From contig JAKOVR010000143.1 in NCBI GenBank assembly GCA_029782025.1, forward strand, positions 62,001 through 126,000: 64,000 nucleotides of DNA, in the 5' to 3' direction. The translations under genes were made by a program, and so were the position numbers. Shown in pieces: positions 1-64,000 of this stretch. The notes beneath the pieces are model-generated. The model searched no databases. It had not been told where the DNA came from and saw nothing but the letters and a program-made list of their open reading frames with translations. Origin of the DNA: Actinomycetes bacterium (GTDB taxonomy: Bacteria > Actinomycetota > Acidimicrobiia > Acidimicrobiales > Acidimicrobilacustridaceae). Position 1 is the stretch's first letter, and every line of letters starts with the position of its first letter.

Positions 1-137
1 TCGACGACGTCCGTGAGGCGCTGGCCATCCCCGAGGATGTGCCGATCATCACGACGGACGCCCGGGACCGGGCCGCCACCAAGTCCGCGCTGCTCGAGCT
101 CGTGCAGCACGCGCTCATCAAGGCGACGATGGGCTGA
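1..137 (+). CDS. C-terminal end of conservon-type (MglA/Arf-like) GTP-binding protein, partial
   Basis: The window opens inside a gene; the reading frame (first full codon at base 3) ends at TGA 135-137 and gives about 44 residues. The text contains ALAIPEDVPIITTDARDR followed by a hydrophobic helix LLELVQHAL. This matches my memory of the tail of actinobacterial small GTPases of the CvnD/MglA type, in which a 'P-x-x-x-x-D-A-R-D-R' stretch carries the base-specificity loop. The GTP-binding P-loop lies outside the window. Such proteins usually sit at the end of conservon operons (sensor kinase, roadblock protein, DUF742, GTPase), so those genes are expected to the left. Assignment rests on a short tail only. 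Confidence 0.6.
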   Translation, partial: DDVREALAIPEDVPIITTDARDRAATKSALLELVQHALIKATMG

Positions 138-221
138 CACCCGTCGGCTTCCGCGGCCGTGGGTGCGGCACCCTCTCCCGGAGGGTGACGCACCCATTGC
201 CGCGTCTGGGGCCGGGTGTGC

Positions 222-227
222 GATGCT
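222..227 (+). promoter_or_regulatory. -10-like box GATGCT of the glycosyltransferase gene at 234
   Basis: GATGCT is followed by 6 nt and the ATG at 234. It keeps A2 and T6 of the TAnnnT pattern seen before many genes here. No Shine-Dalgarno sequence is visible, so a leaderless mRNA is likely. Confidence 0.4.
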
Positions 228-233
228 CCGCCG

Positions 234-1109
234 ATGGTCTGGGTCGTCGTCGTCCACTGGAACCAGCCGCGGTGGTGCGAGGGGTCGCTGGCCGCGCTGG
301 CCGAGCAGGGGCTCGACCTGCACGTCGTGGTGGTGGACAACGGCTCGGAGCCCGAGCGCCTCGCCGAGCTGCGCGCCGTGGTGGCCGCGTCGCCGGTCTC
401 CACCGAGCTGCTCGAGCTGGGCCGCAACACCGGGTTCGGTCCGGGGGCCAACGCCGGGTTCCGGCGCTGGCTGGCCGACGGCGAGCGGGCCGAGTGGTGC
501 GCCCTGATGCCCCACGACGCCCTGCCCGCGCCGGGCACGATCGGCCGGCTCATCGCCATGGCCGAGGCCCGGCCCCGGGCCGGCCTGGCCTGCGCCGACG
601 TCGGTGACGGCGAGACCCCGGTGTTCGACCCCTACTTCGGGGGCATGACCGTGGCGTCATCCGGGGCCGAGGGGTGGGAGCCGGTCGACTACCCGCATGG
701 CACGTTGCTCCTCGCCCGGCGGGCCTGCATGGAGGAGATCGGCCTGTTCGACGAGCGCTACTTCGCCTACTGCGAGGAGGCCGACCTCGGCCTGCGGGCC
801 TGGGCTGCGGGCTGGGAGGTCGGGCTGGCCCACGGGGTCATGGTGACCAACCCGACGATGCGGTCCGGGAGCCCGGCCGTCGACTACCTGATGCACCGCA
901 ACACCCTGCTGCTCGTCCGTGAGCACTCCGGGCGCTACCACGCCTTCATCCGGGGCTGCATCGCCGTGTGGCAGTTGGGCCGCGGCCTGGTGCAGCCCTC
1001 GAGTCGGGGGTGGATGTTCGACGCCCGGGGCCGGGCGTGGGGCATCGTCGACTTCCTGCGGCGACGGTTCGGCCCCCCGCCGCCCCACCTCGCCGTGCCG
1101 GTGCACTAG
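234..1109 (+). CDS. Family 2 glycosyltransferase (WbbL/rhamnosyltransferase-like)
   Basis: Predicted cytoplasmic GT-A fold glycosyltransferase of 291 residues that would transfer a sugar from a nucleotide donor to a polysaccharide or lipid-linked acceptor. The N-terminus VVVVHWNQ and VVVVDNGS is the nucleotide-binding strand pattern of family GT2, and FDERYFAYCEEADLGLRA near residue 180 is the typical 'E/D-D-x-D-L-x-x-R' acceptor-site block of the WbbL-like branch. The usual DxD-type metal site appears as MPHDALPAP. I chose ATG 234 over the in-frame GTG at 216 because a -10-like box sits 6 nt before it and the strand starts right after it. The gene is convergent with the acyltransferase at 1120, 10 bp away. 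Sugar specificity cannot be read from sequence. Confidence 0.85.
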   Translation: MVWVVVVHWNQPRWCEGSLAALAEQGLDLHVVVVDNGSEPERLAELRAVVAASPVSTELLELGRNTGFGPGANAGFRRWLADGERAEWCALMPHDALPAPGTIGRLIAMAEARPRAGLACADVGDGETPVFDPYFGGMTVASSGAEGWEPVDYPHGTLLLARRACMEEIGLFDERYFAYCEEADLGLRAWAAGWEVGLAHGVMVTNPTMRSGSPAVDYLMHRNTLLLVREHSGRYHAFIRGCIAVWQLGRGLVQPSSRGWMFDARGRAWGIVDFLRRRFGPPPPHLAVPVH

Positions 1110-1119
1110 CCCCGGCGGG

Positions 1120-3207
1120 TCAGGCCCGGAGCACCGTGCCGGCCAGCCCCTGGGCCACGGCCCACGTCCCGACGATCACGCCGGCCGGCCCGTCGTAGTG
1201 GAGGCCGTCCTTGCGCATCGTCACACCGTTGACGGTCGTGCGGCAGGTGCGCCCCTCCGGGCACACGTACCGGGCGAGGTCGATGGTGGCCACGACCCGG
1301 GCCCGCTGCCCCGCCGCGGTGGCCTTGGCGTTCTCGTCGGCGATGATCCGGGCGTACTCGGCGTTGAGGCAGTCGACGTTGTCGTCGTTGCCGGGCGGGG
1401 CCTTCTCGGAGCGGTAGTACGGGACGTCGATCATCGACAGCGGGACGCCGGTGGACCGGAGCACCTCGAGCCCGAGGCGCACCTCGCTCTCGTACCACTG
1501 GTCGAAGACGGGGTCGCAGGGCCGGCGGAACTCGCCCTGCAGCTCCCGGGCCGTGCTGCCCGGCCACCCGACCATGAGCACGACCAGATCGGGCTTGTGC
1601 TCCTCGAGGGCCTGCTTCCAGGTGGTGGGCCACTGCTGGCAGGCGTCGGGCTCGGTGATGATGTTGCCGTCGGGGAACCGCACCCGCCCGCCCCGGGCGA
1701 ATCCGCAGCCGATGGCCACCTTCGACGAGATGTCCAGCCCGAGCTGGGCCTGCACGGGGATCATCTCCTTGGCGATGGAGTAGGCCACCGAGTCGCCGAC
1801 GATGAGCACCTTGGGGGTGTGGCCGAGGGCGGCGGTGGCCTGCCGGATGACCGCCGCTGGCGCCTCGCCGGTGGTGGTGGGCGTGCTGGCCGGGCGGGCG
1901 GTCGTGGCGGTGCCGACGGCCGTGCCCCCGGTGGTGCCGATGGTGCCCGCGGACCCGGTGGTCCCGGTGGTGGTCGGAGGTGCGTCGGTGCCGGCGGGGG
2001 AGGACCCGGCCAGCGCCGCGGCGACGGTGTCGGGCGAGGTGGTCTGGGCCGGGGGCGCCGCCGTGCAGGCGACGATGGCCACGGACGTGACGACGATGGC
2101 CGCCGGGGCGCTGAGCCGGCCGACCCACCCCTTCAGGGCGCCGTGGCGGATCGGCTGCTCCAGCACGACGTAGGACACGCCGGTGAGCGCCGCGGCGGTG
2201 GCGATGCGGGCGAGGAACAGCACGGGGCCCTCCAGGTGGGTGCGTTCGGGGGACAGGGCGACGAGCACGGGCCAGTGCCACAGGTAGAGGCCGTAGCTCA
2301 CGGCCCCGACCGTGCGGAGGGGCGCGACCGAGAACACCGCGCTCAGCGGGCCGCCCTCGGGCTGGGTGGCGGCGGCGAGCACCAGCGTGGCCGCGACGCC
2401 GCACAGCAGGAGGCCGCCGCGGTAGAGGAACGGGTCCTGCCCGTCGACGAAGGTCCAGCACACGCCCAGCACGACCGCGCCGCCCCAGCCGGCCAGCTCG
2501 AGCGCGGTGCGGCCGCGCCGGGAGGTCGGCCGGCCGAACCGGCGGGTGGCGCAGGCGAGCGACGCCCCCATGAGGATGGCGGCGATCCGGGTGTCGGTCC
2601 CGAAGTAGACCCGGCTCGGATCGGTGCCGGGGCGGTAGAGGAGGAGCTGGGCCGTCGCCGAGGCGGCCAGGCCGACCAGGCACACGGCGAGCATGGCGCC
2701 GGCCGGTCGGCGGCGGGCCCGACCGAGCACCACCCAGGCGATCAGCGGCCAGACGACGTAGAACTGCTCCTCGATGGCGAGGCTCCAGGTGTGCTGGAGG
2801 GGTGAGGGGTCGTTGAACATGGCCCAGTAGCTGGCTTCGGAGACGATCGAGCGCCAGTTGGCCACGTAGAAGAGCGTGGCGAGGGCGTCGCCCCGCAGGG
2901 CGTCGAGCCGCGTGGGATCCACGGCGAAGCGGGCGTAGAGGGAGACGGCCAGCAGGACGACGAAGAGGGCGGGGAGCAGCCGCCGGGCCCGCCGGGCCCA
3001 GAAGGCGCCGAGGGACACCGAGCCGTTGGCCTCCCGCTCGACGAGGAGCAGGGACGTGATCAGGTAGCCGGAGAGCACGAAGAAGAGGTCGACGCCGAGG
3101 TACCCACCGGTGTACCGCAGGTAGTGGAAGGCGATGACGCCGATCACCGCAGTGCCACGGAGCCCGTCCAGCGCGGGGACGTGGGGGAGTGTCGGACGGG
3201 TCGGCAC
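1120..3207 (-). CDS. Membrane O-acyltransferase (acyltransferase 3/OafA family) with C-terminal SGNH domain
   Basis: Two-part envelope enzyme of 695 residues. Residues 1 to about 380 form the multi-span acyltransferase-3 domain: LDGLRGTAVIGVIAFHY at the start, the FFVLSGYLIT block, WARRARRLLPALF and HTWSLAIEEQFYVVWPL. A Thr/Pro/Ala-rich linker (about 390-455) leads to an outward-facing SGNH domain with GDSVAYS near residue 470 and DGLHYDG near 667. In known OafA-type fusions the membrane part moves an acyl group across the membrane and the SGNH domain passes it to a glycan; the substrate here is unknown. The GTG start lies 9 nt after TAGCCT, whose TAG is the stop codon of the upstream gene. 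It is a paralogue of the protein at 22382-24460. Confidence 0.9.
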   Translation of the reverse strand: MPTRPTLPHVPALDGLRGTAVIGVIAFHYLRYTGGYLGVDLFFVLSGYLITSLLLVEREANGSVSLGAFWARRARRLLPALFVVLLAVSLYARFAVDPTRLDALRGDALATLFYVANWRSIVSEASYWAMFNDPSPLQHTWSLAIEEQFYVVWPLIAWVVLGRARRRPAGAMLAVCLVGLAASATAQLLLYRPGTDPSRVYFGTDTRIAAILMGASLACATRRFGRPTSRRGRTALELAGWGGAVVLGVCWTFVDGQDPFLYRGGLLLCGVAATLVLAAATQPEGGPLSAVFSVAPLRTVGAVSYGLYLWHWPVLVALSPERTHLEGPVLFLARIATAAALTGVSYVVLEQPIRHGALKGWVGRLSAPAAIVVTSVAIVACTAAPPAQTTSPDTVAAALAGSSPAGTDAPPTTTGTTGSAGTIGTTGGTAVGTATTARPASTPTTTGEAPAAVIRQATAALGHTPKVLIVGDSVAYSIAKEMIPVQAQLGLDISSKVAIGCGFARGGRVRFPDGNIITEPDACQQWPTTWKQALEEHKPDLVVLMVGWPGSTARELQGEFRRPCDPVFDQWYESEVRLGLEVLRSTGVPLSMIDVPYYRSEKAPPGNDDNVDCLNAEYARIIADENAKATAAGQRARVVATIDLARYVCPEGRTCRTTVNGVTMRKDGLHYDGPAGVIVGTWAVAQGLAGTVLRA

Positions 3208-3216
3208 GCGGGCGAG

Positions 3217-3222
3217 AGGCTA
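3217..3222 (-). promoter_or_regulatory. -10 box TAGCCT built from the upstream stop codon
   Basis: On the minus strand TAGCCT begins with the TAG stop of the small membrane protein gene (3220-3222) and lies 9 nt before the GTG of the acyltransferase gene at 3207. Confidence 0.45.
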
Positions 3223-3486
3223 GCCCGGCACCCGCCCGTCCTCGGCGTCATGGACGATCGGGCGGACGCGCAGCAGGTACACGGTGCAGATCACCACGCC
3301 GGCCGGGCACACGAGGGCGCCCATCAGGATGGCGGCCAGCCACCCGGCCTGGCTGCGGCCGGAGAGGGCCCACGCCCAGGACGGGCGGCGGGCGCAGTCG
3401 GTGAGGGCCCACAGCGTGAGGCCGATGGGGAGGCAGAGGACGGCGGTCACCCCGATGGCGGTCAGCAGCGCCCCGAGGTCGGTCAC
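3220..3486 (-). CDS. Small two-span membrane protein (PLDc_N/DUF2516-like)
   Basis: An 88-residue protein with two hydrophobic segments: about residues 7-29 (GVTAVLCLPIGLTLWALTDC) and about 47-72 (AGWLAAILMGALVCPAGVV). The segment WALTDCARRPSWAW followed by a polar turn and GW resembles the small actinobacterial membrane domains called PLDc_N or DUF2516, which have no settled function. A short charged tail follows. GTG 3486 is preceded by TAGCGT at 6 nt, so the mRNA is likely leaderless. It is divergent from the P450 gene across 71 bp and is followed 12 nt later by the acyltransferase gene. Confidence 0.65.
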   Translation of the reverse strand: MTDLGALLTAIGVTAVLCLPIGLTLWALTDCARRPSWAWALSGRSQAGWLAAILMGALVCPAGVVICTVYLLRVRPIVHDAEDGRVPG

Positions 3487-3492
3487 GGGGGC

Positions 3493-3498
3493 ACGCTA
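3493..3498 (-). promoter_or_regulatory. -10 box TAGCGT for the small membrane protein gene
   Basis: Minus-strand TAGCGT, 6 nt, then GTG at 3486; no ribosome binding site fits between them. Leaderless transcription is the simplest reading. Confidence 0.5.
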
Positions 3499-3522
3499 CC
3501 CGCACGGAGCGCGGCCGGATCC

Positions 3523-3551
3523 TTGACCCAACGAACGTTTGATGGAATGAT
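3523..3551 (+). promoter_or_regulatory. Sigma-70-type promoter of the P450 gene
   Basis: TTGACC (3523-3528), a 17-nt spacer and AATGAT (3546-3551) form one of the few complete -35/-10 pairs in the window. The -10 ends 6 nt before the GTG at 3558, so the predicted transcript begins at the start codon. The spacer holds AACGTT within CAACGAACGTTTG, a weak partial palindrome that could bind a regulator. Confidence 0.65.
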
Positions 3552-3557
3552 GCGCTC

Positions 3558-4832
3558 GTGACCGACACGCTTTCCACCCCCTCCGATTTCGCCGGCACCG
3601 ACTTCAACGACGGCCGGCTCTACGACGACCCGTGGGCCACCTACGCGTGGCTCCGCGCCAACGATCCGGTGCACTGGGACGAGACGAACCAGTACTGGGT
3701 CGTCAGCCGCCACGAGGACATCGCCTACGTGAGCCGCACCGTCGACCTCTACTGCTCGAAGTTCGGGGTGCGGCCCAAGGTGGCGGCGCCGATGTCGCTG
3801 ATCTCGATGGACGACCCCGAGCACACCCAGCAGCGCCGGCTCATCAACAAGGGCTTCACGCCGGCCCAGGTGCGCCGCCTCGCCCCCCACATCCGCGACA
3901 TCACCAACGACATCATCGACGAGATCCAGAGCCGGGGCGAGATCGACTTCGTGGAGGACTTCGGCATCCACGTCCCGCTCATCGTGATCGCCGAGCTCAT
4001 GGGCCTCGACCCCGACGGTCGCAAGAACCTCTACTCGTGGAGCGACCGGATGATGGGCGGCGACGGCCACACCGACCCCGACGACCCGGCGCTCCTCGAG
4101 GCGGCCGAGGCGTTCGGCGAGTACGTCACCTACCTCCTCCCCATCATCGAGGAGAAGCGGGCCAACCCGAAGGAGGACCTGATCTCCATCCTCATCGGCG
4201 CCTACGACGAAGGGGCGCTCGGGGTGGGGGAGGACGGCGGTGTAGTGGCCGACGGGGTCGACGGGGCCCTCGGCGGTGACGCCCTCACCAGCGACGAGCT
4301 GCTGATGTTCCTCTGCATCCTCGTCGTCGCCGGCAACGAGACCACCCGCAACGCCATCACCGGCGGCCTGCGGGCCTTCAGCCAGTTCCCCGAGCAGAAG
4401 CAGAAGCTGCTCGACCACCCGGAGCTGATCGACCTGGCCATCGACGAGGTCATCCGCTACGTGTCGCCGGTGATCAGCTTCACCCGCACGATCACCCGGG
4501 ACCACGAGTTCCACGGTCGCCAGCTGAAGGAAGGCCAGAAGCTCCTCATGCTGTACCAATCGGCCAACCGCGACGAGACCGTGTTCGAGGACCCCGACGA
4601 GTTCCGCATCGACCGGTCGCCCAACCCGCACCTCGCCTTCGGGATCGGCCCGCACTTCTGCCTGGGCGCCAACCTCGCCCGGCTCGAGGTGAAGATCGTC
4701 TTCGAGGAGCTGTTCCGCCGTCTGCGCGACATCGAGGTCAAGCCCGGCGCGCCGCTCGAGCGGGCCGACAACGCGCTCGTCCTCGCCATCGAGCACCTCC
4801 CGGCGGTGTTCACGCCGGTCACGGCCGGCTGA
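3558..4832 (+). CDS. Cytochrome P450 monooxygenase (CYP142/steroid-type resemblance)
   Basis: A 424-residue soluble bacterial P450 that would insert one oxygen atom from O2 into a hydrophobic substrate with electrons from a ferredoxin partner. The I-helix motif AGNETTR is near residue 258, the EVIR (ExxR) motif near 297, and the heme loop FGIGPHFCLGANLARLE has the ligand Cys at about residue 368. The N-terminal half, with VHWDETNQYWVVSRHEDI and SLISMDDPEHTQQRRLINKGFTP, recalls CYP142/CYP125-type sterol side-chain hydroxylases, an impression without alignment. A Gly/Val/Asp-rich stretch (about residues 214-238, ahead of the I-helix) looks longer than usual. No ferredoxin gene is nearby. Its stop overlaps the TetR start by one base, so the two are co-transcribed. 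Confidence 0.93.
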   Translation: MTDTLSTPSDFAGTDFNDGRLYDDPWATYAWLRANDPVHWDETNQYWVVSRHEDIAYVSRTVDLYCSKFGVRPKVAAPMSLISMDDPEHTQQRRLINKGFTPAQVRRLAPHIRDITNDIIDEIQSRGEIDFVEDFGIHVPLIVIAELMGLDPDGRKNLYSWSDRMMGGDGHTDPDDPALLEAAEAFGEYVTYLLPIIEEKRANPKEDLISILIGAYDEGALGVGEDGGVVADGVDGALGGDALTSDELLMFLCILVVAGNETTRNAITGGLRAFSQFPEQKQKLLDHPELIDLAIDEVIRYVSPVISFTRTITRDHEFHGRQLKEGQKLLMLYQSANRDETVFEDPDEFRIDRSPNPHLAFGIGPHFCLGANLARLEVKIVFEELFRRLRDIEVKPGAPLERADNALVLAIEHLPAVFTPVTAG

Positions 4833-5449
4833 TGACGCCCTCCGGGGCGACCCCGACCGTGGCCGCCCCGGACCAGGGTGCGGAGGAGGAAGGCCTCGGC
4901 CAGCGCGAGCGGATCCTGGAGGCGGCGCTGCGGCTCATGGCCGAGCAGGGCGTCCACGCCACGAGCATGCGCAAGCTGGCCGACGCCTGCCACCTCAACG
5001 TCGCCACCCTGTATCACTACTTCCCGTCGAAGGCCGACCTGCTCACCGCGGTCATCGCCCACCGGAGCTACGCCGACCTGCTGGCCGAGCTGCCGCCGGT
5101 CGACGCCGCCCTGCCGCCGCGGGAGCGGCTGGCCGAGCTCCTGGCGTGGATCTGGACCGAGATGGGCGGCCAGGACGACATGTGGCGGCTGCTCCTCGGC
5201 GAGAGCCTCCGGGGCGAGCCCCAGGCCCTCGGGTCGGCCGCCGAGCTGAGCGCCACGTTCGAGGCCGCCCTCGAGCGCTGGCTCGAGGTGCTGTTCCCCG
5301 ACTGGGACGCGCCCCGCACCACGGTGGCCCGGACCCTCCGGGGCATCGTCTACGGCTTCTTCGTCGAGCACCTCCCGTTCGGCGCCGACGACCGGGCCCG
5401 GATGCTGCGTCGCCGGGCCGTCGAGGTGGCGGCCGTCCTCATCCCTTGA
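4832..5449 (+). CDS. TetR-family transcriptional regulator (P450-linked)
   Basis: A 205-residue regulator. The N-terminal helix-turn-helix runs about residues 28-72: RERILEAALRLMAEQGVHAT, then MRKLADACHLNVATLYHYFP and KADLL, the typical TetR recognition helix. The C-terminal half is the variable ligand-binding domain. The start codon overlaps the last base of the P450 stop (TGATG), so the two proteins are probably made from one message and the regulator probably controls that message, perhaps in response to the P450 substrate. Its 3' end overlaps the convergent TetR gene by 11 bp. Confidence 0.88.
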   Translation: MTPSGATPTVAAPDQGAEEEGLGQRERILEAALRLMAEQGVHATSMRKLADACHLNVATLYHYFPSKADLLTAVIAHRSYADLLAELPPVDAALPPRERLAELLAWIWTEMGGQDDMWRLLLGESLRGEPQALGSAAELSATFEAALERWLEVLFPDWDAPRTTVARTLRGIVYGFFVEHLPFGADDRARMLRRRAVEVAAVLIP

Positions 5450-6098
5450 GGGTGTACTTCGCCGGTCGCGGCGGGGTCGGGCGCGGCGCGGTGTCGACCC
5501 GGGTGGCGTCGGCCGTCGGCCCGAGCGCGCCCCCGACGAGGATGGCGAGGACCGTGGCCCCGACCCGCTCGTAGGACGTCTGGAACGTGGCCGTGGCGGC
5601 CCGACGGCCGAGGCCGTCCCACACGATGTCGAGCAGCTCGACCACGGCGTCGGGGTCGAGGGTCGGGTCGAGGAACCCCTCGGCCTGGGCCCGGGCCACC
5701 AGGGGCGAGAACTCGCGCACGACGAACTCGTTGAGCCGGCGGATGGCGTCGTGGGCGTCGCTCCCCGGGTGCATCCGACCCCGGAAGGTCGACACGGCGA
5801 CGGCCGCCTCGGGTTCCACCAGCACGTAGTCGGCGAGGAAGCGCAAGAGGCCCTCCCCGGCGCCGCCCTCGGCCCGGAGGCGGGTGAGGTCCTCGGTCAG
5901 CAGCTCCTCGGCCAGGGCCTCGTACAACAGCTCCTTGGACGGGAAGTAGTTGTAGAAGGTGCCGGTCGACAAGCCCGCCTCGCCGACGAGCTCGCGGGTG
6001 GTGACGTCCTGGAAGGAGTTGCGCAGCAGGCAGGTGAGGGCGGCGTCCATGATGCGGCGGCGTACCGCGTCCTTGTGCTCGTCGGAGACCTTCGGCAT
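5439..6098 (-). CDS. TetR-family transcriptional regulator (UbiB-linked)
   Basis: A 219-residue TetR-type repressor. The helix-turn-helix covers about residues 12-58: RRRIMDAALTCLLRNSFQDV, TTRELVGEAGLSTGTFYNYF and SKELLYEAL. The C-terminal ligand-binding half resembles the AcrR-like group. It follows the UbiB-like gene after 7 nt on the same strand, so both are probably one unit. A partial inverted repeat lies upstream of that unit (7622-7642) and is the natural candidate for its operator. Ligand unknown. Confidence 0.88.
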   Translation of the reverse strand: MPKVSDEHKDAVRRRIMDAALTCLLRNSFQDVTTRELVGEAGLSTGTFYNYFPSKELLYEALAEELLTEDLTRLRAEGGAGEGLLRFLADYVLVEPEAAVAVSTFRGRMHPGSDAHDAIRRLNEFVVREFSPLVARAQAEGFLDPTLDPDAVVELLDIVWDGLGRRAATATFQTSYERVGATVLAILVGGALGPTADATRVDTAPRPTPPRPAKYTLKG

Positions 6099-6105
6099 CG
6101 GGCGC

Positions 6106-7590
6106 TCAGGTCTCGTAGCCGTCGGGCCGGTCCTCGGCCGGCACCATCGGTTCGGCGAGGAGGCGGTGGAACGCGTCCTCGTCCCACAGCAGCGGCGTGT
6201 CGGGGAGGAAGAGCTTGCCGTAGCGGTCGAAGTAGACGAGCTGCTTGCCGAGGAGGAACATGCCTCGGTCGAAGGTGGTCTCGCGGGCGCCGGACGCGGC
6301 CTGCTCCCGGCGCCGGGCCCGCTCGGCCCGCCACAGCTGGTAGGTGCTCCGGGGCTTGGCCGCCCCGGCCCCCACCTCGTCGAGCAGCGGGGAACCGGCG
6401 GTCTCGTTGACGATCAGGTTGGTGAGGTCGATCTCGCCGAAGGGCCGGCGGAACAGCGGCTCGATCTGCATCCGCAGGAGCAGGGCCATCTGCGCGTCGT
6501 CGGCGCCGATCTGCTCCTGGAGGCCGGGGCCGTAGACGTCCTTCATCAGGCCCTGGACATCGGCCCAGGCCGACTCGTCGCCGAGCACGCCCTCGATGGT
6601 GCGCCGGAAGAAGCGCTGGGTGTGGTCGTCGAACCGGCCGACGATGCCCCAGTCGAGCACGCCGAGGTTCCCGCGCGGGGTGACCAGCAGGTTGCCGGCG
6701 TGGACGTCGCCGTGGAAGGCCCCGGTGCAGAGGGCGGAGGCGAACCAGGCCCGCACCGTCTCTTGCACCAAGGGTGCCGGGTCGACGCCCATCGCCTCGA
6801 TCGCCTCGACGTGGTCGACGGGGACGCCGTCGATGAAGCTCATGGCCAGCACGCGCCGGGTCACGTAGCCCGGTTCCGGCGCCGGGACCTCGATGCGGTG
6901 GAGGTCGAGCGTCTCGACCAGGTGGGCGAACCAGGCCATCGAGCGGGCCTCGTTGCGGAGGTCGACCTCTTCGCTCAGCTGCTCGGCCAGGCCGCTCACG
7001 AGGGACGGCAGCTCGCCGAAGACGCCGATGGCGACCTGGCGGCCGAGGAAGCCGAACAGGGGGATCATCACCGCGATGTCGACGGCCATGGCGTGCTCGA
7101 CCCGGGGCCGCAGCACCTTCACCGCCACCTCCCGCCCGTCGAGCAGGGTGGCCCGGTGGACCTGGGCCACCGACGCCGCGGCGATCGGCACCTCGTCGAA
7201 GGAGGAGAAGAGGAGGGGGAGCGGGAGGCCGAGCTCGTCCTCCACCGTGAGCTTGACCTCGTGGAACGGCACCGGCACCACGGCGTCGAGGGTGCCGCGG
7301 AAGGCCCCGGCGACGACCTCGCCGAAGAGCGAGGGCGAGCTGCCGATGAGCTGGCCGAACTTGGCGAACGTCCCGCCCATCTCGTCGAAGACGGCCCGGA
7401 GGGCGACGGCGGTGGCGGCCTCGTCGTAGCGGCGGGTGCGGGCGGCGGCGACGGCGACCGGACCGAGGTGCCGGGCGGTCACCCTGGCGGCGTGACGGAG
7501 GCGGCGGGCCACCGCCCCGCGGTCGGGGGTCGGGAGGGGCACCGATCGGATGATGAGCCGAGGGCCGGCGGCCAGATCGGTGGTGGGCAC
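6106..7590 (-). CDS. ABC1/UbiB/AarF-family atypical kinase-like protein
   Basis: A 494-residue member of the UbiB/ABC1 family, ancient protein-kinase-like ATPases linked in other organisms to quinone or isoprenoid lipid biology. Seen here: the family KFGQ motif near residue 76 (GTFAKFGQLIG), the VAVKVLRP lysine region, catalytic-loop HGDVHAGNLL near residue 293 and the DWG metal-binding motif near 311 in place of DFG. I start at GTG 7590 because GGGGAG lies 8 nt upstream; the frame could extend to TTG 7623, but that would run into a palindrome. The C-terminal tail (about 400-494) carries no motif I recognise. The next gene on the strand is a TetR regulator. Confidence 0.88.
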   Translation of the reverse strand: MPTTDLAAGPRLIIRSVPLPTPDRGAVARRLRHAARVTARHLGPVAVAAARTRRYDEAATAVALRAVFDEMGGTFAKFGQLIGSSPSLFGEVVAGAFRGTLDAVVPVPFHEVKLTVEDELGLPLPLLFSSFDEVPIAAASVAQVHRATLLDGREVAVKVLRPRVEHAMAVDIAVMIPLFGFLGRQVAIGVFGELPSLVSGLAEQLSEEVDLRNEARSMAWFAHLVETLDLHRIEVPAPEPGYVTRRVLAMSFIDGVPVDHVEAIEAMGVDPAPLVQETVRAWFASALCTGAFHGDVHAGNLLVTPRGNLGVLDWGIVGRFDDHTQRFFRRTIEGVLGDESAWADVQGLMKDVYGPGLQEQIGADDAQMALLLRMQIEPLFRRPFGEIDLTNLIVNETAGSPLLDEVGAGAAKPRSTYQLWRAERARRREQAASGARETTFDRGMFLLGKQLVYFDRYGKLFLPDTPLLWDEDAFHRLLAEPMVPAEDRPDGYET

Positions 7591-7621
7591 GGTGCGGCTC
7601 CCCGGAGGTCGTCCTGCGCCC

Positions 7622-7642
7622 AAACTGAGCGCTGCTCGTTTT
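7622..7642. promoter_or_regulatory. Candidate TetR operator upstream of the UbiB-like gene
   Basis: AAACTGAGC gct GCTCGTTTT is an imperfect inverted repeat: the two 9-nt arms match at seven positions around a 3-nt centre. It lies 31 nt upstream of the UbiB-like start and is the only clear palindrome in the 99-bp gap 7591-7689. Size and symmetry fit TetR-family operators; the nearby TetR (5439-6098) is the likely binder. Confidence 0.45.
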
Positions 7643-7689
7643 TAGCGCCGGGGGGGCCGGCGGTCAACGGCAGGCGCCCCGGTCACCGG

Positions 7690-8892
7690 TCACACGCGCC
7701 AGGGACCGGTCACCTCGAAGGTTCGCCCCGGGTTGCGTTGGGAGGAGAAGTACAGCCGGCTGCCGTCCGGCGAGAACGCCGGCCCCGTGATCTCGGAGCC
7801 GGCGATCGATGACGCCTCGACCACGGGCGCCACGGTGCTGCCGGTGAGCAGGACGATCTGCATGTTGCCGCCGTCCTCGGCCACGTAGAGGTCGCCGGCG
7901 GCGGTGGCCGTCACGTTGTCGACGCCGGTGAGGACGGGCGTGGGGGAGGTCGCGGCGTCGTAGACGACGGTGAGGGTGACGGCGCCGATGTCGTAGCGCC
8001 ACACCCGGTTGTCGTACTTGGTGGTGAAGTACACGGCACCGTCGTGGTAGGTGATCCCTTCGCCGCCCCCGAACGGCTTGGTGGCGGCGACCTGGTAGCG
8101 GGTGGAGGTGGTGGCGCCGGACGGATCCGGGACCGGTGCCCATCCGAGCACGCCGGCCGACTCGGTCAAGACCTCGAGGACCCCGCTCGACAGGTCGCCC
8201 GGGGCCGTGGGGGTGAAGCGGTAGAAGGCCCCGTCGGTCTTGTCCTCGGTGAGGAACAGCACCGAGCCCGTGGGGTCCGACGCCACCGCTTCGTGGGCGA
8301 ACTGTCCCAGGGCGGGCCGGGCGACCGCGGCCTGGCCGCCGGTCGGGTCGCACTCCCACACCCGGCCCCGCGAGATCTCCTCGCACGACAGCCAGGTCCC
8401 CCACGGTGTGGCCCCGCCGGCGCAGTTGCCGTTGGTGCCCGAGAGGATGCTGCGGGCCCCGACGATGGTGCCGTCGGCGGAGAACTCGACGGCCCCGACG
8501 CCCCCCAGGTTGCTCCCCGTCTCGCTGTTGGACACGTAGATCCAGCCGCCGCCCGGCGTGGGGAAGCAGGCCCCGCCGTCGGGGTTGGCGTGCCACGTGT
8601 GCGTCGTCCCGGCCACGGCCTGGCCGCTCGTGGCCACGACGCGCGAGGTGAACCCGTCCGGGAGCAGCAGGCCGTTGGCGTCGGGCCCGACCAGGGTGCC
8701 GTATCCGGTGAACGGCGGCGGCGGTGCCGTGGTGGTCGTGGTCGCGCTGGTGGTCGTGGTGGTGGCGTCGGGCGGTGGGGTGCTGGGCACGACGCAGCCG
8801 TCGAGGAAGGCGTCGGTGGCCAGCAGGGCCCCGGCGCCGCCGACGAGGCGGAGCACGTCGCGGCGCGACAGGTGCGGCAGCGGGGCAGGCAT
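7690..8892 (-). CDS. PhoX-like (DUF839) secreted protein with Tat signal
   Basis: A 400-residue exported protein. The N-terminus HLSRRDVLRLVGGAGALLA carries a twin-arginine (SRRDVLRL) signal, and the following FLDGC could be a lipobox although its -2 residue is unusual. A Thr-rich spacer (about 38-58) precedes the mature domain. NPDGGACFPTPGGGWIYVSN and TPWGTWLSCEE are blocks I associate with DUF839/PhoX, a beta-propeller phosphatase family needing calcium and iron that exports folded through Tat. PhoX enzymes are often longer, so phosphatase activity is plausible rather than certain. No phosphate regulon genes are adjacent. It is divergent from the dehydrogenase at 8956 over 63 bp. Confidence 0.8.
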   Translation of the reverse strand: MPAPLPHLSRRDVLRLVGGAGALLATDAFLDGCVVPSTPPPDATTTTTSATTTTTAPPPPFTGYGTLVGPDANGLLLPDGFTSRVVATSGQAVAGTTHTWHANPDGGACFPTPGGGWIYVSNSETGSNLGGVGAVEFSADGTIVGARSILSGTNGNCAGGATPWGTWLSCEEISRGRVWECDPTGGQAAVARPALGQFAHEAVASDPTGSVLFLTEDKTDGAFYRFTPTAPGDLSSGVLEVLTESAGVLGWAPVPDPSGATTSTRYQVAATKPFGGGEGITYHDGAVYFTTKYDNRVWRYDIGAVTLTVVYDAATSPTPVLTGVDNVTATAAGDLYVAEDGGNMQIVLLTGSTVAPVVEASSIAGSEITGPAFSPDGSRLYFSSQRNPGRTFEVTGPWRV

Positions 8893-8942
8893 ACGGGGGT
8901 ATCGGCGCCGGCGGCGGACCGCTGTAGCCGAGGGTCAGCGGG

Positions 8943-8948
8943 TACGTT
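8943..8948 (+). promoter_or_regulatory. -10 box TACGTT for the dehydrogenase gene
   Basis: TACGTT lies 7 nt before ATG 8956, with no ribosome binding site between; leaderless start predicted. Confidence 0.5.
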
Positions 8949-8955
8949 CGGGGGC

Positions 8956-9987
8956 ATGGCGCTGCGGATCGGGTTCCTCGGGGGCGGGTTCATCGCCCAC
9001 CACCACGGCAAGATGCTCCACGTGTCGGGCACGGCCCACCGGATCGTCGCCGTCCACGATCCCGACCGGGAGAAGGCGGAACGGTTCGCCGCGGCCTCCG
9101 GCGCCCGCACCGTCGCCACGGAGGAGGAGCTCCTCGACGCCGTCGACGCCGTGTACGTCTGCACCTGGACCTCGGAGCACCGGCGGCTGGTCGAGGCGGC
9201 GGCCGCACGGGGGTTGGCCGTGTTCTGCGAGAAGCCGCTGGCCTTCGACCTCGGGGAGGCCCAGGCCATCGTGCGGGCGGCCGAGACGGCCGGGATCGTC
9301 AACCAGGTCGGCCTCGTGCTGCGCGACAGCCCGAGCTTCGCCCTCCTGCGGGCGCTCGTCGACGACCAGGCGAGCGGGCGGGTGATGAGCGTGGTGTTCC
9401 GGGACGACCAGTACATCCCCGTCCAGGGCCAATACGCCTCCACCTGGCGGGGCGATGTCAGCAAGGTCGGAGCGGGCACGCTGCTCGAGCACTCCATCCA
9501 CGATCTCGATCTCCTCGAGGTGCTCTTCGGAGAGGTCGTCAGCGTCACGGGCGCGACCGCCGCCTTCCACGGCCTCCCCGGGATCGAAGACGTGGCCGTG
9601 GCCCAGCTCCGCTTCGCCGGCGGGGCGATCGGCACCCTCACCTCGGTGTGGCACGACGTGCTCTCCCGGCCGAGCGGCCGGTTGATGGAAGTGCTGTGCG
9701 AGCGCGGCTTCTACGTGCTCGAGGGCGACGTGTGGGGGCCGGTGCGCTCCACCCGCGACGACGGCGAGGTCGTGTTCGACCGGAACGGGATCGAGGCCGA
9801 GCTGGGCCGCCGCGGGATCGGCTACCGCAATCCCGACGGCGCCTTCGTCGAGGCCGTCACGCGGGGCGAGCCGGCCTCTCCGTCGTTCGCCGACGCCCTC
9901 CGGCCCCACCTCCTGGCCGACGCGGTGTACGCGTCGGCCGCCGACGGCGGTCGACCGGTGGCCGTGCCGTCGGGCCGGCCGGGCTGA
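8956..9987 (+). CDS. Gfo/Idh/MocA-family NAD(P)-dependent sugar or inositol dehydrogenase
   Basis: A 343-residue two-domain oxidoreductase. The N-terminal Rossmann fold shows GFLGGGFIAHHHGKML (GxGxxG type) and the hallmark FCEKPLAF with the catalytic-domain Lys near residue 97. The C-terminal alpha/beta domain contains GTLLEHSIHDLDLLEVLFGE, where the His/Asp pair fits the family's active-site helix. Enzymes of this family oxidise or reduce a hydroxyl/keto group on sugars, inositols or related cyclic compounds. ATG 8956 is chosen because it begins directly at the Rossmann strand. No sugar transporter or regulator sits beside it, so the substrate is open. It is convergent with the LPxTG protein gene 6 bp away. 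Confidence 0.9.
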   Translation: MALRIGFLGGGFIAHHHGKMLHVSGTAHRIVAVHDPDREKAERFAAASGARTVATEEELLDAVDAVYVCTWTSEHRRLVEAAAARGLAVFCEKPLAFDLGEAQAIVRAAETAGIVNQVGLVLRDSPSFALLRALVDDQASGRVMSVVFRDDQYIPVQGQYASTWRGDVSKVGAGTLLEHSIHDLDLLEVLFGEVVSVTGATAAFHGLPGIEDVAVAQLRFAGGAIGTLTSVWHDVLSRPSGRLMEVLCERGFYVLEGDVWGPVRSTRDDGEVVFDRNGIEAELGRRGIGYRNPDGAFVEAVTRGEPASPSFADALRPHLLADAVYASAADGGRPVAVPSGRPG

Positions 9988-9993
9988 TCGCGC

Positions 9994-11964
9994 TCAGTCC
10001 CGGATCGGGATGCGACGGCGGCTGGCCGCGATCCCCACCAGCCCGAGGCCGACGAGGACGGCGAGCGAGGCGAAGAACACGATGCGGGCGATGTCGGCGC
10101 CGGTGGTGGGGAGCGAGCCGGTGGCGCCGCTGCCGGACCCCGACACGATCGTGATGGTCGTCTGGAGGCGCAGCGCCGCGCCTGCGCTCCCGGTGCCGTC
10201 GGCCCCGACCGTGGCCGTCCCGAGGGCGGCGGCCGAGGGCACCGTGAAGGTGCCCTGCACGACGCCGTCGGTGCCGGCGTTGAGGGTGCCGAGCGTGGTG
10301 CCGTTGAGGGTGATGGTGACGGGGGACCCGGCCTTCCAGCCCGTCGAGCGCACGTCGATCGTGCCGCCCGGGCGGACGCTGGCCGGCGAGACGGTGATGG
10401 ACTCGCCGGTGGGGAGCGAGGACGTGGACCCCGACGAGGTGGTGGACGAGCTCGACGTGGTGGAGGGGAGGTCGGGGATGGTCGGCGCGGTGTCGGTGCG
10501 GAACACCTCGATGCGGCCGTAGAACGGCGCCTCGGTCTGGCTGTTGGTGGTGACGTCCTGGCCCTGGGGGGTGGCCGACACCACCGGGCCCTGCACGGCG
10601 TCGTAGCAGTTCATGATCGGATCGGGGTCGACCCGGGACTGGAACTGGGGCGCGACGTACTTCTTGATCTCGGCCTTGAGGTCGAGGCTCGGGCTGCCAG
10701 CTTCCGCCGCGGCGACCTGGTTGAGGAAGTCCCACGGCAGGCGGCAGACCTTGGGCGTGGGGGTGGGCGTGGTCTGCTGGCTGATGTCGGCATGGACCAC
10801 CACGCAGCCGTTGACGTGGTCGGCGTAGACCTTGAGGTCGACCCCGGGTCGGGCGACGACGTCCCAGTTGGCGCCCACGTACTGGCCCACGCTGCCGGGC
10901 GGCGCGCAGATCCGCCAGTCCGGCGGGGAGGTGCGGTTGGCCTCGATCATCTGCCACGACTCGAAGTGGTCGATGGACTCATAGCCCGCCGGCCCGGCGT
11001 CCTGGATGCGCAGGATGCTGGTGATGAGCCCGGCCGGGAAGCCGTAGTCGTTGGGGGAGAAGTAGCGGGCGATGTCGTAGACGTCGTTGGCCACCGGCAG
11101 ATCGGGGTGGTACTGCTGGGTCTCGCGGTACGGGGCGTACATGGCCTGGGCCACGGTGCGGTTCCCCTGGACGTGGGCGTTGGCCAGGAACGAGATCGGG
11201 TGGAGCTCGGTGGCGAAGGGCGGGTGCCCGCAATCGTTGACCCAGCGGCCCATCACCAGCACCCGGTCGCCCGGGGTGGGCACGTAGCCCGGGTGGATGT
11301 TGGCCGCAGCCTGGGCCGAGTAGCTGGGCCAGGTGTCGTCGGCCGCCGGCTGGACGGGGTTGTGGGGGAAGTTGCCGCCCCCGAGCTCGGTGTGCTGCGG
11401 GTTGGCGGTGGGGAGCCCGCCGAGCTGGGACAGGAAGGCGTAGGCCGGGTCGAGGGCCACGTCCATGTTGAAGTCGGACCCGAAGGGGTGGTCGAAGGGG
11501 AAGTCGCCCGACCCGCTGGGGGCGTGGAGATCACCGGCGATCCCGGCGGCGACGTACTGGTGGCCGAAGGTGGCGGTGGGCTTGGCGTTGCCGGCGACGA
11601 CGTCGCCGAGCCGCCACGGGATCTTGTAGGCGAGCGGGTTGCCGGCGAGGATCTCGGCCAGGAATCGGCTGCCGTCGTCGTTGCCGCAGATCCGGAGCGA
11701 ATCGGCGTCGGTCTGGGGCTGGTTCAGGGCCGCGGCCTGGGCCGCGTCGAAGTCCATGATCGAGGTGGGCTCGGCCAGCGCCTTGCCCCCGGCGGCGGTG
11801 CCCCCGGCGAGCGCGGTGCTCCCGGCGGCGGTGCTCGGCGGCGTGGTGCCGGGGCTGCTGCCGGCGGGCCCGGTGCTGCCGGGCGACTGGCCCAGGGCGG
11901 CCGGGGCCGTGGCCAGGACGGCGGCGGCCATGGCGGCGGCGACGGTGACGACGGTTCGCTTCAC
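9994..11964 (-). CDS. LPxTG-anchored secreted protein of unknown function
   Basis: A 656-residue surface protein. Seen: N-terminal signal peptide (VKRTVVTVAAAMAAAVLATA then PAALGQ), a Ser/Thr/Pro-rich linker, a large central domain (about 80-480), a Ser/Thr-rich spacer STTSSSSTTSSGSTSS, a bacterial Ig-like segment starting ITVSPASVRPGGTIDV, and a C-terminal sorting signal: LPTTG near residue 616, a hydrophobic helix and RRRIP. The sorting signal predicts covalent wall attachment by a sortase; none is encoded here. The central domain has a striking GDRVLVMGRWVNDCGHPPF block followed by TELHPISFLA, rich in Asp, Cys and His, which may bind metal; I do not recognise the family. GTG 11964 is 6 nt after TACGCT, so leaderless. 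Confidence 0.8.
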   Translation of the reverse strand: MKRTVVTVAAAMAAAVLATAPAALGQSPGSTGPAGSSPGTTPPSTAAGSTALAGGTAAGGKALAEPTSIMDFDAAQAAALNQPQTDADSLRICGNDDGSRFLAEILAGNPLAYKIPWRLGDVVAGNAKPTATFGHQYVAAGIAGDLHAPSGSGDFPFDHPFGSDFNMDVALDPAYAFLSQLGGLPTANPQHTELGGGNFPHNPVQPAADDTWPSYSAQAAANIHPGYVPTPGDRVLVMGRWVNDCGHPPFATELHPISFLANAHVQGNRTVAQAMYAPYRETQQYHPDLPVANDVYDIARYFSPNDYGFPAGLITSILRIQDAGPAGYESIDHFESWQMIEANRTSPPDWRICAPPGSVGQYVGANWDVVARPGVDLKVYADHVNGCVVVHADISQQTTPTPTPKVCRLPWDFLNQVAAAEAGSPSLDLKAEIKKYVAPQFQSRVDPDPIMNCYDAVQGPVVSATPQGQDVTTNSQTEAPFYGRIEVFRTDTAPTIPDLPSTTSSSSTTSSGSTSSLPTGESITVSPASVRPGGTIDVRSTGWKAGSPVTITLNGTTLGTLNAGTDGVVQGTFTVPSAAALGTATVGADGTGSAGAALRLQTTITIVSGSGSGATGSLPTTGADIARIVFFASLAVLVGLGLVGIAASRRRIPIRD

Positions 11965-11970
11965 CGGGCC

Positions 11971-11976
11971 AGCGTA
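11971..11976 (-). promoter_or_regulatory. -10 box TACGCT for the LPxTG protein gene
   Basis: Minus-strand TACGCT, 6 nt, GTG 11964. Leaderless start predicted. It is back-to-back with the -10 at 12013. Confidence 0.55.
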
Positions 11977-12012
11977 GTGGACCCGGTGCCCGGGCTCGCC
12001 GACCGGTGCGGC

Positions 12013-12018
12013 TAGGTT
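12013..12018 (+). promoter_or_regulatory. -10 box TAGGTT for the gene at 12025
   Basis: TAGGTT, 6 nt, GTG 12025; no ribosome binding site. Leaderless start predicted. Confidence 0.55.
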
Positions 12019-12024
12019 GGCCGG

Positions 12025-13875
12025 GTGGAGGACCAGGGGACCGTGTCGGCCGTCGTGCCCAACCGGCTGCGCAGCGCCGCCGTCGCCGTGGCCCTCGTGG
12101 CACTCGTCGCCGGCCTGGCCTTCGCCGGGTTCACCTTCGCCTCCTCGTCGGGCGGCGCGGCCACGCCCGAGCTGGCGGTCGAGCGGTTCTTCGCCGCCAT
12201 CGCCGCCGGAGATCCCGTCGGCGTGGTCGAGACCCTGGCCCCGGCCGAACGGGCCGCCCTCCAGGGCCCGTCGGCCGACATCCTCGGTCACCTCGGCCGG
12301 GCCGGCCTGCTGCCCAGCGCCGGTTCCGTCCCTGGCCGCGGCGTCACGGTCACCGTCGATGCCATCGGATTGCGTCGGGCTGGACAGGACGGCACGGCGA
12401 TCGCCGTCGACGTCGTGGCCGGCCGGCTCCAGGCCGACCTCACCGGCGTCGGGGACGACGCGAAGCTGGCGGCCTCGGCCGGCCTCGGGCTCGATCTCTC
12501 CGAGCCCTTGCGTCGGGACTTCGCCCTCGATCCGGCCCGCATCGTGACGGTGCAGGACCAGGGGCGGTGGTACGTCAGCGCGCTGGGCTCCCTGGCGCCG
12601 CGGGGGAGCAGCATCACCAACCGGGACCCCGGCGCCGCCACGGCCGAGGACGCCGTGCGGGACCTGCTGGCCGGGCTGGCCGCCGACGACCAGGACGCGG
12701 TGCGGGCCCGGATCGTCCAGGAGGCCGGCGGCCCGATCGTCCTCGGCGCCGACGCCCTGTTCCCGTTCCGCCAGCCCGGGCGGCCGAGCATCGGGCGGAC
12801 GATCACCATCCGCCAGCTCGAGCTCACCTCGGAGGGCGACGACGAGATCCGCCGGGTGCGGGTCACCCGGCTCGTGGCCGAGCTCGTGACCGACGTCCAC
12901 CGGGCGGAGATCACCGCGGCCGACGGGTGCTTCACCGTGGTCTACCGCTTCGACGGGGAGGATCCCTTCGCCACGTACCGGACCTGTGCCGGCGGCGTGA
13001 GCGAGGTCCGCATCCCGCTCGGGCAGGCCAGCGGCTTGCTGGCCGGGCTCGACCAGGCGCGGGACGACGACCCCGACCGGTTGCGCTCGTCGTTGCGGGA
13101 GCGCCAGCAGGAGGCGGCGCGGGCCGAGCGGGGCGAGCCCGAGCGGCCCGGCGTGGTCGAGCTGCCCCACGCCCGACCCATCGACACCCCGTTCTCGGCC
13201 ATGGCCGTCTTCGGGGGCGGGGCGGAGCTGCCGACCTTCGTGGTGGTGCGCTCCCCCGAGGGGTGGTTCGTGAACCCCCTCCGCACCTTCGTGACCTCGG
13301 TCGACGCCGTGCTGGCCACGGCCACCCCCGACGACGTGCTGGGGCTGGGCGAGCGGGTGGCCAACACCCGGGCCAGCGCCGAGGCCGAGCGCGTCGCAAC
13401 GGAGGCGATCGATCCCGACAACATGCTGTTCGGCAACTCCGTCCGCAACCGCCTCGCCGCCGCCTGCTTCACCGAGGTGTTCCCGGTGGTGGGCGAGGCG
13501 GTGGCCACCAAGCTCTACCCCGCCTGCGTGCGCCGCCTGGTGGCGGCGGGCCGGCTCGATCCCCTCGTGGTGGCCCCGTCCGAGCTCATCCCCGACTGCT
13601 ACGGCCGCCCGCCGGTCACGCCCCCCGACGCCGCGGACCCCACGCGCCGCCTCTACCTGTCGAACCTGGCCCTGCAGGCCTGCGCGGCCGAGCAGGTGGC
13701 GGCCGGGCGGGCGCCGGCCACGGTGCTCGACCAGTTGCCCCAGCCTCGGAACGAGCCGTGCTGGGCGCCGTACCTGGCCCTCGGGCCGACCGACGCCGAG
13801 GCCCGCTGGCGGGCGGCCGACGCCGAGGTCCGCCAGTGCCTGACCGGGCGACTGCGGGCCAACGAACCCCGGTAG
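12025..13875 (+). CDS. Membrane-anchored extracytoplasmic protein of unknown function, repeated domains
   Basis: A 616-residue protein with one N-terminal membrane segment (about residues 16-40) and the rest predicted outside the cell. Two segments start alike: PELAVERFFAAIAAGDPVG (about residue 50) and AEDAVRDLLAGLAADDQDAV (about residue 208). This suggests duplicated small helical/NTF2-like modules. A C-terminal part (about 455-616) carries regularly spaced cysteines (AACF, YPAC, PDCYG, LQACA, EPCW, QCLTG), probably disulfide bonded. I do not recognise a family. It is divergent from the LPxTG protein gene over 60 bp, which hints at a shared surface role. Its TAG stop forms the start of the next gene's -10 box. 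Confidence 0.7.
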   Translation: MEDQGTVSAVVPNRLRSAAVAVALVALVAGLAFAGFTFASSSGGAATPELAVERFFAAIAAGDPVGVVETLAPAERAALQGPSADILGHLGRAGLLPSAGSVPGRGVTVTVDAIGLRRAGQDGTAIAVDVVAGRLQADLTGVGDDAKLAASAGLGLDLSEPLRRDFALDPARIVTVQDQGRWYVSALGSLAPRGSSITNRDPGAATAEDAVRDLLAGLAADDQDAVRARIVQEAGGPIVLGADALFPFRQPGRPSIGRTITIRQLELTSEGDDEIRRVRVTRLVAELVTDVHRAEITAADGCFTVVYRFDGEDPFATYRTCAGGVSEVRIPLGQASGLLAGLDQARDDDPDRLRSSLRERQQEAARAERGEPERPGVVELPHARPIDTPFSAMAVFGGGAELPTFVVVRSPEGWFVNPLRTFVTSVDAVLATATPDDVLGLGERVANTRASAEAERVATEAIDPDNMLFGNSVRNRLAAACFTEVFPVVGEAVATKLYPACVRRLVAAGRLDPLVVAPSELIPDCYGRPPVTPPDAADPTRRLYLSNLALQACAAEQVAAGRAPATVLDQLPQPRNEPCWAPYLALGPTDAEARWRAADAEVRQCLTGRLRANEPR

Positions 13876-13878
13876 CGT
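13873..13878 (+). promoter_or_regulatory. -10 box TAGCGT built from the upstream stop codon
   Basis: TAG 13873-13875 ends the upstream gene; TAGCGT, then 6 nt, then GTG 13885 of the nitroreductase gene. Leaderless start predicted. Confidence 0.55.
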
Positions 13879-13884
13879 CTGGGG

Positions 13885-14589
13885 GTGACCGGACCCGACC
13901 CGACCCCCGACCGATCGCTGGCCGCCGTCGAGGCCGGCCTGCAGATGCCCCTCGTCGACGCCATGCTCACGCAGCGGGCCGTGCGCCGCCTGCTCCCCGA
14001 CCCGGTCGACGACGCCGTGGTGCTGCGCTGCATCGAGCTGGCCTTGAAGGCACCCACCGGCTCCAACGGTCAGAACTGGGAGTTCGTGGTGGTGAAGGAC
14101 CGCGACACCAAGGCGCGGCTCGGCCAGCGCTACCGGCAGGCCTGGCGGCTCTACGGCGGGGCGGGCCAGCGCATCGCCAAGGGCGACGAGGCCATGGAGA
14201 AGGTCCTCCGGGCCGTGCAGTGGCAGGTCGATCACTTCGAGGAGCTCCCGGTGCTGGTCGTCCCGTGCCTCCGCATGGAGCGGCTGAACGGCAAGCCGCC
14301 CTACGTCCCCCTCCCGCACATCGCCACCACGTCGTTCTTCGGCTCGATCTACCCCAGCGTGCAGAACCTCCTCCTCGCCGCCCGGGCGATGGGGTTGGGG
14401 GCGTCGCTCATCACCCTGCCGCTGTGGTCGGTCACCTCGGCCCGGTCGATCCTCGGGCTCCCGCTCACGGTCACCCCCTGCTGCGTGGTGCCGCTCGGCT
14501 GGCCCCAGGGCCGGTACGGGCCCACCACCCGGCGCCCGGTGGCCGAGGTGGTGCACCTCGACCGGTTCGGGAACCAGCCCTGGCGCTGA
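13885..14589 (+). CDS. Nitroreductase-family FMN-dependent oxidoreductase
   Basis: A 234-residue flavoprotein. The segment MLTQRAVRRLLPDPVDDAVV followed by LALKAPTGSNGQNWEFVVVKD is the FMN-binding N-terminal signature of the nitroreductase superfamily (Arg cluster, then APTGxNxQxW). GLGASLITLPL near residue 172 matches the second flavin loop and GWPQGRYGPTTRRPV the C-terminus. Members reduce nitro groups, quinones, enones or flavins with NAD(P)H; the true substrate cannot be told. Start GTG 13885 sits 6 nt behind a -10 box. The end is 3 bp from the convergent reductase gene at 14593. Confidence 0.9.
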   Translation: MTGPDPTPDRSLAAVEAGLQMPLVDAMLTQRAVRRLLPDPVDDAVVLRCIELALKAPTGSNGQNWEFVVVKDRDTKARLGQRYRQAWRLYGGAGQRIAKGDEAMEKVLRAVQWQVDHFEELPVLVVPCLRMERLNGKPPYVPLPHIATTSFFGSIYPSVQNLLLAARAMGLGASLITLPLWSVTSARSILGLPLTVTPCCVVPLGWPQGRYGPTTRRPVAEVVHLDRFGNQPWR

Positions 14590-14592
14590 GCC

Positions 14593-15609
14593 TCAGCGCG
14601 GGACCACGACCAGCTTGCCGGTGGTCGATCCGCCGGTGAGCCGGTCGAGGCCGGCCGGCACGTCGGCCAAGGCCAGCACCTCCGACACGGCCGGGGCGAT
14701 GGCCCCGGCCGACCAGAGGGCCATGAGATCGCGGTGGGCGGCGGCGAGGAGCTCGGGCCGGCGCGAGCGGTAGCCGCCCCAGTGGACGCCGACCACCGAG
14801 TAGTTCTTGACCATGACGTGGTTGGTGCGGGCCTCGGCGTAACGCCCGCCCGCCGCCCCGATGATGAGGATGCGCCCCTCCCAGGCCACGCACCGGGTGG
14901 AGGTGACGAACGTGTCGCCGCCGACGGGGTCGAAGATCACGTCGGCCCCCCAGCCGTCGGTGGCGTCGAGGACGGCAGCGGCGACATCGGCGCTGCGGTG
15001 GTCCAGGGCGACGTCGGCCCCGTGGGCGAGGCACCGCTCGACCTTGGCCGGCCCGCCGGCCGTGGCGATGACGGTGGCACCGGCGGCCTTCCCCAGCTGG
15101 ATGGCGGCCGAGCCAACGCCCCCGGCGCCGGCATGGACGAGGAGGGTCTCGCCGGGCTGCAGGCCGGCGCGGCGGTGCAAGGCGAACCAGCCCGTCTGAT
15201 ACGTGACGTGCATCGCCGCCGCCACCGTGGCGGGGAGGTGGTCGGGGATCGGGAACACGTCGGTGTCGAGGGCGAGGCAGGCGGTGGCCAGCGCCCCGTG
15301 GGGCAGGAGGGGGGCGCCGAGCACGCGCTGCCCGACCGGGAGCGACGCCTCGGCGCCGGCGGCGACCACGGTGCCGCAGGCCTCGAGCCCGGGCGTGAAC
15401 GGCAGCGGCGGGTGCTCCTGGTACTGGCCGGTGCACAGCAACCGGTCGGCGAAGTTGAGGGCGCAGGCCTCGACGGCCAGCACCACCTCGTGGGCGTCGG
15501 GGGCGGGGAGGGCGACGTCGGTCTCGAGGGCCAGGACGTCGGCCGGCTCCCCATGGGCCCGGGCCCGCCACGCCGTGGCCACGGTCGAGGACCCGGTCAC
15601 GGCGACCAT
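14593..15609 (-). CDS. Medium-chain dehydrogenase/reductase, NADPH:quinone oxidoreductase type
   Basis: A 338-residue MDR protein without the zinc-ligand cysteines of alcohol dehydrogenases, so of the quinone-reductase/enoyl-reductase branch. Visible: the N-terminal GroES-like fold with ACALNFADRLLCTGQY, PGLEACGTVVAAG, and the cofactor motif HAGAGGVGSAAIQLGKAAGA near residue 150. C-terminal GKLVVVPR is typical. ATG 15609 overlaps the end of the previous gene by 13 bp; GTG 15600 (GTGA overlap with that gene's stop) is an equally good start. Being last in a three-gene unit with a MaoC dehydratase, it may reduce an enoyl or related intermediate. Confidence 0.88.
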   Translation of the reverse strand: MVAVTGSSTVATAWRARAHGEPADVLALETDVALPAPDAHEVVLAVEACALNFADRLLCTGQYQEHPPLPFTPGLEACGTVVAAGAEASLPVGQRVLGAPLLPHGALATACLALDTDVFPIPDHLPATVAAAMHVTYQTGWFALHRRAGLQPGETLLVHAGAGGVGSAAIQLGKAAGATVIATAGGPAKVERCLAHGADVALDHRSADVAAAVLDATDGWGADVIFDPVGGDTFVTSTRCVAWEGRILIIGAAGGRYAEARTNHVMVKNYSVVGVHWGGYRSRRPELLAAAHRDLMALWSAGAIAPAVSEVLALADVPAGLDRLTGGSTTGKLVVVPR

Positions 15610-16532
15610 CCGGCGGTGAACCCGGTCAGGCCGCTCGGCCGGTGAGGACCGAGGGCCAGCGCCTCGGCCACGCCATGGACGGGACGGCCGTCGAGCTCGC
15701 CCTCCACCCGGACCAGCACATGGAGGTGGCGGATGTCGGTGGGGTCGAGCTCGTCGATCCGCCACCGCTCCACGCCGGCCGCGGCCTCGTCGTGCCAGCG
15801 CCCCGGCACCCAGGTCGGGTGGTGCTCGCCGAGGCCGAGGAGGGGGACCGGGGAGCCGGCGGCGAGGTGGAGCGAGCGGGGGAGGTCCGATCGCGGGCCG
15901 GGCAGGGTGATCGCGTAGGTCGCCGGCCAGCGGGTGCCGGGACGGTAGGTGGCGGCGACGGTGACCGGGCCGGCGGACCGGCCCTCGGCGTCCTGGTCGA
16001 CGGTGACCACGACGCCGGTGGGCTCGTCGCGGTGGCGGACGGCGACGCGGTGCCACCACCGCTGCGGTGCGGCGCGGGGCGGGGCCACGCCGGCGGGATG
16101 GCGCAGCTCGGGCCGGTCGTGGGTGCCTCGCACCACGGTGCGCAGGGCCAGCGCGGCGTCGACGCCGACCGGGCGACCGTCGAGGTCGACGGTGCCGCGG
16201 GCCGAGCCCCACGTCAGGGCGGTGGTCCGCCGGCCGGCCAGCGGGTCGCCGCGGAGGGGCCGGTCGGTGGCGTCGGGAGGCGCGTCCCCGGTGGGGGAGA
16301 AGGCGACCGAGTCGGTGAGGGTGAGCCGCCCCGGCGGGTCGGTGTCGAGGCGGTGCGAGGTGTGGGCGGACACCTGGGTGCCGTCGACCACCAGCGTGGT
16401 GGCGGCGTCGCCGATGCCGCGGTTGGGATGGCGGGTCGTCCGGGTGGCGAAGGCGCCGCCGTCCCAGAAGGCGACGATCCGTTCCTCCTCGATCCAGGCC
16501 GGATCGGTGTCGCTCGCCGGGATGTCCTCCAC
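15597..16532 (-). CDS. Protein of unknown function between MaoC dehydratase and reductase genes
   Basis: A 311-residue soluble protein I cannot assign. It begins GTG-GAG-GAC (MEDIPASDTDP) and has a beta-rich look, with WIEEERIVAFWDGGAFATR, later LTWGSARGTVDLDGRPVGVD, and a C-terminal half ending VHGVAEALALGPHRPSGLTG. The general pattern (paired 'YE' and 'H..W' like motifs, GxGE..xxGPHR tail) faintly recalls lipocalin-like CrtC/AttH or DUF7064-type proteins found near lipid-degradation genes, but this is impression only. TAGCGT lies 7 nt before the start, and its TAG is the stop of the MaoC gene. The downstream reductase gene overlaps its end. Confidence 0.65.
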   Translation of the reverse strand: MEDIPASDTDPAWIEEERIVAFWDGGAFATRTTRHPNRGIGDAATTLVVDGTQVSAHTSHRLDTDPPGRLTLTDSVAFSPTGDAPPDATDRPLRGDPLAGRRTTALTWGSARGTVDLDGRPVGVDAALALRTVVRGTHDRPELRHPAGVAPPRAAPQRWWHRVAVRHRDEPTGVVVTVDQDAEGRSAGPVTVAATYRPGTRWPATYAITLPGPRSDLPRSLHLAAGSPVPLLGLGEHHPTWVPGRWHDEAAAGVERWRIDELDPTDIRHLHVLVRVEGELDGRPVHGVAEALALGPHRPSGLTGFTAGWSP

Positions 16533-16539
16533 GGACGGG

Positions 16540-16545
16540 ACGCTA
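16540..16545 (-). promoter_or_regulatory. -10 box TAGCGT built from the MaoC stop codon
   Basis: Minus-strand TAG (16545-16543) ends the MaoC gene; TAGCGT, then 7 nt, then GTG 16532. It suggests an internal leaderless promoter inside what looks like an operon. Confidence 0.5.
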
Positions 16546-17463
16546 CCGGCGCGGCCCGAGCTCGACGAACCCGTCCTCGATGACGGGCCGGGGGCCGGGG
16601 GCGAGGACGCTGAAGTGGAGCAGCCGGGCGTCGGGGTGGGCGGCGAGGCGTGACTCGGCGGCGACGACGACGGTGATGGGCGCCGGCAGTTCGACCATGC
16701 CGGTGAACCGGCAGCCCACCCGCCGGACGGCCGCCGGGTCGCCGTCGCCGAACGCGGCCAGGATCTCGGTGACGGCGACGGCCAGGGTGGCGGTGCCGTG
16801 CAGGATCGGGCGGGCCAGCCCGGCCTGGCGGGCCACGGCCATGTCGGTGTGGATCGGGTTCCAGATGCGGCTGCCCTCGGTGTAGGTGTGGGCGAGGTTG
16901 GCCGGTAGGTCGACCACCCGACCCAGCCGCCGGGCGCCCGGGCGGCTCGGCGGCGCGGGCACGGCGGGGAAGGTGGCGTCGGGGCCGAGCGGGACCGGCT
17001 CGCCGGCGACGGCGACGCCGCGGAACACCGATCCGGCCCTCGTGGTGGCGACGGCCTCGCCGGCGGCGTCGACGGTGGTGAGCCGCAGCACCTGGGACGC
17101 GCCGGATCGGCGGGCCTCCACCGCCTCGACCGAGGCCACGGTCGACAGCTCGTCACCGGGGCGCACGACGCGGTGCAGCACCGTGTCGTGGGTGGCGTGG
17201 ACCCCCCGCACGTACTCGGACCGGGGCAGGACGGCGGGATCGGCCAGCAGCCGGGCGGCCACCATCGCCGGCCACTCCACGCACACGGGGAACAGGGGAT
17301 GGGCGACCACCCCGCCGGGCCGCGCGGTGTCGAGGAGGGCGGCGTCGGTGCAGCCGAGAGCTGCGGCGAAGGCCATCGTCCACCGGGCGTCGACCGCGTG
17401 GGCGATCGGGGAGGTGGTGGCCCCGACGAGGTCGGCGGGCACGGGCATGCGCCATCGTGCCAT
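16543..17463 (-). CDS. Two-domain MaoC-like (hot-dog) enoyl hydratase/dehydratase
   Basis: A 306-residue double hot-dog protein. The N-terminal half (about 1-150) looks like the degenerate FAS1-type dehydratase domain, with VRPGDELSTVASV. The C-terminal half (about 170-306) carries the hydratase-2 motif as IWNPIHTDMAVARQAGLA plus ILHGT, where Asp/Asn and His activate water. Such fused proteins hydrate 2-enoyl-CoA esters, including steroid side-chain CoA esters in actinobacteria. ATG 17463 is divergent from the GH5 start only 14 bp away; a second ATG at 17448 is possible. Linked genes downstream are the unknown protein and an MDR reductase. Confidence 0.85.
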   Translation of the reverse strand: MARWRMPVPADLVGATTSPIAHAVDARWTMAFAAALGCTDAALLDTARPGGVVAHPLFPVCVEWPAMVAARLLADPAVLPRSEYVRGVHATHDTVLHRVVRPGDELSTVASVEAVEARRSGASQVLRLTTVDAAGEAVATTRAGSVFRGVAVAGEPVPLGPDATFPAVPAPPSRPGARRLGRVVDLPANLAHTYTEGSRIWNPIHTDMAVARQAGLARPILHGTATLAVAVTEILAAFGDGDPAAVRRVGCRFTGMVELPAPITVVVAAESRLAAHPDARLLHFSVLAPGPRPVIEDGFVELGPRR

Positions 17464-17465
17464 GG

Positions 17466-17471
17466 CAGGAT
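17466..17471 (+). promoter_or_regulatory. Possible -10 box CAGGAT for the GH5 gene
   Basis: CAGGAT keeps A2 and T6 of the TAnnnT pattern and stands 6 nt before ATG 17478. Weak alone, but the spacing matches other genes here. Confidence 0.3.
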
Positions 17472-17477
17472 GCCGGC

Positions 17478-19310
17478 ATGGCGCACGGCTACACCACCTC
17501 GGGGCCCTGGTTCATCGATCCGCTCGGCCGGCACACCCTCCTGCGGGGCGTGAACTTCGGGGGGAGCACCAAGATGCCCTTCGTCCCCGACGGGCGGACC
17601 CACCTCGGCGTGGACCTCGCCGGGTGGCGGGACGTGTCCTTCGTGGGCCGCCCGGCCCCCCTCGACGAGGTCGACGAGCACCTCGACCGGATCGTCCACT
17701 GGGGGTTCAACACCCTGCGCCTGCTCGTGACCTGGGAGGCGATCGAGCACGCCGGACCGGGGATCCACGACGACGCCTACCTCGACTACGTCGCCGAGGT
17801 CACCCGTCGGGCGGGCGACCGGGGCCTCCTCGTGTTCATCGATCCCCACGAGGACTGCTGGAGCCGGTTCACCGGCGGCGACGGCGCGCCGTACTGGACC
17901 TTCGAGCTGGCCGGGCTGGTCCCCGAGCGCTTCGTCGCCGCCGGCCAGGCCGAGCTCGACGCCTTCGACTGGCCGGCCAACAACCAGCGGGTGCCGGCGG
18001 CCACGATGTGGACGCTGTTCTTCGCCGGCGACCTGCTGTGCCCGGAGCTGGCCGGGGTGCAGGGCGAGCTGCAGGACCGCTACCTCGAGGCCATCGCCGC
18101 CGTCGCCGAACGGATCGCCGGGCTCCCCAACGTGCTCGGCTACGACACGCTGAACGAGCCCTCGGGCGGCTACATCGGGAAGGGGACGAGCCTGCTCCGC
18201 GGGTCGCGGTTCATGGCCCGGGAGCAGTTCGCGATCGCGCCCTGGTCGCCACTCGAGCACCTCGCCGCCGCCGCCGGCAACCCGGTGTCCCGCGACGGCG
18301 CCACGCTCAACCCCGACGGGGTCAGCGTGTGGCGCGACGGGTGCCCCTGGCAGCGAGCCGGGGTGTGGGACATCGACGCCGACGGCACCCCGGTCCTGGC
18401 CGACCCGACCTACTTCAAGGAGCGCGACGGCCGGGTGCTCAGCGCGTGGGCCGACGGCATGGTCCCGTTCATCCACCGCTTCCGGGACCGGCTCCGGGCC
18501 GTGCACCCCGGGTGCTTCGTGTTCATCGAAGGGTCACCGCTCGAGCAGCACCTGTCCTGGGACGATCCCGATCCTCTCGTCGTCAACGCCCGCCACTGGT
18601 ACGACGTGTTGACCCTCGCCACCCGCACCTTCGATCCCGACGCCTACCACTCCCTGTCGGGCCGGACGGTGCAGGGCGTCGAGGCGATCGGCGCCGAGCT
18701 CAGCGACCAGCTCGGGGCGTTCGCGGCGCACAGCCGGCAGGAGATGAGCGACCGGCCCCTGCTGCTCGGGGAGTTCGGCATCCCCTACGAGATGAACGAC
18801 GGGGCGGCGTACGAGTCGGGCGACTACGGCGCCCAGGCCGTGGCCCTCGAAGCCAACTACCGGGCCCTCGACGACCACTTCATCCACGGGACCCAGTGGA
18901 ACTACACGGCCGACAACACCCACGCCCACGGCGACGGGTGGAACCGCGAGGACCTGTCGATCTTCAGTGCCGACGACCGCGGGCGCAACGAGGGGCCCCA
19001 CCCCCTCGACGCCGGCGGGCGGGCCGTGGCCGGCTTCTGCCGCCCCCACGTGGTGCACGCCGCCGGTCGGCCCACGGCGATGCGGTTTGATCCGGCCACC
19101 CGGACCTTCACCCTCACCGTCGACGCCGACCCGGCCGTCGACGGGCCCACCGAGATCTACCTGCCGGCCATCCACTACGGGCCGGCGTTGCGGGTGGCGG
19201 TGGCGGCCACGGCCGGCAGCGTCGCCATCGATGCTGCGGGCCAACGGGCGCGCTGGGACCACCGGGGGGCCAGCGGCGCCGTCAGCGTCGAGCTTCGCCC
19301 CGGTCCTTGA
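17478..19310 (+). CDS. Glycoside hydrolase family 5 (endoglycosylceramidase-like)
   Basis: A 610-residue hydrolase with a GH5 barrel and a C-terminal beta domain. The acid/base Glu is in YDTLNEPSGGYIG (NEP near residue 225) and the nucleophile Glu in LLLGEFGIPYEMND (near 430). NFGGSTKMPF, IDPHEDCWSRFTGGDGAPYW and the HGTQWNYTADN block resemble the endoglycosylceramidase (EGC) branch, which releases the glycan from glycosphingolipids. There is no signal peptide, so an intracellular substrate is implied. The last 100 residues form an Ig-like sandwich. I chose ATG 17478 over 17457, which would overlap the divergent MaoC start. The 3' end overlaps the convergent GGDEF-EAL gene by 29 bp. Confidence 0.85.
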   Translation: MAHGYTTSGPWFIDPLGRHTLLRGVNFGGSTKMPFVPDGRTHLGVDLAGWRDVSFVGRPAPLDEVDEHLDRIVHWGFNTLRLLVTWEAIEHAGPGIHDDAYLDYVAEVTRRAGDRGLLVFIDPHEDCWSRFTGGDGAPYWTFELAGLVPERFVAAGQAELDAFDWPANNQRVPAATMWTLFFAGDLLCPELAGVQGELQDRYLEAIAAVAERIAGLPNVLGYDTLNEPSGGYIGKGTSLLRGSRFMAREQFAIAPWSPLEHLAAAAGNPVSRDGATLNPDGVSVWRDGCPWQRAGVWDIDADGTPVLADPTYFKERDGRVLSAWADGMVPFIHRFRDRLRAVHPGCFVFIEGSPLEQHLSWDDPDPLVVNARHWYDVLTLATRTFDPDAYHSLSGRTVQGVEAIGAELSDQLGAFAAHSRQEMSDRPLLLGEFGIPYEMNDGAAYESGDYGAQAVALEANYRALDDHFIHGTQWNYTADNTHAHGDGWNREDLSIFSADDRGRNEGPHPLDAGGRAVAGFCRPHVVHAAGRPTAMRFDPATRTFTLTVDADPAVDGPTEIYLPAIHYGPALRVAVAATAGSVAIDAAGQRARWDHRGASGAVSVELRPGP

Positions 19311-21039
19311 GGGGGAGGCGGCTGAGGAGGTCGATCCCCTCGTCCTCGTCGTCCTCGTCCTCGTCCTCGTCGGCGCCGGTGGCGGCGCGTTCGGGGATCG
19401 ACACGACGGCGGCGGCGTCGCCCTCGGGCACGGCCTCGGTGCGCTCGGGGGGCCTCCACTCCTGACGGTTGGCGTTGGCCTCCATCAGCTTGGCGATGAC
19501 GTCGGGCGGCTGGGGGTGGCTGAAGTAGTAGCCCTGGGCCAGGTCGCAGCCGATCTCCCGGAGGGTCTCGGCCTGGGTCTCGTTCTCGACCCCTTCGGCC
19601 ACGGTGACGATGCCGAGCGCCTTCGCCATGGCCACGACGTGCTCGATGATCAGGGTGTCCTCGCGGGAGAACCCGACACCGTCGATGAAGGACTTGTCGA
19701 TCTTGATGAGGTCGAGCGGGTACTGGCGCAGGTAGGAGAGCGAGGAGTAGCCGGTGCCGAAGTCGTCGAGGGCCAGGCTCACCCCGAGCTGCTTGACCGC
19801 GGCCAGGGTCGCGTCGGCCGACGTGGGGTCGAAGGTGAGCGCCCCCTCGGTGATCTCGAGGCAGATCCGGGCCGGGTCGGCACCGGTGGCTCCCAGCGTG
19901 TCGCGGAGGTGGTCGACGAAGTTGGCCTGGGCGAACTGCCGGACCGACACGTTCACCTTGATGTTGAGCGGCGGCCGGTCGGGGTAGCGGTCCTGCCAGG
20001 CCCGGCTCTGCCGGCACACCTCGGTGACGACCCAGTTGCCGACCGGGATGATGAGCCCGGTGTCCTCCAGCGCGGGCATGAACTCGCCAGGGCTGACCAG
20101 GCCGCGCTCGGGGTCGGACCACCGCAGGAGGGCCTCGGCCCCCACGAGGCGCTTGGTGTACAGCGACACGATCGGTTGGTAGTAGAGGCGGAACTCGCCG
20201 TCGCTCAGGGCCTGCCGGAGGCGGCGCTCCGCCGTGGACGGGGTGATCTGGTCGCGCAGCGACCGGTCGAACAGGGCGTAGGTGCCGGCCCCGGCCGCCT
20301 TGGCCCGGTACATGGCGGCGTCGGCGTCGCGCAGGATCTCGTCGGGTCGGTTGGGGCGGGGCTCGGACAGCGCGATGCCCACGCTGGCCGAGATGCGAAG
20401 GATGTCGCCCTCGATCTCGACGGGCGCTTCGATCGCCCGGAGGATCTTCCCGGCCAGGCGCTCGGCCGCGGTGGCGTTGGGGATCTCGGGTGCGATGACG
20501 ACGAACTCGTCGCCCCCGTAGCGCACCACGCGGTCGTTGAGGCCGACGGCGCCGATCAGACGGGTGGCCAGGGTGCGCATCGCCGTGTCGCCGAGATCGT
20601 GGCCGTGGGTGTCGTTGATCCGCTTGAAGCCGTCGAGGTCGATGAAGAACACGGCCAGGCGCCCGTTGAAGCGCCGCACCGCCCGGGCCATCTCCTCGAA
20701 GTCCTCGCCCAGGAACGCCCGGTTGGGGAGACCGGTGAGCGGGTCGATCCGGGAGAGGTCACGGAGGGCTGTGCGGGCCCGGGTGGCGGCCTGGTGGCGG
20801 CGGACGGAGAACACGCCGGCGGCGATGGGCACGACGAGCAGGATCCCGATCAGCATCGTGGTGCCCGACGACAGGTCGGTGGCCGCCTCCTGGACGCGGT
20901 CGGCGATGCCGGACAGGGCCGCCGCCGCGACCACCAGCACGGACGCCCCGAGGATCCACGCCAGATCCCGTCCGGCGCCGCCGGCGCTCTCCAACGACTC
21001 GGCCAACTGCCGCGCTTGTTCCTGCTGTCTGTCGACCAT
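19282..21039 (-). CDS. Cyclic-di-GMP enzyme with GGDEF and EAL domains, membrane-bound
   Basis: A 585-residue signalling protein. Two membrane spans (about 27-48 and 62-80) precede a diguanylate cyclase domain with intact RYGGDEF near residue 175 and a phosphodiesterase domain with EALLRW near 300, ALDDFGTGYSSL, LIKIDKSF and VAEGVE, so all main EAL catalytic residues are present. The inhibitory RxxD site normally 5 residues before GGDEF reads GLND, lacking the Arg. The C-terminus has an acidic run (DEDEDEDDEDE). No sensor domain is visible. It follows the envelope-glycan unit after 21 nt and may have its own TAGGCT promoter with an AGGGG ribosome site. Net activity cannot be predicted. Confidence 0.93.
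   Translation of the reverse strand: MVDRQQEQARQLAESLESAGGAGRDLAWILGASVLVVAAAALSGIADRVQEAATDLSSGTTMLIGILLVVPIAAGVFSVRRHQAATRARTALRDLSRIDPLTGLPNRAFLGEDFEEMARAVRRFNGRLAVFFIDLDGFKRINDTHGHDLGDTAMRTLATRLIGAVGLNDRVVRYGGDEFVVIAPEIPNATAAERLAGKILRAIEAPVEIEGDILRISASVGIALSEPRPNRPDEILRDADAAMYRAKAAGAGTYALFDRSLRDQITPSTAERRLRQALSDGEFRLYYQPIVSLYTKRLVGAEALLRWSDPERGLVSPGEFMPALEDTGLIIPVGNWVVTEVCRQSRAWQDRYPDRPPLNIKVNVSVRQFAQANFVDHLRDTLGATGADPARICLEITEGALTFDPTSADATLAAVKQLGVSLALDDFGTGYSSLSYLRQYPLDLIKIDKSFIDGVGFSREDTLIIEHVVAMAKALGIVTVAEGVENETQAETLREIGCDLAQGYYFSHPQPPDVIAKLMEANANRQEWRPPERTEAVPEGDAAAVVSIPERAATGADEDEDEDDEDEGIDLLSRLPLKDRGEARR
19339..19371. repeat. TCCTCG short tandem repeat in the GGDEF-EAL gene
   Basis: Short repeats of tcctcg/tcgtcc encode the acidic Asp/Glu run near the C-terminus. 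A likely site of length variation in steps of two residues. Confidence 0.6.
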
Positions 21040-21057
21040 CCGTGCCCCTGAAGGGAG

Positions 21058-21063
21058 AGCCTA
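21058..21063 (-). promoter_or_regulatory. -10 box TAGGCT built from the HAD gene stop codon
   Basis: TAG (21063-21061) ends the nucleotidase gene; TAGGCT stands 18 nt before ATG 21039, leaving room for the AGGGG ribosome site. Confidence 0.4.
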
Positions 21064-21708
21064 GCGGGCCGCCCGGCGCAGGCGGGCCGGATCGGTCCCG
21101 ATCGGCATCTGCTCCTGGACCGGGTGGCCCTGCTCGGCCATCATCGCCCGCACGATGTCCTCCACTTCGAGCCAGTCGTGGGCCCGGGGTCCGTCGAGCT
21201 CGCGGTTGTAGGGCTGGTCGAACACGATCACGGGGCTCCCCGTGCCCCGGAGCGCTTCGATGTTGTGCGGGGCGTCGTCGATGTAGGCGTCGGCCTCCAC
21301 GTGGGGCTTCTGCCCGAGGAAGCACAGGTCGCGGTACGGGATGGCGTGCTCGTCCAGCCAGGCGACCGTGTCGGCCACCGCGACGGCGTGACCCCAGTTG
21401 GCGTACAGCCGGTGGGTGATCAGCCGGATCCAGACCCCGGCGTCGGACAACCGCCACAGGGCGTCGCTCACCCCAGGCATGGGCGGCATCGTGAGGAACA
21501 TGCGGTCCTCGAGCACGGCCATCCGGTGGATGGCCAGGAACCGCTCGCCGTCGAGCCCCCATTCCTCGAAGGTCCAGCTCTGTTGCGGGCCGAGGGTCGA
21601 CTCGGGCACCCCGAGCTCCCGGGCCACGATGGCCCGGAAGGCCTGGGTGTGATCGCCACAGACGCCGTCGAGGTCGACGCCGAGCACGAAGGACGGCGGC
21701 GGGCTCAT
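21061..21708 (-). CDS. HAD-superfamily 5'(3')-deoxyribonucleotidase-like phosphatase
   Basis: A 215-residue HAD hydrolase. Motif I is VLGVDLDGVCGDH (nucleophile Asp and DxDG), the middle has LITHRLYANWGHAVA (motif II Thr), and YIDDAPHNIEAL carries the motif IV acidic pair. The fold order and WTFEEWGLDGERF cap region resemble the NT5C/5' nucleotidase group, which removes phosphate from pyrimidine nucleoside monophosphates. Its ATG overlaps the alpha/beta hydrolase stop (ATGA), so translation is coupled within the minus-strand unit. Why a nucleotidase sits with glycan genes is unclear; recycling of nucleotide from sugar donors is one guess. Confidence 0.8.
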   Translation of the reverse strand: MSPPPSFVLGVDLDGVCGDHTQAFRAIVARELGVPESTLGPQQSWTFEEWGLDGERFLAIHRMAVLEDRMFLTMPPMPGVSDALWRLSDAGVWIRLITHRLYANWGHAVAVADTVAWLDEHAIPYRDLCFLGQKPHVEADAYIDDAPHNIEALRGTGSPVIVFDQPYNRELDGPRAHDWLEVEDIVRAMMAEQGHPVQEQMPIGTDPARLRRAAR

Positions 21709-22385
21709 GGCGCCGAGAGGAAGTCGAGGGCGGCGTCGATGAACCCGAAGCTCTTCGGCGTCGAGAAGTGGTCGGTGCGGCGCAGCACCTGGAGCGTGGC
21801 CTGGGGGAGGGCGGCCACGAGCGGGTCGGCCGGCCCGGCGAAGTCCTCGTCGCCGATGACGACGAGGACCGGCACGGTGATCCGGGACAGGGTCTCGACG
21901 GTGACCGCCGGGGAGTCGGGGCGTTCGAGGAACGCGGCCAGGGCCAGGGCGTCGGCGTCGGTGGTGGTGACGAGTTGCTGGAAGTAGCGGGCGACGGGGT
22001 TGGCGTGGGGGGCGGGGTCGCGCAGCGCGGCCACCAGGAACTGGGACTCCGACGGCCGGAAGAGGTTCTCGCCCACCCCGGCCACCACGATGCGGCGGAA
22101 CCGGTCGGGGTGGGCCTGGGCCAGGGCCAGCAGCACCCTCGCCCCCATCGAGAAGCCGATGGCGTCGACCGGGCCGTCGGGGAGGGCGGCCGACACCCGA
22201 CCCTCCACGTCGACGTAGTCGGCCGGGTCGTGGGAGTGCGCCCCCGGGCCGTGGCCGGGGAGATCGGGGGCGATGACCGGCCGGCCGGTGTCGCCGAGGA
22301 GGTCGATCCAGCCGTTGTCGCGCCAGGTGCGGGCCGCCGAGCCGCCGAAGCCGTGCAGCAGCAGGACCGGGGGGAGGGCGCTCAC
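21705..22385 (-). CDS. Alpha/beta hydrolase
   Basis: A 226-residue soluble alpha/beta-fold hydrolase. VLLLHGFGGSAARTW gives the oxyanion HG motif, GFSMGARVLL holds the nucleophile Ser near residue 78, VLVVIGDEDF the acid Asp, and RTDHFSTP the catalytic His. The core is close to MhpC/lipase-like esterases; substrate unknown. The GTG start overlaps the stop of the acyltransferase-SGNH gene by four bases (GTGA), and its own stop overlaps the next start (ATGA). Co-expression with an acyltransferase suggests ester turnover. Confidence 0.85.
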   Translation of the reverse strand: MSALPPVLLLHGFGGSAARTWRDNGWIDLLGDTGRPVIAPDLPGHGPGAHSHDPADYVDVEGRVSAALPDGPVDAIGFSMGARVLLALAQAHPDRFRRIVVAGVGENLFRPSESQFLVAALRDPAPHANPVARYFQQLVTTTDADALALAAFLERPDSPAVTVETLSRITVPVLVVIGDEDFAGPADPLVAALPQATLQVLRRTDHFSTPKSFGFIDAALDFLSAP

Positions 22386-24460
22386 GGCGCGGTCCCCGGC
22401 GTCACGGGGGCGGTCCCGGGGCTGGTGCCGCCCGGGGCGGTGCCGGGCGGGGCGGCGGCCGGGTCGACGATCTCGTGGAGGCTCCGGGCGATCCACGGTG
22501 CCACCTTCGACGCGCCGGGCTTCTCGTAGTGGATGCCGTCCGGCCGGAGGACGACGCCGTCGATCGATTGGGTGCAGGTCTTGCCGTCGGGACACAGGTA
22601 GGCGCCGTATTCGATGACCCGCACCCGCGTCGGGTTGGCGGCGGCGACGGTGCGCATGAGCGCGTTGAGGTGGTCGATGCGCCAGGTCTCCTCCGGGGCC
22701 CACTCCGGCGGGCTCTCGCCGACGGGCTGGCGCTCGAGGTAGGGCGAGGTCAGCAACACCAACGTGGTGTGGTCGTCGGTGACCACGTCGATGATCTGCT
22801 GCAACTGGTCCGTGATGACCCGGTCGAGCTCGGGCTGGCCGAACACCAGCCACTCGCCCTGCACCTTCCGGTCGAAGATCTCCCACGGGCCGATGCCGAG
22901 CATGATCAGGTCGGGCTTGAACTGGGCCTTGCTCCTCGACCAGGTGGCCTTCCAGTCGTCGCACATGATGCTGTGGGCGATCTCCTTGCCGTTGGCCTCA
23001 CGGCGGGCCGCCTGGACGAACTCGCAGTAGTACTGGGCCTGGTTCCAGAGCGTGACCAGGTTGCGGGTGTCGGGGTTGCCCTCGAACCCGAAGCTGATGC
23101 TGAAGGCCACCGAGTCGCCGACGAGCATGACCTTGGGGACCTTCGGGGCGCCGGGGGCGACCGCCACGCTCGGGGGGTCGCTCCTCTCGGGCGGGCACAG
23201 GGTGCAGTAGGCGTCGGTGGTGGAGGCGAAGATGGCCATCAGGAGCGCGATGCCGAGGATCGGCGTGAACGCGGGGCGCCACCGCACCTGTTGGAGCACG
23301 TTGCCGTGGCGGATCGGTCGCTCGATCAGGAGGTAGGAGGGGACGGCCAAGGCCAGGGTGGCGGTGATGCGGGCGGCGGTGAGCACGGCGCCGGTGAGGC
23401 CGGTCCGGTCGGGGGTGATCAGGAGGAAGATCGGCCAGTGGAAGAGGTACACGCCGTAGGAGATCACGCCGAGGAAGCGCAGCGGCCGCCACGACAACGC
23501 CGCCGCCACCGGGTTGCCGATCCCCGGCGGCGGTCCGTCGACGCAGGCCAGGATGATGATGCAGACCGACAGGGCGAGCAGGAGGAAGCCGCCGGTGTAG
23601 AGCCAGTCGGCGAGGTAGCTGGTGCGGTTCCACGCCAGCGCCAGCCAGGCCGCGACGAACACGGCGACGATCCCCAGCCCCCGCCGGGCGCCGTCGGAGC
23701 CGATGGTGAGGCCCTCGGCCAGCGCGGCGGCGAGGGCGGCGCCGAGGGCGAGGCTCTGCAGTCGGGTGTCGGTCCCGTAGTAGATGCGTGACGGGTCCTG
23801 GTTGGGGATGAACTGGGCGGCCATCCACACCGCCGACACGACGGCCATGACCAACGCCGTCCACATCACGGCGCGGGGTCGCCGGCGGCGGAGCAGGGCG
23901 ACGACGACGAGAGGCCAGACCAGGTAGAACTGCTCCTCGATGGCCAGCGACCACATGTGGCGCAGGGGGGACGGCGCGCTGAACTGCTGGACGTAGCTCT
24001 CGCCGGAGAAGATGGCATACCAGTTGGCGCCGTAGAACAGCGTCGCCGTCATCTGCTGGCGCAACGCCGTGCGCAGGTCGGGCCCGTACACGAACATCGT
24101 GAGCCCGATGAACACGAGGAACACGACGACCAGGGCCGGGACCAGGCGCCGGGCCCGGCGGGCCCAGAAGGCCCGCAGGTCGATGGCGCCGTCTCGTCGC
24201 CGCTCGGCGATCAGGAGCGCTGTGATGAGGTAGCCCGACAGCACGAAGAAGGCGTCGACCCCGAGGAACCCGCCCTTGGCCAGCCAGCGGCCGCCGGCGG
24301 TGACCTCGAAGTGGTAGAGCACGACGGCCAGGACGGCCATCCCGCGGAGGCCGTCGAGGGCGGGGACGTGGGGAAGGCGCCGCGGCGCCGCCGGGGCATC
24401 GGCGGGCTCGGGCTGATCGAAGGAGAACAGATCCCCTCGGCGATCGTCGACCGCGGTCAA
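22382..24460 (-). CDS. Membrane O-acyltransferase with C-terminal SGNH domain (OafA-like)
   Basis: A 692-residue paralogue of the protein at 1120-3207, with the same order of parts. The membrane domain (about 25-400) shows VPALDGLRGMAVLAVVLYHF, FFVLSGYLITALL, WARRARRLVPALVVVF and MWSLAIEEQFYLVWPL. The SGNH part has GDSVAFS near residue 447 and DGIHYEK near 641, preceded by CPDGKTCTQ as in the paralogue. A Pro/Gly/Thr tail ends the protein. The start is a TTG that overlaps the GT2 stop (TTGA); no better start exists before the conserved domain. It is expected to O-acylate an exported glycan made by its operon partners. Confidence 0.88.
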   Translation of the reverse strand: MTAVDDRRGDLFSFDQPEPADAPAAPRRLPHVPALDGLRGMAVLAVVLYHFEVTAGGRWLAKGGFLGVDAFFVLSGYLITALLIAERRRDGAIDLRAFWARRARRLVPALVVVFLVFIGLTMFVYGPDLRTALRQQMTATLFYGANWYAIFSGESYVQQFSAPSPLRHMWSLAIEEQFYLVWPLVVVALLRRRRPRAVMWTALVMAVVSAVWMAAQFIPNQDPSRIYYGTDTRLQSLALGAALAAALAEGLTIGSDGARRGLGIVAVFVAAWLALAWNRTSYLADWLYTGGFLLLALSVCIIILACVDGPPPGIGNPVAAALSWRPLRFLGVISYGVYLFHWPIFLLITPDRTGLTGAVLTAARITATLALAVPSYLLIERPIRHGNVLQQVRWRPAFTPILGIALLMAIFASTTDAYCTLCPPERSDPPSVAVAPGAPKVPKVMLVGDSVAFSISFGFEGNPDTRNLVTLWNQAQYYCEFVQAARREANGKEIAHSIMCDDWKATWSRSKAQFKPDLIMLGIGPWEIFDRKVQGEWLVFGQPELDRVITDQLQQIIDVVTDDHTTLVLLTSPYLERQPVGESPPEWAPEETWRIDHLNALMRTVAAANPTRVRVIEYGAYLCPDGKTCTQSIDGVVLRPDGIHYEKPGASKVAPWIARSLHEIVDPAAAPPGTAPGGTSPGTAPVTPGTAP

Positions 24461-25206
24461 CCCGTCGCCTTGCGCCGCCGGAGGAGTCGGGCCCCGAGGG
24501 GCGAGTAGCGCACGATGCAGTAGAAGGCCCGGATGCCGTCCTTCCAGCCGATCTTCTTGCCCTCGTCGTAGGTGCGGCCGTGGTAGGAGATCCCGACCTC
24601 GTACACGCGCCAGTGGCCGGCCGCGACCTTGGCGGTGATCTCGGGTTCGATGCCGAACCGGTCCTCTTCGAGGGTGAAGCTGCTGAGCACCTCGCGGCGG
24701 AACACCTTGTAGCAGGTCTCCATGTCGGTGAGGTTGAGGTCGGTGAACATGTTGGACGCGAGGGTCAGGACCTTGTTGCCGACCGAGTGCCAGAAGTACA
24801 GGACCCGGTGGGGGCGGTCGCTCAGGAACCGCGACCCGTACACGACGTCGGCGTTGCCGCTGAGGAGCGGGGCCAGCAGGGACCCGTACTCGCCGGGGTC
24901 GTACTCGAGGTCGGCGTCCTGGACGATGACGAAGGGATGGGAGGCCTCCTGGAACCCGCGGCGCAGGGCCGCGCCCTTGCCCTGGTTGTGGGGCTGGAGG
25001 ATCACGCGGATGCGGGGGTCGTCGAGCTTGTCGAGGATCTCCCGGGTCCCGTCGGTGGAGCCGTCGTCGACGATCACCACCTCGGCGGTGAACGGCGAGG
25101 CCAGCACCGCGGCCACGACCTCCTCGATCGTCTCCCGCTCGTTGTAGGCGGGCATGACCACCGAGAGGCAAGGTTCGCGTGCGGCGGCGTTGTCGGTGGT
25201 CGTCAC
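24457..25206 (-). CDS. Family 2 glycosyltransferase, polyprenyl-phosphate sugar synthase type
   Basis: A 249-residue GT2 enzyme of the dolichol-phosphate-mannose-synthase type. Motifs: LSVVMPAYNERETIEEVV, VVIVDDGSTDGT, NQGKGAALRRGF, QDADLEYDP (metal-binding DxD near residue 95) and YGSRF. There is no membrane segment. The C-terminal EDRFGIEPEITAKVA and ISYHGRTYDEGKKIGWKDG blocks are characteristic. It would load a sugar onto polyprenyl phosphate for extracytoplasmic GT-C enzymes such as the AftD-like protein made from the gene just upstream. GTGA overlap at its start and TTGA at its end couple it to both neighbours. Confidence 0.9.
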   Translation of the reverse strand: MTTTDNAAAREPCLSVVMPAYNERETIEEVVAAVLASPFTAEVVIVDDGSTDGTREILDKLDDPRIRVILQPHNQGKGAALRRGFQEASHPFVIVQDADLEYDPGEYGSLLAPLLSGNADVVYGSRFLSDRPHRVLYFWHSVGNKVLTLASNMFTDLNLTDMETCYKVFRREVLSSFTLEEDRFGIEPEITAKVAAGHWRVYEVGISYHGRTYDEGKKIGWKDGIRAFYCIVRYSPLGARLLRRRKATG

Positions 25207-28200
25207 TCGTCGTCCTTCTCGTCGCTCCGATGGGGGCTGGCCTGGCCGGGCGGGGCCGGCGGGGACGATGGTAGGCGCGACGGCGCGGAGAGCCGAAGCA
25301 GCCACCACTCCCGCAGGCCTTCCACGCCGGCGAGGAGGATGGTCAGGACCCCGAGCACGTGGACCCGGGAGAAGAGCTGGGGCCACACGAAGTCGGCCGG
25401 GTAGCTGCGCCGCCACTGCTGGAGGACCGTGTAGCCGGCGGCCAGGGCCAGGCTGAGGGCTCCGATGGCGACGGCCACGCCCCGTCCCCGCCCGGTCCGG
25501 GCCACGGCCCAGGCCAGGACGGCGATCGCCGCGGCGAGGGGGAGGCGGAGCAGTCCGCCGGGCAGGTTCAGCGCGGCGAAGGCGCCGGCCGTGGCCGCGA
25601 ACGCCGCCGCCGTCCGGCCGCTCAGGGCCGGTCCGCGGTCCCGAGGCCAGGCCCAACCGGGGTCGTCATCCCGGGGCGCGGGCGGGGCGAGGGCCCGGGA
25701 GGGAGCGAGGGCGATCAGCACGAGGCACACGAGCACCCCGATCACCGACAGCCCGACGCCCCACCAGATCACGCGCTGGGGGGTCCATTCGAGGGTGACG
25801 GTCACGGGGCCGTCGCCCAGGGTGGCCGGGTCGATGCGCCACCCGTTGGCGTAGCCGTCGATCACCGCCGGCGGCCCGAGGTCCACCCCCGTCGACGTGA
25901 CGGCGTGCCAGCCCGGGCTGAAGGACTGAGCCAGGGTCAACCAGTACGGGCTCCGGGCCGGGGCGATCTCGACCCTGGCGGAGGTGCGGCCCTCGTCGAG
26001 GACCCGCGCCGCCGGCGGGGCTGCGGCGCTCGGGGTGGAGGCCGGGGCGGCGGAGTCGAGCCACACGCGGTCGAGGTCGAGGCCCGTCTCCCGGCCGGCC
26101 ACGGTGGTGAGCACGTGGTCGCCGGCGTCGAGCGCGAGCGGGCGGTCGCCGCACCCGGCCACGGTGAGGCCCCGGCGGTCGAGGGCGTCCTCGGTGCTGC
26201 CGCTCACCCGCACCGGGATGGGGGCGCCGTCGACGGCGAGCAGGTCGTCACGGCAGCCGGTGTCGAAGGTGGCGCCGGGGGTGCGGCCCGACAGCCCGGG
26301 GATGCCCAGCTCGGCGATGGCCACGGGGGTGGCGATCTTCGACCCCGTGTACCAGTCCTCGACCTTCACCTCCCGCACCGCGTCGACGACGATGCGCAAC
26401 GAGCGGGCCGTCACCGGCACGATGTCGACCGGGACGGCGGCCACCGAGCCTCGCCCGGTGCCGTCGGCGATGGGGGGGAGGTCCACCAGGACCGGGGCCT
26501 GGCCGTCGGCCTCGAGCCGGAGCCGGGTCGGGACCGAGTGCTGGCCGTCGTTGACGATCCGCAGGTCGAGGTGGGAGAAGGTGATGGGGGCGGGGAGGTC
26601 GTACTTGAGCCAGAACCCCTCCTGCTTGTCGTAGATCGACGACCAGGCGGTGGTCGGGTCACCGTCGATGGCGCTCATCGACCGCTGGTCCAGGCTGGAG
26701 GGGAGCGAGGCCGACGTGCTGGCGGTCACGCCCCCGTGCAGGGCGTCGGGGAGGCCGAGGAGCTGGTCGATGACCGGGTTGTCGGCCCAGGCCGAGAGCC
26801 GGGCGGTGCCGGCGACCCGGAAGGTGCGGGCGGTGGGGAGGCCGACGGCCCGCACCATGCGAGGCTCCTCGTCGGTCCGCACCGGCTCGGCCGGGTTCGA
26901 CCGGATCCGGTCGAACAGGAACCCGAGGCGGTGCGCGGCCGACGCCGGCCCCACGGCGGCGAGGAGGTCGACCGGTGGGCGGATCACCTCCTGGACGTGG
27001 ACGCCGGGGATGACGACCTCGGAGAAGCCGACGCCGGAGAAGCCGTCGTACCGGGCCCGCTTGCCGATGTCGTCGGCGACGATCTCGACCTCGACGTGGC
27101 GGAAGGTCCGGTTGGAGAAGTCGATGCGCTGGCCGGGCTCGGACCGGGACCCGAGGCCCAGGGTGGCGTCGACGGGCGCCCCGGCGTCGAAGTGGAGCCG
27201 GACGGCGGTGATCCAGCGGTTGCGGATGTTGTTCAGCGGTTGGGTGACCGTGATGTGGTCGGCGGTGACGGCCTCCCGCAGGTCGATGATCAGGCGCTCA
27301 CCGACCGGGTTGTCGATGGCGCCCACCCGCCAGGCGGTCTGGGGGTCGCCGTCGAGCGCGTTGGTCGGCCGGTCGTCGGGCGTGTAGGTGATGGGGTTGC
27401 CGTAGCTGGTGGCGGTGACCGTGGCGTTGCCGTGCTGCTCGCTGACCGTGGCATGGTCGTCGGTGGCGCCCGGGAAGGGCTCGAGGCGCTGGTCGCTCGG
27501 GTCGTAGACACGCGGGGTCTCGCCGGCCCGCTCGGTGTAGCCCGTGTTCTCCCGTAGGGCGCCCCACCGCTGGGCCCGCTTGCGGTTGCTGTCGGTGACC
27601 AGGAGATCGGCGCCGTCGGAAAGGACCCGGTCGAGCCCGGGCCGGTCGGTGGCGAAGCTGGCCGAGAAGAACACGGCCCGATCGGCCGGCGGGCCATTCG
27701 GCGTGGCCTCGAGCAGACCGACGGTGGCGGCGTCGACGAGGCCCTCCGCGTCGCCGCTCACGACGAGGGGCCGGCCCGCCGGCTGCGACCGCACGATGGA
27801 CCGGGCGTCGAGCACCGGGAACACGGAGACGGCGGGGGCATCGGGCAGGTCGGCCCGCTGGCCCAGCTCGACCTCGTCGATGAGGCGCACCTCGGGCCCG
27901 GCGACGTTGGGCGTGACCGGGGTGAAGGCCGTGGGCGGGCCGAGCCCGGGGGCCCGGCGGAGGAGATCCCACACCTGCTTGGGGCGCGCCGTCCGGAAGC
28001 GCTCGTACTGCAGGTCGTTGCGGTGCACGACGTCACCGACGGCGAGCAGGCGGAGGATCGGGGCCAGCGACGCAGGCTCGGCCACGCCTTCCTGGACCCG
28101 GCGGTCGAGGGCGTTGAGGAGCGACGCCGACTGGGGCGAGCCCCACTGGAACAGCTCCCGGGCGACGTAGGGCCGGGTCATGAGCCCGGGGGTGATCGGG

Positions 28201-29591
28201 TCGACGGTGTCGCCCCAGCGGTAGGCCGCGAACTCGATGCCGGGCATCTCGTTGACGCGGGTGGCGTGGTCGCGGGTGTCGAGCCAGGTCGCGGCCTGCG
28301 TCCAGTAGGCCGGGATCTGCTCGGGCCGGCGCAGGTTCTTGGCCACCATCTGGCCCAGCCACAGGGTGGGCATGTTGGCGAGGACGAGGGCACCGGCGAG
28401 GAGCGCGGGCACGGTCCGGGCCCGAGGGAGCTGCCGGGCGAGAGCCGATGCCCCCGTGCCGAGGAAGACCGCCGTGGCCAGCGCCACCAGCGGGACCGCG
28501 CGCGGGGTGCTGCGCAGCGACAGGCCGGCGTTGGTGCGGGTGAACTCCTTGAACAGGCCGCCGAGGAAGGACGGCGACTCCCACGGGTGGCCGGCCACGG
28601 CGATGAGGGCGCCGAAGCAGAGCAGCAGCAGGAAGTAGCCGCGGTGGCGCCACCGCGTGCACGCCGCGGCGAGCAGGCCGAGGGTGGGCAGGCCGTAGCT
28701 CAGGGCCAGCAACGGGAGGTTGGTGGTGAAGTAGTCGCTCGGCTCGACCCACGGGCCGAGCTTGTCGTTGCCGTAGAAGAACCAGTACCCGAGGCCCCGC
28801 AGCACCTCCGGGGCGTTCGACGAGCCGGCGACGGCGCGGTAGGTCTCGGTGTAGCGGATCACCGGCAGGCCGTACTTCCCCTCGGCCCAGAGTCCGCCGA
28901 TCCACCAGAGCGAGGTGACCAGCGTGAGGGCGCCGATGGCGGCCACCGTGGCCAGCGCCCGCCGGAAGCGGACCTCCCGCTCGATGGCGACGGCGTGGAC
29001 GACCCACAGCAGCGGGGCCACGGCGATCATCAAGAGCGCCGTGGCGTTGATCCCTCCCACCGCCACCACCACCAGGGCGAACAGCGCGGGATCGCGCAGC
29101 CCGGGTCGGCGCAGGGACCGGGCGGTGAGGGCGATGAGCCAGGGCAGGGCCACCCACGGCATCAGGATCACCGAGATCCGGGCCGAGTAGTCGAGGAGGT
29201 AGGGGGAGAGCATGTAGGCCAGGGCGGCCACGGTGCGTCCCCCCTCGCTGCCGCGGTAGCCGATGGTGCGCAGGAGGAAGCCCACGCCGAGGGCGGCGAG
29301 GAACATGAGGGTGCCGAGCCACAGGCGCTGGGCCAGCCAGTCGGGCAGGTGCAGCAGGTCGGCCAGGAGGTAGAACGGCCCCATCGGGAACAGGTACCCG
29401 ATGTTCTGGTGGGTGACCGTCCCCATCCCGATCTGGCTGTCCCACGACCAGGGCGCGTCGGCCAGGAGCTTGGCCGGGTCGAGGTAGAGGTAGGTCTTGG
29501 TGTCCGCCCCGACCCACCCGGGCTGGGTGAGCACCAGCGGGCCGTACGCGACGAGCGCGGGAACGACGGTGGAGAGCCGCGGGAGCTTCAC
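25203..29591 (-). CDS. AftD-like (DUF3367) alpha-arabinofuranosyltransferase, GT-C membrane giant
   Basis: A 1462-residue protein, close to the size of mycobacterial AftD. The N-terminal multi-span GT-C domain (about 1-480) contains GADTKTYLYLDPAKLL with the early acidic residue expected for the catalytic loop, and SLRSTPRAVPLVALA. The extracytoplasmic part holds two discoidin-like sugar-binding modules (about residues 720-860 and 950-1070; NALDGDPQTAWRVG and SAIDGDPTTAWSS), then a beta domain and C-terminal membrane helices (from about 1270). In mycolata AftD adds arabinofuranose from decaprenyl-phosphate arabinose to the wall arabinan; here the acceptor is unknown. GTG start overlaps the GT4 stop (GTGA). 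Confidence 0.88.
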   Translation of the reverse strand: MKLPRLSTVVPALVAYGPLVLTQPGWVGADTKTYLYLDPAKLLADAPWSWDSQIGMGTVTHQNIGYLFPMGPFYLLADLLHLPDWLAQRLWLGTLMFLAALGVGFLLRTIGYRGSEGGRTVAALAYMLSPYLLDYSARISVILMPWVALPWLIALTARSLRRPGLRDPALFALVVVAVGGINATALLMIAVAPLLWVVHAVAIEREVRFRRALATVAAIGALTLVTSLWWIGGLWAEGKYGLPVIRYTETYRAVAGSSNAPEVLRGLGYWFFYGNDKLGPWVEPSDYFTTNLPLLALSYGLPTLGLLAAACTRWRHRGYFLLLLCFGALIAVAGHPWESPSFLGGLFKEFTRTNAGLSLRSTPRAVPLVALATAVFLGTGASALARQLPRARTVPALLAGALVLANMPTLWLGQMVAKNLRRPEQIPAYWTQAATWLDTRDHATRVNEMPGIEFAAYRWGDTVDPITPGLMTRPYVARELFQWGSPQSASLLNALDRRVQEGVAEPASLAPILRLLAVGDVVHRNDLQYERFRTARPKQVWDLLRRAPGLGPPTAFTPVTPNVAGPEVRLIDEVELGQRADLPDAPAVSVFPVLDARSIVRSQPAGRPLVVSGDAEGLVDAATVGLLEATPNGPPADRAVFFSASFATDRPGLDRVLSDGADLLVTDSNRKRAQRWGALRENTGYTERAGETPRVYDPSDQRLEPFPGATDDHATVSEQHGNATVTATSYGNPITYTPDDRPTNALDGDPQTAWRVGAIDNPVGERLIIDLREAVTADHITVTQPLNNIRNRWITAVRLHFDAGAPVDATLGLGSRSEPGQRIDFSNRTFRHVEVEIVADDIGKRARYDGFSGVGFSEVVIPGVHVQEVIRPPVDLLAAVGPASAAHRLGFLFDRIRSNPAEPVRTDEEPRMVRAVGLPTARTFRVAGTARLSAWADNPVIDQLLGLPDALHGGVTASTSASLPSSLDQRSMSAIDGDPTTAWSSIYDKQEGFWLKYDLPAPITFSHLDLRIVNDGQHSVPTRLRLEADGQAPVLVDLPPIADGTGRGSVAAVPVDIVPVTARSLRIVVDAVREVKVEDWYTGSKIATPVAIAELGIPGLSGRTPGATFDTGCRDDLLAVDGAPIPVRVSGSTEDALDRRGLTVAGCGDRPLALDAGDHVLTTVAGRETGLDLDRVWLDSAAPASTPSAAAPPAARVLDEGRTSARVEIAPARSPYWLTLAQSFSPGWHAVTSTGVDLGPPAVIDGYANGWRIDPATLGDGPVTVTLEWTPQRVIWWGVGLSVIGVLVCLVLIALAPSRALAPPAPRDDDPGWAWPRDRGPALSGRTAAAFAATAGAFAALNLPGGLLRLPLAAAIAVLAWAVARTGRGRGVAVAIGALSLALAAGYTVLQQWRRSYPADFVWPQLFSRVHVLGVLTILLAGVEGLREWWLLRLSAPSRLPSSPPAPPGQASPHRSDEKDDE

Positions 29592-30820
29592 CGGAAGCGG
29601 GCGAGGGGGTTCCGCTGGCGGCGGATGGCGTCGGCGGCGAGCGGGGCGAAGGTCCCGTAGGCGCAGGCGTCCCAGGTGTAGTTGGCGGCGTGCTTGCGCG
29701 CCCCCTCGCTCAGCCGGTCGCGGAGGTCGGCGTCCTCGATGAGCGCACGGATGTGGCCGACCATCTCGGCCGAGCTGTCGCTGAGCAGCCCGCTCTTGCC
29801 GTCGTCGACGGAGTCCTGGTGGCCGCAGATGCGGGTGGCGATGGCCGGGGTGCCGCAGGCGGCGGCCTCGGTCATGGTCATGCCCCAGCCCTCGGCCACC
29901 GAGGCCGAGCAGACGGCCCAGGCCCGCCGGTAGAGGTCGAGCAGCTCCTCGTCGGACACCCGGCCGGCCAGGCGGCACCAGTCGTGGGCGCCGAGCGAAC
30001 CGATGAGGTCCTTCAGGTTCTGGTACTCGTAGCCGTCGCCGCAGATCACGAGCTGCAGATCGGGGTGGGTGGCCCGCACCTCGTGGCAGATGCGCACCAT
30101 CTCGTCGAACTTCTTGGGGGGCATCAGCCGGCCGACGGTGACGAGCAGCGGCGTGGGCGACTTGCCCCCGGCGGGGGTGAAGCGGGCGTCGATGCCGGGC
30201 GGGACCACCGACACCCGCTCGGGCTTCATGCCGAGGATGTGGACGATCTCGTCACGGGAGGAGTTCGAGACGGTGACGATGTTGGTGCGCCGGTACACCG
30301 GCGGTGCCACCTTCATCTCGAGGATCTCGCCGAAGCGGGCGAGGCGCTCCTCGAGGACGAGGCGCCACATGCTGCGGTGGACGTGGTGGATGACCACGGC
30401 GTGGGGGCCGCGGGCCCAGAGCGGGCTGAGGAAGGGCACGCCGTTCCACACCTCGACCAGGCCGTCGCGGGGACCGTGCCAGCCCATCAGCTCGGAGATG
30501 ATCGTGCTGGGGAACACCCAGTACCGGCCGCCCCGCCGGATGACGCGGTAGCCGTCCCGCTTGCCCTCGGGCGGGTTGCCCTGGGCGTAGGAGGTGCGCA
30601 TGGTGACGTCGAGGCCGGCCTCGGCCCAGATGGCGGCGATGGTGGCGGCGTGGATCTCCGAGCCCCCGGCCTCGACGTCGGCGAGGTCGCGCCAGGCCAG
30701 CATGTGGACCCGCCGGAGGCCCGCCTCCTCGGCCAGGGCGGCGAGGTCGGTGCGGATGGTGGCGGAGCGGGGAGGCGGGGGATCGGTCAGCACAGGCGGG
30801 AAAGGGGTGGCCCGGAGCAC
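29588..30820 (-). CDS. Family 4 glycosyltransferase
   Basis: A 410-residue GT-B enzyme. The N-terminal acceptor domain has AGGSEIHAATIAAIWAEAG, and the C-terminal donor domain has VSVVPPGIDARFTP, LVTVGRLMPPKKFDEMV and the E-x7-E motif EGWGMTMTEAAACGTPAIA. Such enzymes transfer hexoses from nucleotide donors with retention. The first gene of the long minus-strand unit, it has its own promoter (30841-30869). GTG 30820 is used; GTG 30793, nine codons later, is also possible because the first codons look unconserved. Confidence 0.9.
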   Translation of the reverse strand: MLRATPFPPVLTDPPPPRSATIRTDLAALAEEAGLRRVHMLAWRDLADVEAGGSEIHAATIAAIWAEAGLDVTMRTSYAQGNPPEGKRDGYRVIRRGGRYWVFPSTIISELMGWHGPRDGLVEVWNGVPFLSPLWARGPHAVVIHHVHRSMWRLVLEERLARFGEILEMKVAPPVYRRTNIVTVSNSSRDEIVHILGMKPERVSVVPPGIDARFTPAGGKSPTPLLVTVGRLMPPKKFDEMVRICHEVRATHPDLQLVICGDGYEYQNLKDLIGSLGAHDWCRLAGRVSDEELLDLYRRAWAVCSASVAEGWGMTMTEAAACGTPAIATRICGHQDSVDDGKSGLLSDSSAEMVGHIRALIEDADLRDRLSEGARKHAANYTWDACAYGTFAPLAADAIRRQRNPLARFR

Positions 30821-30840
30821 GATCCGGGGACGCTCGGCCC

Positions 30841-30869
30841 AGGTTAGAGCCTGGCGGCCCGCCGGTCAG
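30841..30869 (-). promoter_or_regulatory. Promoter of the envelope-glycan unit 30820 to 19282
   Basis: Minus-strand CTGACC (30869-30864), 17-nt spacer, TAACCT (30846-30841). The -10 is 20 nt before GTG 30820, giving a short leader. It overlaps the 3' end of the lipase gene (ends 30866). Confidence 0.55.
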
Positions 30870-32104
30870 GGTTTGGTCGCCGGGCCTCTGGTGGTGCCCG
30901 GACGACTGCCGCCCGTCCCCAGCACGTCGCCCAGGCAGCTGGTGGGGGCGGGCCGGCCGGCCAGGCGATCGGCCAGCCAGGGGAGGAGGGCGTCGCTGGT
31001 GAGCACCCCGTGGTTCTCGCCCCGCCGCACCACGTACTCCACCGGCACGCCGAGCCGGCAGTAGTTGGCCACCATGGTGGTGGTGTCCTTGGGGTCGACG
31101 ATGTCGTCGGCATCGCCCTGGATCACCAGCAGGGGGGCCGGCAGCCGGCGCTGCCCGGCGCGGCTCTCCTCCAGCCGTCCGGACCAGCCCGGGAGGTCGC
31201 GGGGGGTGCGGCGCACGATGCCGGCGATGGGCTGGTCGAAGTACTGGTTCACCTCGGTGATGCAGCGCTGCTCCAGCTCGGGGAGGGCGGCGATGCCCTC
31301 GGGCGTGAGGACGTCCCCGAGGTCGAGCTCGGGGTAGGCGGCGTGGAACCCGGCGGTGATGGTGACGAGCACCCCGAGCTGGGCCTGCCAGTCCTCCGAT
31401 CGCCGGGCGAAGTGGGCGACGTCCGAGACCGGCGCGGCGGCGGCGACCCCGACGATCGGGAGCTCCGGCGCGTAGGTGGCGGCGAGCTCGGCGGCGAAGA
31501 GGGCGGCATGGCCGCCCTGGCTGAAGCCCCACAGGAGCACCGGCGACCGCTCGGTGATGCCCGCCCCCTTGACGCCCCGGGCGGCACGGGCGCTGTCGAG
31601 CATGGTGTGGCCTTCGCTCGGACCGACGAGGTAGGGGCTCGGGCCCTCGGCCCCGAGGCCCTCGTAGTCGGTGGCCACGACCGCGTAGCCGGCCCGCACC
31701 AGCTCGTCGATCAGCGGGATGGCGGCCGCGCCGTCGAGCGAGGGGGCACACTCGTCGGCCACGCCCTTGGTGGGGTGCCCCCACACCACGAGGGGGAACC
31801 CACCGTCGGGCGGCGGGACGGCGGGGACGACGAGGAGGGAGCGCACGCCGATGTCCTCGCCGCCGGCCGAGGTGGAGTGGTGGTCCACCCGCCACGCCCG
31901 GGCCTGCAGCGGGGGCGTGACGTCCTGGGTGGCGATGATCGTGCCGGGTGCGGCCGGCGCGGTGGGGCGGGCCACCGGCAGCGGCGGGGCCGGCCGGGTC
32001 GACGACGTGGCCGGCGCTCCGGCGGGGCCGGACGTCGCGCAACCCCCGCTGGCGAGCGCAGCGGCGGCGACGACGGCGATGGCGGCGATGCGGACGGCGC
32101 CCAC
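30866..32104 (-). CDS. Secreted lipase-like alpha/beta hydrolase (LIP family), probable lipoprotein
   Basis: A 412-residue exported hydrolase. The signal peptide VRIAAIAVVAAAALASGGC ends at a Cys that could be lipidated, followed by a Pro/Ala/Thr linker. The catalytic Ser is in LLWGFSQGGHAALFAAELAA (near residue 193), the acid in VIQGDADDIVD and His in RGENHGVLT. GHPTKGVADECAPS and the 'DYEGLG' block fit the secretory lipase (LIP) family, which cleaves acylglycerols or other esters. The start GTG 32104 lies 8 nt after TACAAC. It is divergent from the SGNH gene at 32159 over 54 bp. Confidence 0.83.
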   Translation of the reverse strand: MGAVRIAAIAVVAAAALASGGCATSGPAGAPATSSTRPAPPLPVARPTAPAAPGTIIATQDVTPPLQARAWRVDHHSTSAGGEDIGVRSLLVVPAVPPPDGGFPLVVWGHPTKGVADECAPSLDGAAAIPLIDELVRAGYAVVATDYEGLGAEGPSPYLVGPSEGHTMLDSARAARGVKGAGITERSPVLLWGFSQGGHAALFAAELAATYAPELPIVGVAAAAPVSDVAHFARRSEDWQAQLGVLVTITAGFHAAYPELDLGDVLTPEGIAALPELEQRCITEVNQYFDQPIAGIVRRTPRDLPGWSGRLEESRAGQRRLPAPLLVIQGDADDIVDPKDTTTMVANYCRLGVPVEYVVRRGENHGVLTSDALLPWLADRLAGRPAPTSCLGDVLGTGGSRPGTTRGPATKP

Positions 32105-32158
32105 GACCGCACGTTGTAGCCGAGGCGGCGGTACTTGATCCGATCCGCCCCGTGGGCC

Positions 32159-33130
32159 ATGGTGCTCGGGATGCCCCCGGCCCGCCTCCTGTCCGCCGCC
32201 TTCGTGATCACCTTCGTCCTGGGCTTCGGGTGGGGGAAGGCCGCCGGGGTGCCCTGGCGGGTGGACTCGCCGGTGGGCACCGAACGGGTGGCGGGACCGT
32301 CCACCACCACGAGCGCCGTGCCCGCCACCGTCGCGCCGACCACGCCGGTGTCGACCACGCCGGTGTCGACCACAGCGGTGTCGACCACGTTGCCGCGGGG
32401 CGGACGGATCCCGACCCCGGCCGATCCGTTGCGGGTGGTGATGGCCGGCGATTCGGTGATGGCCGGGCTCTCCCCGGCGGTGAAGGCCGCGCTCGAGAGC
32501 GGCGGGGCGGCCCAGGTGCGGTTCGTGCTCACCCCGTCGATCCTGCGCGACGCCACCGTCCGCTTCATCTGGGAGCAACAGCTCGAGCAGTTCGATCCCG
32601 ACGTGATCGTGATGTTCGTCGGCACGTGGGAGTCACGGGCGGTGGAGGATGCGGCCGGCGAGTCGCTCACGCTGGGCGACCCCCGCTGGCGCTCGAGCTA
32701 CGAGAACCAGGTGGTCGACCCCTGGGTCCGGCTCATCTCCTCGAAGGGCGCCAGGGTGGTGTGGATCGGCAACGCCGCAGCGGTGAACCCCGAGGCCAAC
32801 ATGGTCTTCGCCGGGCTGAACACGGTGTACGCCTCCCTGCCCGAGCGCTTTCCGCAGGTCAGCTACCTCGATTCCTCGGCCGCGCTCCAGGGTGAGAGCC
32901 GGGCCTTCACGCCGGTCACCGTCGACGGTGCCGGCGAGCTCGTCCGCACCCGGCAGGTCGACGGGCTGCACCTGTGCCCCGACGGGGCCCGGCTGCTCGG
33001 GGCGAAGGTGGTCGACGCCCTGGTGGCCGACTGGGCCGTGCCCGTGGGCGACGGCTGGCAGGACGCCCAGGCGTCGTGGCGGAGCAGCGACACCCTGTAC
33101 CCGCCGGACCACTGCCCGCCCGTGGCCTGA
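32159..33130 (+). CDS. SGNH-family esterase/acyltransferase, membrane-anchored
   Basis: A 323-residue protein with an N-terminal membrane anchor (LLSAAFVITFVLGFGWG), a Thr/Pro spacer with a 5-residue repeat (TPVST three times), and an SGNH domain: VVMAGDSVMAG near residue 97 and DGLHLCPDGARLLG near 268. Block III may be FVGTWESR. SGNH proteins of this form act on O-acyl groups of exported glycans, either removing them or passing them on. It may work with the acyltransferases here that lack, or already contain, such a domain. I prefer ATG 32159; TTG 32135 and ATG 32171 are alternatives. Confidence 0.8.
   Translation: MVLGMPPARLLSAAFVITFVLGFGWGKAAGVPWRVDSPVGTERVAGPSTTTSAVPATVAPTTPVSTTPVSTTAVSTTLPRGGRIPTPADPLRVVMAGDSVMAGLSPAVKAALESGGAAQVRFVLTPSILRDATVRFIWEQQLEQFDPDVIVMFVGTWESRAVEDAAGESLTLGDPRWRSSYENQVVDPWVRLISSKGARVVWIGNAAAVNPEANMVFAGLNTVYASLPERFPQVSYLDSSAALQGESRAFTPVTVDGAGELVRTRQVDGLHLCPDGARLLGAKVVDALVADWAVPVGDGWQDAQASWRSSDTLYPPDHCPPVA
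32341..32385 (+). repeat. Three tandem 15-bp copies in the SGNH gene
   Basis: cacgccggtgtcgac occurs twice and cacagcggtgtcgac once, back to back. They encode the Thr/Pro/Val/Ser spacer after the membrane anchor and could vary in number by slippage. Confidence 0.75.
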
Positions 33131-33139
33131 CCGTCCGGG

Positions 33140-33625
33140 TCAGCCGCCGGCCACGGCGCCGCCGAGGGCGCCGGCGATGCGTCGGGCCACGGCCGCCTTC
33201 TTGCCGCTCACCGTCCAGTTGCGGCCATAGGCGACGGCGCCGCCGTCCGGACCCACCGACGCCACGAGCTTGGGCACGGTGGCGGGATCGGTCCAGATGA
33301 CGAGCTCGAGGAGGTCGCCGTCGACGGTGCACAGGCTCAGCTCCTGCTTGCCGGTGGCCTCGTCGTGGAGGGCCTCGTACTGGAGCTTGCACGTGACGCC
33401 CTTGGCGTCGAGGGCCTTGGCCAGCTCGACCAAGGTGGTGAACGAGGGGCCGGTGGCCGACCCGCCCGGGGCCGCGGTGCCGGTGGCGGCCGTGCCGGAC
33501 GGGGCGGCGGTGCCGGTGGGCCCGGTCGAACCGGGGCTGGTCGAGCAGGCGGCGAGCCCGAGCACCGGGGCGGCGACCAGGGCCCACGGGCGGCGGGAGG
33601 CTCGGCGGTTCGAGAGGAGGGCCAT
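33140..33625 (-). CDS. Putative lipoprotein of unknown function
   Basis: A 161-residue exported protein. The signal peptide RRPWALVAAPVLGLAAC ends in a good lipobox (LAAC), then a Gly/Ser/Thr/Ala/Pro-rich linker (about 36-70) and a compact domain of about 85 residues, starting FTTLVELAKALDAKGVTC and containing two further cysteines (TCKL, LCTV) that may pair. WTVSGKKAAVARRIAGAL ends it. I do not recognise the family. ATG 33625 stands 8 nt after TAGGGT whose TAG is the upstream gene's stop. The downstream neighbour (32159-33130) is convergent, 9 bp away. Confidence 0.7.
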   Translation of the reverse strand: MALLSNRRASRRPWALVAAPVLGLAACSTSPGSTGPTGTAAPSGTAATGTAAPGGSATGPSFTTLVELAKALDAKGVTCKLQYEALHDEATGKQELSLCTVDGDLLELVIWTDPATVPKLVASVGPDGGAVAYGRNWTVSGKKAAVARRIAGALGGAVAGG

Positions 33626-33633
33626 GGCCGCGG

Positions 33634-33639
33634 ACCCTA
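33634..33639 (-). promoter_or_regulatory. -10 box TAGGGT built from the upstream stop codon
   Basis: TAG (33639-33637) ends the SGNH-like gene; TAGGGT, then 8 nt, then ATG 33625 of the lipoprotein gene. Confidence 0.5.
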
Positions 33640-34689
33640 CCCGCGGCAGGACCGGAGCGGCGCGCCGGCGGCCCGGAGCCGGTCCGGGAGGGACCGGGTG
33701 AAGCGGACCGAGCCGGCGCGGTTGAGGTGGTGCGTGTCGGCGAACTCCGCCACCGGCGCGTCGGCGTGGAGGTCGATCAGCGGGAGCCCCTCGTCGGCGG
33801 CGACGGACGCGAGGGTCCGGCGGTAGGCGTCGAAGTCGGCGGCGCCGCCCGGATGGAGCGCCACGTAGTCGGCGGTGACCGGGAGGGCGGCCAGCACCAC
33901 CGTCGTGCCCTGCGCCCGCAGGTCGCGGACCAGCCGGCGGAGCGCGGCCACGCTCTCGTCCCCGATGCGGAAGTCGTTGAGGAGCTGCTCGGTCACGAAG
34001 CGACGCAGCACGGGTCCGGGCGGTGGCTCGTAGGTGAGGTCCTGGTCGGCCAGGCCCTGCCCCTGGGGGCCGATCAACCCCTCGATGCCCTCGGGCCCGA
34101 GGTGGGACGGTCGGGTGCCGGCCCGGAGATGGTCGAGGGCCGGGCCCCACTGGGCCGGGTCGGTCAGCTCCCGCCGATGGGCCACCAGCGCGCTGCTCCT
34201 CGTGGCCAGCGCCCCGAGCCGGCCGAGGAACCCGCCGGCCGTGGCCGGCGCGTCGTCGTAGGCCTGGCGGGCGGCGGCCCCGGCCCGGCTGTTCGTGTTG
34301 AGGTCGAGGCTGGCCACGGCGACGAGCACGACCGCCGGGTGCGTGCGGGGGAGGACCTCCTCGGTCAGCCACCGGTCGAGCAGCGCCGGCGAGGCGGCGT
34401 CGAGGGCGGCGTTGTACCCGGTGGCACCGTCGAGGACCCCGGGGTCGAAGGCGTCACGGGCCATGGAGTTGCCGGCCACGACGAGGTCGGTGCACCCCTC
34501 GAGGCGGTCGAGCTGGAGCACCTTGGCCGCGGTGGTCGAATCGCCGTAGAGATGCGGGTCGGGCAGGAGGGGGGCGGCCACCCGTGCCCCCGCCTCGGCT
34601 GCCACCACCACGGCCAGTGCGGCCAGCAGCATCCGTCGGGCCCGGGCCCGGGCCCGGGCCCGGGGCCGGGGCGGGGGGCCGTCGTGCAC
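33637..34689 (-). CDS. Membrane-anchored SGNH-like protein (DltD/AlgX-type resemblance)
   Basis: A 350-residue protein with one N-terminal membrane anchor (LLAALAVVVAAEAGARV) after an Arg-rich start, and an extracytoplasmic domain with DLVVAGNSMARDAF near residue 73 (GNS replacing GDS) and FADTHHLNRAGSVRF near 317, the Asp-His pair of an SGNH-like triad. This layout matches DltD/AlgX-like proteins that transfer acyl groups onto exported polymers together with a membrane O-acyltransferase. GTG 34689 follows TAGTCT by 6 nt; ATG 34632 just after the Arg run would also work. The Arg-Ala repeat comes from a GGGCCC DNA repeat. Confidence 0.72.
   Translation of the reverse strand: MHDGPPPRPRARARARARRMLLAALAVVVAAEAGARVAAPLLPDPHLYGDSTTAAKVLQLDRLEGCTDLVVAGNSMARDAFDPGVLDGATGYNAALDAASPALLDRWLTEEVLPRTHPAVVLVAVASLDLNTNSRAGAAARQAYDDAPATAGGFLGRLGALATRSSALVAHRRELTDPAQWGPALDHLRAGTRPSHLGPEGIEGLIGPQGQGLADQDLTYEPPPGPVLRRFVTEQLLNDFRIGDESVAALRRLVRDLRAQGTTVVLAALPVTADYVALHPGGAADFDAYRRTLASVAADEGLPLIDLHADAPVAEFADTHHLNRAGSVRFTRSLPDRLRAAGAPLRSCRG
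34637..34666. repeat. GGGCCC tandem repeat at the start of the DltD-like gene
   Basis: Five or so contiguous gggccc units encode the RARARARA run before the membrane anchor. The repeat is self-complementary and prone to slippage in multiples of two codons. Confidence 0.7.
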
Positions 34690-34695
34690 CGACCG

Positions 34696-34716
34696 AGACT
34701 ACCGACGACCTACGCT
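34696..34716. promoter_or_regulatory. Back-to-back leaderless promoters between 34689 and 34723
   Basis: Minus strand: TAGTCT (34701-34696), 6 nt, GTG 34689. Plus strand: TACGCT (34711-34716), 6 nt, ATG 34723. The 33-bp gap holds both -10 boxes and no ribosome binding site for either gene. Confidence 0.6.
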
Positions 34717-34722
34717 CGCACC

Positions 34723-36069
34723 ATGGCAGGCGAGCGGGTCACCCCTCGACGCGTGGTCGCGGCCACGGTCGGCACCGCGCTGGCCGTCCGGCTCGTCGCC
34801 GTCCTGACCTGGGCGAGGTGGGCCGACCCCCACGGCGACGAGGCCTTCTACTGGCGCCAGGCCCAGTTCCTCGGCAGCGGCGCCGGGTTCGTCTACCGCA
34901 ACAACGTGGGCGAGCTGGTCCCCACCGCCGTGCACCCGCCGCTCTACTCGGCCTACCTCGGGCTGGTCGGCCTGCTGCGCCTCGACCCGGCCAGCCACCT
35001 TCCCTACCGGCTGGCCGCCGCCGTCCTCGGGTCGGTCGCCGTGGGCCTGGTCGCGCTCGTCGCCCTCCGCCTCGCCGGCCCCCGGGCCGGGCTGGCGGCG
35101 GGGCTGCTGGCCGCGGTGTACCCGAACCTGTGGTTCGACGACGTGAAGCTGACGGCCGAGACGATGTACGCGGTCGGCGTCGGCGCGGTGCTGCTGGCGG
35201 CCCACCGCTTCGCCGCCGCGCCCTCGCCGCGGCGGGCGGCGTGGCTCGGGGGCGCCATCGGCGCGGCCGCGCTGGCCCGGGCCGAGGCCCTCGCCCTGCT
35301 CGTGCTGCTGCTGGTCCCGCTGGTGCTCGGGCGCGTGCCGGCCGGGGCGCGGGCGCGGGCCCGGTCGCTGGCCTACGGGGCGCTGGTGGCGGCGGTGGTC
35401 ACCGGCCCGTGGCTGGCCCGCAACCTGACGAGCTTCACCCACCCGGCCACCATCTCGTCGGGCAGCGGGTTCGTGATCGAGATCAGCAACTGCGACCAGA
35501 CCTTCGGGTTGGGTCCCGAGGAGGCGGCCGACGAGTACCTGGGCTACTGGTCCCCGGCGTGCGACCGCAGCGACCAGCGGGTCCACGGCACCGCCGCCCT
35601 GCCCTGGCCGGCGGGCGACGAGACGGTGGTGGACGCCTGGAAGCGCCAGATCGGACTCGACTACGTGCGGTCCCACCCGCGGCGCCTGCCGCTGGTGCTC
35701 GCCGCCCGGGTCGGGCGGATCTGGGACGTCTGGCGACCGGGCCAGAGCATCCGGCTCAACCGCTTCTTCGAGGGCCGCGACGCCGCCACCCCGCTCGGGC
35801 CGGTCACGGTGGAGTGGCAGGCGGTGGCCATGGGCCAGTACTACGTGCTGCTCCTCCTCGGTGCCGCCGGCCTCGTGGCCCTCCGGCGCCGACACATCAC
35901 CATCGCTCCTTACGTCGCCGTGGCCGCCTCCGCAACCCTCACCGCCGCCATCAGCTTCGGCATCACCCGGTACCGGGTCGGCGCCGACGTCGCGCTCTGC
36001 GTCCTGGCCGGCGTGGGCGTCGCCTCGTTGCTCGACCGGCGGGCGCGCCGCCGGGAGGCGACCGGGTGA
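34723..36069 (+). CDS. GT-C membrane glycosyltransferase (family 39/ArnT-like), paralogue 1
   Basis: A 448-residue polytopic protein. DPHGDEAFYWRQAQFL near residue 35 is the first extracytoplasmic loop with the acidic catalytic pair of the GT39/ArnT class, which uses polyprenyl-phosphate sugars. The end of the first loop has GELVPTAVHPPLYSAYLG, with HPP(L/F) typical of the group. A long periplasmic loop contains SNCDQTFG and a second Cys (SPACDRS), shared in placement with the proteins at 36066 and 42598. HPRRLPLVLAARVGRIWDV is another shared block. Its stop overlaps the next start (GTGA). Confidence 0.82.
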   Translation: MAGERVTPRRVVAATVGTALAVRLVAVLTWARWADPHGDEAFYWRQAQFLGSGAGFVYRNNVGELVPTAVHPPLYSAYLGLVGLLRLDPASHLPYRLAAAVLGSVAVGLVALVALRLAGPRAGLAAGLLAAVYPNLWFDDVKLTAETMYAVGVGAVLLAAHRFAAAPSPRRAAWLGGAIGAAALARAEALALLVLLLVPLVLGRVPAGARARARSLAYGALVAAVVTGPWLARNLTSFTHPATISSGSGFVIEISNCDQTFGLGPEEAADEYLGYWSPACDRSDQRVHGTAALPWPAGDETVVDAWKRQIGLDYVRSHPRRLPLVLAARVGRIWDVWRPGQSIRLNRFFEGRDAATPLGPVTVEWQAVAMGQYYVLLLLGAAGLVALRRRHITIAPYVAVAASATLTAAISFGITRYRVGADVALCVLAGVGVASLLDRRARRREATG

Positions 36070-37625
36070 CCGGCCGGCTGTCGTCCCCGCGGGTCCGCTG
36101 GCTGCTCGTGCTCGGTGCCATCGCCGCGCTCGCCTTGTCGGTGCGGCTGGCCAACGTGCTCGTGTGGTACCCGTCCTGCGACGCCGACATCCTGGCCAAG
36201 GTCGAGCAGGGCACGCCCTACGCCGAGTGCTCGCCCGACCAGTACCGGATCTGGGGCGATTCGGGGTACTACTACCTGCAGGGCTACCTGCTCAGCCGGG
36301 GGCACCTCTACGCCGACGGGGCCACGTGGTTCACCTCGAACGGCGCCCGGATCGTGCCGAGCGCGGGCGACCCGCCCCTGTTCTCGGCCTGGATGGGGGT
36401 GCTGTTCCAGTTCGGGGTGCGGGGCAGCCAGGCCCACCGCATCGCCACGTCGCTGGCCGGGGCCGTCGGCATCGCCGGCATCGCCCACGTGACGGCGCGC
36501 CTCGCCGGCCGGCGGGCCGGCGTGGTGGCCGGCCTGCTCGGCGCGACCGCGCCCATGCTGTTCATCAACGACGGGATGCTCCTGTCGGAGTCGGTGTACG
36601 TGCCCATCGTCGCCGTGGTGCTCATCGCCGCCTTCCGGTTCTGGGAGGCCCCGTCGGTGCGGCGGGCCGCGCTCCTCGGCGGCGCCATCGGGCTCGCCGC
36701 CCTCACGCGAGGGGAGGCGCTGCTGCTCTTCGGCGTGCTGGTCCTCCCGCTGCTGTGGCGCCGGCGGGAGCGCGGATGGCGGGAGTTGGCGCGGTGGGCG
36801 GGAGCGTGCTGGCTCACCGGCGGCCTGCTGATCGCGCCGTGGGTGGTGTTCAACCTGACCCGGTTCCGTGAGCCGGTGTTCATGACCTCCCAGACCGGCG
36901 CCGTCCTGTCGGCCGGCACCTGCGACGTGGCGTGGTACGGCGAGGCCCTCGGCTACTACGGCGCCGACTGCTACAGCGACTACATCGCCAAGGGCTATCC
37001 CGTCGGCGACCCCCGCCTCCCCGGCTGCGACGCCGCCGCGGCGGCCGCGGCCCTGGGCCCGGACCCCGCGGCGAAGGCCACCCAGGGGCGGGCGTGCTGG
37101 CCGGACCCCGAGCGCTACGACGAGTCCGAACGGGACAAGATCATCAGCAGCTTCGCCTGGCGCTACATCCGGGAGCACCAGCGGCGACTGCCGGTCGTGA
37201 TGGTGGCGCGGGTGGGGCGCATGTTCGACCTCTACAACCCCGGCTTCGGGAGCGAGCAGGAGCGCCTGGGGGAGAACGTGCGGCTCAACTGGGCCGTCGA
37301 GGGGCGGGGCAAGTGGCAGTCCGAGGTGGGCTTCGTCGAGTACGTGCTCCTCTTCCCCTTCGCCGTGGCCGGGGTGGTCGTGCTGCGGCGACGGCGGGCG
37401 TTGCTGTCGCCCGTCCTCGCCCTCCCCGCCGTCATCACGGTCACCGCCGCGTTGGCCTTCGGGGTCACCCGCTACCGGGTGCCGGTCGACATGGCCGAGG
37501 TCATCCTCGCCGCCGTCGCCATCGACGCCGTCCTGCGGCGGTGGTGGCCGGTCGCGGCCGAGGCGGACGGAACCGTCCCTCCGGTGCCGCGGAGGGAGAC
37601 GACTACGCTGCCGGCAGATGACTGA
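36066..37625 (+). CDS. GT-C membrane glycosyltransferase (family 39-like), paralogue 2
   Basis: A 519-residue polytopic protein closely related in plan to its upstream neighbour: first-loop IWGDSGYYYLQGYLLSRG, GDPPLFSAWMGVL, and the shared loop motif GTCDVAWYGEALGYYGADC with two cysteines, then a long insert and HQRRLPVVMVARVGRMFDLY. Donor and acceptor sugars are unknown; a polyprenyl-linked donor is expected. GTG 36066 overlaps the previous stop (GTGA) and its own end overlaps the GNAT-like gene by 8 bp. Confidence 0.82.
   Translation: MTGRLSSPRVRWLLVLGAIAALALSVRLANVLVWYPSCDADILAKVEQGTPYAECSPDQYRIWGDSGYYYLQGYLLSRGHLYADGATWFTSNGARIVPSAGDPPLFSAWMGVLFQFGVRGSQAHRIATSLAGAVGIAGIAHVTARLAGRRAGVVAGLLGATAPMLFINDGMLLSESVYVPIVAVVLIAAFRFWEAPSVRRAALLGGAIGLAALTRGEALLLFGVLVLPLLWRRRERGWRELARWAGACWLTGGLLIAPWVVFNLTRFREPVFMTSQTGAVLSAGTCDVAWYGEALGYYGADCYSDYIAKGYPVGDPRLPGCDAAAAAAALGPDPAAKATQGRACWPDPERYDESERDKIISSFAWRYIREHQRRLPVVMVARVGRMFDLYNPGFGSEQERLGENVRLNWAVEGRGKWQSEVGFVEYVLLFPFAVAGVVVLRRRRALLSPVLALPAVITVTAALAFGVTRYRVPVDMAEVILAAVAIDAVLRRWWPVAAEADGTVPPVPRRETTTLPADD
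37604..37609 (+). promoter_or_regulatory. -10 box TACGCT inside the upstream coding end
   Basis: TACGCT, 8 nt, ATG 37618, located in the last codons of the GT-C gene. It may give the GNAT-like gene a separate leaderless transcript. Confidence 0.35.
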
Positions 37626-38562
37626 CGACAACTGGCGCAACACCGAGTTGCTCAACACCGAGCTGCCCGACGTCCGGTTCGTCGACGACCGGGGCGAGGT
37701 CGACCCCGCGTACCTCCGGTGGCTCTACGACGAGAACCCGCTCGGCCCGGCCTACCAGTCCGCGGTCGACGAGGACGGCGTGCGCATGGCCCACTACGCG
37801 CTGATCTCCCAGCGCTACCGCAACGCCGACGGTCCGGCCCGGTTCATCTTCTCCCTCAACGCTGTGAGCCGCTCGACGGCCCAGCGCAAGGGGTACTTCG
37901 GCATGCTGCAGCTGCGGGTGTGGTCGGCCGCCCGCGACGATGGCGTGGTGGCCGGCATCGGCGTCACCAACGCCCGCTCCCACCGCGGGGTCCAGGTGAT
38001 GGGCTGGCGCTTCTTCGGCCCCATGCCCGTCGAGGTCGTGGCGCCGGCCCCGTACCGGCCGTCGGCCTGGCACAGCGAAGCGGTCACGCCGGAGCTGCTG
38101 GCCTCGTCGCGGTTCGACGAGCTCACCGCCGGGCTCGACGAGCAACCGGCCGAGCACTGGACCAACTGCGTCAGCACGGAGTACCTGCGCTGGCGGCTGG
38201 GCGCACCGCGCGGGGCCCGGTGGGCGCTGCACGTCTCCGACGACCTGTTCGCCGTGAGCACCCTGTCGCACTTCAAGGGCGCACCGGTGGCGGTCGTCGT
38301 CAAGCTGCTCCTGCGGCACGGGGCCGGGGCCGACACCCCCGTGCCCGGGCGGGCGGCGGTGTCGGAGGTGTGCCGCTTCCACCGTGCCCCGGCCGCCGTG
38401 TACGCCGGGTTCAACCGGTTCGTGAAGGTGCGGGGCGTGCCCCTCCCCGACGCCTTCAAGCCCTCCCCGCTCAACCTGGAGGTGTGCAGCCTCTCGGACA
38501 CGATCCGCCAGCGCGACTTCCACCTCGACACCTACGAGTTCCTCGACATGGACGCCTACTGA
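37618..38562 (+). CDS. GNAT-like acyltransferase domain protein in glycan cluster
   Basis: A 314-residue soluble protein. Mid-region IFSLNAVSRSTAQRKGYFGMLQLRVW is like the acetyl-CoA pyrophosphate-binding stretch of GNAT enzymes (Q/R-x-x-G-x-F), and the overall plan matches GNAT-type proteins seen beside polysaccharide deacetylases in exopolysaccharide clusters. The second half (AEHWTNCVSTEYLRWRLGAP) is a repeated fold of the same kind, as in FemX-like double GNATs. Probable role: N- or O-acylation of a sugar precursor; substrate unknown. It overlaps the GT-C gene by 8 bp and is followed 9 nt later by the NodB gene. Confidence 0.6.
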   Translation: MTDDNWRNTELLNTELPDVRFVDDRGEVDPAYLRWLYDENPLGPAYQSAVDEDGVRMAHYALISQRYRNADGPARFIFSLNAVSRSTAQRKGYFGMLQLRVWSAARDDGVVAGIGVTNARSHRGVQVMGWRFFGPMPVEVVAPAPYRPSAWHSEAVTPELLASSRFDELTAGLDEQPAEHWTNCVSTEYLRWRLGAPRGARWALHVSDDLFAVSTLSHFKGAPVAVVVKLLLRHGAGADTPVPGRAAVSEVCRFHRAPAAVYAGFNRFVKVRGVPLPDAFKPSPLNLEVCSLSDTIRQRDFHLDTYEFLDMDAY

Positions 38563-38571
38563 GGTGCCCCC

Positions 38572-39429
38572 GTGACCGCTCCCATCACCTTCACCCTCGA
38601 CCTCGAGGACCACCGGCCCGACGACTCCTGGCCCGCCCGCTACGCCCCGATCATGCGCGAGGTGCTCGACGCGCTCGACGCCCGCAACGTGACCGGCACG
38701 ATCTTCGTCGTGGGCGAGCTGGCCGAAGCCGAGCCGGCGCTGGTGCGCGAGGTGGCCGACCGGGGCCACGAGATCGCCCTGCACTCCTGGCGCCACATCC
38801 CCCTCACCGCCCACACGCCCGAGTCGTTCCGGGAGGAGACCCGCCGGGGCAAGGCGCTGCTGGAGGACCTCACCGGCCGCCCGTGCGAGGGGTTCCGGGC
38901 GCCCACCTACAGCCTGGTCCCGGCCTCGCTGTTCGCCGTCGACGTCCTCGGCGAGCTCGGCTTCACCTACTCCTCCAGCGTGCTGCCCGCGGCCAACCCG
39001 CTCTACGGGATGCCCGGCGCGCCCCGCCAACCCTTCCTCTGGCCCAACGGCCTGGCCGAGTTCCCCGGCCCCCTCGCCGGTGTCGGTCCGCTGCAGATCC
39101 CCTTCCTCGGTGGTACCTACCTGCGCCTCGTCCCCCGCCCGGCGCTGGCCGTGGCCCTGCGGGTGTGGCGCCACCACACCGCCCCGTGGACGTACTGCCA
39201 CCCCTACGACTTCGACACCGAGGAGCGGTTCTGGTGGGTGCCCGACTCGGGTCGCATGGCCCCGCTGCTCTGGGTCGGCCGCCGGGGCATCTGGCGCAAG
39301 CTCGACACCCTCCTCGCCCACGGCGCCGGTCCGCCGCTCCGGTACCGTCTCCCGGAAGCCGTTGCCGGCGGGGTCTTCGATCCCGCCTCCCTCGATCGTC
39401 CGACCGTCCCCCCGAAGGTGGCCGCGTGA
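38572..39429 (+). CDS. NodB-type polysaccharide deacetylase
   Basis: A 285-residue cytoplasmic member of carbohydrate esterase family 4. Motif 1 is FTLDLEDH (catalytic Asp, metal Asp), motif 2 the metal His pair in LHSWRH (about residues 70-75), motif 3 GFRAPTYSL, and the C-terminal YCHPYDF carries the last His. The WxxPYDF-like end and lack of a signal peptide match the PEP-CTERM/XrtA-type group that edits precursors inside the cell. GTG 38572 has GAGGTG upstream. Its stop overlaps the methyltransferase start (GTGA). Confidence 0.88.
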   Translation: MTAPITFTLDLEDHRPDDSWPARYAPIMREVLDALDARNVTGTIFVVGELAEAEPALVREVADRGHEIALHSWRHIPLTAHTPESFREETRRGKALLEDLTGRPCEGFRAPTYSLVPASLFAVDVLGELGFTYSSSVLPAANPLYGMPGAPRQPFLWPNGLAEFPGPLAGVGPLQIPFLGGTYLRLVPRPALAVALRVWRHHTAPWTYCHPYDFDTEERFWWVPDSGRMAPLLWVGRRGIWRKLDTLLAHGAGPPLRYRLPEAVAGGVFDPASLDRPTVPPKVAA

Positions 39430-40154
39430 GCACCCAAGAGTTCACCCAGGAAGCGATGACCCATCCGCTGCCCCGCGCCGCGCTGGTGTCGCGCATCGAC
39501 TACCTCGTGGGCCGGGCCCGAGGGCGGCGCGTGATCCACGTCGGCTTCGTCGACACGGGCTGCGCCGAGGCCAACATGGGGTCCGACACCTGGCTGCACG
39601 CCCACCTCGACCGGGCGGCCACGGCGCTGGTCGGCATCGACGTCAACGAGGTCGGGGTCAAGGAAGCCGTCGACCGCGGGTACGAGGCCTACGCCATCGA
39701 CTGCCGCGACGCCGTCGCCCTGCGGGACGCCGGCATCGAGCCCGGCCAGCTCGTCATCGCCGGTGAGGTGATCGAGCACCTCGACGACCCCGGCTCGTTC
39801 CTGGCCGGGCTCCACAACCTGACCGGCCCGGGCGGCGAGATGGTGATCACCACGCCCAACATCACCGGGCTGTTCAACACCTTCGCCGCGCTGGCCAACC
39901 GGGAGATCAACCATCCGGACCACGTGGTGATGTTCACGTGGCAGACGCTCACCACCATGGCCCGGCGCCACGGCTGGGAACCGGTGGAGACGGCGATGTA
40001 CGTGCCGTCGGTGAAGTTCGAGGGGCGGGGCCTGAGCGGCCGGGTACTCGGATGGGCCGGCCGTCTCGCCGTGGCCCTCGAGCGGCTGATGGGCCGCCTG
40101 GGCCGCCCCTACTTCTGCGACGGCATGATCGTGGTGTTCCGCTCGGTGCGCTGA
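39426..40154 (+). CDS. SAM-dependent methyltransferase, class I
   Basis: A 242-residue methyltransferase. RRVIHVGFVDTGCAEAN is a variant of the SAM-binding glycine loop (HVG-x-x-D), ALVGIDVNEVGVKEA carries the ribose-binding Asp, and VIAGEVIEHLDDPGSFL the motif II/post-II block. C-terminal HHxVMFTWQTLTTMARRHGW-like region (NHPDHVVMFTWQTL) recalls methyltransferases of glycan clusters that cap sugars. It is the last of a plus-strand run (34723 to 40154), coupled by GTGA to the deacetylase. The last 46 bp overlap the convergent DUF2304 gene. Confidence 0.85.
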   Translation: MSTQEFTQEAMTHPLPRAALVSRIDYLVGRARGRRVIHVGFVDTGCAEANMGSDTWLHAHLDRAATALVGIDVNEVGVKEAVDRGYEAYAIDCRDAVALRDAGIEPGQLVIAGEVIEHLDDPGSFLAGLHNLTGPGGEMVITTPNITGLFNTFAALANREINHPDHVVMFTWQTLTTMARRHGWEPVETAMYVPSVKFEGRGLSGRVLGWAGRLAVALERLMGRLGRPYFCDGMIVVFRSVR

Positions 40155-40558
40155 TCGGCGGCGTCGAGCCGTTCGATCTCGGTGCGCAGGAGCGCGATCT
40201 CCTCGGCCAGGGTGCGGGTGCGGTCCTCCATGCGGGAGAGCTCCCACGAGAACTGGATCAGCACGACCAGCAGGAACCCGATCGCCACCACGAGGAAGAG
40301 CACCGGCGGGTAGTAGATCCCGAGCTTCTGGCTGATCCACGTGAGCAGGTTGGGGACGATGGCGAGGACGATCAGGACCACGCCGAGGGCGGTCCAGAGC
40401 ATGGCGTACTTGCCCCGCAGCTGGCGCCGACGCAGCAGCAGCAGGATGAACAGCATCGAGCCGATCGAACCGGCCAGGAGGAACAGGTGGGCGGTGAACG
40501 ACAGGCCCGTGGAGCCGTCGTCGGCCACCTCGGCCGCGAGCAGGAGGGCGGCGCTCAT
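40109..40558 (-). CDS. DUF2304 membrane protein (partner of GT2)
   Basis: A 149-residue protein with three membrane helices: about 21-42, 54-72 and 83-103, the middle region reading LRGKYAMLWTALGVVLIVL, the signature of DUF2304. A coiled-coil tail follows (RMEDRTRTLAEEIALLRTEI). Such proteins are almost always encoded next to a dolichol-phosphate-sugar-synthase-type GT2, as here, and are thought to anchor or assist it, possibly as a lipid-linked sugar flippase. ATGA overlap with the GT2 stop. The 3' end overlaps the methyltransferase gene by 46 bp. Confidence 0.85.
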   Translation of the reverse strand: MSAALLLAAEVADDGSTGLSFTAHLFLLAGSIGSMLFILLLLRRRQLRGKYAMLWTALGVVLIVLAIVPNLLTWISQKLGIYYPPVLFLVVAIGFLLVVLIQFSWELSRMEDRTRTLAEEIALLRTEIERLDAADQRTERNTTIMPSQK

Positions 40559-41322
40559 GGGAGGTCCGAGCGTTCGGGGCGGGCCTTGCGGCGCTGGGCC
40601 CCGGCGGTGAGCGTGAGCAGCAGCCGGGTGTAGTGGTAGAGCAGCTTGACGTTGCGGTTCGAGGCCGTGCCGTCCTGGCGCTCCCGCATCACGACCGGCA
40701 CCTCCCGCACGTCGAACCCGGCCCGGTGGGCCATCAGGAGCGCCTCGACGCTCTCCATGTACTCCGAGGGATAGGTGTCGGCGAAGAACTCGAGGACGGG
40801 CCGGGAGAAGGCCCGGAACCCCGAGCTGGTGTCGGTGAACGGCTTGCCGGTGAAGCGCCGCACGGTGAAGCGCAGCAGCCCCATGGCGAACCCCCGGGCC
40901 TTGCCGACCTGGTAGTCGCTGGAGGTCGCGGCGAAGCGGCTCCCGACGGCCATGTGGGCGCCGTCGTCGAGGGCGGAGAGCAGGACCGGGATCTGGGTGG
41001 CGTCGTGCTGTCCGTCGGCGTCGAACTGGACCCCGCGCTGGTAGCCGTGACGGACGGCGTAGCGGAACCCGGTGCGCAGGGCGCCGCCGATGCCGAGGTT
41101 GTACGGCAGCTCGACGACCGTGGCCCCGGCCGCCGCCGCCACCTCGGCCGTGCGGTCGGTGGAGCCGTCGCTGATCACGAGGACGTCGCAGTCCGGGGCC
41201 AGCTCGTCGAGGGCGTGGAGCACGCCTGGCAACGGCGCCTCCTCGTTCCACGCCGGGATGATGATGATCGGGCGGTCCTGGGGGACCTCGGGCGGGCGCG
41301 CCGCGGACAGCGTCTCGGTCAT
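40555..41322 (-). CDS. Family 2 glycosyltransferase, polyprenyl-phosphate sugar synthase type
   Basis: A 255-residue GT2 enzyme: IIIIPAWNEEAPLPGVLHAL, VLVISDGSTDRTAEV, NLGIGGALRTGFRYA, QFDADGQHDA (metal site DAD) and VGSRF. FTDTSSGFRAFSRPVLEFF and PSEYMESVEALLMAHRAGF are typical of the subgroup paired with DUF2304. It would make a polyprenyl-phosphate hexose for the GT-C proteins nearby. TACCCT (41338-41333) sits 10 nt before ATG 41322, so a promoter may exist here in addition to read-through from the acyltransferase gene 46 bp upstream. Confidence 0.9.
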   Translation of the reverse strand: MTETLSAARPPEVPQDRPIIIIPAWNEEAPLPGVLHALDELAPDCDVLVISDGSTDRTAEVAAAAGATVVELPYNLGIGGALRTGFRYAVRHGYQRGVQFDADGQHDATQIPVLLSALDDGAHMAVGSRFAATSSDYQVGKARGFAMGLLRFTVRRFTGKPFTDTSSGFRAFSRPVLEFFADTYPSEYMESVEALLMAHRAGFDVREVPVVMRERQDGTASNRNVKLLYHYTRLLLTLTAGAQRRKARPERSDLP

Positions 41323-41368
41323 GGCAGCGGCAAGGGTACCGTCTCGTGCGGGGCCGGAGCGGACTCGG

Positions 41369-42601
41369 TCACGGGTGGGCCCGCTCCCCGAAGCGCATGC
41401 CGGGCAGCTCCACGGTGCGGTGCAGGACGGTGGCGACGGCGAGGCTGAGGAGCCAGGTGAGCCCGGCGACCAGCCAGAAGTTGCCCGTGAAGGTCTCGAG
41501 CCCGCCCAGGGGGTTGCCCGGCTGGGGGTTGGCCGCCGCGGCCCGCAGGGCGGCGTAGTCGGGAACGGTCCACGCCTTGACCTGCTCGACGAGGGCGAGG
41601 TGCCACAGGTAGAAGCTGAGCGAGACGGCGCCGAGGTGGACGAGGGGCCGGCTGGCCAGGACCCGCCGGAGGCGCCCGGCGGCCTGGTCGCCGAACATGG
41701 CGGGCAGCAACCACGCCGCCGAAGCGATCCCGTAGACGAACTGGCGGGGGACGTACTCCCGCCCGTTGAGGCCGAACGGCTCGGCCGGCGGCGCGAAGCG
41801 GGTCATCACGGCGAAGAGGACGCCGGCGGCCAGCCAGCACAGCGCGGGGTGGTCGGCCGCCCGCTCCGCCGCCCGGCGGAGGCGGCCGCCCAGCTCGGCG
41901 GGGGCGGCGCTGATCACGGCCAGGGCCATCCCGACGGCGAAGAGGTCGAGGAACATCGGCAGCCAGAGCAGCGAGGTCCGGGCCCACGGGGGCGCCGCCG
42001 CCACCACGGCGATCCGGAAGCCGGCGCCGACGCCGTAGAGACCGGCGCAGGCGAGGAGGAGGCCGGCCCGCCGGGACGGCGCGGGGCGGCGAGCCAGGGT
42101 GCGAGCGAGCAGGGCGGCGAAGGGGGGGAGCAGCAGGTAGAAGGTGGCCTCGACCCCGATGCTCCAGGCCTGGGTGATGCCGTAGGCCTGGTGACAGGTC
42201 GCACCCGAGCACACCTGGACCGGGACCCCGAACGCCGGGAGGAGGAGGATGTTGCCGATCCAGTCGCGCAGGGTGGGGATGGCCAACCCCAACAGGGCAC
42301 CGATGCCGGCGAGGGCCAGCCAGTAGCTCGGGAGGATGCGCTGGGCCCGGCGGCGGTAGAAGCGGCCGGCGCCGCCGAGGGGGCGATCGGTGAGGATGGC
42401 GCGGGCGTAGGGCCGGAAGAGGAGGAACCCCGAGATCACGAAGAACATGGGCACGCTCAGGTCGAAGCGGGCGACGATCGGGCCGAGCGCGCTCTGCTGG
42501 ATGAACCCGGTCGAGTAGGCGGCGTGGTTGCACAGCACCATGGTCATGCCGATGCCCCGGTAGGCGTCCAGGCAGGGGAAGTGGGGTCGGTCCCCGGTCA
42601 T
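41369..42601 (-). CDS. Membrane O-acyltransferase, acyltransferase 3 family, without SGNH domain
   Basis: A 410-residue polytopic protein: FPCLDAYRGIGMTMVLCNHA with the family His, MFFVISGFLLFRPYARA, FYRRRAQRILPSYWLALAG and QAWSIGVEATFYLLLPP. Unlike the two other members in the window it stops after the membrane domain, so any acceptor-side partner must be a separate protein, for example one of the free SGNH proteins. ATG 42601 overlaps the GT-C stop (ATGA). Confidence 0.88.
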   Translation of the reverse strand: MTGDRPHFPCLDAYRGIGMTMVLCNHAAYSTGFIQQSALGPIVARFDLSVPMFFVISGFLLFRPYARAILTDRPLGGAGRFYRRRAQRILPSYWLALAGIGALLGLAIPTLRDWIGNILLLPAFGVPVQVCSGATCHQAYGITQAWSIGVEATFYLLLPPFAALLARTLARRPAPSRRAGLLLACAGLYGVGAGFRIAVVAAAPPWARTSLLWLPMFLDLFAVGMALAVISAAPAELGGRLRRAAERAADHPALCWLAAGVLFAVMTRFAPPAEPFGLNGREYVPRQFVYGIASAAWLLPAMFGDQAAGRLRRVLASRPLVHLGAVSLSFYLWHLALVEQVKAWTVPDYAALRAAAANPQPGNPLGGLETFTGNFWLVAGLTWLLSLAVATVLHRTVELPGMRFGERAHP

Positions 42602-43956
42602 CGCCGCCCACCCGGTCGGCGCTCGGCGAGGTGGCCGAGGGCGACACCGGCGAGGACCGTGGCCGAGACGTCGGCCGGGAGGCGGAAGCGGACGATCCCG
42701 TAGAAGGCGAGGGCCGTGACGGTGACCACGGGGACCGACGCCAGGAGCGGCCAGACCGGCTGGCCCCGGCGCCGCAGGACCCAGGCGCCGGCGGCGGCGA
42801 GGGGCACGAGCACCCACCACTGCACGTACCCGGTCCAGGACGCCCACGAGTCGCGGCCCTCGCCCTGGTTCAACCACACCATCTCCGCCGGTGCGTACAC
42901 GCCCCAGGCCCGGGCCGCCCGCACGGCCAGCACATGCGGGAGCCGGTCGGTGTGGGCGCGGATGTAGTCGAGGCCCACCGTCCGGTACTCGCGGGCCTGG
43001 GTCGACTGGTCGCCCCGGGACCCGGTCCCGAACGCGGCGTCGGCGTCGAACCGGCACTGCAGGTTCCAGAACCCGATGCCGCCGGGATCGCCCACGCCGT
43101 AGACCCGGTCGCAGTTGGCGCCGACGAGGGTGAGACCGTCGTTGGTCGAGATGACCACCGGCTCGTCGAAGCGGCCCAGGTTGTACACCGTCCAGGGGGC
43201 GAGGACGGCCAGGCTGGCCAGCCCGGCCACCGCCACGGCCGCGACCCGGCGGGGCCAGACCACGCCCGCGGTGCCGAGCAGCAGCGGGACCACGAGGAGG
43301 GGGCCGTAGAGGAGGAGCTCGGCCCGGGCCAGGCCGCACAGGCCGACAGCCGCCCCGAGCACGGCCGACGCGGCGAGGGTGGGTCGGGCGCGGGCCCGCA
43401 CGGCCGCGTGGAGCAGGAGGAGGAGGGTGACGGCGCCGACGGTCTCGGACATGACGAGGACGTCGTTCATCCAGAGGTTGGCGTTGACGGCGGCGACCGC
43501 GGCGGTGGCGATGCCGGCGGCCGGGCCGGCGAGCCGGCGGGCCAGGAAGGCGGCCAGCACGATCACGGCGGCGCCGAGCAGGCACATGAGGAGGCGTTGG
43601 GCCAGCGGGCTGTGCCGCCAGAACAGCACGTTGGCCGGGGCCATCACGATGGTGGTGAGCGGCGGGTGGTCGGCGGCCTGGAAGAAGTGTCCCGGCCCGC
43701 CGAGCCGGTTCTCGAAGCCGTAGCCGCGGGCGAACACGTTGGCCGACGACGAGTAGTAGAAGGCGTCCCCGCACAGGGCAGCGGCGGGCGGCCCGCACGA
43801 GTCGAACTCGCGCTTGGCCACGACCGCGTACACGGCGCGGAACACGAAGCCGGCGCCGGCGATGGCGGCCACGGACCGGTGGAAGGAGCCGAGCTGTGCC
43901 CGGCGCCACGAGAGCTTCTCCATGAACGTCGCCGGGGGGTGCGGCGGCTCGGTCAT
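42598..43956 (-). CDS. GT-C membrane glycosyltransferase (family 39-like), paralogue 3
   Basis: A 452-residue polytopic protein of the same group as those at 34723 and 36066: LCGDAFYYSSSANVFARGYG in the first loop, AADHPPLTTIVMAP, a loop with GANCDRVYGVGDPGG and a second Cys (NLQCRF), then HTDRLPHVLAVRAARAWGVY. DxFYY and the Cys pair are conserved with the other two. The start ATG is 13 nt after the flavoprotein stop, with no promoter visible, so it is probably the second gene of the minus-strand run 45544 to 40109. Confidence 0.82.
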   Translation of the reverse strand: MTEPPHPPATFMEKLSWRRAQLGSFHRSVAAIAGAGFVFRAVYAVVAKREFDSCGPPAAALCGDAFYYSSSANVFARGYGFENRLGGPGHFFQAADHPPLTTIVMAPANVLFWRHSPLAQRLLMCLLGAAVIVLAAFLARRLAGPAAGIATAAVAAVNANLWMNDVLVMSETVGAVTLLLLLHAAVRARARPTLAASAVLGAAVGLCGLARAELLLYGPLLVVPLLLGTAGVVWPRRVAAVAVAGLASLAVLAPWTVYNLGRFDEPVVISTNDGLTLVGANCDRVYGVGDPGGIGFWNLQCRFDADAAFGTGSRGDQSTQAREYRTVGLDYIRAHTDRLPHVLAVRAARAWGVYAPAEMVWLNQGEGRDSWASWTGYVQWWVLVPLAAAGAWVLRRRGQPVWPLLASVPVVTVTALAFYGIVRFRLPADVSATVLAGVALGHLAERRPGGRR

Positions 43957-43969
43957 CGGGACCGCCGGC

Positions 43970-45544
43970 TCAGTCGGCCGCGGGTGCGGTGGTGTCCCGG
44001 TTGATGGGGTGATCGGGGGCGTAGGCGTCGCGGCGGATCACGGGGGCGTCGCGGCCGGTGCCCCGCTCGCCCCGCATGGGGTCGGCCTCGCCGACGGCCG
44101 GCCTGGCCTCCTCGTGGTACTCCTCCTCGACGTTCACGGACCACACGTCGTGGTGGGTGCCGTGGACGATGTTCTCCACGGTGAGCATCGCCGTGTACAT
44201 CGAGTGATCCTGGTTGTTGTAGCGATGCATGCCGTTGCGGCCGACGGGATGGACGTTCGGCGTGTTGGCGGCCAGCCATGCACGGAGGACCTCGACGTTG
44301 GCCTTGTAGTGCTCGTCGTAGAAGGGGTACGCCTTCGGCATCCGCACCACGTAGCCGGCCTCGACCTTGTCGGGGTCGACGAGGCCGAGGATCCCGAGCT
44401 CCTTGGCCCCCTGGGCCACGAGGTCGTCGTCGGGCGTGGTCCAGGTCTCGTCGCCCTCGAACACGAAGTACTCGAGGCCGAGGCAGGTCCGCCCTTCCTT
44501 CACCAGATAGGGGGACCACGACCCGAAGTTCTGGATGCGGCCGACGCCGACGGCGGGGGAGTGCACGTAGATCCAGTTGTCGGGGAACCCGGCCTCCTCG
44601 GGCACGACCAGGGCCACGGTGAGGAAGTCGCGGTACTTCAGGTCGGCGGCGGCGGCCCGGACGGGGTCCGGCACCGGCGGGTCCATGGCGGCGAGGAGCG
44701 CCGAGATCGGCATCGACGACACGACGTGGTCGGCGGGGTAGGTGGTCGTGCCGCCGTCGGGGTCGCGCACCGTGACCGAGCGGGCCCGGCCGCCCTCGTG
44801 CTCGATCTTGACGGCCTCCGAGCGCATCAGGATCTCGCAGCCCCGGGCTTCGACGAGATCCCGGCAGCGCTCCCACATCATCCCGGGGCCGTACTTGGGG
44901 TATTCGAACTCCTCGATGAGCGAGGTGATGTCCTTCTGGTTCCGCTTCGGGAGCAGCGCGTTCACCACGGCGTTGAACAGCGAGAGGTTCTTGATGCGCT
45001 GGGCGGCGAAGTCGGCCGGCAGCTTGTTGACCGGCACCCCCCAGAGCTTCTCGTTGTAGGTCTTGAAGAAGTGGTTGTAGAGCCGCCACCCGAAGCGGGC
45101 CACGATCCAGCCCTCGAGCGTGGATTGGTCCGCCGGAGGCCGGATCCGGGCCCACACGTAGGACATCACGCAGAGGAAGGCCTCCCAGATGCCGAGGTTG
45201 CGGAGGGCGTTCGACGCCTTGAGCGGGTAGTCGAAGTACTTCCCGTCGTAGTAGATGCGGCTCATGCGGGGCCGCAGCATGAAGTCCTCGTCGGGGAGGA
45301 TCTCGTGCCAGAACGCCTCGACCTCGCGGACCTTGGTGAAGAAGCGGTGGCCGCCGATGTCGAACCGCCAGCCGTCGCGCTCCACGGTCCGGCTGATGCC
45401 GCCGACGATGTCGTCGGCCTCCACGACCGTCGGGGTGACGCCGTGACGGGTGAGCTCGTAGGCCGCGGTCAACCCGGCGGGGCCGGCGCCGATGACGACG
45501 ACGTCGAGGGGGTCCGGGGTGGGGGCAGCGGTTGGCTCGGGCAT
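43970..45544 (-). CDS. FAD-dependent oxidoreductase, UDP-galactopyranose-mutase-like
   Basis: A 524-residue flavoprotein. The FAD site VVVIGAGPAGLTAAYELTRHG is at residues 15-35, followed by VVEADDIVGGISRT and a GWRFDIGGHRFFTK block that closely recalls UDP-galactopyranose mutase and protoporphyrinogen-oxidase-like enzymes (GGH for flavin and substrate contact). True Glf proteins are shorter, about 370-400 residues; this one has an extra C-terminal part with NGMHRYNNQDHSMYTAM. If a mutase, it would make furanose sugars for the glycan; an amine-oxidase-like role is the alternative. First gene of the run 45544 to 40109; a TAAGGT -10 lies at 45588-45583. Confidence 0.78.
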   Translation of the reverse strand: MPEPTAAPTPDPLDVVVIGAGPAGLTAAYELTRHGVTPTVVEADDIVGGISRTVERDGWRFDIGGHRFFTKVREVEAFWHEILPDEDFMLRPRMSRIYYDGKYFDYPLKASNALRNLGIWEAFLCVMSYVWARIRPPADQSTLEGWIVARFGWRLYNHFFKTYNEKLWGVPVNKLPADFAAQRIKNLSLFNAVVNALLPKRNQKDITSLIEEFEYPKYGPGMMWERCRDLVEARGCEILMRSEAVKIEHEGGRARSVTVRDPDGGTTTYPADHVVSSMPISALLAAMDPPVPDPVRAAAADLKYRDFLTVALVVPEEAGFPDNWIYVHSPAVGVGRIQNFGSWSPYLVKEGRTCLGLEYFVFEGDETWTTPDDDLVAQGAKELGILGLVDPDKVEAGYVVRMPKAYPFYDEHYKANVEVLRAWLAANTPNVHPVGRNGMHRYNNQDHSMYTAMLTVENIVHGTHHDVWSVNVEEEYHEEARPAVGEADPMRGERGTGRDAPVIRRDAYAPDHPINRDTTAPAAD

Positions 45545-45582
45545 GGAGGAGGGGCCGGGGCTCGGGAGATCGGCCGGCCGTC

Positions 45583-45588
45583 ACCTTA
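45583..45588 (-). promoter_or_regulatory. -10 box TAAGGT for the flavoprotein gene
   Basis: Minus-strand TAAGGT, then 38 nt to ATG 45544, giving a leader of about 30 nt. It lies in the 166-bp divergent gap 45545-45710, which otherwise shows no clear element. Confidence 0.35.
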
Positions 45589-45710
45589 GTGAACCGCCGT
45601 GTGACGCTGGGCAATCGCTGCACGGCCCAGGTGCACGGTCCGAGGAGCCGGCGCGAGTGGTGCCCCGTGGTTCATCATGGGGAGATGGCGACTGCCGTGG
45701 AGCCCGGACC

Positions 45711-47054
45711 GTGACCGCCCGGCGGGTGGCGCGCCTGGTGCTCGACGTCGGGATCGTCGGGGCCGTGCTCGGCCTGAGCAAGTACCACGCGGCCATCGTG
45801 GCCGTTCCGGCCTACGACTTCACCGAGTCGTCGCGCTTCGGGTGGGCCCTCGCCTACGTGCTCACCTTGGCCGTGGCGGCCTACGGGGTCGGGCTGCCGG
45901 ACCTCCCGCGGACGCTGCGCTCCGCCCTGCTCTCGTCCGTAGTGGCGGCGGCGATGGCGGCGCTGGCGATCTCGGTGGTGCAGCTCGTCGTCGGCGACGC
46001 CCTGCTCCCGCGGTTCGTCGTGCTGGGCGGGGCCGGACTCCTGGTGCCGTGGTACGTCCTCTGCACGGCGATCGCGCTCGGGGGTCGGCACCGGGCCGAG
46101 GAGCGCGACCGCGTCGTGGTGGTGGCCGACCCGGCCGAGGTCGCCCTCCTCGAGCGAGATCTGGATGGGTTCGCCGAACGGCCGGCCCACGTCGTGGCGG
46201 CGATGGCGCCGGCCGCCGCCGGAGGGGTCGGGCCGGCCGCGGGCCGGCCGCTGGTCGATCTGGTGCACGGGGCGGGGGCGTCGGTGCTCGTCCTCGATCG
46301 CCGGGCCCAGCTCGACGAGCGGACCGTGGCGCAGGCGGCGTGGCTGCACGAACGCGGGGTCCGGGTCCGGACGGTGTCGCTGTTCTACGAGCAGTGGCTC
46401 GGCAAGCTCCCGCTGGCCGAGCTGGAGCGGGTGTCGCTGCTCTTCGACATCAAGGAGCTCCACAGCGGCCGCTATCTCCGCCTCAAGCGGATGCTCGACC
46501 TCGTGCTCGGCGGCCTGGGGCTCGTGGCCTTCGTCGCCGCCATCCCCTTCGTGGCGGTGGGCAACCTGTTCGGCAACCGGGGGCCGCTCTTCTACTCCCA
46601 GCCCCGGGTGGGCAAGAACGGCAAGGAGTTCGCCATCCTGAAGTTCCGGACGATGGTGCCCGGGCCCGGTGGGGAGAGCCCCAACGAATGGACCCGGGAG
46701 GACGACCCGCGGATCACCCGGTTCGGCCGCGTCCTGCGGGCCACCCACGTCGACGAGCTGCCCCAGATGGTCAACATCGTCCGCGGCGACCTGAGCCTGG
46801 TCGGGCCGCGGCCGGAACAGCCGCGCTACGTGGCCGAGCTGGCGGAGAAGCTCCCCTTCTACGAGGTCCGCCATCTGGTCCGGCCCGGCCTCACCGGGTG
46901 GGCGCAGGTGAAGTACGGCTATGCCGGCGACGAGACCGACGCCATGGAGAAGCTCCAGTACGAGTTCTTCTACCTCCGCCATCAGAGCATCGGGCTCGAC
47001 GTGCGGATCCTCGGACGCACCGTGCGGTCGGTGTTCGGTCGGGAAGGGCGCTGA
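45711..47054 (+). CDS. Polyprenyl-phosphate sugar-1-phosphate transferase (WbaP/WcaJ-type)
   Basis: A 447-residue membrane enzyme that starts glycan assembly by joining a sugar 1-phosphate to undecaprenyl phosphate. Four N-terminal helices (to about residue 120), a nucleotide-binding-like middle domain (about 130-250), and the catalytic C-terminal domain: LKRMLDLVLGGLGLVAF, FYSQPRVGKNGKEFAILKFR, HVDELPQMVNIVRGDLSLVG with the catalytic Asp-Glu near residue 347, and RPGLTGWAQVKYGYAGDETD. The middle domain's FYEQWLGKLPL is typical of the WcaJ group. GTG 45711 has GGAG upstream. It is the natural first enzyme for the pathway around it. Confidence 0.92.
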   Translation: MTARRVARLVLDVGIVGAVLGLSKYHAAIVAVPAYDFTESSRFGWALAYVLTLAVAAYGVGLPDLPRTLRSALLSSVVAAAMAALAISVVQLVVGDALLPRFVVLGGAGLLVPWYVLCTAIALGGRHRAEERDRVVVVADPAEVALLERDLDGFAERPAHVVAAMAPAAAGGVGPAAGRPLVDLVHGAGASVLVLDRRAQLDERTVAQAAWLHERGVRVRTVSLFYEQWLGKLPLAELERVSLLFDIKELHSGRYLRLKRMLDLVLGGLGLVAFVAAIPFVAVGNLFGNRGPLFYSQPRVGKNGKEFAILKFRTMVPGPGGESPNEWTREDDPRITRFGRVLRATHVDELPQMVNIVRGDLSLVGPRPEQPRYVAELAEKLPFYEVRHLVRPGLTGWAQVKYGYAGDETDAMEKLQYEFFYLRHQSIGLDVRILGRTVRSVFGREGR

Positions 47055-47070
47055 CCCGGGGCCCCCGTGC

Positions 47071-48192
47071 TCAGGTGATCTCGAGCATGCGGTCGAGGGC
47101 CACCCTCGCCCAGGCGGCGGTGTCGGGGTCGACCGTGATCCGGTTGACCACCCGTCCCTCCACCAAGTTCTCGAGCACCCAGGCCAGGTGCATGGCCCGG
47201 ATCCGGAACATGGTCGAGCACGGGCAGACCAGCGGGTCCAGCGAGAGGACGGTCTTGTCGGGGGTCTCGGCGTCGAGCCGGTTCACCAGGTGGATCTCGG
47301 TCCCCACCCCGAGCACGGCCCCGGCCGGGGCGGCCTCGACGGCACGGATGATGTAGTCGGTCGAGCCCACCTGGTCGGCTTGCGCGCACACCTCGTGGGC
47401 GCACTCGGGGTGGACCACCACGATGCCGTCGGGGTGCTCGGCCCGGAAGGCGGCGATGTGCTCGGGCCGGAACCGCTGGTGGACCGAGCAGTGGCCCTTC
47501 CACAGCAGGAACGTGGCCTCCTTGCACTCGGCGTCGCTGAGCCCGCCCTGCTCCCGCCGGGGATCCCAGACCCGCATGGTGCCCTCGTCGAAGCCGAGCT
47601 GGTGGCCGGTGTTGCGGCCGAGGTGCTGGTCGGGGAAGAAGAGCACCTGGCGGCCCCCGGCGCCGTCGTCGGCCCGGTCGCCCAGGCTGAGCGCCCACTC
47701 GAGCACGGCCCGGGCGTTGGTCGAGGTGCAGACCGCACCGCCGTGGCGCCCCACGAAGGCCTTGAGCGCGGCCGACGAGTTCATGTAGGTGATCGGCACC
47801 ACGCGCTCGATGTCGGTGGTGCGGGCCAGCGCCTCCCACGCCTCCTCGACCTCGTCGAGGTCGGCCATGTCGGCCATGGAGCAGCCGGCGTTGAGGTCGG
47901 GCAGGATCACCTGCTGTCGGTCGCTGGTGAGGATGTCGGCCGACTCGGCCATGAAGTGCACGCCGCAGAACACGATGTAGTCGGCGTCGGCACGCTCCTT
48001 GGCCAGGACCGACAGCCGGTACGAGTCGCCCCGGGCATCGGCCCAGGCCATGACCTCGTCGCGCTGGTAGTGGTGGCCGAGCACGAACACCTTCGGGCCC
48101 AGCGCCGCCTTGGCGGACGCGATCCAACCGGCCAGCTCGTCGGGCGACGCGTCGACGTAGCGCTGGGGCAGCGGAGCTTGGAGCTGCAGCAT
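47071..48192 (-). CDS. nadA: Quinolinate synthase NadA
   Basis: A 373-residue Fe-S enzyme that condenses iminoaspartate with dihydroxyacetone phosphate to form quinolinate for NAD. The three cluster cysteines are in FCGVHFMAESADIL, HPECAHEV and PCSTMFRI, and the triose-binding GHHYQRDEV and LPDLNAGCSMAD blocks are intact. Length fits the NadA family. The gene stands alone: nadB and nadC are not adjacent. ATG 48192 has a strong GGAGGT 8 nt upstream, within a hairpin, and an unusually long leader starting near 48311. It is convergent with the sugar transferase gene (16 bp apart). Confidence 0.96.
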   Translation of the reverse strand: MLQLQAPLPQRYVDASPDELAGWIASAKAALGPKVFVLGHHYQRDEVMAWADARGDSYRLSVLAKERADADYIVFCGVHFMAESADILTSDRQQVILPDLNAGCSMADMADLDEVEEAWEALARTTDIERVVPITYMNSSAALKAFVGRHGGAVCTSTNARAVLEWALSLGDRADDGAGGRQVLFFPDQHLGRNTGHQLGFDEGTMRVWDPRREQGGLSDAECKEATFLLWKGHCSVHQRFRPEHIAAFRAEHPDGIVVVHPECAHEVCAQADQVGSTDYIIRAVEAAPAGAVLGVGTEIHLVNRLDAETPDKTVLSLDPLVCPCSTMFRIRAMHLAWVLENLVEGRVVNRITVDPDTAAWARVALDRMLEIT

Positions 48193-48323
48193 CTGATGTG
48201 ACCTCCGATGAGGTGAAGGCTCCGATGTGCAGCCGGTGGGGACAGCCTGGTCGCCACGCCACGGGGATGTCGGCCTCGGAGCCGATATGTCGCCGGATAC
48301 CAGGCCGGCGTGGGATCAGTGTA
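48193..48323 (-). promoter_or_regulatory. nadA promoter and structured leader with masked ribosome binding site
   Basis: TACACT (48323-48318) is a good -10, placing transcription start near 48311 and a leader of about 118 nt. Just before ATG, ACCTC (48214-48210), loop ATCG and GAGGT (48205-48201) form a 5-bp hairpin that includes the GGAGG ribosome site. CATCGGAG occurs twice (48227-48220 and 48210-48203), and CTCCGAGG (48281-48274) further upstream can pair with either copy at 7 of 8 positions, so alternative folds are possible. Confidence 0.4.
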
Positions 48324-48330
48324 CGCGGTC

Positions 48331-48347
48331 GGGGGCGTTGTGCCCCC
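48331..48347. repeat. Perfect hairpin in the nadA/48377 divergent gap
   Basis: GGGGGC, loop gttgt, GCCCCC. It lies between the two divergent -10 boxes and upstream of both genes, so it is more likely a protein site or chance than a terminator. Confidence 0.4.
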
Positions 48348-48363
48348 ATTTATGCGGCCGGGG

Positions 48364-48369
48364 TACGTT
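48364..48369 (+). promoter_or_regulatory. -10 box TACGTT for the gene at 48377
   Basis: TACGTT, 7 nt, ATG 48377; leaderless start predicted. Confidence 0.5.
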
Positions 48370-48376
48370 GTCGCCG

Positions 48377-49942
48377 ATGACCGCCCCCACGGAGCCCGAC
48401 GCGCGCGTCCCGGCGGCGGTGAAGGTCCTCGCCGTGGTCGCGGTGCTGGGCGGCGTCGCCTTCCGATTCATCACCAAGTCCGGGCTGTGGCTCGACGAGG
48501 CGCTGAGCGCCAACATCGCGGCGCTGCCGCCGGGCGAGATCCTGAGCTGGCTCCGCCACGACGGGCACCCGCCGCTCTACTACCTGCTGCTGCACGGCTG
48601 GACGCAGGTGGTGGGTGAGAGCGACGTCGCCGTCCGCTCGCTCAGCGCAGTCTTCGGCCTCGCCAGCCTGCCGCTGGCCTACGTGGCCGGCCGCCGCCGC
48701 GGGGGTTCGCTCCTCGGGTGGCTCGCCGTCACCGTGTTCGCGGCGTCGCCGTTCGCCATCCGCTACAGCAACGAAGCCCGGATGTACTCCCTGGTGCCGC
48801 TGCTCGTCCTGGCCGGCTACCTCCTGATCGACGACGTGGTGCGGCAGGGTCGCCGCCAACCGCTCCGCCTCGCCTCCCTCGCCCTGCTCTCCGGGGCCCT
48901 GCTCCTCAGCCACTACTGGGCCCTGTGGTTCCTGGGGGCGGTGGGCCTGGTGCTGCTGTGGCAGTGGCGGCGCGCCCCGGAGCCCGGCGTGCGCGCCGGC
49001 GCCCTCCACGCCGCCGGCGCGCTGATCACGGGGGGCGTGTTCTTCGTGTGGTGGCTGCCGGCCATGCTGTACCAGGCCGCCCACACCGGCACGCCGTGGG
49101 CCCAGTCCCCCCGTCCGACGGTGATGGTCAGCCTGATCCTGACCGACTTCTCCTCGGCCACCCAGTTCCCCGACTCGGCGCTGATCACCGTCTGCACGGC
49201 GGTGCTGTTCCTCCTCGGGGTGTTCGGGGTCGCCGTGGACCGGCGCCGGATCGACATCGACCTGCTGGCGGCGCACCAGCTCCGCTTCGAGGCCGTGGTG
49301 ATCGCGCTGACGCTGGGCATCGGGGTGGTGGTGGGCTTCGCCACCCACACGGCCTTCGCCAGCCGCTATGCGTCGGTCCTGCTGCCGCTCTTCCTGCTGG
49401 CCGTGGCCGCCGGGTTCACCCGCTTCGCCGACCCCCGCCTGCTCGCCGGCGCGGTGGCGGCCTGGCTCGTGCTGGCCGGGGTGGCGGTGGCCTACAACGC
49501 TTTCGTCTACCAGCGCACCCAGGCGCCGGCGGTGGCCGAGGCCATCCGGGCCAAGGGGGCGCCGGGCGACACCGTGGTGTTCTGTCCCGACCAGCTCGGC
49601 CCGGCGGGCAGCCGGGCATTGGGGCCGGGCTTCGTCACCATGGCCTTCCCCCGGCTCGACGATCCCCGCCTGGTGGACTGGGTCGACTATGGCGATCGGA
49701 ACGCCGCCGTCGACGTCCCCGCCGTCGCCCGGGAGGTGGTGGCCCGGACGCCGGCCGACCGCGCCATCTTCGTGGTGTGGGCCACCGGGTACCGCACCCT
49801 CGAGGGCGACTGCGAGGCCCTGATCGCGGCGATCAGCGACGTGCGGCCCGTGGTCCGGTCGCTGGTCGACGCCCGCAACGACAAGTACTACGAGCCCGCG
49901 TCGGTGTTCTGGTTCGCACCGAAGAGCGGGACGGCGTCGTGA
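48377..49942 (+). CDS. GT-C-type membrane glycosyltransferase (mannosyltransferase-like)
   Basis: A 521-residue polytopic protein. The first loop SGLWLDEALSANIAALPPG carries the conserved Asp-Glu of GT39-like enzymes, and RHDGHPPLYYLLLHGW the HPPLYY motif typical of the group. EARMYSLVPLLVLAGYLL is the next conserved helix start. A C-terminal extracytoplasmic domain (about 380-521) follows. It is distinct from the Cys-pair group at 34723, 36066 and 42598. The stop overlaps the next gene (GTGA). Confidence 0.8.
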   Translation: MTAPTEPDARVPAAVKVLAVVAVLGGVAFRFITKSGLWLDEALSANIAALPPGEILSWLRHDGHPPLYYLLLHGWTQVVGESDVAVRSLSAVFGLASLPLAYVAGRRRGGSLLGWLAVTVFAASPFAIRYSNEARMYSLVPLLVLAGYLLIDDVVRQGRRQPLRLASLALLSGALLLSHYWALWFLGAVGLVLLWQWRRAPEPGVRAGALHAAGALITGGVFFVWWLPAMLYQAAHTGTPWAQSPRPTVMVSLILTDFSSATQFPDSALITVCTAVLFLLGVFGVAVDRRRIDIDLLAAHQLRFEAVVIALTLGIGVVVGFATHTAFASRYASVLLPLFLLAVAAGFTRFADPRLLAGAVAAWLVLAGVAVAYNAFVYQRTQAPAVAEAIRAKGAPGDTVVFCPDQLGPAGSRALGPGFVTMAFPRLDDPRLVDWVDYGDRNAAVDVPAVAREVVARTPADRAIFVVWATGYRTLEGDCEALIAAISDVRPVVRSLVDARNDKYYEPASVFWFAPKSGTAS

Positions 49943-51072
49943 CGGCCCCCGCGGCCGCCCCGCCCGGGCGGCCGCGGCAGCTCCTCGCCGATCTCGGGGT
50001 GGTGCTGGTGCCGTCCCTCGTCGCCCGCGCCCTGGTGCTGCTCGGCTGGTACGTGGCCGGCGCGGTGGCGGCCTCGGGCGAGGGGCCCCGGCCGGTGGCG
50101 ATGGACCAGGGGCTCCTCGCGTGGGACGGGGCGTACTACCGCGACATCGCGACCATCGGCTACGAGCACCTGCCCGCCGACTCGTTGCGGTTCTTCCCCC
50201 TCTACCCGGTGCTGGCGCGCGCCGTGGCCCTGCCCTTCGGCGGCAACGCCGACCTCGGGCTCGTCGTCTTCGCCAACCTCAGCGCCCTCGTCCTCGGGGT
50301 CCTCGTGCTGCGCCTGGCCCGGCGAGAGCTGGGCCCGGAGGGCGGGCGCCGGGCCGTGTGGGCCGTGGCCGCCTTCCCGGGGGCCTTCGTGCTGTCGTGG
50401 GCCTACGCCGAGGCGCTGTTCCTGGCGCTGGGCGTCGCGTCCTACCTGGCCGCCCGGAACCGGCGCTGGCTCATCGCCGCCGCGCTGGCCGCCGGGGCCG
50501 GCCTGACCCGCCCGCTGGGGGTGCTGCTGGCCCTCCCGCTCCTCGTCGAGGCCTACGACGACTGGCGGGCCCCGGACCGCCTGTGGTCGGAGCGGGCGTC
50601 GATGGCGGCGGCGGTGGCGGCCCCGGTGGCCGGCACGCTGGCCTTCGTGGCCTGGGTGGAGCACGCGTGGGGCCGCTGGTTCCTCCCCTACACCGTGCAA
50701 TCGGACCTGCGGGGGGAGGCCATCGACCCCCTCCGCCGCCTCGCCCGTGGGGTGGTCGATCTGTTCGGGGCCGAGCGGTTCGGCGACGGCCTGCACGTCC
50801 CCTTCGCCATCGGCTTCGTGGTGCTGGCCGTGGTGGCGTGGCGCCGTCTGCCCCGGTCGGCCGCGGTGTACGCCACGGCCGTGCTGGTCGTGTCGCTCTG
50901 GGCCGCGAACCTCAACTCGCTGGAGCGCTACGCGCTCAACGCCTTCCCGCTGGCCCTCGCCGTCGCCGCCTGGGCCGGGACCGTCCGGCGGGAACGCCTG
51001 GTCCTCGCCGTCGGGGGCGCCGGCCTCGTCGGGCTCAGCAGCCTGGCGTGGCTGGGCCGCTACGTGCCCTGA
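49939..51072 (+). CDS. GT-C-type mannosyltransferase, PIG-V-like
   Basis: A 377-residue polytopic protein. LLAWDGAYYRDIATIGYE near residue 60 and LRFFPLYPVLARAV are the WDxxxYxxIAxxGY and FFPLYP motifs of the PIG-V/Gpi18-like branch, which adds mannose from a polyprenyl-phosphate donor. GLTRPLGVLLALPLLVEAY is the third conserved block. It is translationally coupled to the upstream GT-C gene, so the pair probably acts on the same glycan. The 3' end overlaps the convergent lipoprotein gene by 13 bp. Confidence 0.82.
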   Translation: MTAPAAAPPGRPRQLLADLGVVLVPSLVARALVLLGWYVAGAVAASGEGPRPVAMDQGLLAWDGAYYRDIATIGYEHLPADSLRFFPLYPVLARAVALPFGGNADLGLVVFANLSALVLGVLVLRLARRELGPEGGRRAVWAVAAFPGAFVLSWAYAEALFLALGVASYLAARNRRWLIAAALAAGAGLTRPLGVLLALPLLVEAYDDWRAPDRLWSERASMAAAVAAPVAGTLAFVAWVEHAWGRWFLPYTVQSDLRGEAIDPLRRLARGVVDLFGAERFGDGLHVPFAIGFVVLAVVAWRRLPRSAAVYATAVLVVSLWAANLNSLERYALNAFPLALAVAAWAGTVRRERLVLAVGGAGLVGLSSLAWLGRYVP

Positions 51073-51539
51073 CGGCTGCCGAACACCAGCCGCTTGTCGT
51101 CGGCGACCTGGTTGTCGGGGGCGGCGGCGATCACGGCCACGTAGTGCTGGGCGTCGTCGCAGGGCAACGTGATCCGGACATCTCCCGAGAGCGGGGCGGG
51201 ATCGGGGAGCTGCACGTCGTCCACGACGATCACCACCCGGTCGGCGCCCCGGGCGGTGTACCGCACCCGGGTGGCGACGGGCTGGTCGCCCCGGCACGGC
51301 GGGGGCGCGTCGACCTCGAGGCCCTCGACGGCGGGGGCCGGGAACGAGCCCGGGGTGGCGCCGCCGGCCACGAGGGTGGAGCGGGGCAGGCGGATCGTCG
51401 GGTTCACGATCGGGCGGGCGGTGCCGGCCGGGCGGGCCGTGGTGGCCGGTACCGATCCGTCGGTGCCGCTGGTGCACGCCGCCGACCAGAGGGCGGCGAG
51501 GACGCAGAGCAGGGCGGAGGCCGGGCGGGGTGGGCGCAC
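51060..51539 (-). CDS. Putative lipoprotein of unknown function
   Basis: A 159-residue exported protein. Signal peptide ASALLCVLAALWSAAC with a lipobox-like SAAC, a Thr/Ala/Pro-rich linker, and a small beta-rich domain (about 65-159). Conserved-looking pieces: PPPCRGDQPVATRVRYTARG and VRITLPCDDAQHYVAVIAA, with two cysteines that may pair. Resembles Ig-like extracytoplasmic modules; no family recognised. GTG 51539 stands 7 nt after TACCCT, which shares bases with the -10 of the divergent acyl-CoA synthetase gene. Confidence 0.68.
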   Translation of the reverse strand: MRPPRPASALLCVLAALWSAACTSGTDGSVPATTARPAGTARPIVNPTIRLPRSTLVAGGATPGSFPAPAVEGLEVDAPPPCRGDQPVATRVRYTARGADRVVIVVDDVQLPDPAPLSGDVRITLPCDDAQHYVAVIAAAPDNQVADDKRLVFGSRQGT

Positions 51540-51546
51540 GGGCGGG

Positions 51547-51556
51547 AGGGTAGCGT
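51547..51556. promoter_or_regulatory. Overlapping divergent -10 boxes
   Basis: Plus strand TAGCGT (51551-51556), 6 nt, GTG 51563. Minus strand TACCCT (51552-51547), 7 nt, GTG 51539. The two hexamers share TA at 51551-51552, so polymerase probably cannot open both at once. Confidence 0.6.
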
Positions 51557-51562
51557 CGCCCC

Positions 51563-53122
51563 GTGACGCTCTTCGACGTGGCCCGCCTCCGCCCCGACGA
51601 GGTGGCCGTCGACGACCTCGAGCGGACCCGGACCTGGGCCGGGTTCGCCGACCGGTCGGTGCGGCTGGCACGGGCGTTGCGGCACGGGCTCGGGGTGGAG
51701 CCCGGGGATGCCGTCGCCATGGTGGCCGGCAACCGGGTGGAGGTCCTCGAGCTGTCGGTGGCCGCGCTGCTGTCCGGCGTGTGGATCACGCCCGTGAACT
51801 GGCACCTCACGGCCGACGAGGTGGCCTTCATCCTCGAGGACGCCGGGGCGAAGGCCCTGTTCGTCGATCCGGCCCACGGCGCCATGGCCGCGGCCGCGGC
51901 CGACGCCGCCGGCGTGACCACCCGCATCGCCTTCGGCGACGAGCTCGACGCCCTCGCCGCGTCGGCCAGCGACGAGCCGTTCCCGCACGACGGCCCGGCG
52001 GGCGGGTCGATGTTCTACACGTCGGGCACGACGGGGCGACCCAAGGGCGTGCGCCGGGCCACCCGATCCACCCTCGGGGCGCAGCTCGGCACCGTTCCCG
52101 CCGCTGGCACCGCGCTCGGACTCGACGGGCTCGGCCCCCACCTCGTCACCGGACCGCTGTACCACGCCGCCCCGATCGGGTTCGCCCTGATGGACATGCA
52201 CAACGGAGCGCCGCTGGTGGTCATGCCCCGCTGGGACGAGACGGCCTGCCTCGACCTGATCGACGGTCGGCAGGTGCGCAACACCCATCTGGTCCCGACC
52301 ATGTTCGTGCGCCTGCTCCGGCTCCCCGACGCCCGGCGCGAGGCCTTCTCCGGCCGGTCGCTGCACACCGTCCTCCACGGGGCCGCCCCGATCAGCCCGA
52401 CGGTCAAGCAGCGGATGATCGACTGGTGGGGCCCGGTGCTGGTCGAGTACTGGGGCGCCAGCGAGGGGGGCGTGGTCACGCTCGTCGGCGCCGAGGAGTG
52501 GATGGCCCACCCCGGCACGGTCGGGCGCCCGATCCCCAACCACGAGGTGTTCGTGGCCGACCCCGACACCGGCGCCGTGCTCCCGCCCGGCGAGGTCGGC
52601 ACGCTGTGGTGCCGGAACCTCACCGTGGCCGGCGCCCACGAGCAGGGCGAGGGCGACGGTCTGGTGTTCCGCTACCACAACGACGAGGACAAGACCCAGG
52701 CCGCCGTCCGGGCGCCGGGCACCTACACCATCGGCGACCTCGGGTACGTCGACGCCGACGGCTACGTCCACCTCGCCGACCGGGCCTCGCACATGATCAT
52801 CTCGGGCGGGGTCAACATCTACCCGGCCGAGATCGAGCACGTGCTCATCGAACACCCCGCCGTGCGCGACGCCGCCGTGTTCGGGATCCCCGACGACGAG
52901 TGGGGCGAGTCGGTCAAGGCCGCGGTCGAGCTCCTGCCCGGGGCCGTCCCGGGCCCCGAGCTCGCGGAGGCGCTGCTGGCCCACGTCCGGGAGCGCCTGG
53001 CGGGGTTCAAGGTGCCCCGCTCCGTCGACTTCCACGACGCCCTGCCCCGCCACGAGTCGGGGAAGCTGTACGTCCGGCGCCTTCGTGACCCCTACTGGGA
53101 AGGGCGCGCCCGGCGCATCTGA
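51563..53122 (+). CDS. Acyl-CoA synthetase (AMP-binding, FadD-like)
   Basis: A 519-residue ANL-family enzyme that activates a carboxylate as acyl-AMP and passes it to CoA. Motifs: FYTSGTTGRPKGV (A3, near residue 151), YWGASEGG (A5), GDLGYVDADGYVHLADR (A7-A8 region), ISGGVNIYPAEIE and the catalytic Lys in HESGKLYVRRLR (about residue 500). The pattern resembles FadD-type ligases for steroid side chains or medium-chain acids, in line with the P450 and MaoC genes elsewhere in the window, but substrate is open. Start GTG is leaderless-type. Confidence 0.92.
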   Translation: MTLFDVARLRPDEVAVDDLERTRTWAGFADRSVRLARALRHGLGVEPGDAVAMVAGNRVEVLELSVAALLSGVWITPVNWHLTADEVAFILEDAGAKALFVDPAHGAMAAAAADAAGVTTRIAFGDELDALAASASDEPFPHDGPAGGSMFYTSGTTGRPKGVRRATRSTLGAQLGTVPAAGTALGLDGLGPHLVTGPLYHAAPIGFALMDMHNGAPLVVMPRWDETACLDLIDGRQVRNTHLVPTMFVRLLRLPDARREAFSGRSLHTVLHGAAPISPTVKQRMIDWWGPVLVEYWGASEGGVVTLVGAEEWMAHPGTVGRPIPNHEVFVADPDTGAVLPPGEVGTLWCRNLTVAGAHEQGEGDGLVFRYHNDEDKTQAAVRAPGTYTIGDLGYVDADGYVHLADRASHMIISGGVNIYPAEIEHVLIEHPAVRDAAVFGIPDDEWGESVKAAVELLPGAVPGPELAEALLAHVRERLAGFKVPRSVDFHDALPRHESGKLYVRRLRDPYWEGRARRI

Positions 53123-53132
53123 CCCGGCGCCG

Positions 53133-53822
53133 CTAGTCGTGGCAGCGCTGGGCGCTCTCGCGGATGAGCTGGCCGTAGGCCTCCTGCCCCGCCGGGGTGA
53201 GGTGGAGGCCGTCGGCCACGAACCAGTCGTCGTGGCCCTGGGACCGGGTCGTCCAGTCGGCGACGAGCATCTGCTTGCCGGCCGCGGTGCGGGTGGCGGC
53301 CTCGTCGCGGATGGCCTGGTTGACCGGCGGCGCCTTGGTGTCGAGGCCGATGAGGTGGGCCCGATCGTTGACGGTGACCCACACCACGCAGGTCACCGTG
53401 TTCGGGAAGGGCGAGTCGTTGTGCGGAGCGAAGGCCTCGTCGACCGCCTTGGTGATGTCGCGCTTCGTCTCGTCGAGCGTGACCCGCCGGGTGTTGTCGC
53501 CGGACATGAAGTAGGCGTTGTTGGTACCGAGCGCCAGCACCGCGATGTCGGCCCCGCTGTAGCCGTTGTAGCTGCGGATCTCGTTCATCCGGTCGGCGAT
53601 CACGGCGCCGTTCTGGCCCGACACCGCGGCGTCGTACCCCGCGGCGTTGAGCTCGCGGTCGATCGACCACGACGCCTGCACGGTGAGGCTGTCGCCGAGG
53701 ACGACCACCCGGGTGGGCCGGACGGGACGGAACGGTCCCCATTGCTCGAGGGCGCTGATGCCCACGAGGAGGACGGCGAAGAAGGCGACGCCGAGCGCGG
53801 CGATGCGCGTGGGGGCGCGCAC
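53133..53822 (-). CDS. SGNH/GDSL hydrolase, membrane-anchored
   Basis: A 229-residue protein with one membrane anchor (IAALGVAFFAVLLVGISALE) and an SGNH domain: VVVLGDSLTVQASW near residue 42, LALGTNNAYF (block III Asn), and VADGLHLTPAGQEAYG near 204 (Asp-His). It likely removes or moves O-acyl groups on exported material. GTG 53822 is the only usable start near the anchor. CACAAT at 53861-53856 is a possible -10 with a 26-nt leader. It is convergent with the synthetase gene (10 bp) and divergent from queA. Confidence 0.85.
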   Translation of the reverse strand: MRAPTRIAALGVAFFAVLLVGISALEQWGPFRPVRPTRVVVLGDSLTVQASWSIDRELNAAGYDAAVSGQNGAVIADRMNEIRSYNGYSGADIAVLALGTNNAYFMSGDNTRRVTLDETKRDITKAVDEAFAPHNDSPFPNTVTCVVWVTVNDRAHLIGLDTKAPPVNQAIRDEAATRTAAGKQMLVADWTTRSQGHDDWFVADGLHLTPAGQEAYGQLIRESAQRCHD

Positions 53823-53898
53823 GATCGGAGGGCGGGCGGTGGAGTCCAGGCGACCATTGTGTCCCGTCGACGATGCGCCGCGGTCCGCGAGCGGGCCG

Positions 53899-53904
53899 TA
53901 ACCT
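53899..53904 (+). promoter_or_regulatory. -10 box TAACCT for queA
   Basis: TAACCT, 8 nt, GTG 53913; leaderless start predicted for the queA-tgt unit. Confidence 0.5.
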
Positions 53905-53912
53905 GCCCGGCC

Positions 53913-54910
53913 GTGGACACGGCCGCCTTCGACTACGTCCTCCCGCCCGACCGCATCGCGCAGCACCCGTGTCCCGAGCGCGACGCGGCGAGGCTCCTCG
54001 TCGACGGGGGCCCGACCGGCGCCCCCGAGCACCGGCACGTGCGGGACCTGCCCGGTCTGGTCGGCCCCGGCGACGTGATCGTCGTGAACCACACCGAGGT
54101 GCTGCCGGCGCGGTTGCGGCTGCGCAAGCGCACGGGCGGGGCGGCCGAGGTGCTGCTGCTCGAGCCCGGTCCGGTCCCGGGGGAGTGGGAGGCCCTGGTC
54201 CGCCCCGGTCGGCGGCTGCCGCCGGGGACGCCGCTGTTCCCGCCCGACGCCGCCGGGGCCGAACCGGCCCTCGTGGTGGGCGACGACCTCGGGGACGGGC
54301 GCCGGCGCGTGACGCTCGTGGGCGACCCGACCGAGCACGGCGAGATCCCCCTGCCGCCCTACATCACCGAGCCGCTGGCCGACCCCGGCCGGTACCAGAC
54401 CGTCTACGCCCACACCCCGGCCTCGGCGGCCGCGCCTACGGCCGGGCTGCACCTCACGCCCGCGGTCATCGAAGGCTGCCGTGACGCCGGCGCCACCCTC
54501 CTCGAGGTCGAGCTCGTCGTCGGGCTGGGCACGTTCCGGCCGATCTCGGCCGCCCGGGTCGAGGACCACACGATGCACCACGAACGCTACCGGGTCGCCC
54601 CCGACGTGCTCGACGCCTGCCTGGCCGCCCGTCGGGTGATCGCGGTCGGCACCACCACGCTCCGGGCCCTCGAATCGGCGGCGGCCACCGGCCGGCTCGA
54701 GGGCCGCACCGACCTCTTCGTCCACCGCCCGTACCCGTTCCGGGTCGTCGACGTGCTGCTCACCAACTTCCACGTGCCCCGCTCGTCGCTCCTGGTCCTC
54801 GTCGACGCCTTCGTCGGCGACCGGTGGCGCGCCCTCTACGACGAGGCGCTGGCCACCGGCTACCGGTTCCTGTCGTTCGGCGACGCCATGCTCCTGCAGC
54901 GGAGCGCGCC

Positions 54911-54914
<4 letters not shown>
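53913..54914 (+). CDS. queA: S-adenosylmethionine:tRNA ribosyltransferase-isomerase QueA
   Basis: A 333-residue enzyme that adds the epoxycyclopentane part of queuosine to preQ1-tRNA using the ribosyl of S-adenosylmethionine. Diagnostic parts: FDYVLPPDRIAQHPCPERDAAR at the start (split over residues 5-27), VNHTEVLPARL, APTAGLHLT, LVVGLGTFRPI, and NFHVPRSSLLVLVDAF near the C-terminus. Length is normal. Stop overlaps the tgt start (GTGA), so the two queuosine steps are coupled. Confidence 0.96.
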
Positions 54915-56038
<1,124 letters not shown>

Positions 56039-56057
56039 CCTCGGCCACACTCGTGCC

Positions 56058-57374
56058 GTGGCCGACGCCCCGTTGAGCATCCCCGACGCCCTCGCCCGCC
56101 TGCGCCGGGCCGACGCGCCCGCCGCCGACGACGTGGTCGACGCCCTCCAGTGGATGCTCGGCGACCGCCCGCTGTCGCGGCTCAACCAGGCCGGCGTGCA
56201 GCAGTTCCTGTGGTTCGAGCTGCCGTTCAAGTGGTTGGGCGGGGTCGAGCGCCACCGGCGGGTGGTGCGGGCCCTGCGTCGGTTCTTCGAGCTGAGCGGG
56301 TACGACCGCTATGCCGCCCTCTGCGACGACCCGTTCACCGCCACCCAGCTCCAGCGCTTCGCCGAGGGCGGCTTCGGGGCCGGGTACCGACGGTTCCTGG
56401 CCCGCCACGAACGGTCGGGCGTGGTGCCGATCGACACGCCGTCGTTCCGGTGGGGCCGGCTGCTCGGCGAGGTCGCCTGGGAGGCGTACTGGGACGTGGC
56501 CATGGGGCTCGAGCTCGCCGTCGCCGCCGGGGCGCTCGACGGCGCCGCCCGAGGCGGGACGGCGGCGGTCCAGGCCGAGGTCGACCGCCTGCTCGACGTC
56601 CGCCGGCCGGAGCGCTTCGGCCAGAGCTGGCGCGAGGAGATCGCCCTCGAGCGGATCGGCGCCTACCTGGAGGGCTCGCCGTCGCTGTCGACGGCCCGGG
56701 CCCAGATCCTCGGCGCCGTCGGCCATCGGCTCGTCGTCGCCCCGGACGGCCCCCGCCGCTGGCGCGACGCCCTCCTGCCCCTCCGGTGGCTGGCCGGGGT
56801 GGTCGCCGCCGAGCCGGCCGGGCTGCGGCTCACCGCCACCGGTGCGCTGCCGGGACCGGCGGTGGCCGAGGCGGCCGCCCGGTTCGGCCCGCGCCTCGGG
56901 TGGACCGGCGCCGGCGTCCCCCGTCGGGCCGCCCAGGCGCCGGGGCTCGGGGTGCTGGTGGACGTGGCCGGGCGGGGCGGGCTCGTCCGGGTCGCCCGCG
57001 GGCACCTGGTCGAGGGCCGACTGACCGCCCTCGACCAGGTCCTGGCTCGGGGCCTGCTCCCCGACCGCGGTCTCGACGCCGCGGTGTGGCCGCTGGCGCT
57101 GGCCCTCGTGCTCGCCGCGCCGACCGGCGTCGAGGCGGTGGCGCGGGCGGTGGCGGTGGCGATCACCGAAGAGGGGGTCACCGGCCCGGGCGGCCGCCCC
57201 CACGACCTGGCCGTGGTGGCCGGCGCCGTGGATCGGCTCGCCGCTGCGCTCACGCTCTTCGCCGGGCTGCGACGCCGGCCCGTGGGCGGCACCGCCCCGC
57301 TGGTCCTGACCGCGGTGGGGGAGGCGATCGCCGTGGCCGCCCTGCGGGAGGCGGCGTCGGGCCCGCCGGCGTGA
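56058..57374 (+). CDS. Protein of unknown function between tgt and yajC
   Basis: A 438-residue soluble protein with no family I know. The N-terminal half has a helical look with LSRLNQAGVQQFLWFELPFKW and RRFFELSGYDRYAALC; the second half is Ala/Leu/Val-rich with GRGGLVRVARGHLVEG. No signal peptide or membrane span. GTG 56058 lies 6 nt after CACACT, a loose -10. It is located between tgt and yajC, where other actinobacteria usually have nothing or ruv genes, so it may be lineage specific. Confidence 0.65.
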   Translation: MADAPLSIPDALARLRRADAPAADDVVDALQWMLGDRPLSRLNQAGVQQFLWFELPFKWLGGVERHRRVVRALRRFFELSGYDRYAALCDDPFTATQLQRFAEGGFGAGYRRFLARHERSGVVPIDTPSFRWGRLLGEVAWEAYWDVAMGLELAVAAGALDGAARGGTAAVQAEVDRLLDVRRPERFGQSWREEIALERIGAYLEGSPSLSTARAQILGAVGHRLVVAPDGPRRWRDALLPLRWLAGVVAAEPAGLRLTATGALPGPAVAEAAARFGPRLGWTGAGVPRRAAQAPGLGVLVDVAGRGGLVRVARGHLVEGRLTALDQVLARGLLPDRGLDAAVWPLALALVLAAPTGVEAVARAVAVAITEEGVTGPGGRPHDLAVVAGAVDRLAAALTLFAGLRRRPVGGTAPLVLTAVGEAIAVAALREAASGPPA

Positions 57375-57398
57375 TTCCGTGCCGGGGTGACCACCCGC

Positions 57399-57404
57399 TA
57401 ACCT
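57399..57404 (+). promoter_or_regulatory. -10 box TAACCT for the yajC-secD-secF unit
   Basis: TAACCT is followed by 35 nt to ATG 57440, so this transcript has a leader of about 28 nt, unlike most neighbours; no clear ribosome site in it. Confidence 0.4.
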
Positions 57405-57439
57405 GCCCCGGCCCGCTCACGCGTCGCACCGACCCCGCC

Positions 57440-57727
57440 ATGCCCGTCATCTTTGCCCTCGTCATGCTCGCCCTGATGTGGGTGATCGTGATCGCTCCCC
57501 AGCAGAAGCGGGTGAAGGCCCACAACGCCGTCGTCGCGTCGCTGCAAGCGGGGGACGACGTGATGACCACCTCCGGGATGTGCGGTCGGATCGTCGATCT
57601 CGACGAGGAGTTCGTGCGCCTGGAGGTGGCGCCCGGGGTGGTGGTGCGCTTCGACCGGCGGGCGGTCGCCGCCCGGTCGGTGGACGAAGACCAGCACATG
57701 GAGCAGGGAGAGAGCAGCGAACCATGA
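57440..57727 (+). CDS. yajC: Preprotein translocase subunit YajC
   Basis: A 95-residue membrane protein that associates with SecDF. One N-terminal span (IFALVMLALMWVIVIAP), then PQQKRVKAHN, the QQKR motif, and LQAGDDVMTTSGMCGRIVDL, the standard YajC core. The acidic tail ends SSEP. It is followed after 10 nt by secD, with GAGG ahead of the secD start. Confidence 0.95.
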   Translation: MPVIFALVMLALMWVIVIAPQQKRVKAHNAVVASLQAGDDVMTTSGMCGRIVDLDEEFVRLEVAPGVVVRFDRRAVAARSVDEDQHMEQGESSEP

Positions 57728-57737
57728 GGACCCAGGC

Positions 57738-59531
57738 ATGAGGCACAAGGGCATCAGAGGCCTGATCGTCGTCGTGGTGCTGTCGGTCTTGCTGCTCGGT
57801 CTCACCCTGAACCGGGGCTGGAAGCCCCTCCTCGGGCTCGACCTGCAGGGTGGCGTGATGGTCGTGCTCGGTCCGCAGGGCAACCCCGACCCCGAGAAGC
57901 TCCAGACCGCCGTCGCGATCATCGAGCAGCGCATCAACTCGATCGGTGTGGCCGAGCCCGACATCCGGGTGGAGGGCGGCAAGATCGTGGTGCAGATCGC
58001 CGGCATCAAGGACCCCGATCGGGCCATCAAGCTCGTGGGCGAGACGGCCGAGCTCCGCTTCCGCCCCGTCCTGCGGACCCTGCCGCCCGACGTCAGCACG
58101 CCGGGCAGCACCCCGGGCTCCACGCCCGGCAGCACCCCGGGCACCACGCCCGGCAGCACGCCGGGCTCCCTGCCCGTCGGGTCGATCGATGCCGGCGCCA
58201 CCCCGACCACGCCGACCACGGCGCCGGCCCCCACCACGTCCCAGGCGGCGCTCGCCCCGTCCGGCCCGGGGGAGCTGGCGGCGGGGGAGCAGCCCCCGAC
58301 CACCGCCGGTGACGTGCCCACGCCCACGCCGTCCACGCCGACGTCGCCCACGCCGTCCACTCCGACGTCGCCCACGCCGTCCACGCCGAGCCTCACGCCC
58401 GAGCAGCTCCAGGCGCTGTCGGCGGCCAGCGGCGGGATCACCACGACCACGCCGGAGGACGACAAGGCCGACCAGATCGTCGTCCTCCCCGAATACGACG
58501 AGACGGGCAAGCAGGTGGCGCGCCTCCAGCTCGGTCCCGCGGGGCTCACGGGCACGGCCCTCGAGGACGCCACCGCCGGGCTCAGCCAGCAGAACGGCCA
58601 GTGGATCGTCCGGCCCCGGTTCAAGGCCGGCGCCGACGGGATCGACAAGTTCAACGCGCTGGCCTCGAAGTGCTTCGCCGGTGACGCCACCGTCTGCCCC
58701 AGCAAGCAGGTGGCGATCACCCTCGACGGCCGGGTGATCACCGCCCCCACGATCCGCACCGCCAAGTTCGAGGCCGACCAGATCGAGATCTCCGGCTCGT
58801 TCACCGAGACGTCGGCCAAGGAGCTGTCCACCAAGCTGCGTTACGGCGCTCTGCCCGTGGTGCTCACCACCGAGCAGGTGGTGGAGGTGTCGGCCACCCT
58901 CGGCCAGGACGCCCTCCACGCCGGGCTCGCCGCCGGGGCGGTGGGCCTCGGCCTGGTGCTGCTCTACATGGTGGGCTTCTACCGGATGCTCGGCGCCCTC
59001 GCCATCTTCAAGCTCGGCATCGAGGCGGCCCTGCTCTGGTCGATCATCTCCTACCTCGGCGACAACGTCGGGCTGGCCCTCACCCTCGCCGGCCTCACCG
59101 GCATCATCGTGTCGATCGGCGTGTCGCTCGACTCCAACGTGGTGTTCTACGAGCACCTCAAGGAGGACGTCCGCAACGGGCGCACCTACCGGTCGGCCGT
59201 CGACAAGAGCTTCGAGGGCGCCTTCCGCACGATCGTCAAGGCCGACGGTGTGTCGGTGCTCGGTGCGGCGCTGCTCTACTTCCTCTCGGTCGGGCCGGTC
59301 CGTGGCTTCGCCTTCTACCTGGGGCTCTCGACCCTGCTCGACCTGTTCACGTCCTACTACTACATGCGGCCCATCGTGGCCATGGCCGTGAAGTCCGACC
59401 TGGCCCAGCGCCGGCCCGGCCTGTTCGGCCTGCCCCGGCCCGAAGACGTCGAACGGTCGACCCTGGCCAAGGTGGCGCGCCGGGCCCGGTCCCGCAGCGG
59501 CGTGCCCGGCATCGAGGAGGTGGGCCCGTGA
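57738..59531 (+). CDS. secD: Protein-export membrane protein SecD
   Basis: A 597-residue proton-driven translocation factor. N-terminal span, GLDLQGGVMVVLGP, the extracytoplasmic P1 region, then FTETSAKELSTKLRYGALPV, and six-helix end with YMVGFYRMLGALAI and GIIVSIGVSLDSNVVFYEHL (SecD D-x-N-V-x-x-Y/F-E motif). The extracytoplasmic domain has a long low-complexity insert (about residues 118-254) made of Thr/Pro/Ser/Gly repeats (TPGS and TPTSPTPS units). Pro-rich inserts occur in other actinobacterial SecD; this one is unusually repetitive. Stop overlaps secF (GTGA). Confidence 0.96.
   Translation: MRHKGIRGLIVVVVLSVLLLGLTLNRGWKPLLGLDLQGGVMVVLGPQGNPDPEKLQTAVAIIEQRINSIGVAEPDIRVEGGKIVVQIAGIKDPDRAIKLVGETAELRFRPVLRTLPPDVSTPGSTPGSTPGSTPGTTPGSTPGSLPVGSIDAGATPTTPTTAPAPTTSQAALAPSGPGELAAGEQPPTTAGDVPTPTPSTPTSPTPSTPTSPTPSTPSLTPEQLQALSAASGGITTTTPEDDKADQIVVLPEYDETGKQVARLQLGPAGLTGTALEDATAGLSQQNGQWIVRPRFKAGADGIDKFNALASKCFAGDATVCPSKQVAITLDGRVITAPTIRTAKFEADQIEISGSFTETSAKELSTKLRYGALPVVLTTEQVVEVSATLGQDALHAGLAAGAVGLGLVLLYMVGFYRMLGALAIFKLGIEAALLWSIISYLGDNVGLALTLAGLTGIIVSIGVSLDSNVVFYEHLKEDVRNGRTYRSAVDKSFEGAFRTIVKADGVSVLGAALLYFLSVGPVRGFAFYLGLSTLLDLFTSYYYMRPIVAMAVKSDLAQRRPGLFGLPRPEDVERSTLAKVARRARSRSGVPGIEEVGP
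58096..58170 (+). repeat. GC-rich tandem repeat in secD (Thr-Pro-Gly-Ser units)
   Basis: Alternating ccgggcagcac and ccgggctccac units, about 12 bp each, encode six or so TPGS/TPGT blocks in the SecD extracytoplasmic insert. Confidence 0.7.
58317..58390 (+). repeat. 24-bp tandem repeat in secD (Thr-Pro-Ser units)
   Basis: The unit cccacgccgtccacgccgac with a short extension repeats nearly three times and encodes TPTPSTPTSP-like blocks. Copy number may differ between strains. Confidence 0.7.
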
Positions 59532-60661
59532 GCGCCATCGGTCGCCTGTACCGGGGCGAGAACGACATCGACTTCACCCGCTGGTGGCGGGTCGGGCTGA
59601 TCCTCTCGGGCACCCTGGTGGTGGTGAGCATCGTGTCGCTCTTCGGGCGGGGCCTGAACTTGGGCATCGACTTCCGGGGCGGCGTGTCCTGGCAGGTGAA
59701 GGCCCCGGGCGTCACCGTGGAGGACGCCCGCGGCGTGCTCACCCCGATCGGGTTCGGCGAGGCCAAGATCCAGACGCTCGGGAGCGGCGACGTCCGCGTC
59801 CAGGCCTCGGCCGACGACTCGGCCACCCGCGACAAGGTCCGGGGCGTGCTGGCCGACCTGGCCAAGGTGCCGGCCCCGGAGGTCAACGTCCAACAGGTCG
59901 GTGCCTCCTGGGGTGGTGAGCTCACGTCGTCGTCGCTGCGCGCCCTGATCGTGTTCATCCTCGCCGTGTTCGGCTACCTGGCCTGGCGCCTCGAGTGGAA
60001 GATGGCGCTCGGTGCCATCGTCGCCGTGCTCCACGACGTGGTCATCAGCGTGGGCGTGTACTCGATCTTCCAGTTCGAGGTCACGCCGGCCACCGTCATC
60101 GCCTTCCTCACGATCCTCGGCTTCTCCATCTACGACACGGTCGTCGTGTTCGACAAGGTGCTGGAGAACAACGGCCGCGTGGGCTTGTCGAGTCGCATCA
60201 CCTACACCGAGATGATGAGCGTCTCGATGAACCAGGTGCTCATGCGGTCCCTCAACACCTCGATCGTCGGCCTCCTGCCGGTGGTGGCCATGCTCGTGGT
60301 CGGCGCCGGCATCCTCGGGGCCGTGACCCTCGAGGAGTTCTCCATCGCCCTGGCCGTCGGCCTCCTCGCCGGCGCCTACTCCTCGCTGTTCATCGCCGCC
60401 CCGGTCGTGGTGCTGGTGAAGGAGCGCGAGGCCCGCAACCGCCAGCTGCGCCAGCGCCTCGGGGCCGGCAAGCCCCTCACCCCGGCGGCGATGACCTCCC
60501 GCCTCGACACCCTGCCGGCCGACGCCTCCGGCGTACCGGCCCGCAGCGGCGCCCCGGCCCGCGCCGGGTCCGCTCCGGGGGGCGCAGCCTTCGGTCCCGG
60601 GGCCACCACCTACACCGGCGCCATCCCGCCCCGCCCCCGCAAGAAGGGCAAGAAGCGCTGA
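59528..60661 (+). CDS. secF: Protein-export membrane protein SecF
   Basis: A 377-residue partner of SecD with six membrane helices. GLNLGIDFRGGVSWQ near residue 45 is the SecF signature start, LGFSIYDTVVVFDKVLENN carries the D-T-V-V-V-F-D proton-path motif, and SMNQVLMRSLNTSIVGLLPV the conserved helix-five block. The C-terminal tail is Ala/Pro/Arg/Lys-rich. GTG start overlaps secD stop by four bases. Confidence 0.96.
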   Translation: MSAIGRLYRGENDIDFTRWWRVGLILSGTLVVVSIVSLFGRGLNLGIDFRGGVSWQVKAPGVTVEDARGVLTPIGFGEAKIQTLGSGDVRVQASADDSATRDKVRGVLADLAKVPAPEVNVQQVGASWGGELTSSSLRALIVFILAVFGYLAWRLEWKMALGAIVAVLHDVVISVGVYSIFQFEVTPATVIAFLTILGFSIYDTVVVFDKVLENNGRVGLSSRITYTEMMSVSMNQVLMRSLNTSIVGLLPVVAMLVVGAGILGAVTLEEFSIALAVGLLAGAYSSLFIAAPVVVLVKEREARNRQLRQRLGAGKPLTPAAMTSRLDTLPADASGVPARSGAPARAGSAPGGAAFGPGATTYTGAIPPRPRKKGKKR

Positions 60662-60692
60662 CCTGATGCCGTGCGCACCGTCGGACCGCCAG

Positions 60693-60698
60693 TAGCCT
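60693..60698 (+). promoter_or_regulatory. -10 box TAGCCT for rel
   Basis: TAGCCT, 6 nt, GTG 60705; leaderless start predicted for the stringent-response gene. Confidence 0.5.
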
Positions 60699-60704
60699 GA
60701 CGTC

Positions 60705-62933
60705 GTGGCCACCGTCAACCGCGTCCTCCCCTGGCGGCGTCACAGCGCGCCGGCGGCGGAGGAGATCGCGCCCCTGGTGGCAGCGTTCCGGGCCCGCCAC
60801 CCCAAGGAGCCGACCGGCCTCATCACCCGGGCCTACGCCCTGGCCGAGGCCGCCCACACGGGGCAGACCCGCAAGAGCGGCGAGCCCTACATCACCCATC
60901 CGGTGGCCGTGGCCAAGATCGTGGCCGAGCTCGGGCTCGATGACGTCACCGTCGCCGCCGCGCTGCTCCACGACGCCGTGGAGGACACCGGCGTCACCAT
61001 CGCCGAGCTCGAGCGCGACTTCGGCCCCGACGTCGCCGCCATCGTCGACGGCGTCACCAAGCTCGAACGGGTCAAGTTCGACTCGAAGGAGGCCCAGCAG
61101 GCGGCCACCGTCCGCAAGATGGTGGTGGCCATGGCCAAAGACCTCCGGGTCCTCATCATCAAGCTGGCCGACCGCCTCCACAACATGCGCACGATCGCCG
61201 CCATGCCGGCGTGGAAGCAGGAGCGCACGGCCCAGGAGACCCTCGACGTGTTCGCGCCGCTGGCCCACCGTCTCGGGATGCAGGACCTGAAGCAGCAGCT
61301 CGAGGACCTGGCCTTCGCCGCGCTGCACCCGAAGCGCTACGCCGAGATCGACCACATGGTCGCCACCCGCACGCCCGAGCGCGACCTGTACCTCACCCAG
61401 GTGCTCGAGGACGTGCGCACCCGCCTCGACGAGCTCCACATCCGGGCCCAGGTCACCGGCCGGCCCAAGCACCTGTGGAGCATCTACGAGAAGATGGTGG
61501 TGAAGGGCAAGGAGTTCGACGAGATCTTCGACCTGGTGGGCATCCGGGTGATCGTCGAGACGGTGAAGGACTGCTACGCCGCCCTCGGTTCCATCCACGC
61601 CACGTGGAAGCCGGTGCAGGGGCGGTTCAAGGACTACATCGCCATGCCCAAGTTCAACCTCTACCAGTCCTTGCACACCACGGTGATCGGGCCGCAGGGC
61701 AAGCCCCTCGAGGTGCAGATCCGCACCGTGGAGATGCACCAGCGGGCCGAGATGGGCGTGGCCGCGCACTGGAACTACAAGGACGACCACAAGTCCACCG
61801 GCGACCTGGTGTGGCTCAACCGCATCATCGACTGGCAGCAGGAGACCTCGGATCCCACCGAGTTCATGTCCAACCTGAAGATCGACCTCGAGCAGGACGA
61901 GGTCTTCGTCTTCACACCCAAGGGCAAGGTCGTGACCCTGCCGGCCGGCGCCACCCCGATCGACTTCGCCTACTCCATCCACACCGAGGTCGGGCACCAC
62001 TGCATCGGGGCGCGGGTCAACGGCAAGCTGGTGCCGCTCGACAGCCACCTCACGTCCGGCGACACGGTGGAGATCTTCACCTCGAAGGTCGAGGGGGCCG
62101 GCCCCTCGCGCGACTGGCTCGGCTTCGTCGCCACCCACCGGGCCGCCAACAAGATCCGGCAGTGGTACAGCCGGGAGCGGCGGGAGGACGCCATCGAGAC
62201 CGGGGCCGACGAGCTGGTGCGGGCGCTGCGCCGCGAGGGCCTCCCGGTGCAGAAGATCCTCGCCTCCAAGCTGCTCGAGGACACCGCCGGCCTGCTCAAC
62301 TACGCCTCGCTCGACGCCCTGAAGGCGGCCATCGGCGACAACCACCTGTCGGCCCAGTCGGTCGCCCAGCGGGTGCGCAGGCAGCTGCAGGAACCGGACC
62401 AGGCCTCAGAGGAGATGCTGCCGGTCACGGCCCGGGAGCACCGGGGGCGGCAGCACCGGCGGCCCGAGACCAACCACGGGGTCCACGTCGAGGGCCTCGA
62501 CGACGTGATGGTGCGGCTGTCGCGGTGCTGCACGCCGGTGCCGGGCGACGACATCATGGGCTTCATCACCCGGGGTCGGGGGGTGAGCGTCCACCGCACC
62601 GATTGCGCCAACGCCGTGGGTCTCATGGTCAACCAGGCCGACCGGCTGATCGACGTGGAGTGGGACCGCGACAGCAAGGACATCTTCATCGCCTCGGTGG
62701 AGGTGAAGGCCCTCGACCGGTCCCGGTTGCTGCGCGACGTGAGCGCCGCCATGGCCGACGCCCACGTCAACATCATCGCCTGCACCACCGTCACCGGCTC
62801 CGACCGCATCTCGACCATGCGGTTCGACTTCGAGATGGCCGACCCCGAGCACCTGCAGTCGCTGATCTCCTCGATCAAGCAGATCGAGAGCATCTACGAC
62901 GCCTATCGCGTGCTGCCGGGCAAGGGCGGCTGA
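60705..62933 (+). CDS. rel: Bifunctional (p)ppGpp synthetase/hydrolase Rel
   Basis: A 742-residue stringent-response enzyme of normal length. HD hydrolase motif LLHDAVEDT near residue 88; synthetase core GRFKDYIAMPKFNLYQSLH near 306, where RFKD (not EFDD) marks a bifunctional Rel; EVQIRTVEMHQRAEMG; TGS domain from about 392 (VFVFTPKGKVVTLPAGATPI); zinc-finger-like CCTPVPGDDIMGFITRGRG; ACT domain from about 658. It both makes and removes (p)ppGpp. Unlike many actinobacteria there is no apt gene between secF and rel. It appears to have its own promoter. Confidence 0.97.
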   Translation: MATVNRVLPWRRHSAPAAEEIAPLVAAFRARHPKEPTGLITRAYALAEAAHTGQTRKSGEPYITHPVAVAKIVAELGLDDVTVAAALLHDAVEDTGVTIAELERDFGPDVAAIVDGVTKLERVKFDSKEAQQAATVRKMVVAMAKDLRVLIIKLADRLHNMRTIAAMPAWKQERTAQETLDVFAPLAHRLGMQDLKQQLEDLAFAALHPKRYAEIDHMVATRTPERDLYLTQVLEDVRTRLDELHIRAQVTGRPKHLWSIYEKMVVKGKEFDEIFDLVGIRVIVETVKDCYAALGSIHATWKPVQGRFKDYIAMPKFNLYQSLHTTVIGPQGKPLEVQIRTVEMHQRAEMGVAAHWNYKDDHKSTGDLVWLNRIIDWQQETSDPTEFMSNLKIDLEQDEVFVFTPKGKVVTLPAGATPIDFAYSIHTEVGHHCIGARVNGKLVPLDSHLTSGDTVEIFTSKVEGAGPSRDWLGFVATHRAANKIRQWYSRERREDAIETGADELVRALRREGLPVQKILASKLLEDTAGLLNYASLDALKAAIGDNHLSAQSVAQRVRRQLQEPDQASEEMLPVTAREHRGRQHRRPETNHGVHVEGLDDVMVRLSRCCTPVPGDDIMGFITRGRGVSVHRTDCANAVGLMVNQADRLIDVEWDRDSKDIFIASVEVKALDRSRLLRDVSAAMADAHVNIIACTTVTGSDRISTMRFDFEMADPEHLQSLISSIKQIESIYDAYRVLPGKGG

Positions 62934-62943
62934 TCGGACCGGG

Positions 62944-62949
62944 TAACCT
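62944..62949 (+). promoter_or_regulatory. -10 box TAACCT for the GNAT gene
   Basis: TAACCT predicts a start near 62956 and a leader of about 63 nt before the GGGAGG ribosome site and ATG 63019. Confidence 0.4.
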
Positions 62950-63018
62950 CGCATCTCCACGGGCGTCATGCACCCCGTTCGCTCCGCAGGTGGGGCGTCG
63001 ACCAAGGGAGGATCACCG

Positions 63019-63759
63019 ATGATTCTAGGAGACGGTGGAATGCATTGGCCCCACCCCGGCCAGACCTCCAGTGGCAACTCGGGCTCCACGCCACCGCCCT
63101 CACCCCCGCGGCTACCAGCGGGCTTCTTGGGCCGCTACATCAACATGCCCGATGTCAACGGCTTCGGGTTCGCCGCCACCGCCGACCTCGCCCCGCCGTT
63201 CCCTGACCTCGCCGCCCGCGGCGTCGTGCTGCGTCCACTCGGGCTGGATGACGAGGAGGCGTGGGAATCGCTGGTGGCCTCCGAACGTGATCGCCTGCCC
63301 AGCCTGGGCATCGAGGTCGCCGAGACCTACGACGAGGTGCTGGCGGACCACGGCACCTACGCCGCCATGGACTTCGCCTACTGCAATGGTGTGTTCCTGG
63401 ACGACCAACTCGTGGGCGAAGCCGCGCTCCACGACATCCAACGCAACAACCTCCAGGGCGCACTGTTCACGATGTGGCTGGCGCACTCGGCCTCCGGCCA
63501 GGGCCTCGACCAGGTCTGCTACCTACTCACCCTTCTGTTCGCCTTCGACCATCTCGAGCTGCACCGGGTCGATGCACTCGTCCCGGCCGACGCGAACGGC
63601 GGGGTCAGTGCGATCGAGGAGCTCGGTATCGGGCACCGGGGTGTGGAGCGCGGCGCAGTGCGAGTCCACGGCGAGTGGGTCGACCACGTGCGGTACACCG
63701 TGATGGCCGAGGACTTCGCCGAGCGGCGCGCGGGATGGACCGCTGATTGGCTCAGCTGA
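63019..63759 (+). CDS. GNAT-family N-acetyltransferase
   Basis: A 246-residue protein; after a Gly/Pro/Ser-rich start (about 45 residues) the GNAT fold begins at ARGVVLRPLGLDDEEAWESL, with VGEAALHDIQRNNLQG, SASGQGLDQVCYLLTLLFAF in place of the usual R/Q-G-x-G/A loop, and LELHRVDALVPADANGG, the typical 'L.R' end. It is close to the RimJ/RimL-type group that acetylates protein N-termini or small amines. ATG 63019 is preferred because GGGAGG lies 7 nt upstream, against ATG 62968. Codon choice looks a little less GC-biased than in neighbours. Confidence 0.78.
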   Translation: MILGDGGMHWPHPGQTSSGNSGSTPPPSPPRLPAGFLGRYINMPDVNGFGFAATADLAPPFPDLAARGVVLRPLGLDDEEAWESLVASERDRLPSLGIEVAETYDEVLADHGTYAAMDFAYCNGVFLDDQLVGEAALHDIQRNNLQGALFTMWLAHSASGQGLDQVCYLLTLLFAFDHLELHRVDALVPADANGGVSAIEELGIGHRGVERGAVRVHGEWVDHVRYTVMAEDFAERRAGWTADWLS

Positions 63760-63786
63760 TCCTCGAGTCGGACGAGAGGTCCGCGC

Positions 63787-64000
63787 TCAGGGGGGTGCGG
63801 GGCCGGCTCGGGTGCCGGGGGGTGGGTGGGTGCCGTGGTGTGGGGAGTGGCGGTGGGTGCCGGTGGGGCTGGTGAAGAGGAATCGGCCGTTGCCGGGGGG
63901 GGTGAGGGTCCAGCCGGCGGCGTGGGCGACGCGGCGGGGGTGGTGCCGGCAGAGCAGGGCCATGTTGTTCTCGTCGGTGCAGCCGCCGTGTTCCCAGTGT
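63787..64000 (-). CDS. HNH endonuclease-like (DUF222/13E12-type) C-terminus, partial
   Basis: A frame ending at TGA 63789-63787 runs off the window edge and encodes 70 residues. It reads HWEHGGCTDENNMALLCRHH followed by PRRVAHAAGWTLTPPGNGR: the HWxxGGxTxxxNxxxLCRxHH block is the HNH nuclease end of the DUF222/13E12-type proteins common in actinobacteria. One histidine in the usual HHH is Pro. A low-complexity His/Pro/Thr tail ends the protein. Such genes are often repeated and mobile; the rest lies to the right. Confidence 0.8.
   Translation of the reverse strand, partial: HWEHGGCTDENNMALLCRHHPRRVAHAAGWTLTPPGNGRFLFTSPTGTHRHSPHHGTHPPPGTRAGPAPP

Follow-up and report, generated by a model that had tools for sequence, protein, structure and literature searches.

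A predicted bidirectional promoter with two leaderless genes and overlapping -10 elements in a high-GC actinobacterium

Introduction

Bacterial bidirectional promoters are known from maps of transcription start sites, and in prokaryotes they have been defined by divergent start sites that lie 7–25 bp apart (PMC10268837). The common spacings between the two start sites are 18, 10 and 23 bp (PMC12825309). Five such promoters have been tested in E. coli, and in all five the basal activity was too low for the two directions to compete; competition emerged once one direction had been strongly activated (PMC12825309). In M. tuberculosis, the divergent leaderless genes prpD (Rv1130) and Rv1129c are jointly upregulated in starvation (PMC3898074).

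Here we analyse a 29-bp stretch (51537–51565) within a window of 64,000 nucleotides, by which we mean the whole stretch of DNA under study. The first-pass annotation had described it as two divergent leaderless promoters with overlapping -10 boxes, forming a built-in either/or switch between a lipoprotein gene and an acyl-CoA synthetase gene. The sequence and a genome-wide spacer peak support leaderless-type -10 boxes that overlap by a TA; the switch itself is unsupported.

Results

Geometry of the locus

The plus strand at 51537–51565 reads CAC GGGCGGG AGGGTAGCGT CGCCCC GTG, that is CAC-N7-AGGGTAGCGT-N6-GTG, and the 23 bp between the minus-strand GTG (51539) and the plus-strand GTG (51563) make up the whole intergenic region. 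Both -10 hexamers lie inside a 10-bp shared core of the form A-N3-TA-N3-T (51547–51556), a type that recurs between other divergent gene pairs. TAGCGT (51551–51556, plus strand) is the predicted -10 element of the ligase gene, and TACCCT (51547–51552, minus strand, read from 51552 to 51547 and preceded by CGC) that of the lipoprotein gene. The hexamers overlap reciprocally on opposite strands, as the -10 elements of described bidirectional promoters do, and the overlap is limited to T51551 and A51552. This TA step forms -12T and -11A of the plus promoter and, with the strands exchanged, the same two positions of the minus promoter. The first-pass annotation had the coordinates, the 23-bp gap between the start codons and the TA common to both boxes exactly right.

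The first T of TAGCGT stands 12 nt before the plus-strand GTG (51563–51565) and that of TACCCT 13 nt before the minus-strand GTG (51537–51539), with the seventh base of the minus-side spacer just before the core. TANNNT at about 12 bp before the start codon, the mark of leaderless genes, is found on both strands. With +1 set 12 nt after the first base of each hexamer, the predicted starts fall at 51563 and 51540, 23 bp apart; since the minus-strand start may be 51539 or 51540, the predicted distance is 23–24 bp, as calculated from the positions of the hexamers and start codons alone. The offset is that of the 23-bp class, and not that of the 18-bp class, in which the hexamers share -7T and -11A within TANNNTA. 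An operator or regulator palindrome at the core was also considered and set aside: the symmetry of the core is confined to A, TA and T, and no independent support came up.

The plus-strand gene (51563–53122) encodes an AMP-binding acyl-CoA synthetase/ligase of 519 aa, with matches to Pfam PF00501 (4.1e-66) and PF13193 (2.2e-20) and with its best NCBIfam matches under the cut-offs. A start further upstream is impossible, because the in-frame stop 12 nt upstream of the GTG is the TAG of the gene's own -10 box, and the GTG is kept in all five aligned orthologues. The minus-strand gene (51060–51539) encodes a protein of 159 aa that has homologues in other genomes and no Pfam or NCBIfam family. It is probably a lipoprotein, given a short hydrophobic signal sequence ending in SAAC; the signal sequence and lipobox were assessed by eye. 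The gene names in the first-pass annotation are thereby borne out, the lipoprotein as a putative one and the ligase by PF00501. Both start codons were picked by a gene caller that is blind to promoters.

Leaderless genes across the genome

The genome is high in GC and comprises 4.63 Mb in 219 contigs. From it we sampled 61 stretches (827,871 bases) containing 736 genes, predicted from codon usage by a simple caller that takes no account of promoters, and TANNNT was scored at every spacer before the candidate starts of 682 of these genes. The hexamer occurred at spacers of 6, 7 and 8 nt in 56, 66 and 33 genes, respectively, against about four genes at each other spacer, and an ATNNNT control was flat. 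Some 23% of the genes (155/682) thus carry a leaderless signature at spacers 6–8, and no -35 signal was evident among them. TAGCGT is the joint commonest hexamer in this set (19/155), and TACCCT is an ordinary one (5/155). The spacers at our locus, 6 nt for the ligase and 7 nt for the lipoprotein, both belong to the peak classes. Owing to this sharp peak 6–8 nt before starts in 828 kb of sequence, both boxes at 51537–51565 are very probably leaderless promoters. An A directly after the -10 hexamer is rare among the leaderless-type genes (2/155). The A that creates a reverse box is likewise depleted on average (8/155), and six of the eight genes that have it also have a divergent upstream neighbour.

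The lipoprotein/ligase pair in relatives

A profile search with the lipoprotein gave matches in 91 of 397 genomes, most of them weak matches to the signal peptide. Fifteen loci (L105–L119) were checked for a neighbouring ligase, which besides the window was found only in G127, G095, G350 and G382, the last with another gene in between. From the ligase side, eight actinobacterial loci of 80 were inspected, together with one more relative (L003). The lipoprotein gene adjoins the ligase gene divergently in four other genomes, at L083 (G127), L084 (G095), L108 (G350) and L003, with intergenic distances of 108, 60, 83 and 82 bp, respectively, compared with 23 bp in the window.

The lipoprotein and ligase boxes overlap in none of these four relatives, whose start codons were chosen by eye. 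Before the lipoprotein start, L083 and L108 have TACCCT-N6-GTG, L084 has TAGCCT-N9-ATG and L003 has a Shine-Dalgarno-like stretch. Before the ligase start, TANNNT is absent from L083 and L108 and stands at N8 in the other two, as TAGTCT in L084 and TAACCT in L003. With no overlap in the four relatives, the two promoters look separately inherited and their overlap looks like a local shortening of the intergenic region; selection for the overlap at this gene pair is unsupported for the same reason. The overlap at the lipoprotein/ligase pair is apparently lineage-specific, judging from these sequences. In the relatives (L083 880–1488, L084 795–1412 and their neighbours), the lipoprotein gene is followed by a gene for a J-domain-like protein, recognised by eye from its HPD motif, at a place where the window has the end of a convergent gene.

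Recurrence of the shared core

The pattern CAYN{5,8}ANNNTANNNTN{5,8}RTG was found at 13 sites in the whole genome, compared with seven for a backward-read control. Nine of the 13 lie between genuine divergent genes, judged by coding frames on both sides and by codon-position GC, and they include a peptide deformylase/methyltransferase pair and a GroES-like gene. The narrower CAC/GTG form occurs three times in each direction of reading, which makes the motif count alone weak evidence; it is the gene context that separates signal from chance. With matched spacers, this offset has four genuine pairs, compared with a total of 12 sites for 31 other offsets (Poisson P ~7e-4). Among 16 start-pair combinations in the 828-kb sample, no doubly leaderless pair other than lipoprotein/ligase had this offset. 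The 18-bp form TANNNTA with leaderless starts occurs at one site in the genome, versus 13 in the backward control, and the use of the 23-bp form in its place may be due to the rarity of an A after the hexamer.

The search of related genomes that the first-pass annotation had proposed finds the same type of core between other divergent pairs, in the genome itself and across its order. Over 98 genomes of the order, a control pattern with an AT core outnumbered the TA core (1090 versus 793), since AT-richer genomes swamp the count; in the 34 low-background genomes, the TA core was found 158 times and the control 43 times. Raw motif counts were rejected as proof, with control patterns being equally frequent in AT-richer genomes. 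In a context check of one site per genome, with one locus in each set that could not be placed, both flanking frames reached at least 80 aa at 12 of 28 TA-core sites and at 6 of 29 AT-core sites. A pattern search in 31 genomes of the family showed that the same sites recur across species of a sister genus, between genuine divergent genes. Among the sister-genus loci are a conserved shared-core pair of oxidoreductase genes (L324–L329) and another in which an RsmD-like methyltransferase faces a zinc-ribbon-like protein of 57–62 aa (L330–L335), all named by eye; in L333, the small frame facing the methyltransferase has seven codons only.

A conserved peptide deformylase/methyltransferase pair

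The pair of peptide deformylase and an MTS-domain methyltransferase carries the shared core at L142 1501–1529 (G000:C169:35278–35306) of the same genome. Upstream regions of the methyltransferase were taken from 100 genomes, made up of 30 loci from a methyltransferase search, 60 further matches by rank (G136 and G171 were skipped) and 10 genomes of the sister genus. No deformylase lay in the fetched stretch of 13 genomes, which were dropped, leaving 87 with a divergent deformylase. The shared core stands at the same offset in 49 of the 87, belonging to 15 of the 22 families of the order; the 10 sister-genus genomes had been found through the promoter pattern and all have the core, and their exclusion leaves 39 of 77. 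In the remaining genomes, the pair has two leaderless boxes at another offset (16/87) or a deformylase box only (22/87). None of the 87 genomes has A, T, A and T in any of the five alternative arrangements (0/87), and among the remaining four-letter patterns the most frequent reached 25/87. Taken together, the sequence comparisons are strong evidence for the shared core acting as a functional unit at the deformylase/methyltransferase pair.

Peptide deformylase is generally essential and is not expected to be switched off against its neighbour, and the conservation of the core at this gene fits steady two-way expression better than alternation.

Two further features were seen at this pair. In some of the families with another offset (L295, L341, L350, L361 and others), the two boxes look like a shared core that has been pulled apart, with pieces of the core repeated to either side, as though a small duplication had separated the promoters. 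In family f54 (L303, L309, L314, L349 and L357), inspection by eye points to a leaderless mini-frame under the control of the core, with its end at the methyltransferase start or close to it; this suggests a coupled leader peptide.

Discussion

We consider it probable that the 29 bp form a bidirectional promoter of the 23-bp class with leaderless messages on both sides, giving weak expression in both directions without a latch. The sequence, the start codons, the genome-wide leaderless signal, the recurring architecture and the lack of overlap in relatives are observed; transcription, its strength and mutual occlusion at 51537–51565 are the inferred part of this reading. Weighing against it are the excess of the AT-core control over all 98 genomes, the CAC/GTG form being no commoner than its control, the missing overlap in the four relatives, the single case in the 828-kb sample and the depletion of the reverse-box A. 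The housekeeping sigma factor would recognise TAGCGT on the plus strand and TACCCT on the minus strand, with one TA step common to both elements and each promoter's -11A base-paired to the -12T of its counterpart. A polymerase bound in one direction would start at the GTG at 51563 and in the other at the GTG at 51539/51540, and both messages would begin at the start codon or within 1 nt of it. The core would hold no more than one polymerase at once; when firing is infrequent, the two directions would take turns, leaving both genes weakly expressed with nothing to latch either state. The overlap at this gene pair would have arisen through shortening of the intergenic region, an origin favoured by the fact that one TA serves two boxes.

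The mutual exclusion of two polymerases assumed by the first-pass annotation is standard knowledge, is stated for bidirectional promoters in general (PMC12825309) and may be expected at our locus. Occupancy of the core would be exclusive at any instant, yet exclusive binding does not make a switch. A switch would mean that a polymerase facing one way silences the other direction, with each cell making the lipoprotein or the ligase but not both. In its favour are the physical overlap of the two -10 boxes and the published activators that, by strongly raising one direction, can lower the other (PMC12825309). It is nevertheless unlikely. The basal activities of all five E. coli promoters tested were too low for competition (PMC12825309), prpD and Rv1129c rise together (PMC3898074), the overlap is absent from all four relatives with the lipoprotein/ligase pair, and the architecture is widely kept at peptide deformylase. 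An unsystematic look also identified no activator site or feedback gene.

The promoter might instead work in the plus direction only, for the ligase, with the minus box a by-product of the palindromic TA and a chance A, and with the lipoprotein transcript coming from another site, such as one within the ligase gene. Once one box exists, a single further base and a well-placed start codon suffice for the second, the extra A is found in 8 of the 155 leaderless genes anyway, and the lipoprotein of L003 has a Shine-Dalgarno-like sequence in place of a box. Against this, the lipoprotein keeps a box of its own in L083, L108 and L084 where there is no overlap with a ligase box, and six of the eight leaderless genes with the reverse-box A have a divergent upstream neighbour. 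We regard a one-sided promoter as improbable.

It is very unlikely that the ligase is led by a Shine-Dalgarno sequence, with the purine run GGGAGGG (51544–51550) as the ribosome site and transcription coming from further upstream. The run is present, but it ends 12 nt before the GTG, which is longer than the usual Shine-Dalgarno spacing, and most of it coincides with the complementary strand of the minus -10 box; TANNNT at a 6-nt spacing, moreover, is a peak class in the genome. Chance coincidence without any promoter function, for which one may cite the seven control sites against 13, is exceedingly unlikely in view of the nine sites between genuine divergent starts and of the 56 genes at spacer 6 and 66 at spacer 7, where the background per spacer is about 4/682 genes.

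With two-way expression from a shared core as the preferred reading, the sequence comparisons suggest that 51537–51565 is a genuine, tightly packed version of a promoter type already known in bacteria and that it does not constitute evidence of an either/or switch. A wider proposal, to which we give about even chances, is that the A-N3-TA-N3-T core with its two start codons is an ancient regulatory unit that selection has kept in the order. It would serve as a minimal promoter for both directions, set the translation start of either gene and couple their output, as it may do at the deformylase/methyltransferase pair in 15 families. The lipoprotein/ligase promoter would then be an independent, recent instance, in which polymerase competition limits and smooths expression rather than switching it.

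Because the start codon marks +1 in leaderless genes, the shared-core architecture can be read from sequence alone. This makes evolutionary questions testable without RNA, including which of the offsets occur, for how long a promoter stays shared and how it comes to be split, and the deformylase/methyltransferase pair provides a ready comparative system (49/87 genomes). The lipoprotein/ligase pair itself is the more ordinary result, a real but apparently lineage-specific overlap.

Our locus resembles the pseudo-symmetric -10 bidirectional promoters described by Warman, Grainger and co-workers (PMC12825309, PMC10268837) in its opposite-strand -10 overlap, its predicted 23-bp spacing and its position between two protein genes. 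It differs from them in that both messages are predicted to be leaderless, with the start codons at +1 and an intergenic region of 23 bp, in that no -35 signal is evident in the leaderless genes of this genome, and in being known here from sequence alone. With the leaderless genes of actinobacteria (PMC3160421) it shares TANNNT about 12 bp before the start codon, a spacer of 6–8 nt and a high-GC actinobacterial genome, although divergent overlapping pairs are not treated in the passages of that paper that we consulted. The prpD (Rv1130)/Rv1129c pair of M. tuberculosis (PMC3898074) similarly has divergent genes with two leaderless mRNAs, as predicted here, but the passages on this pair and on closely juxtaposed divergent promoters state no -10 overlap. 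No description of doubly leaderless promoters with a shared -10 was found in the open-access literature searched. Bidirectional promoters as a kind are already known; what appears to be new, from the sequence comparisons, is that both genes are predicted to be leaderless and that one such unit has been kept across the order.
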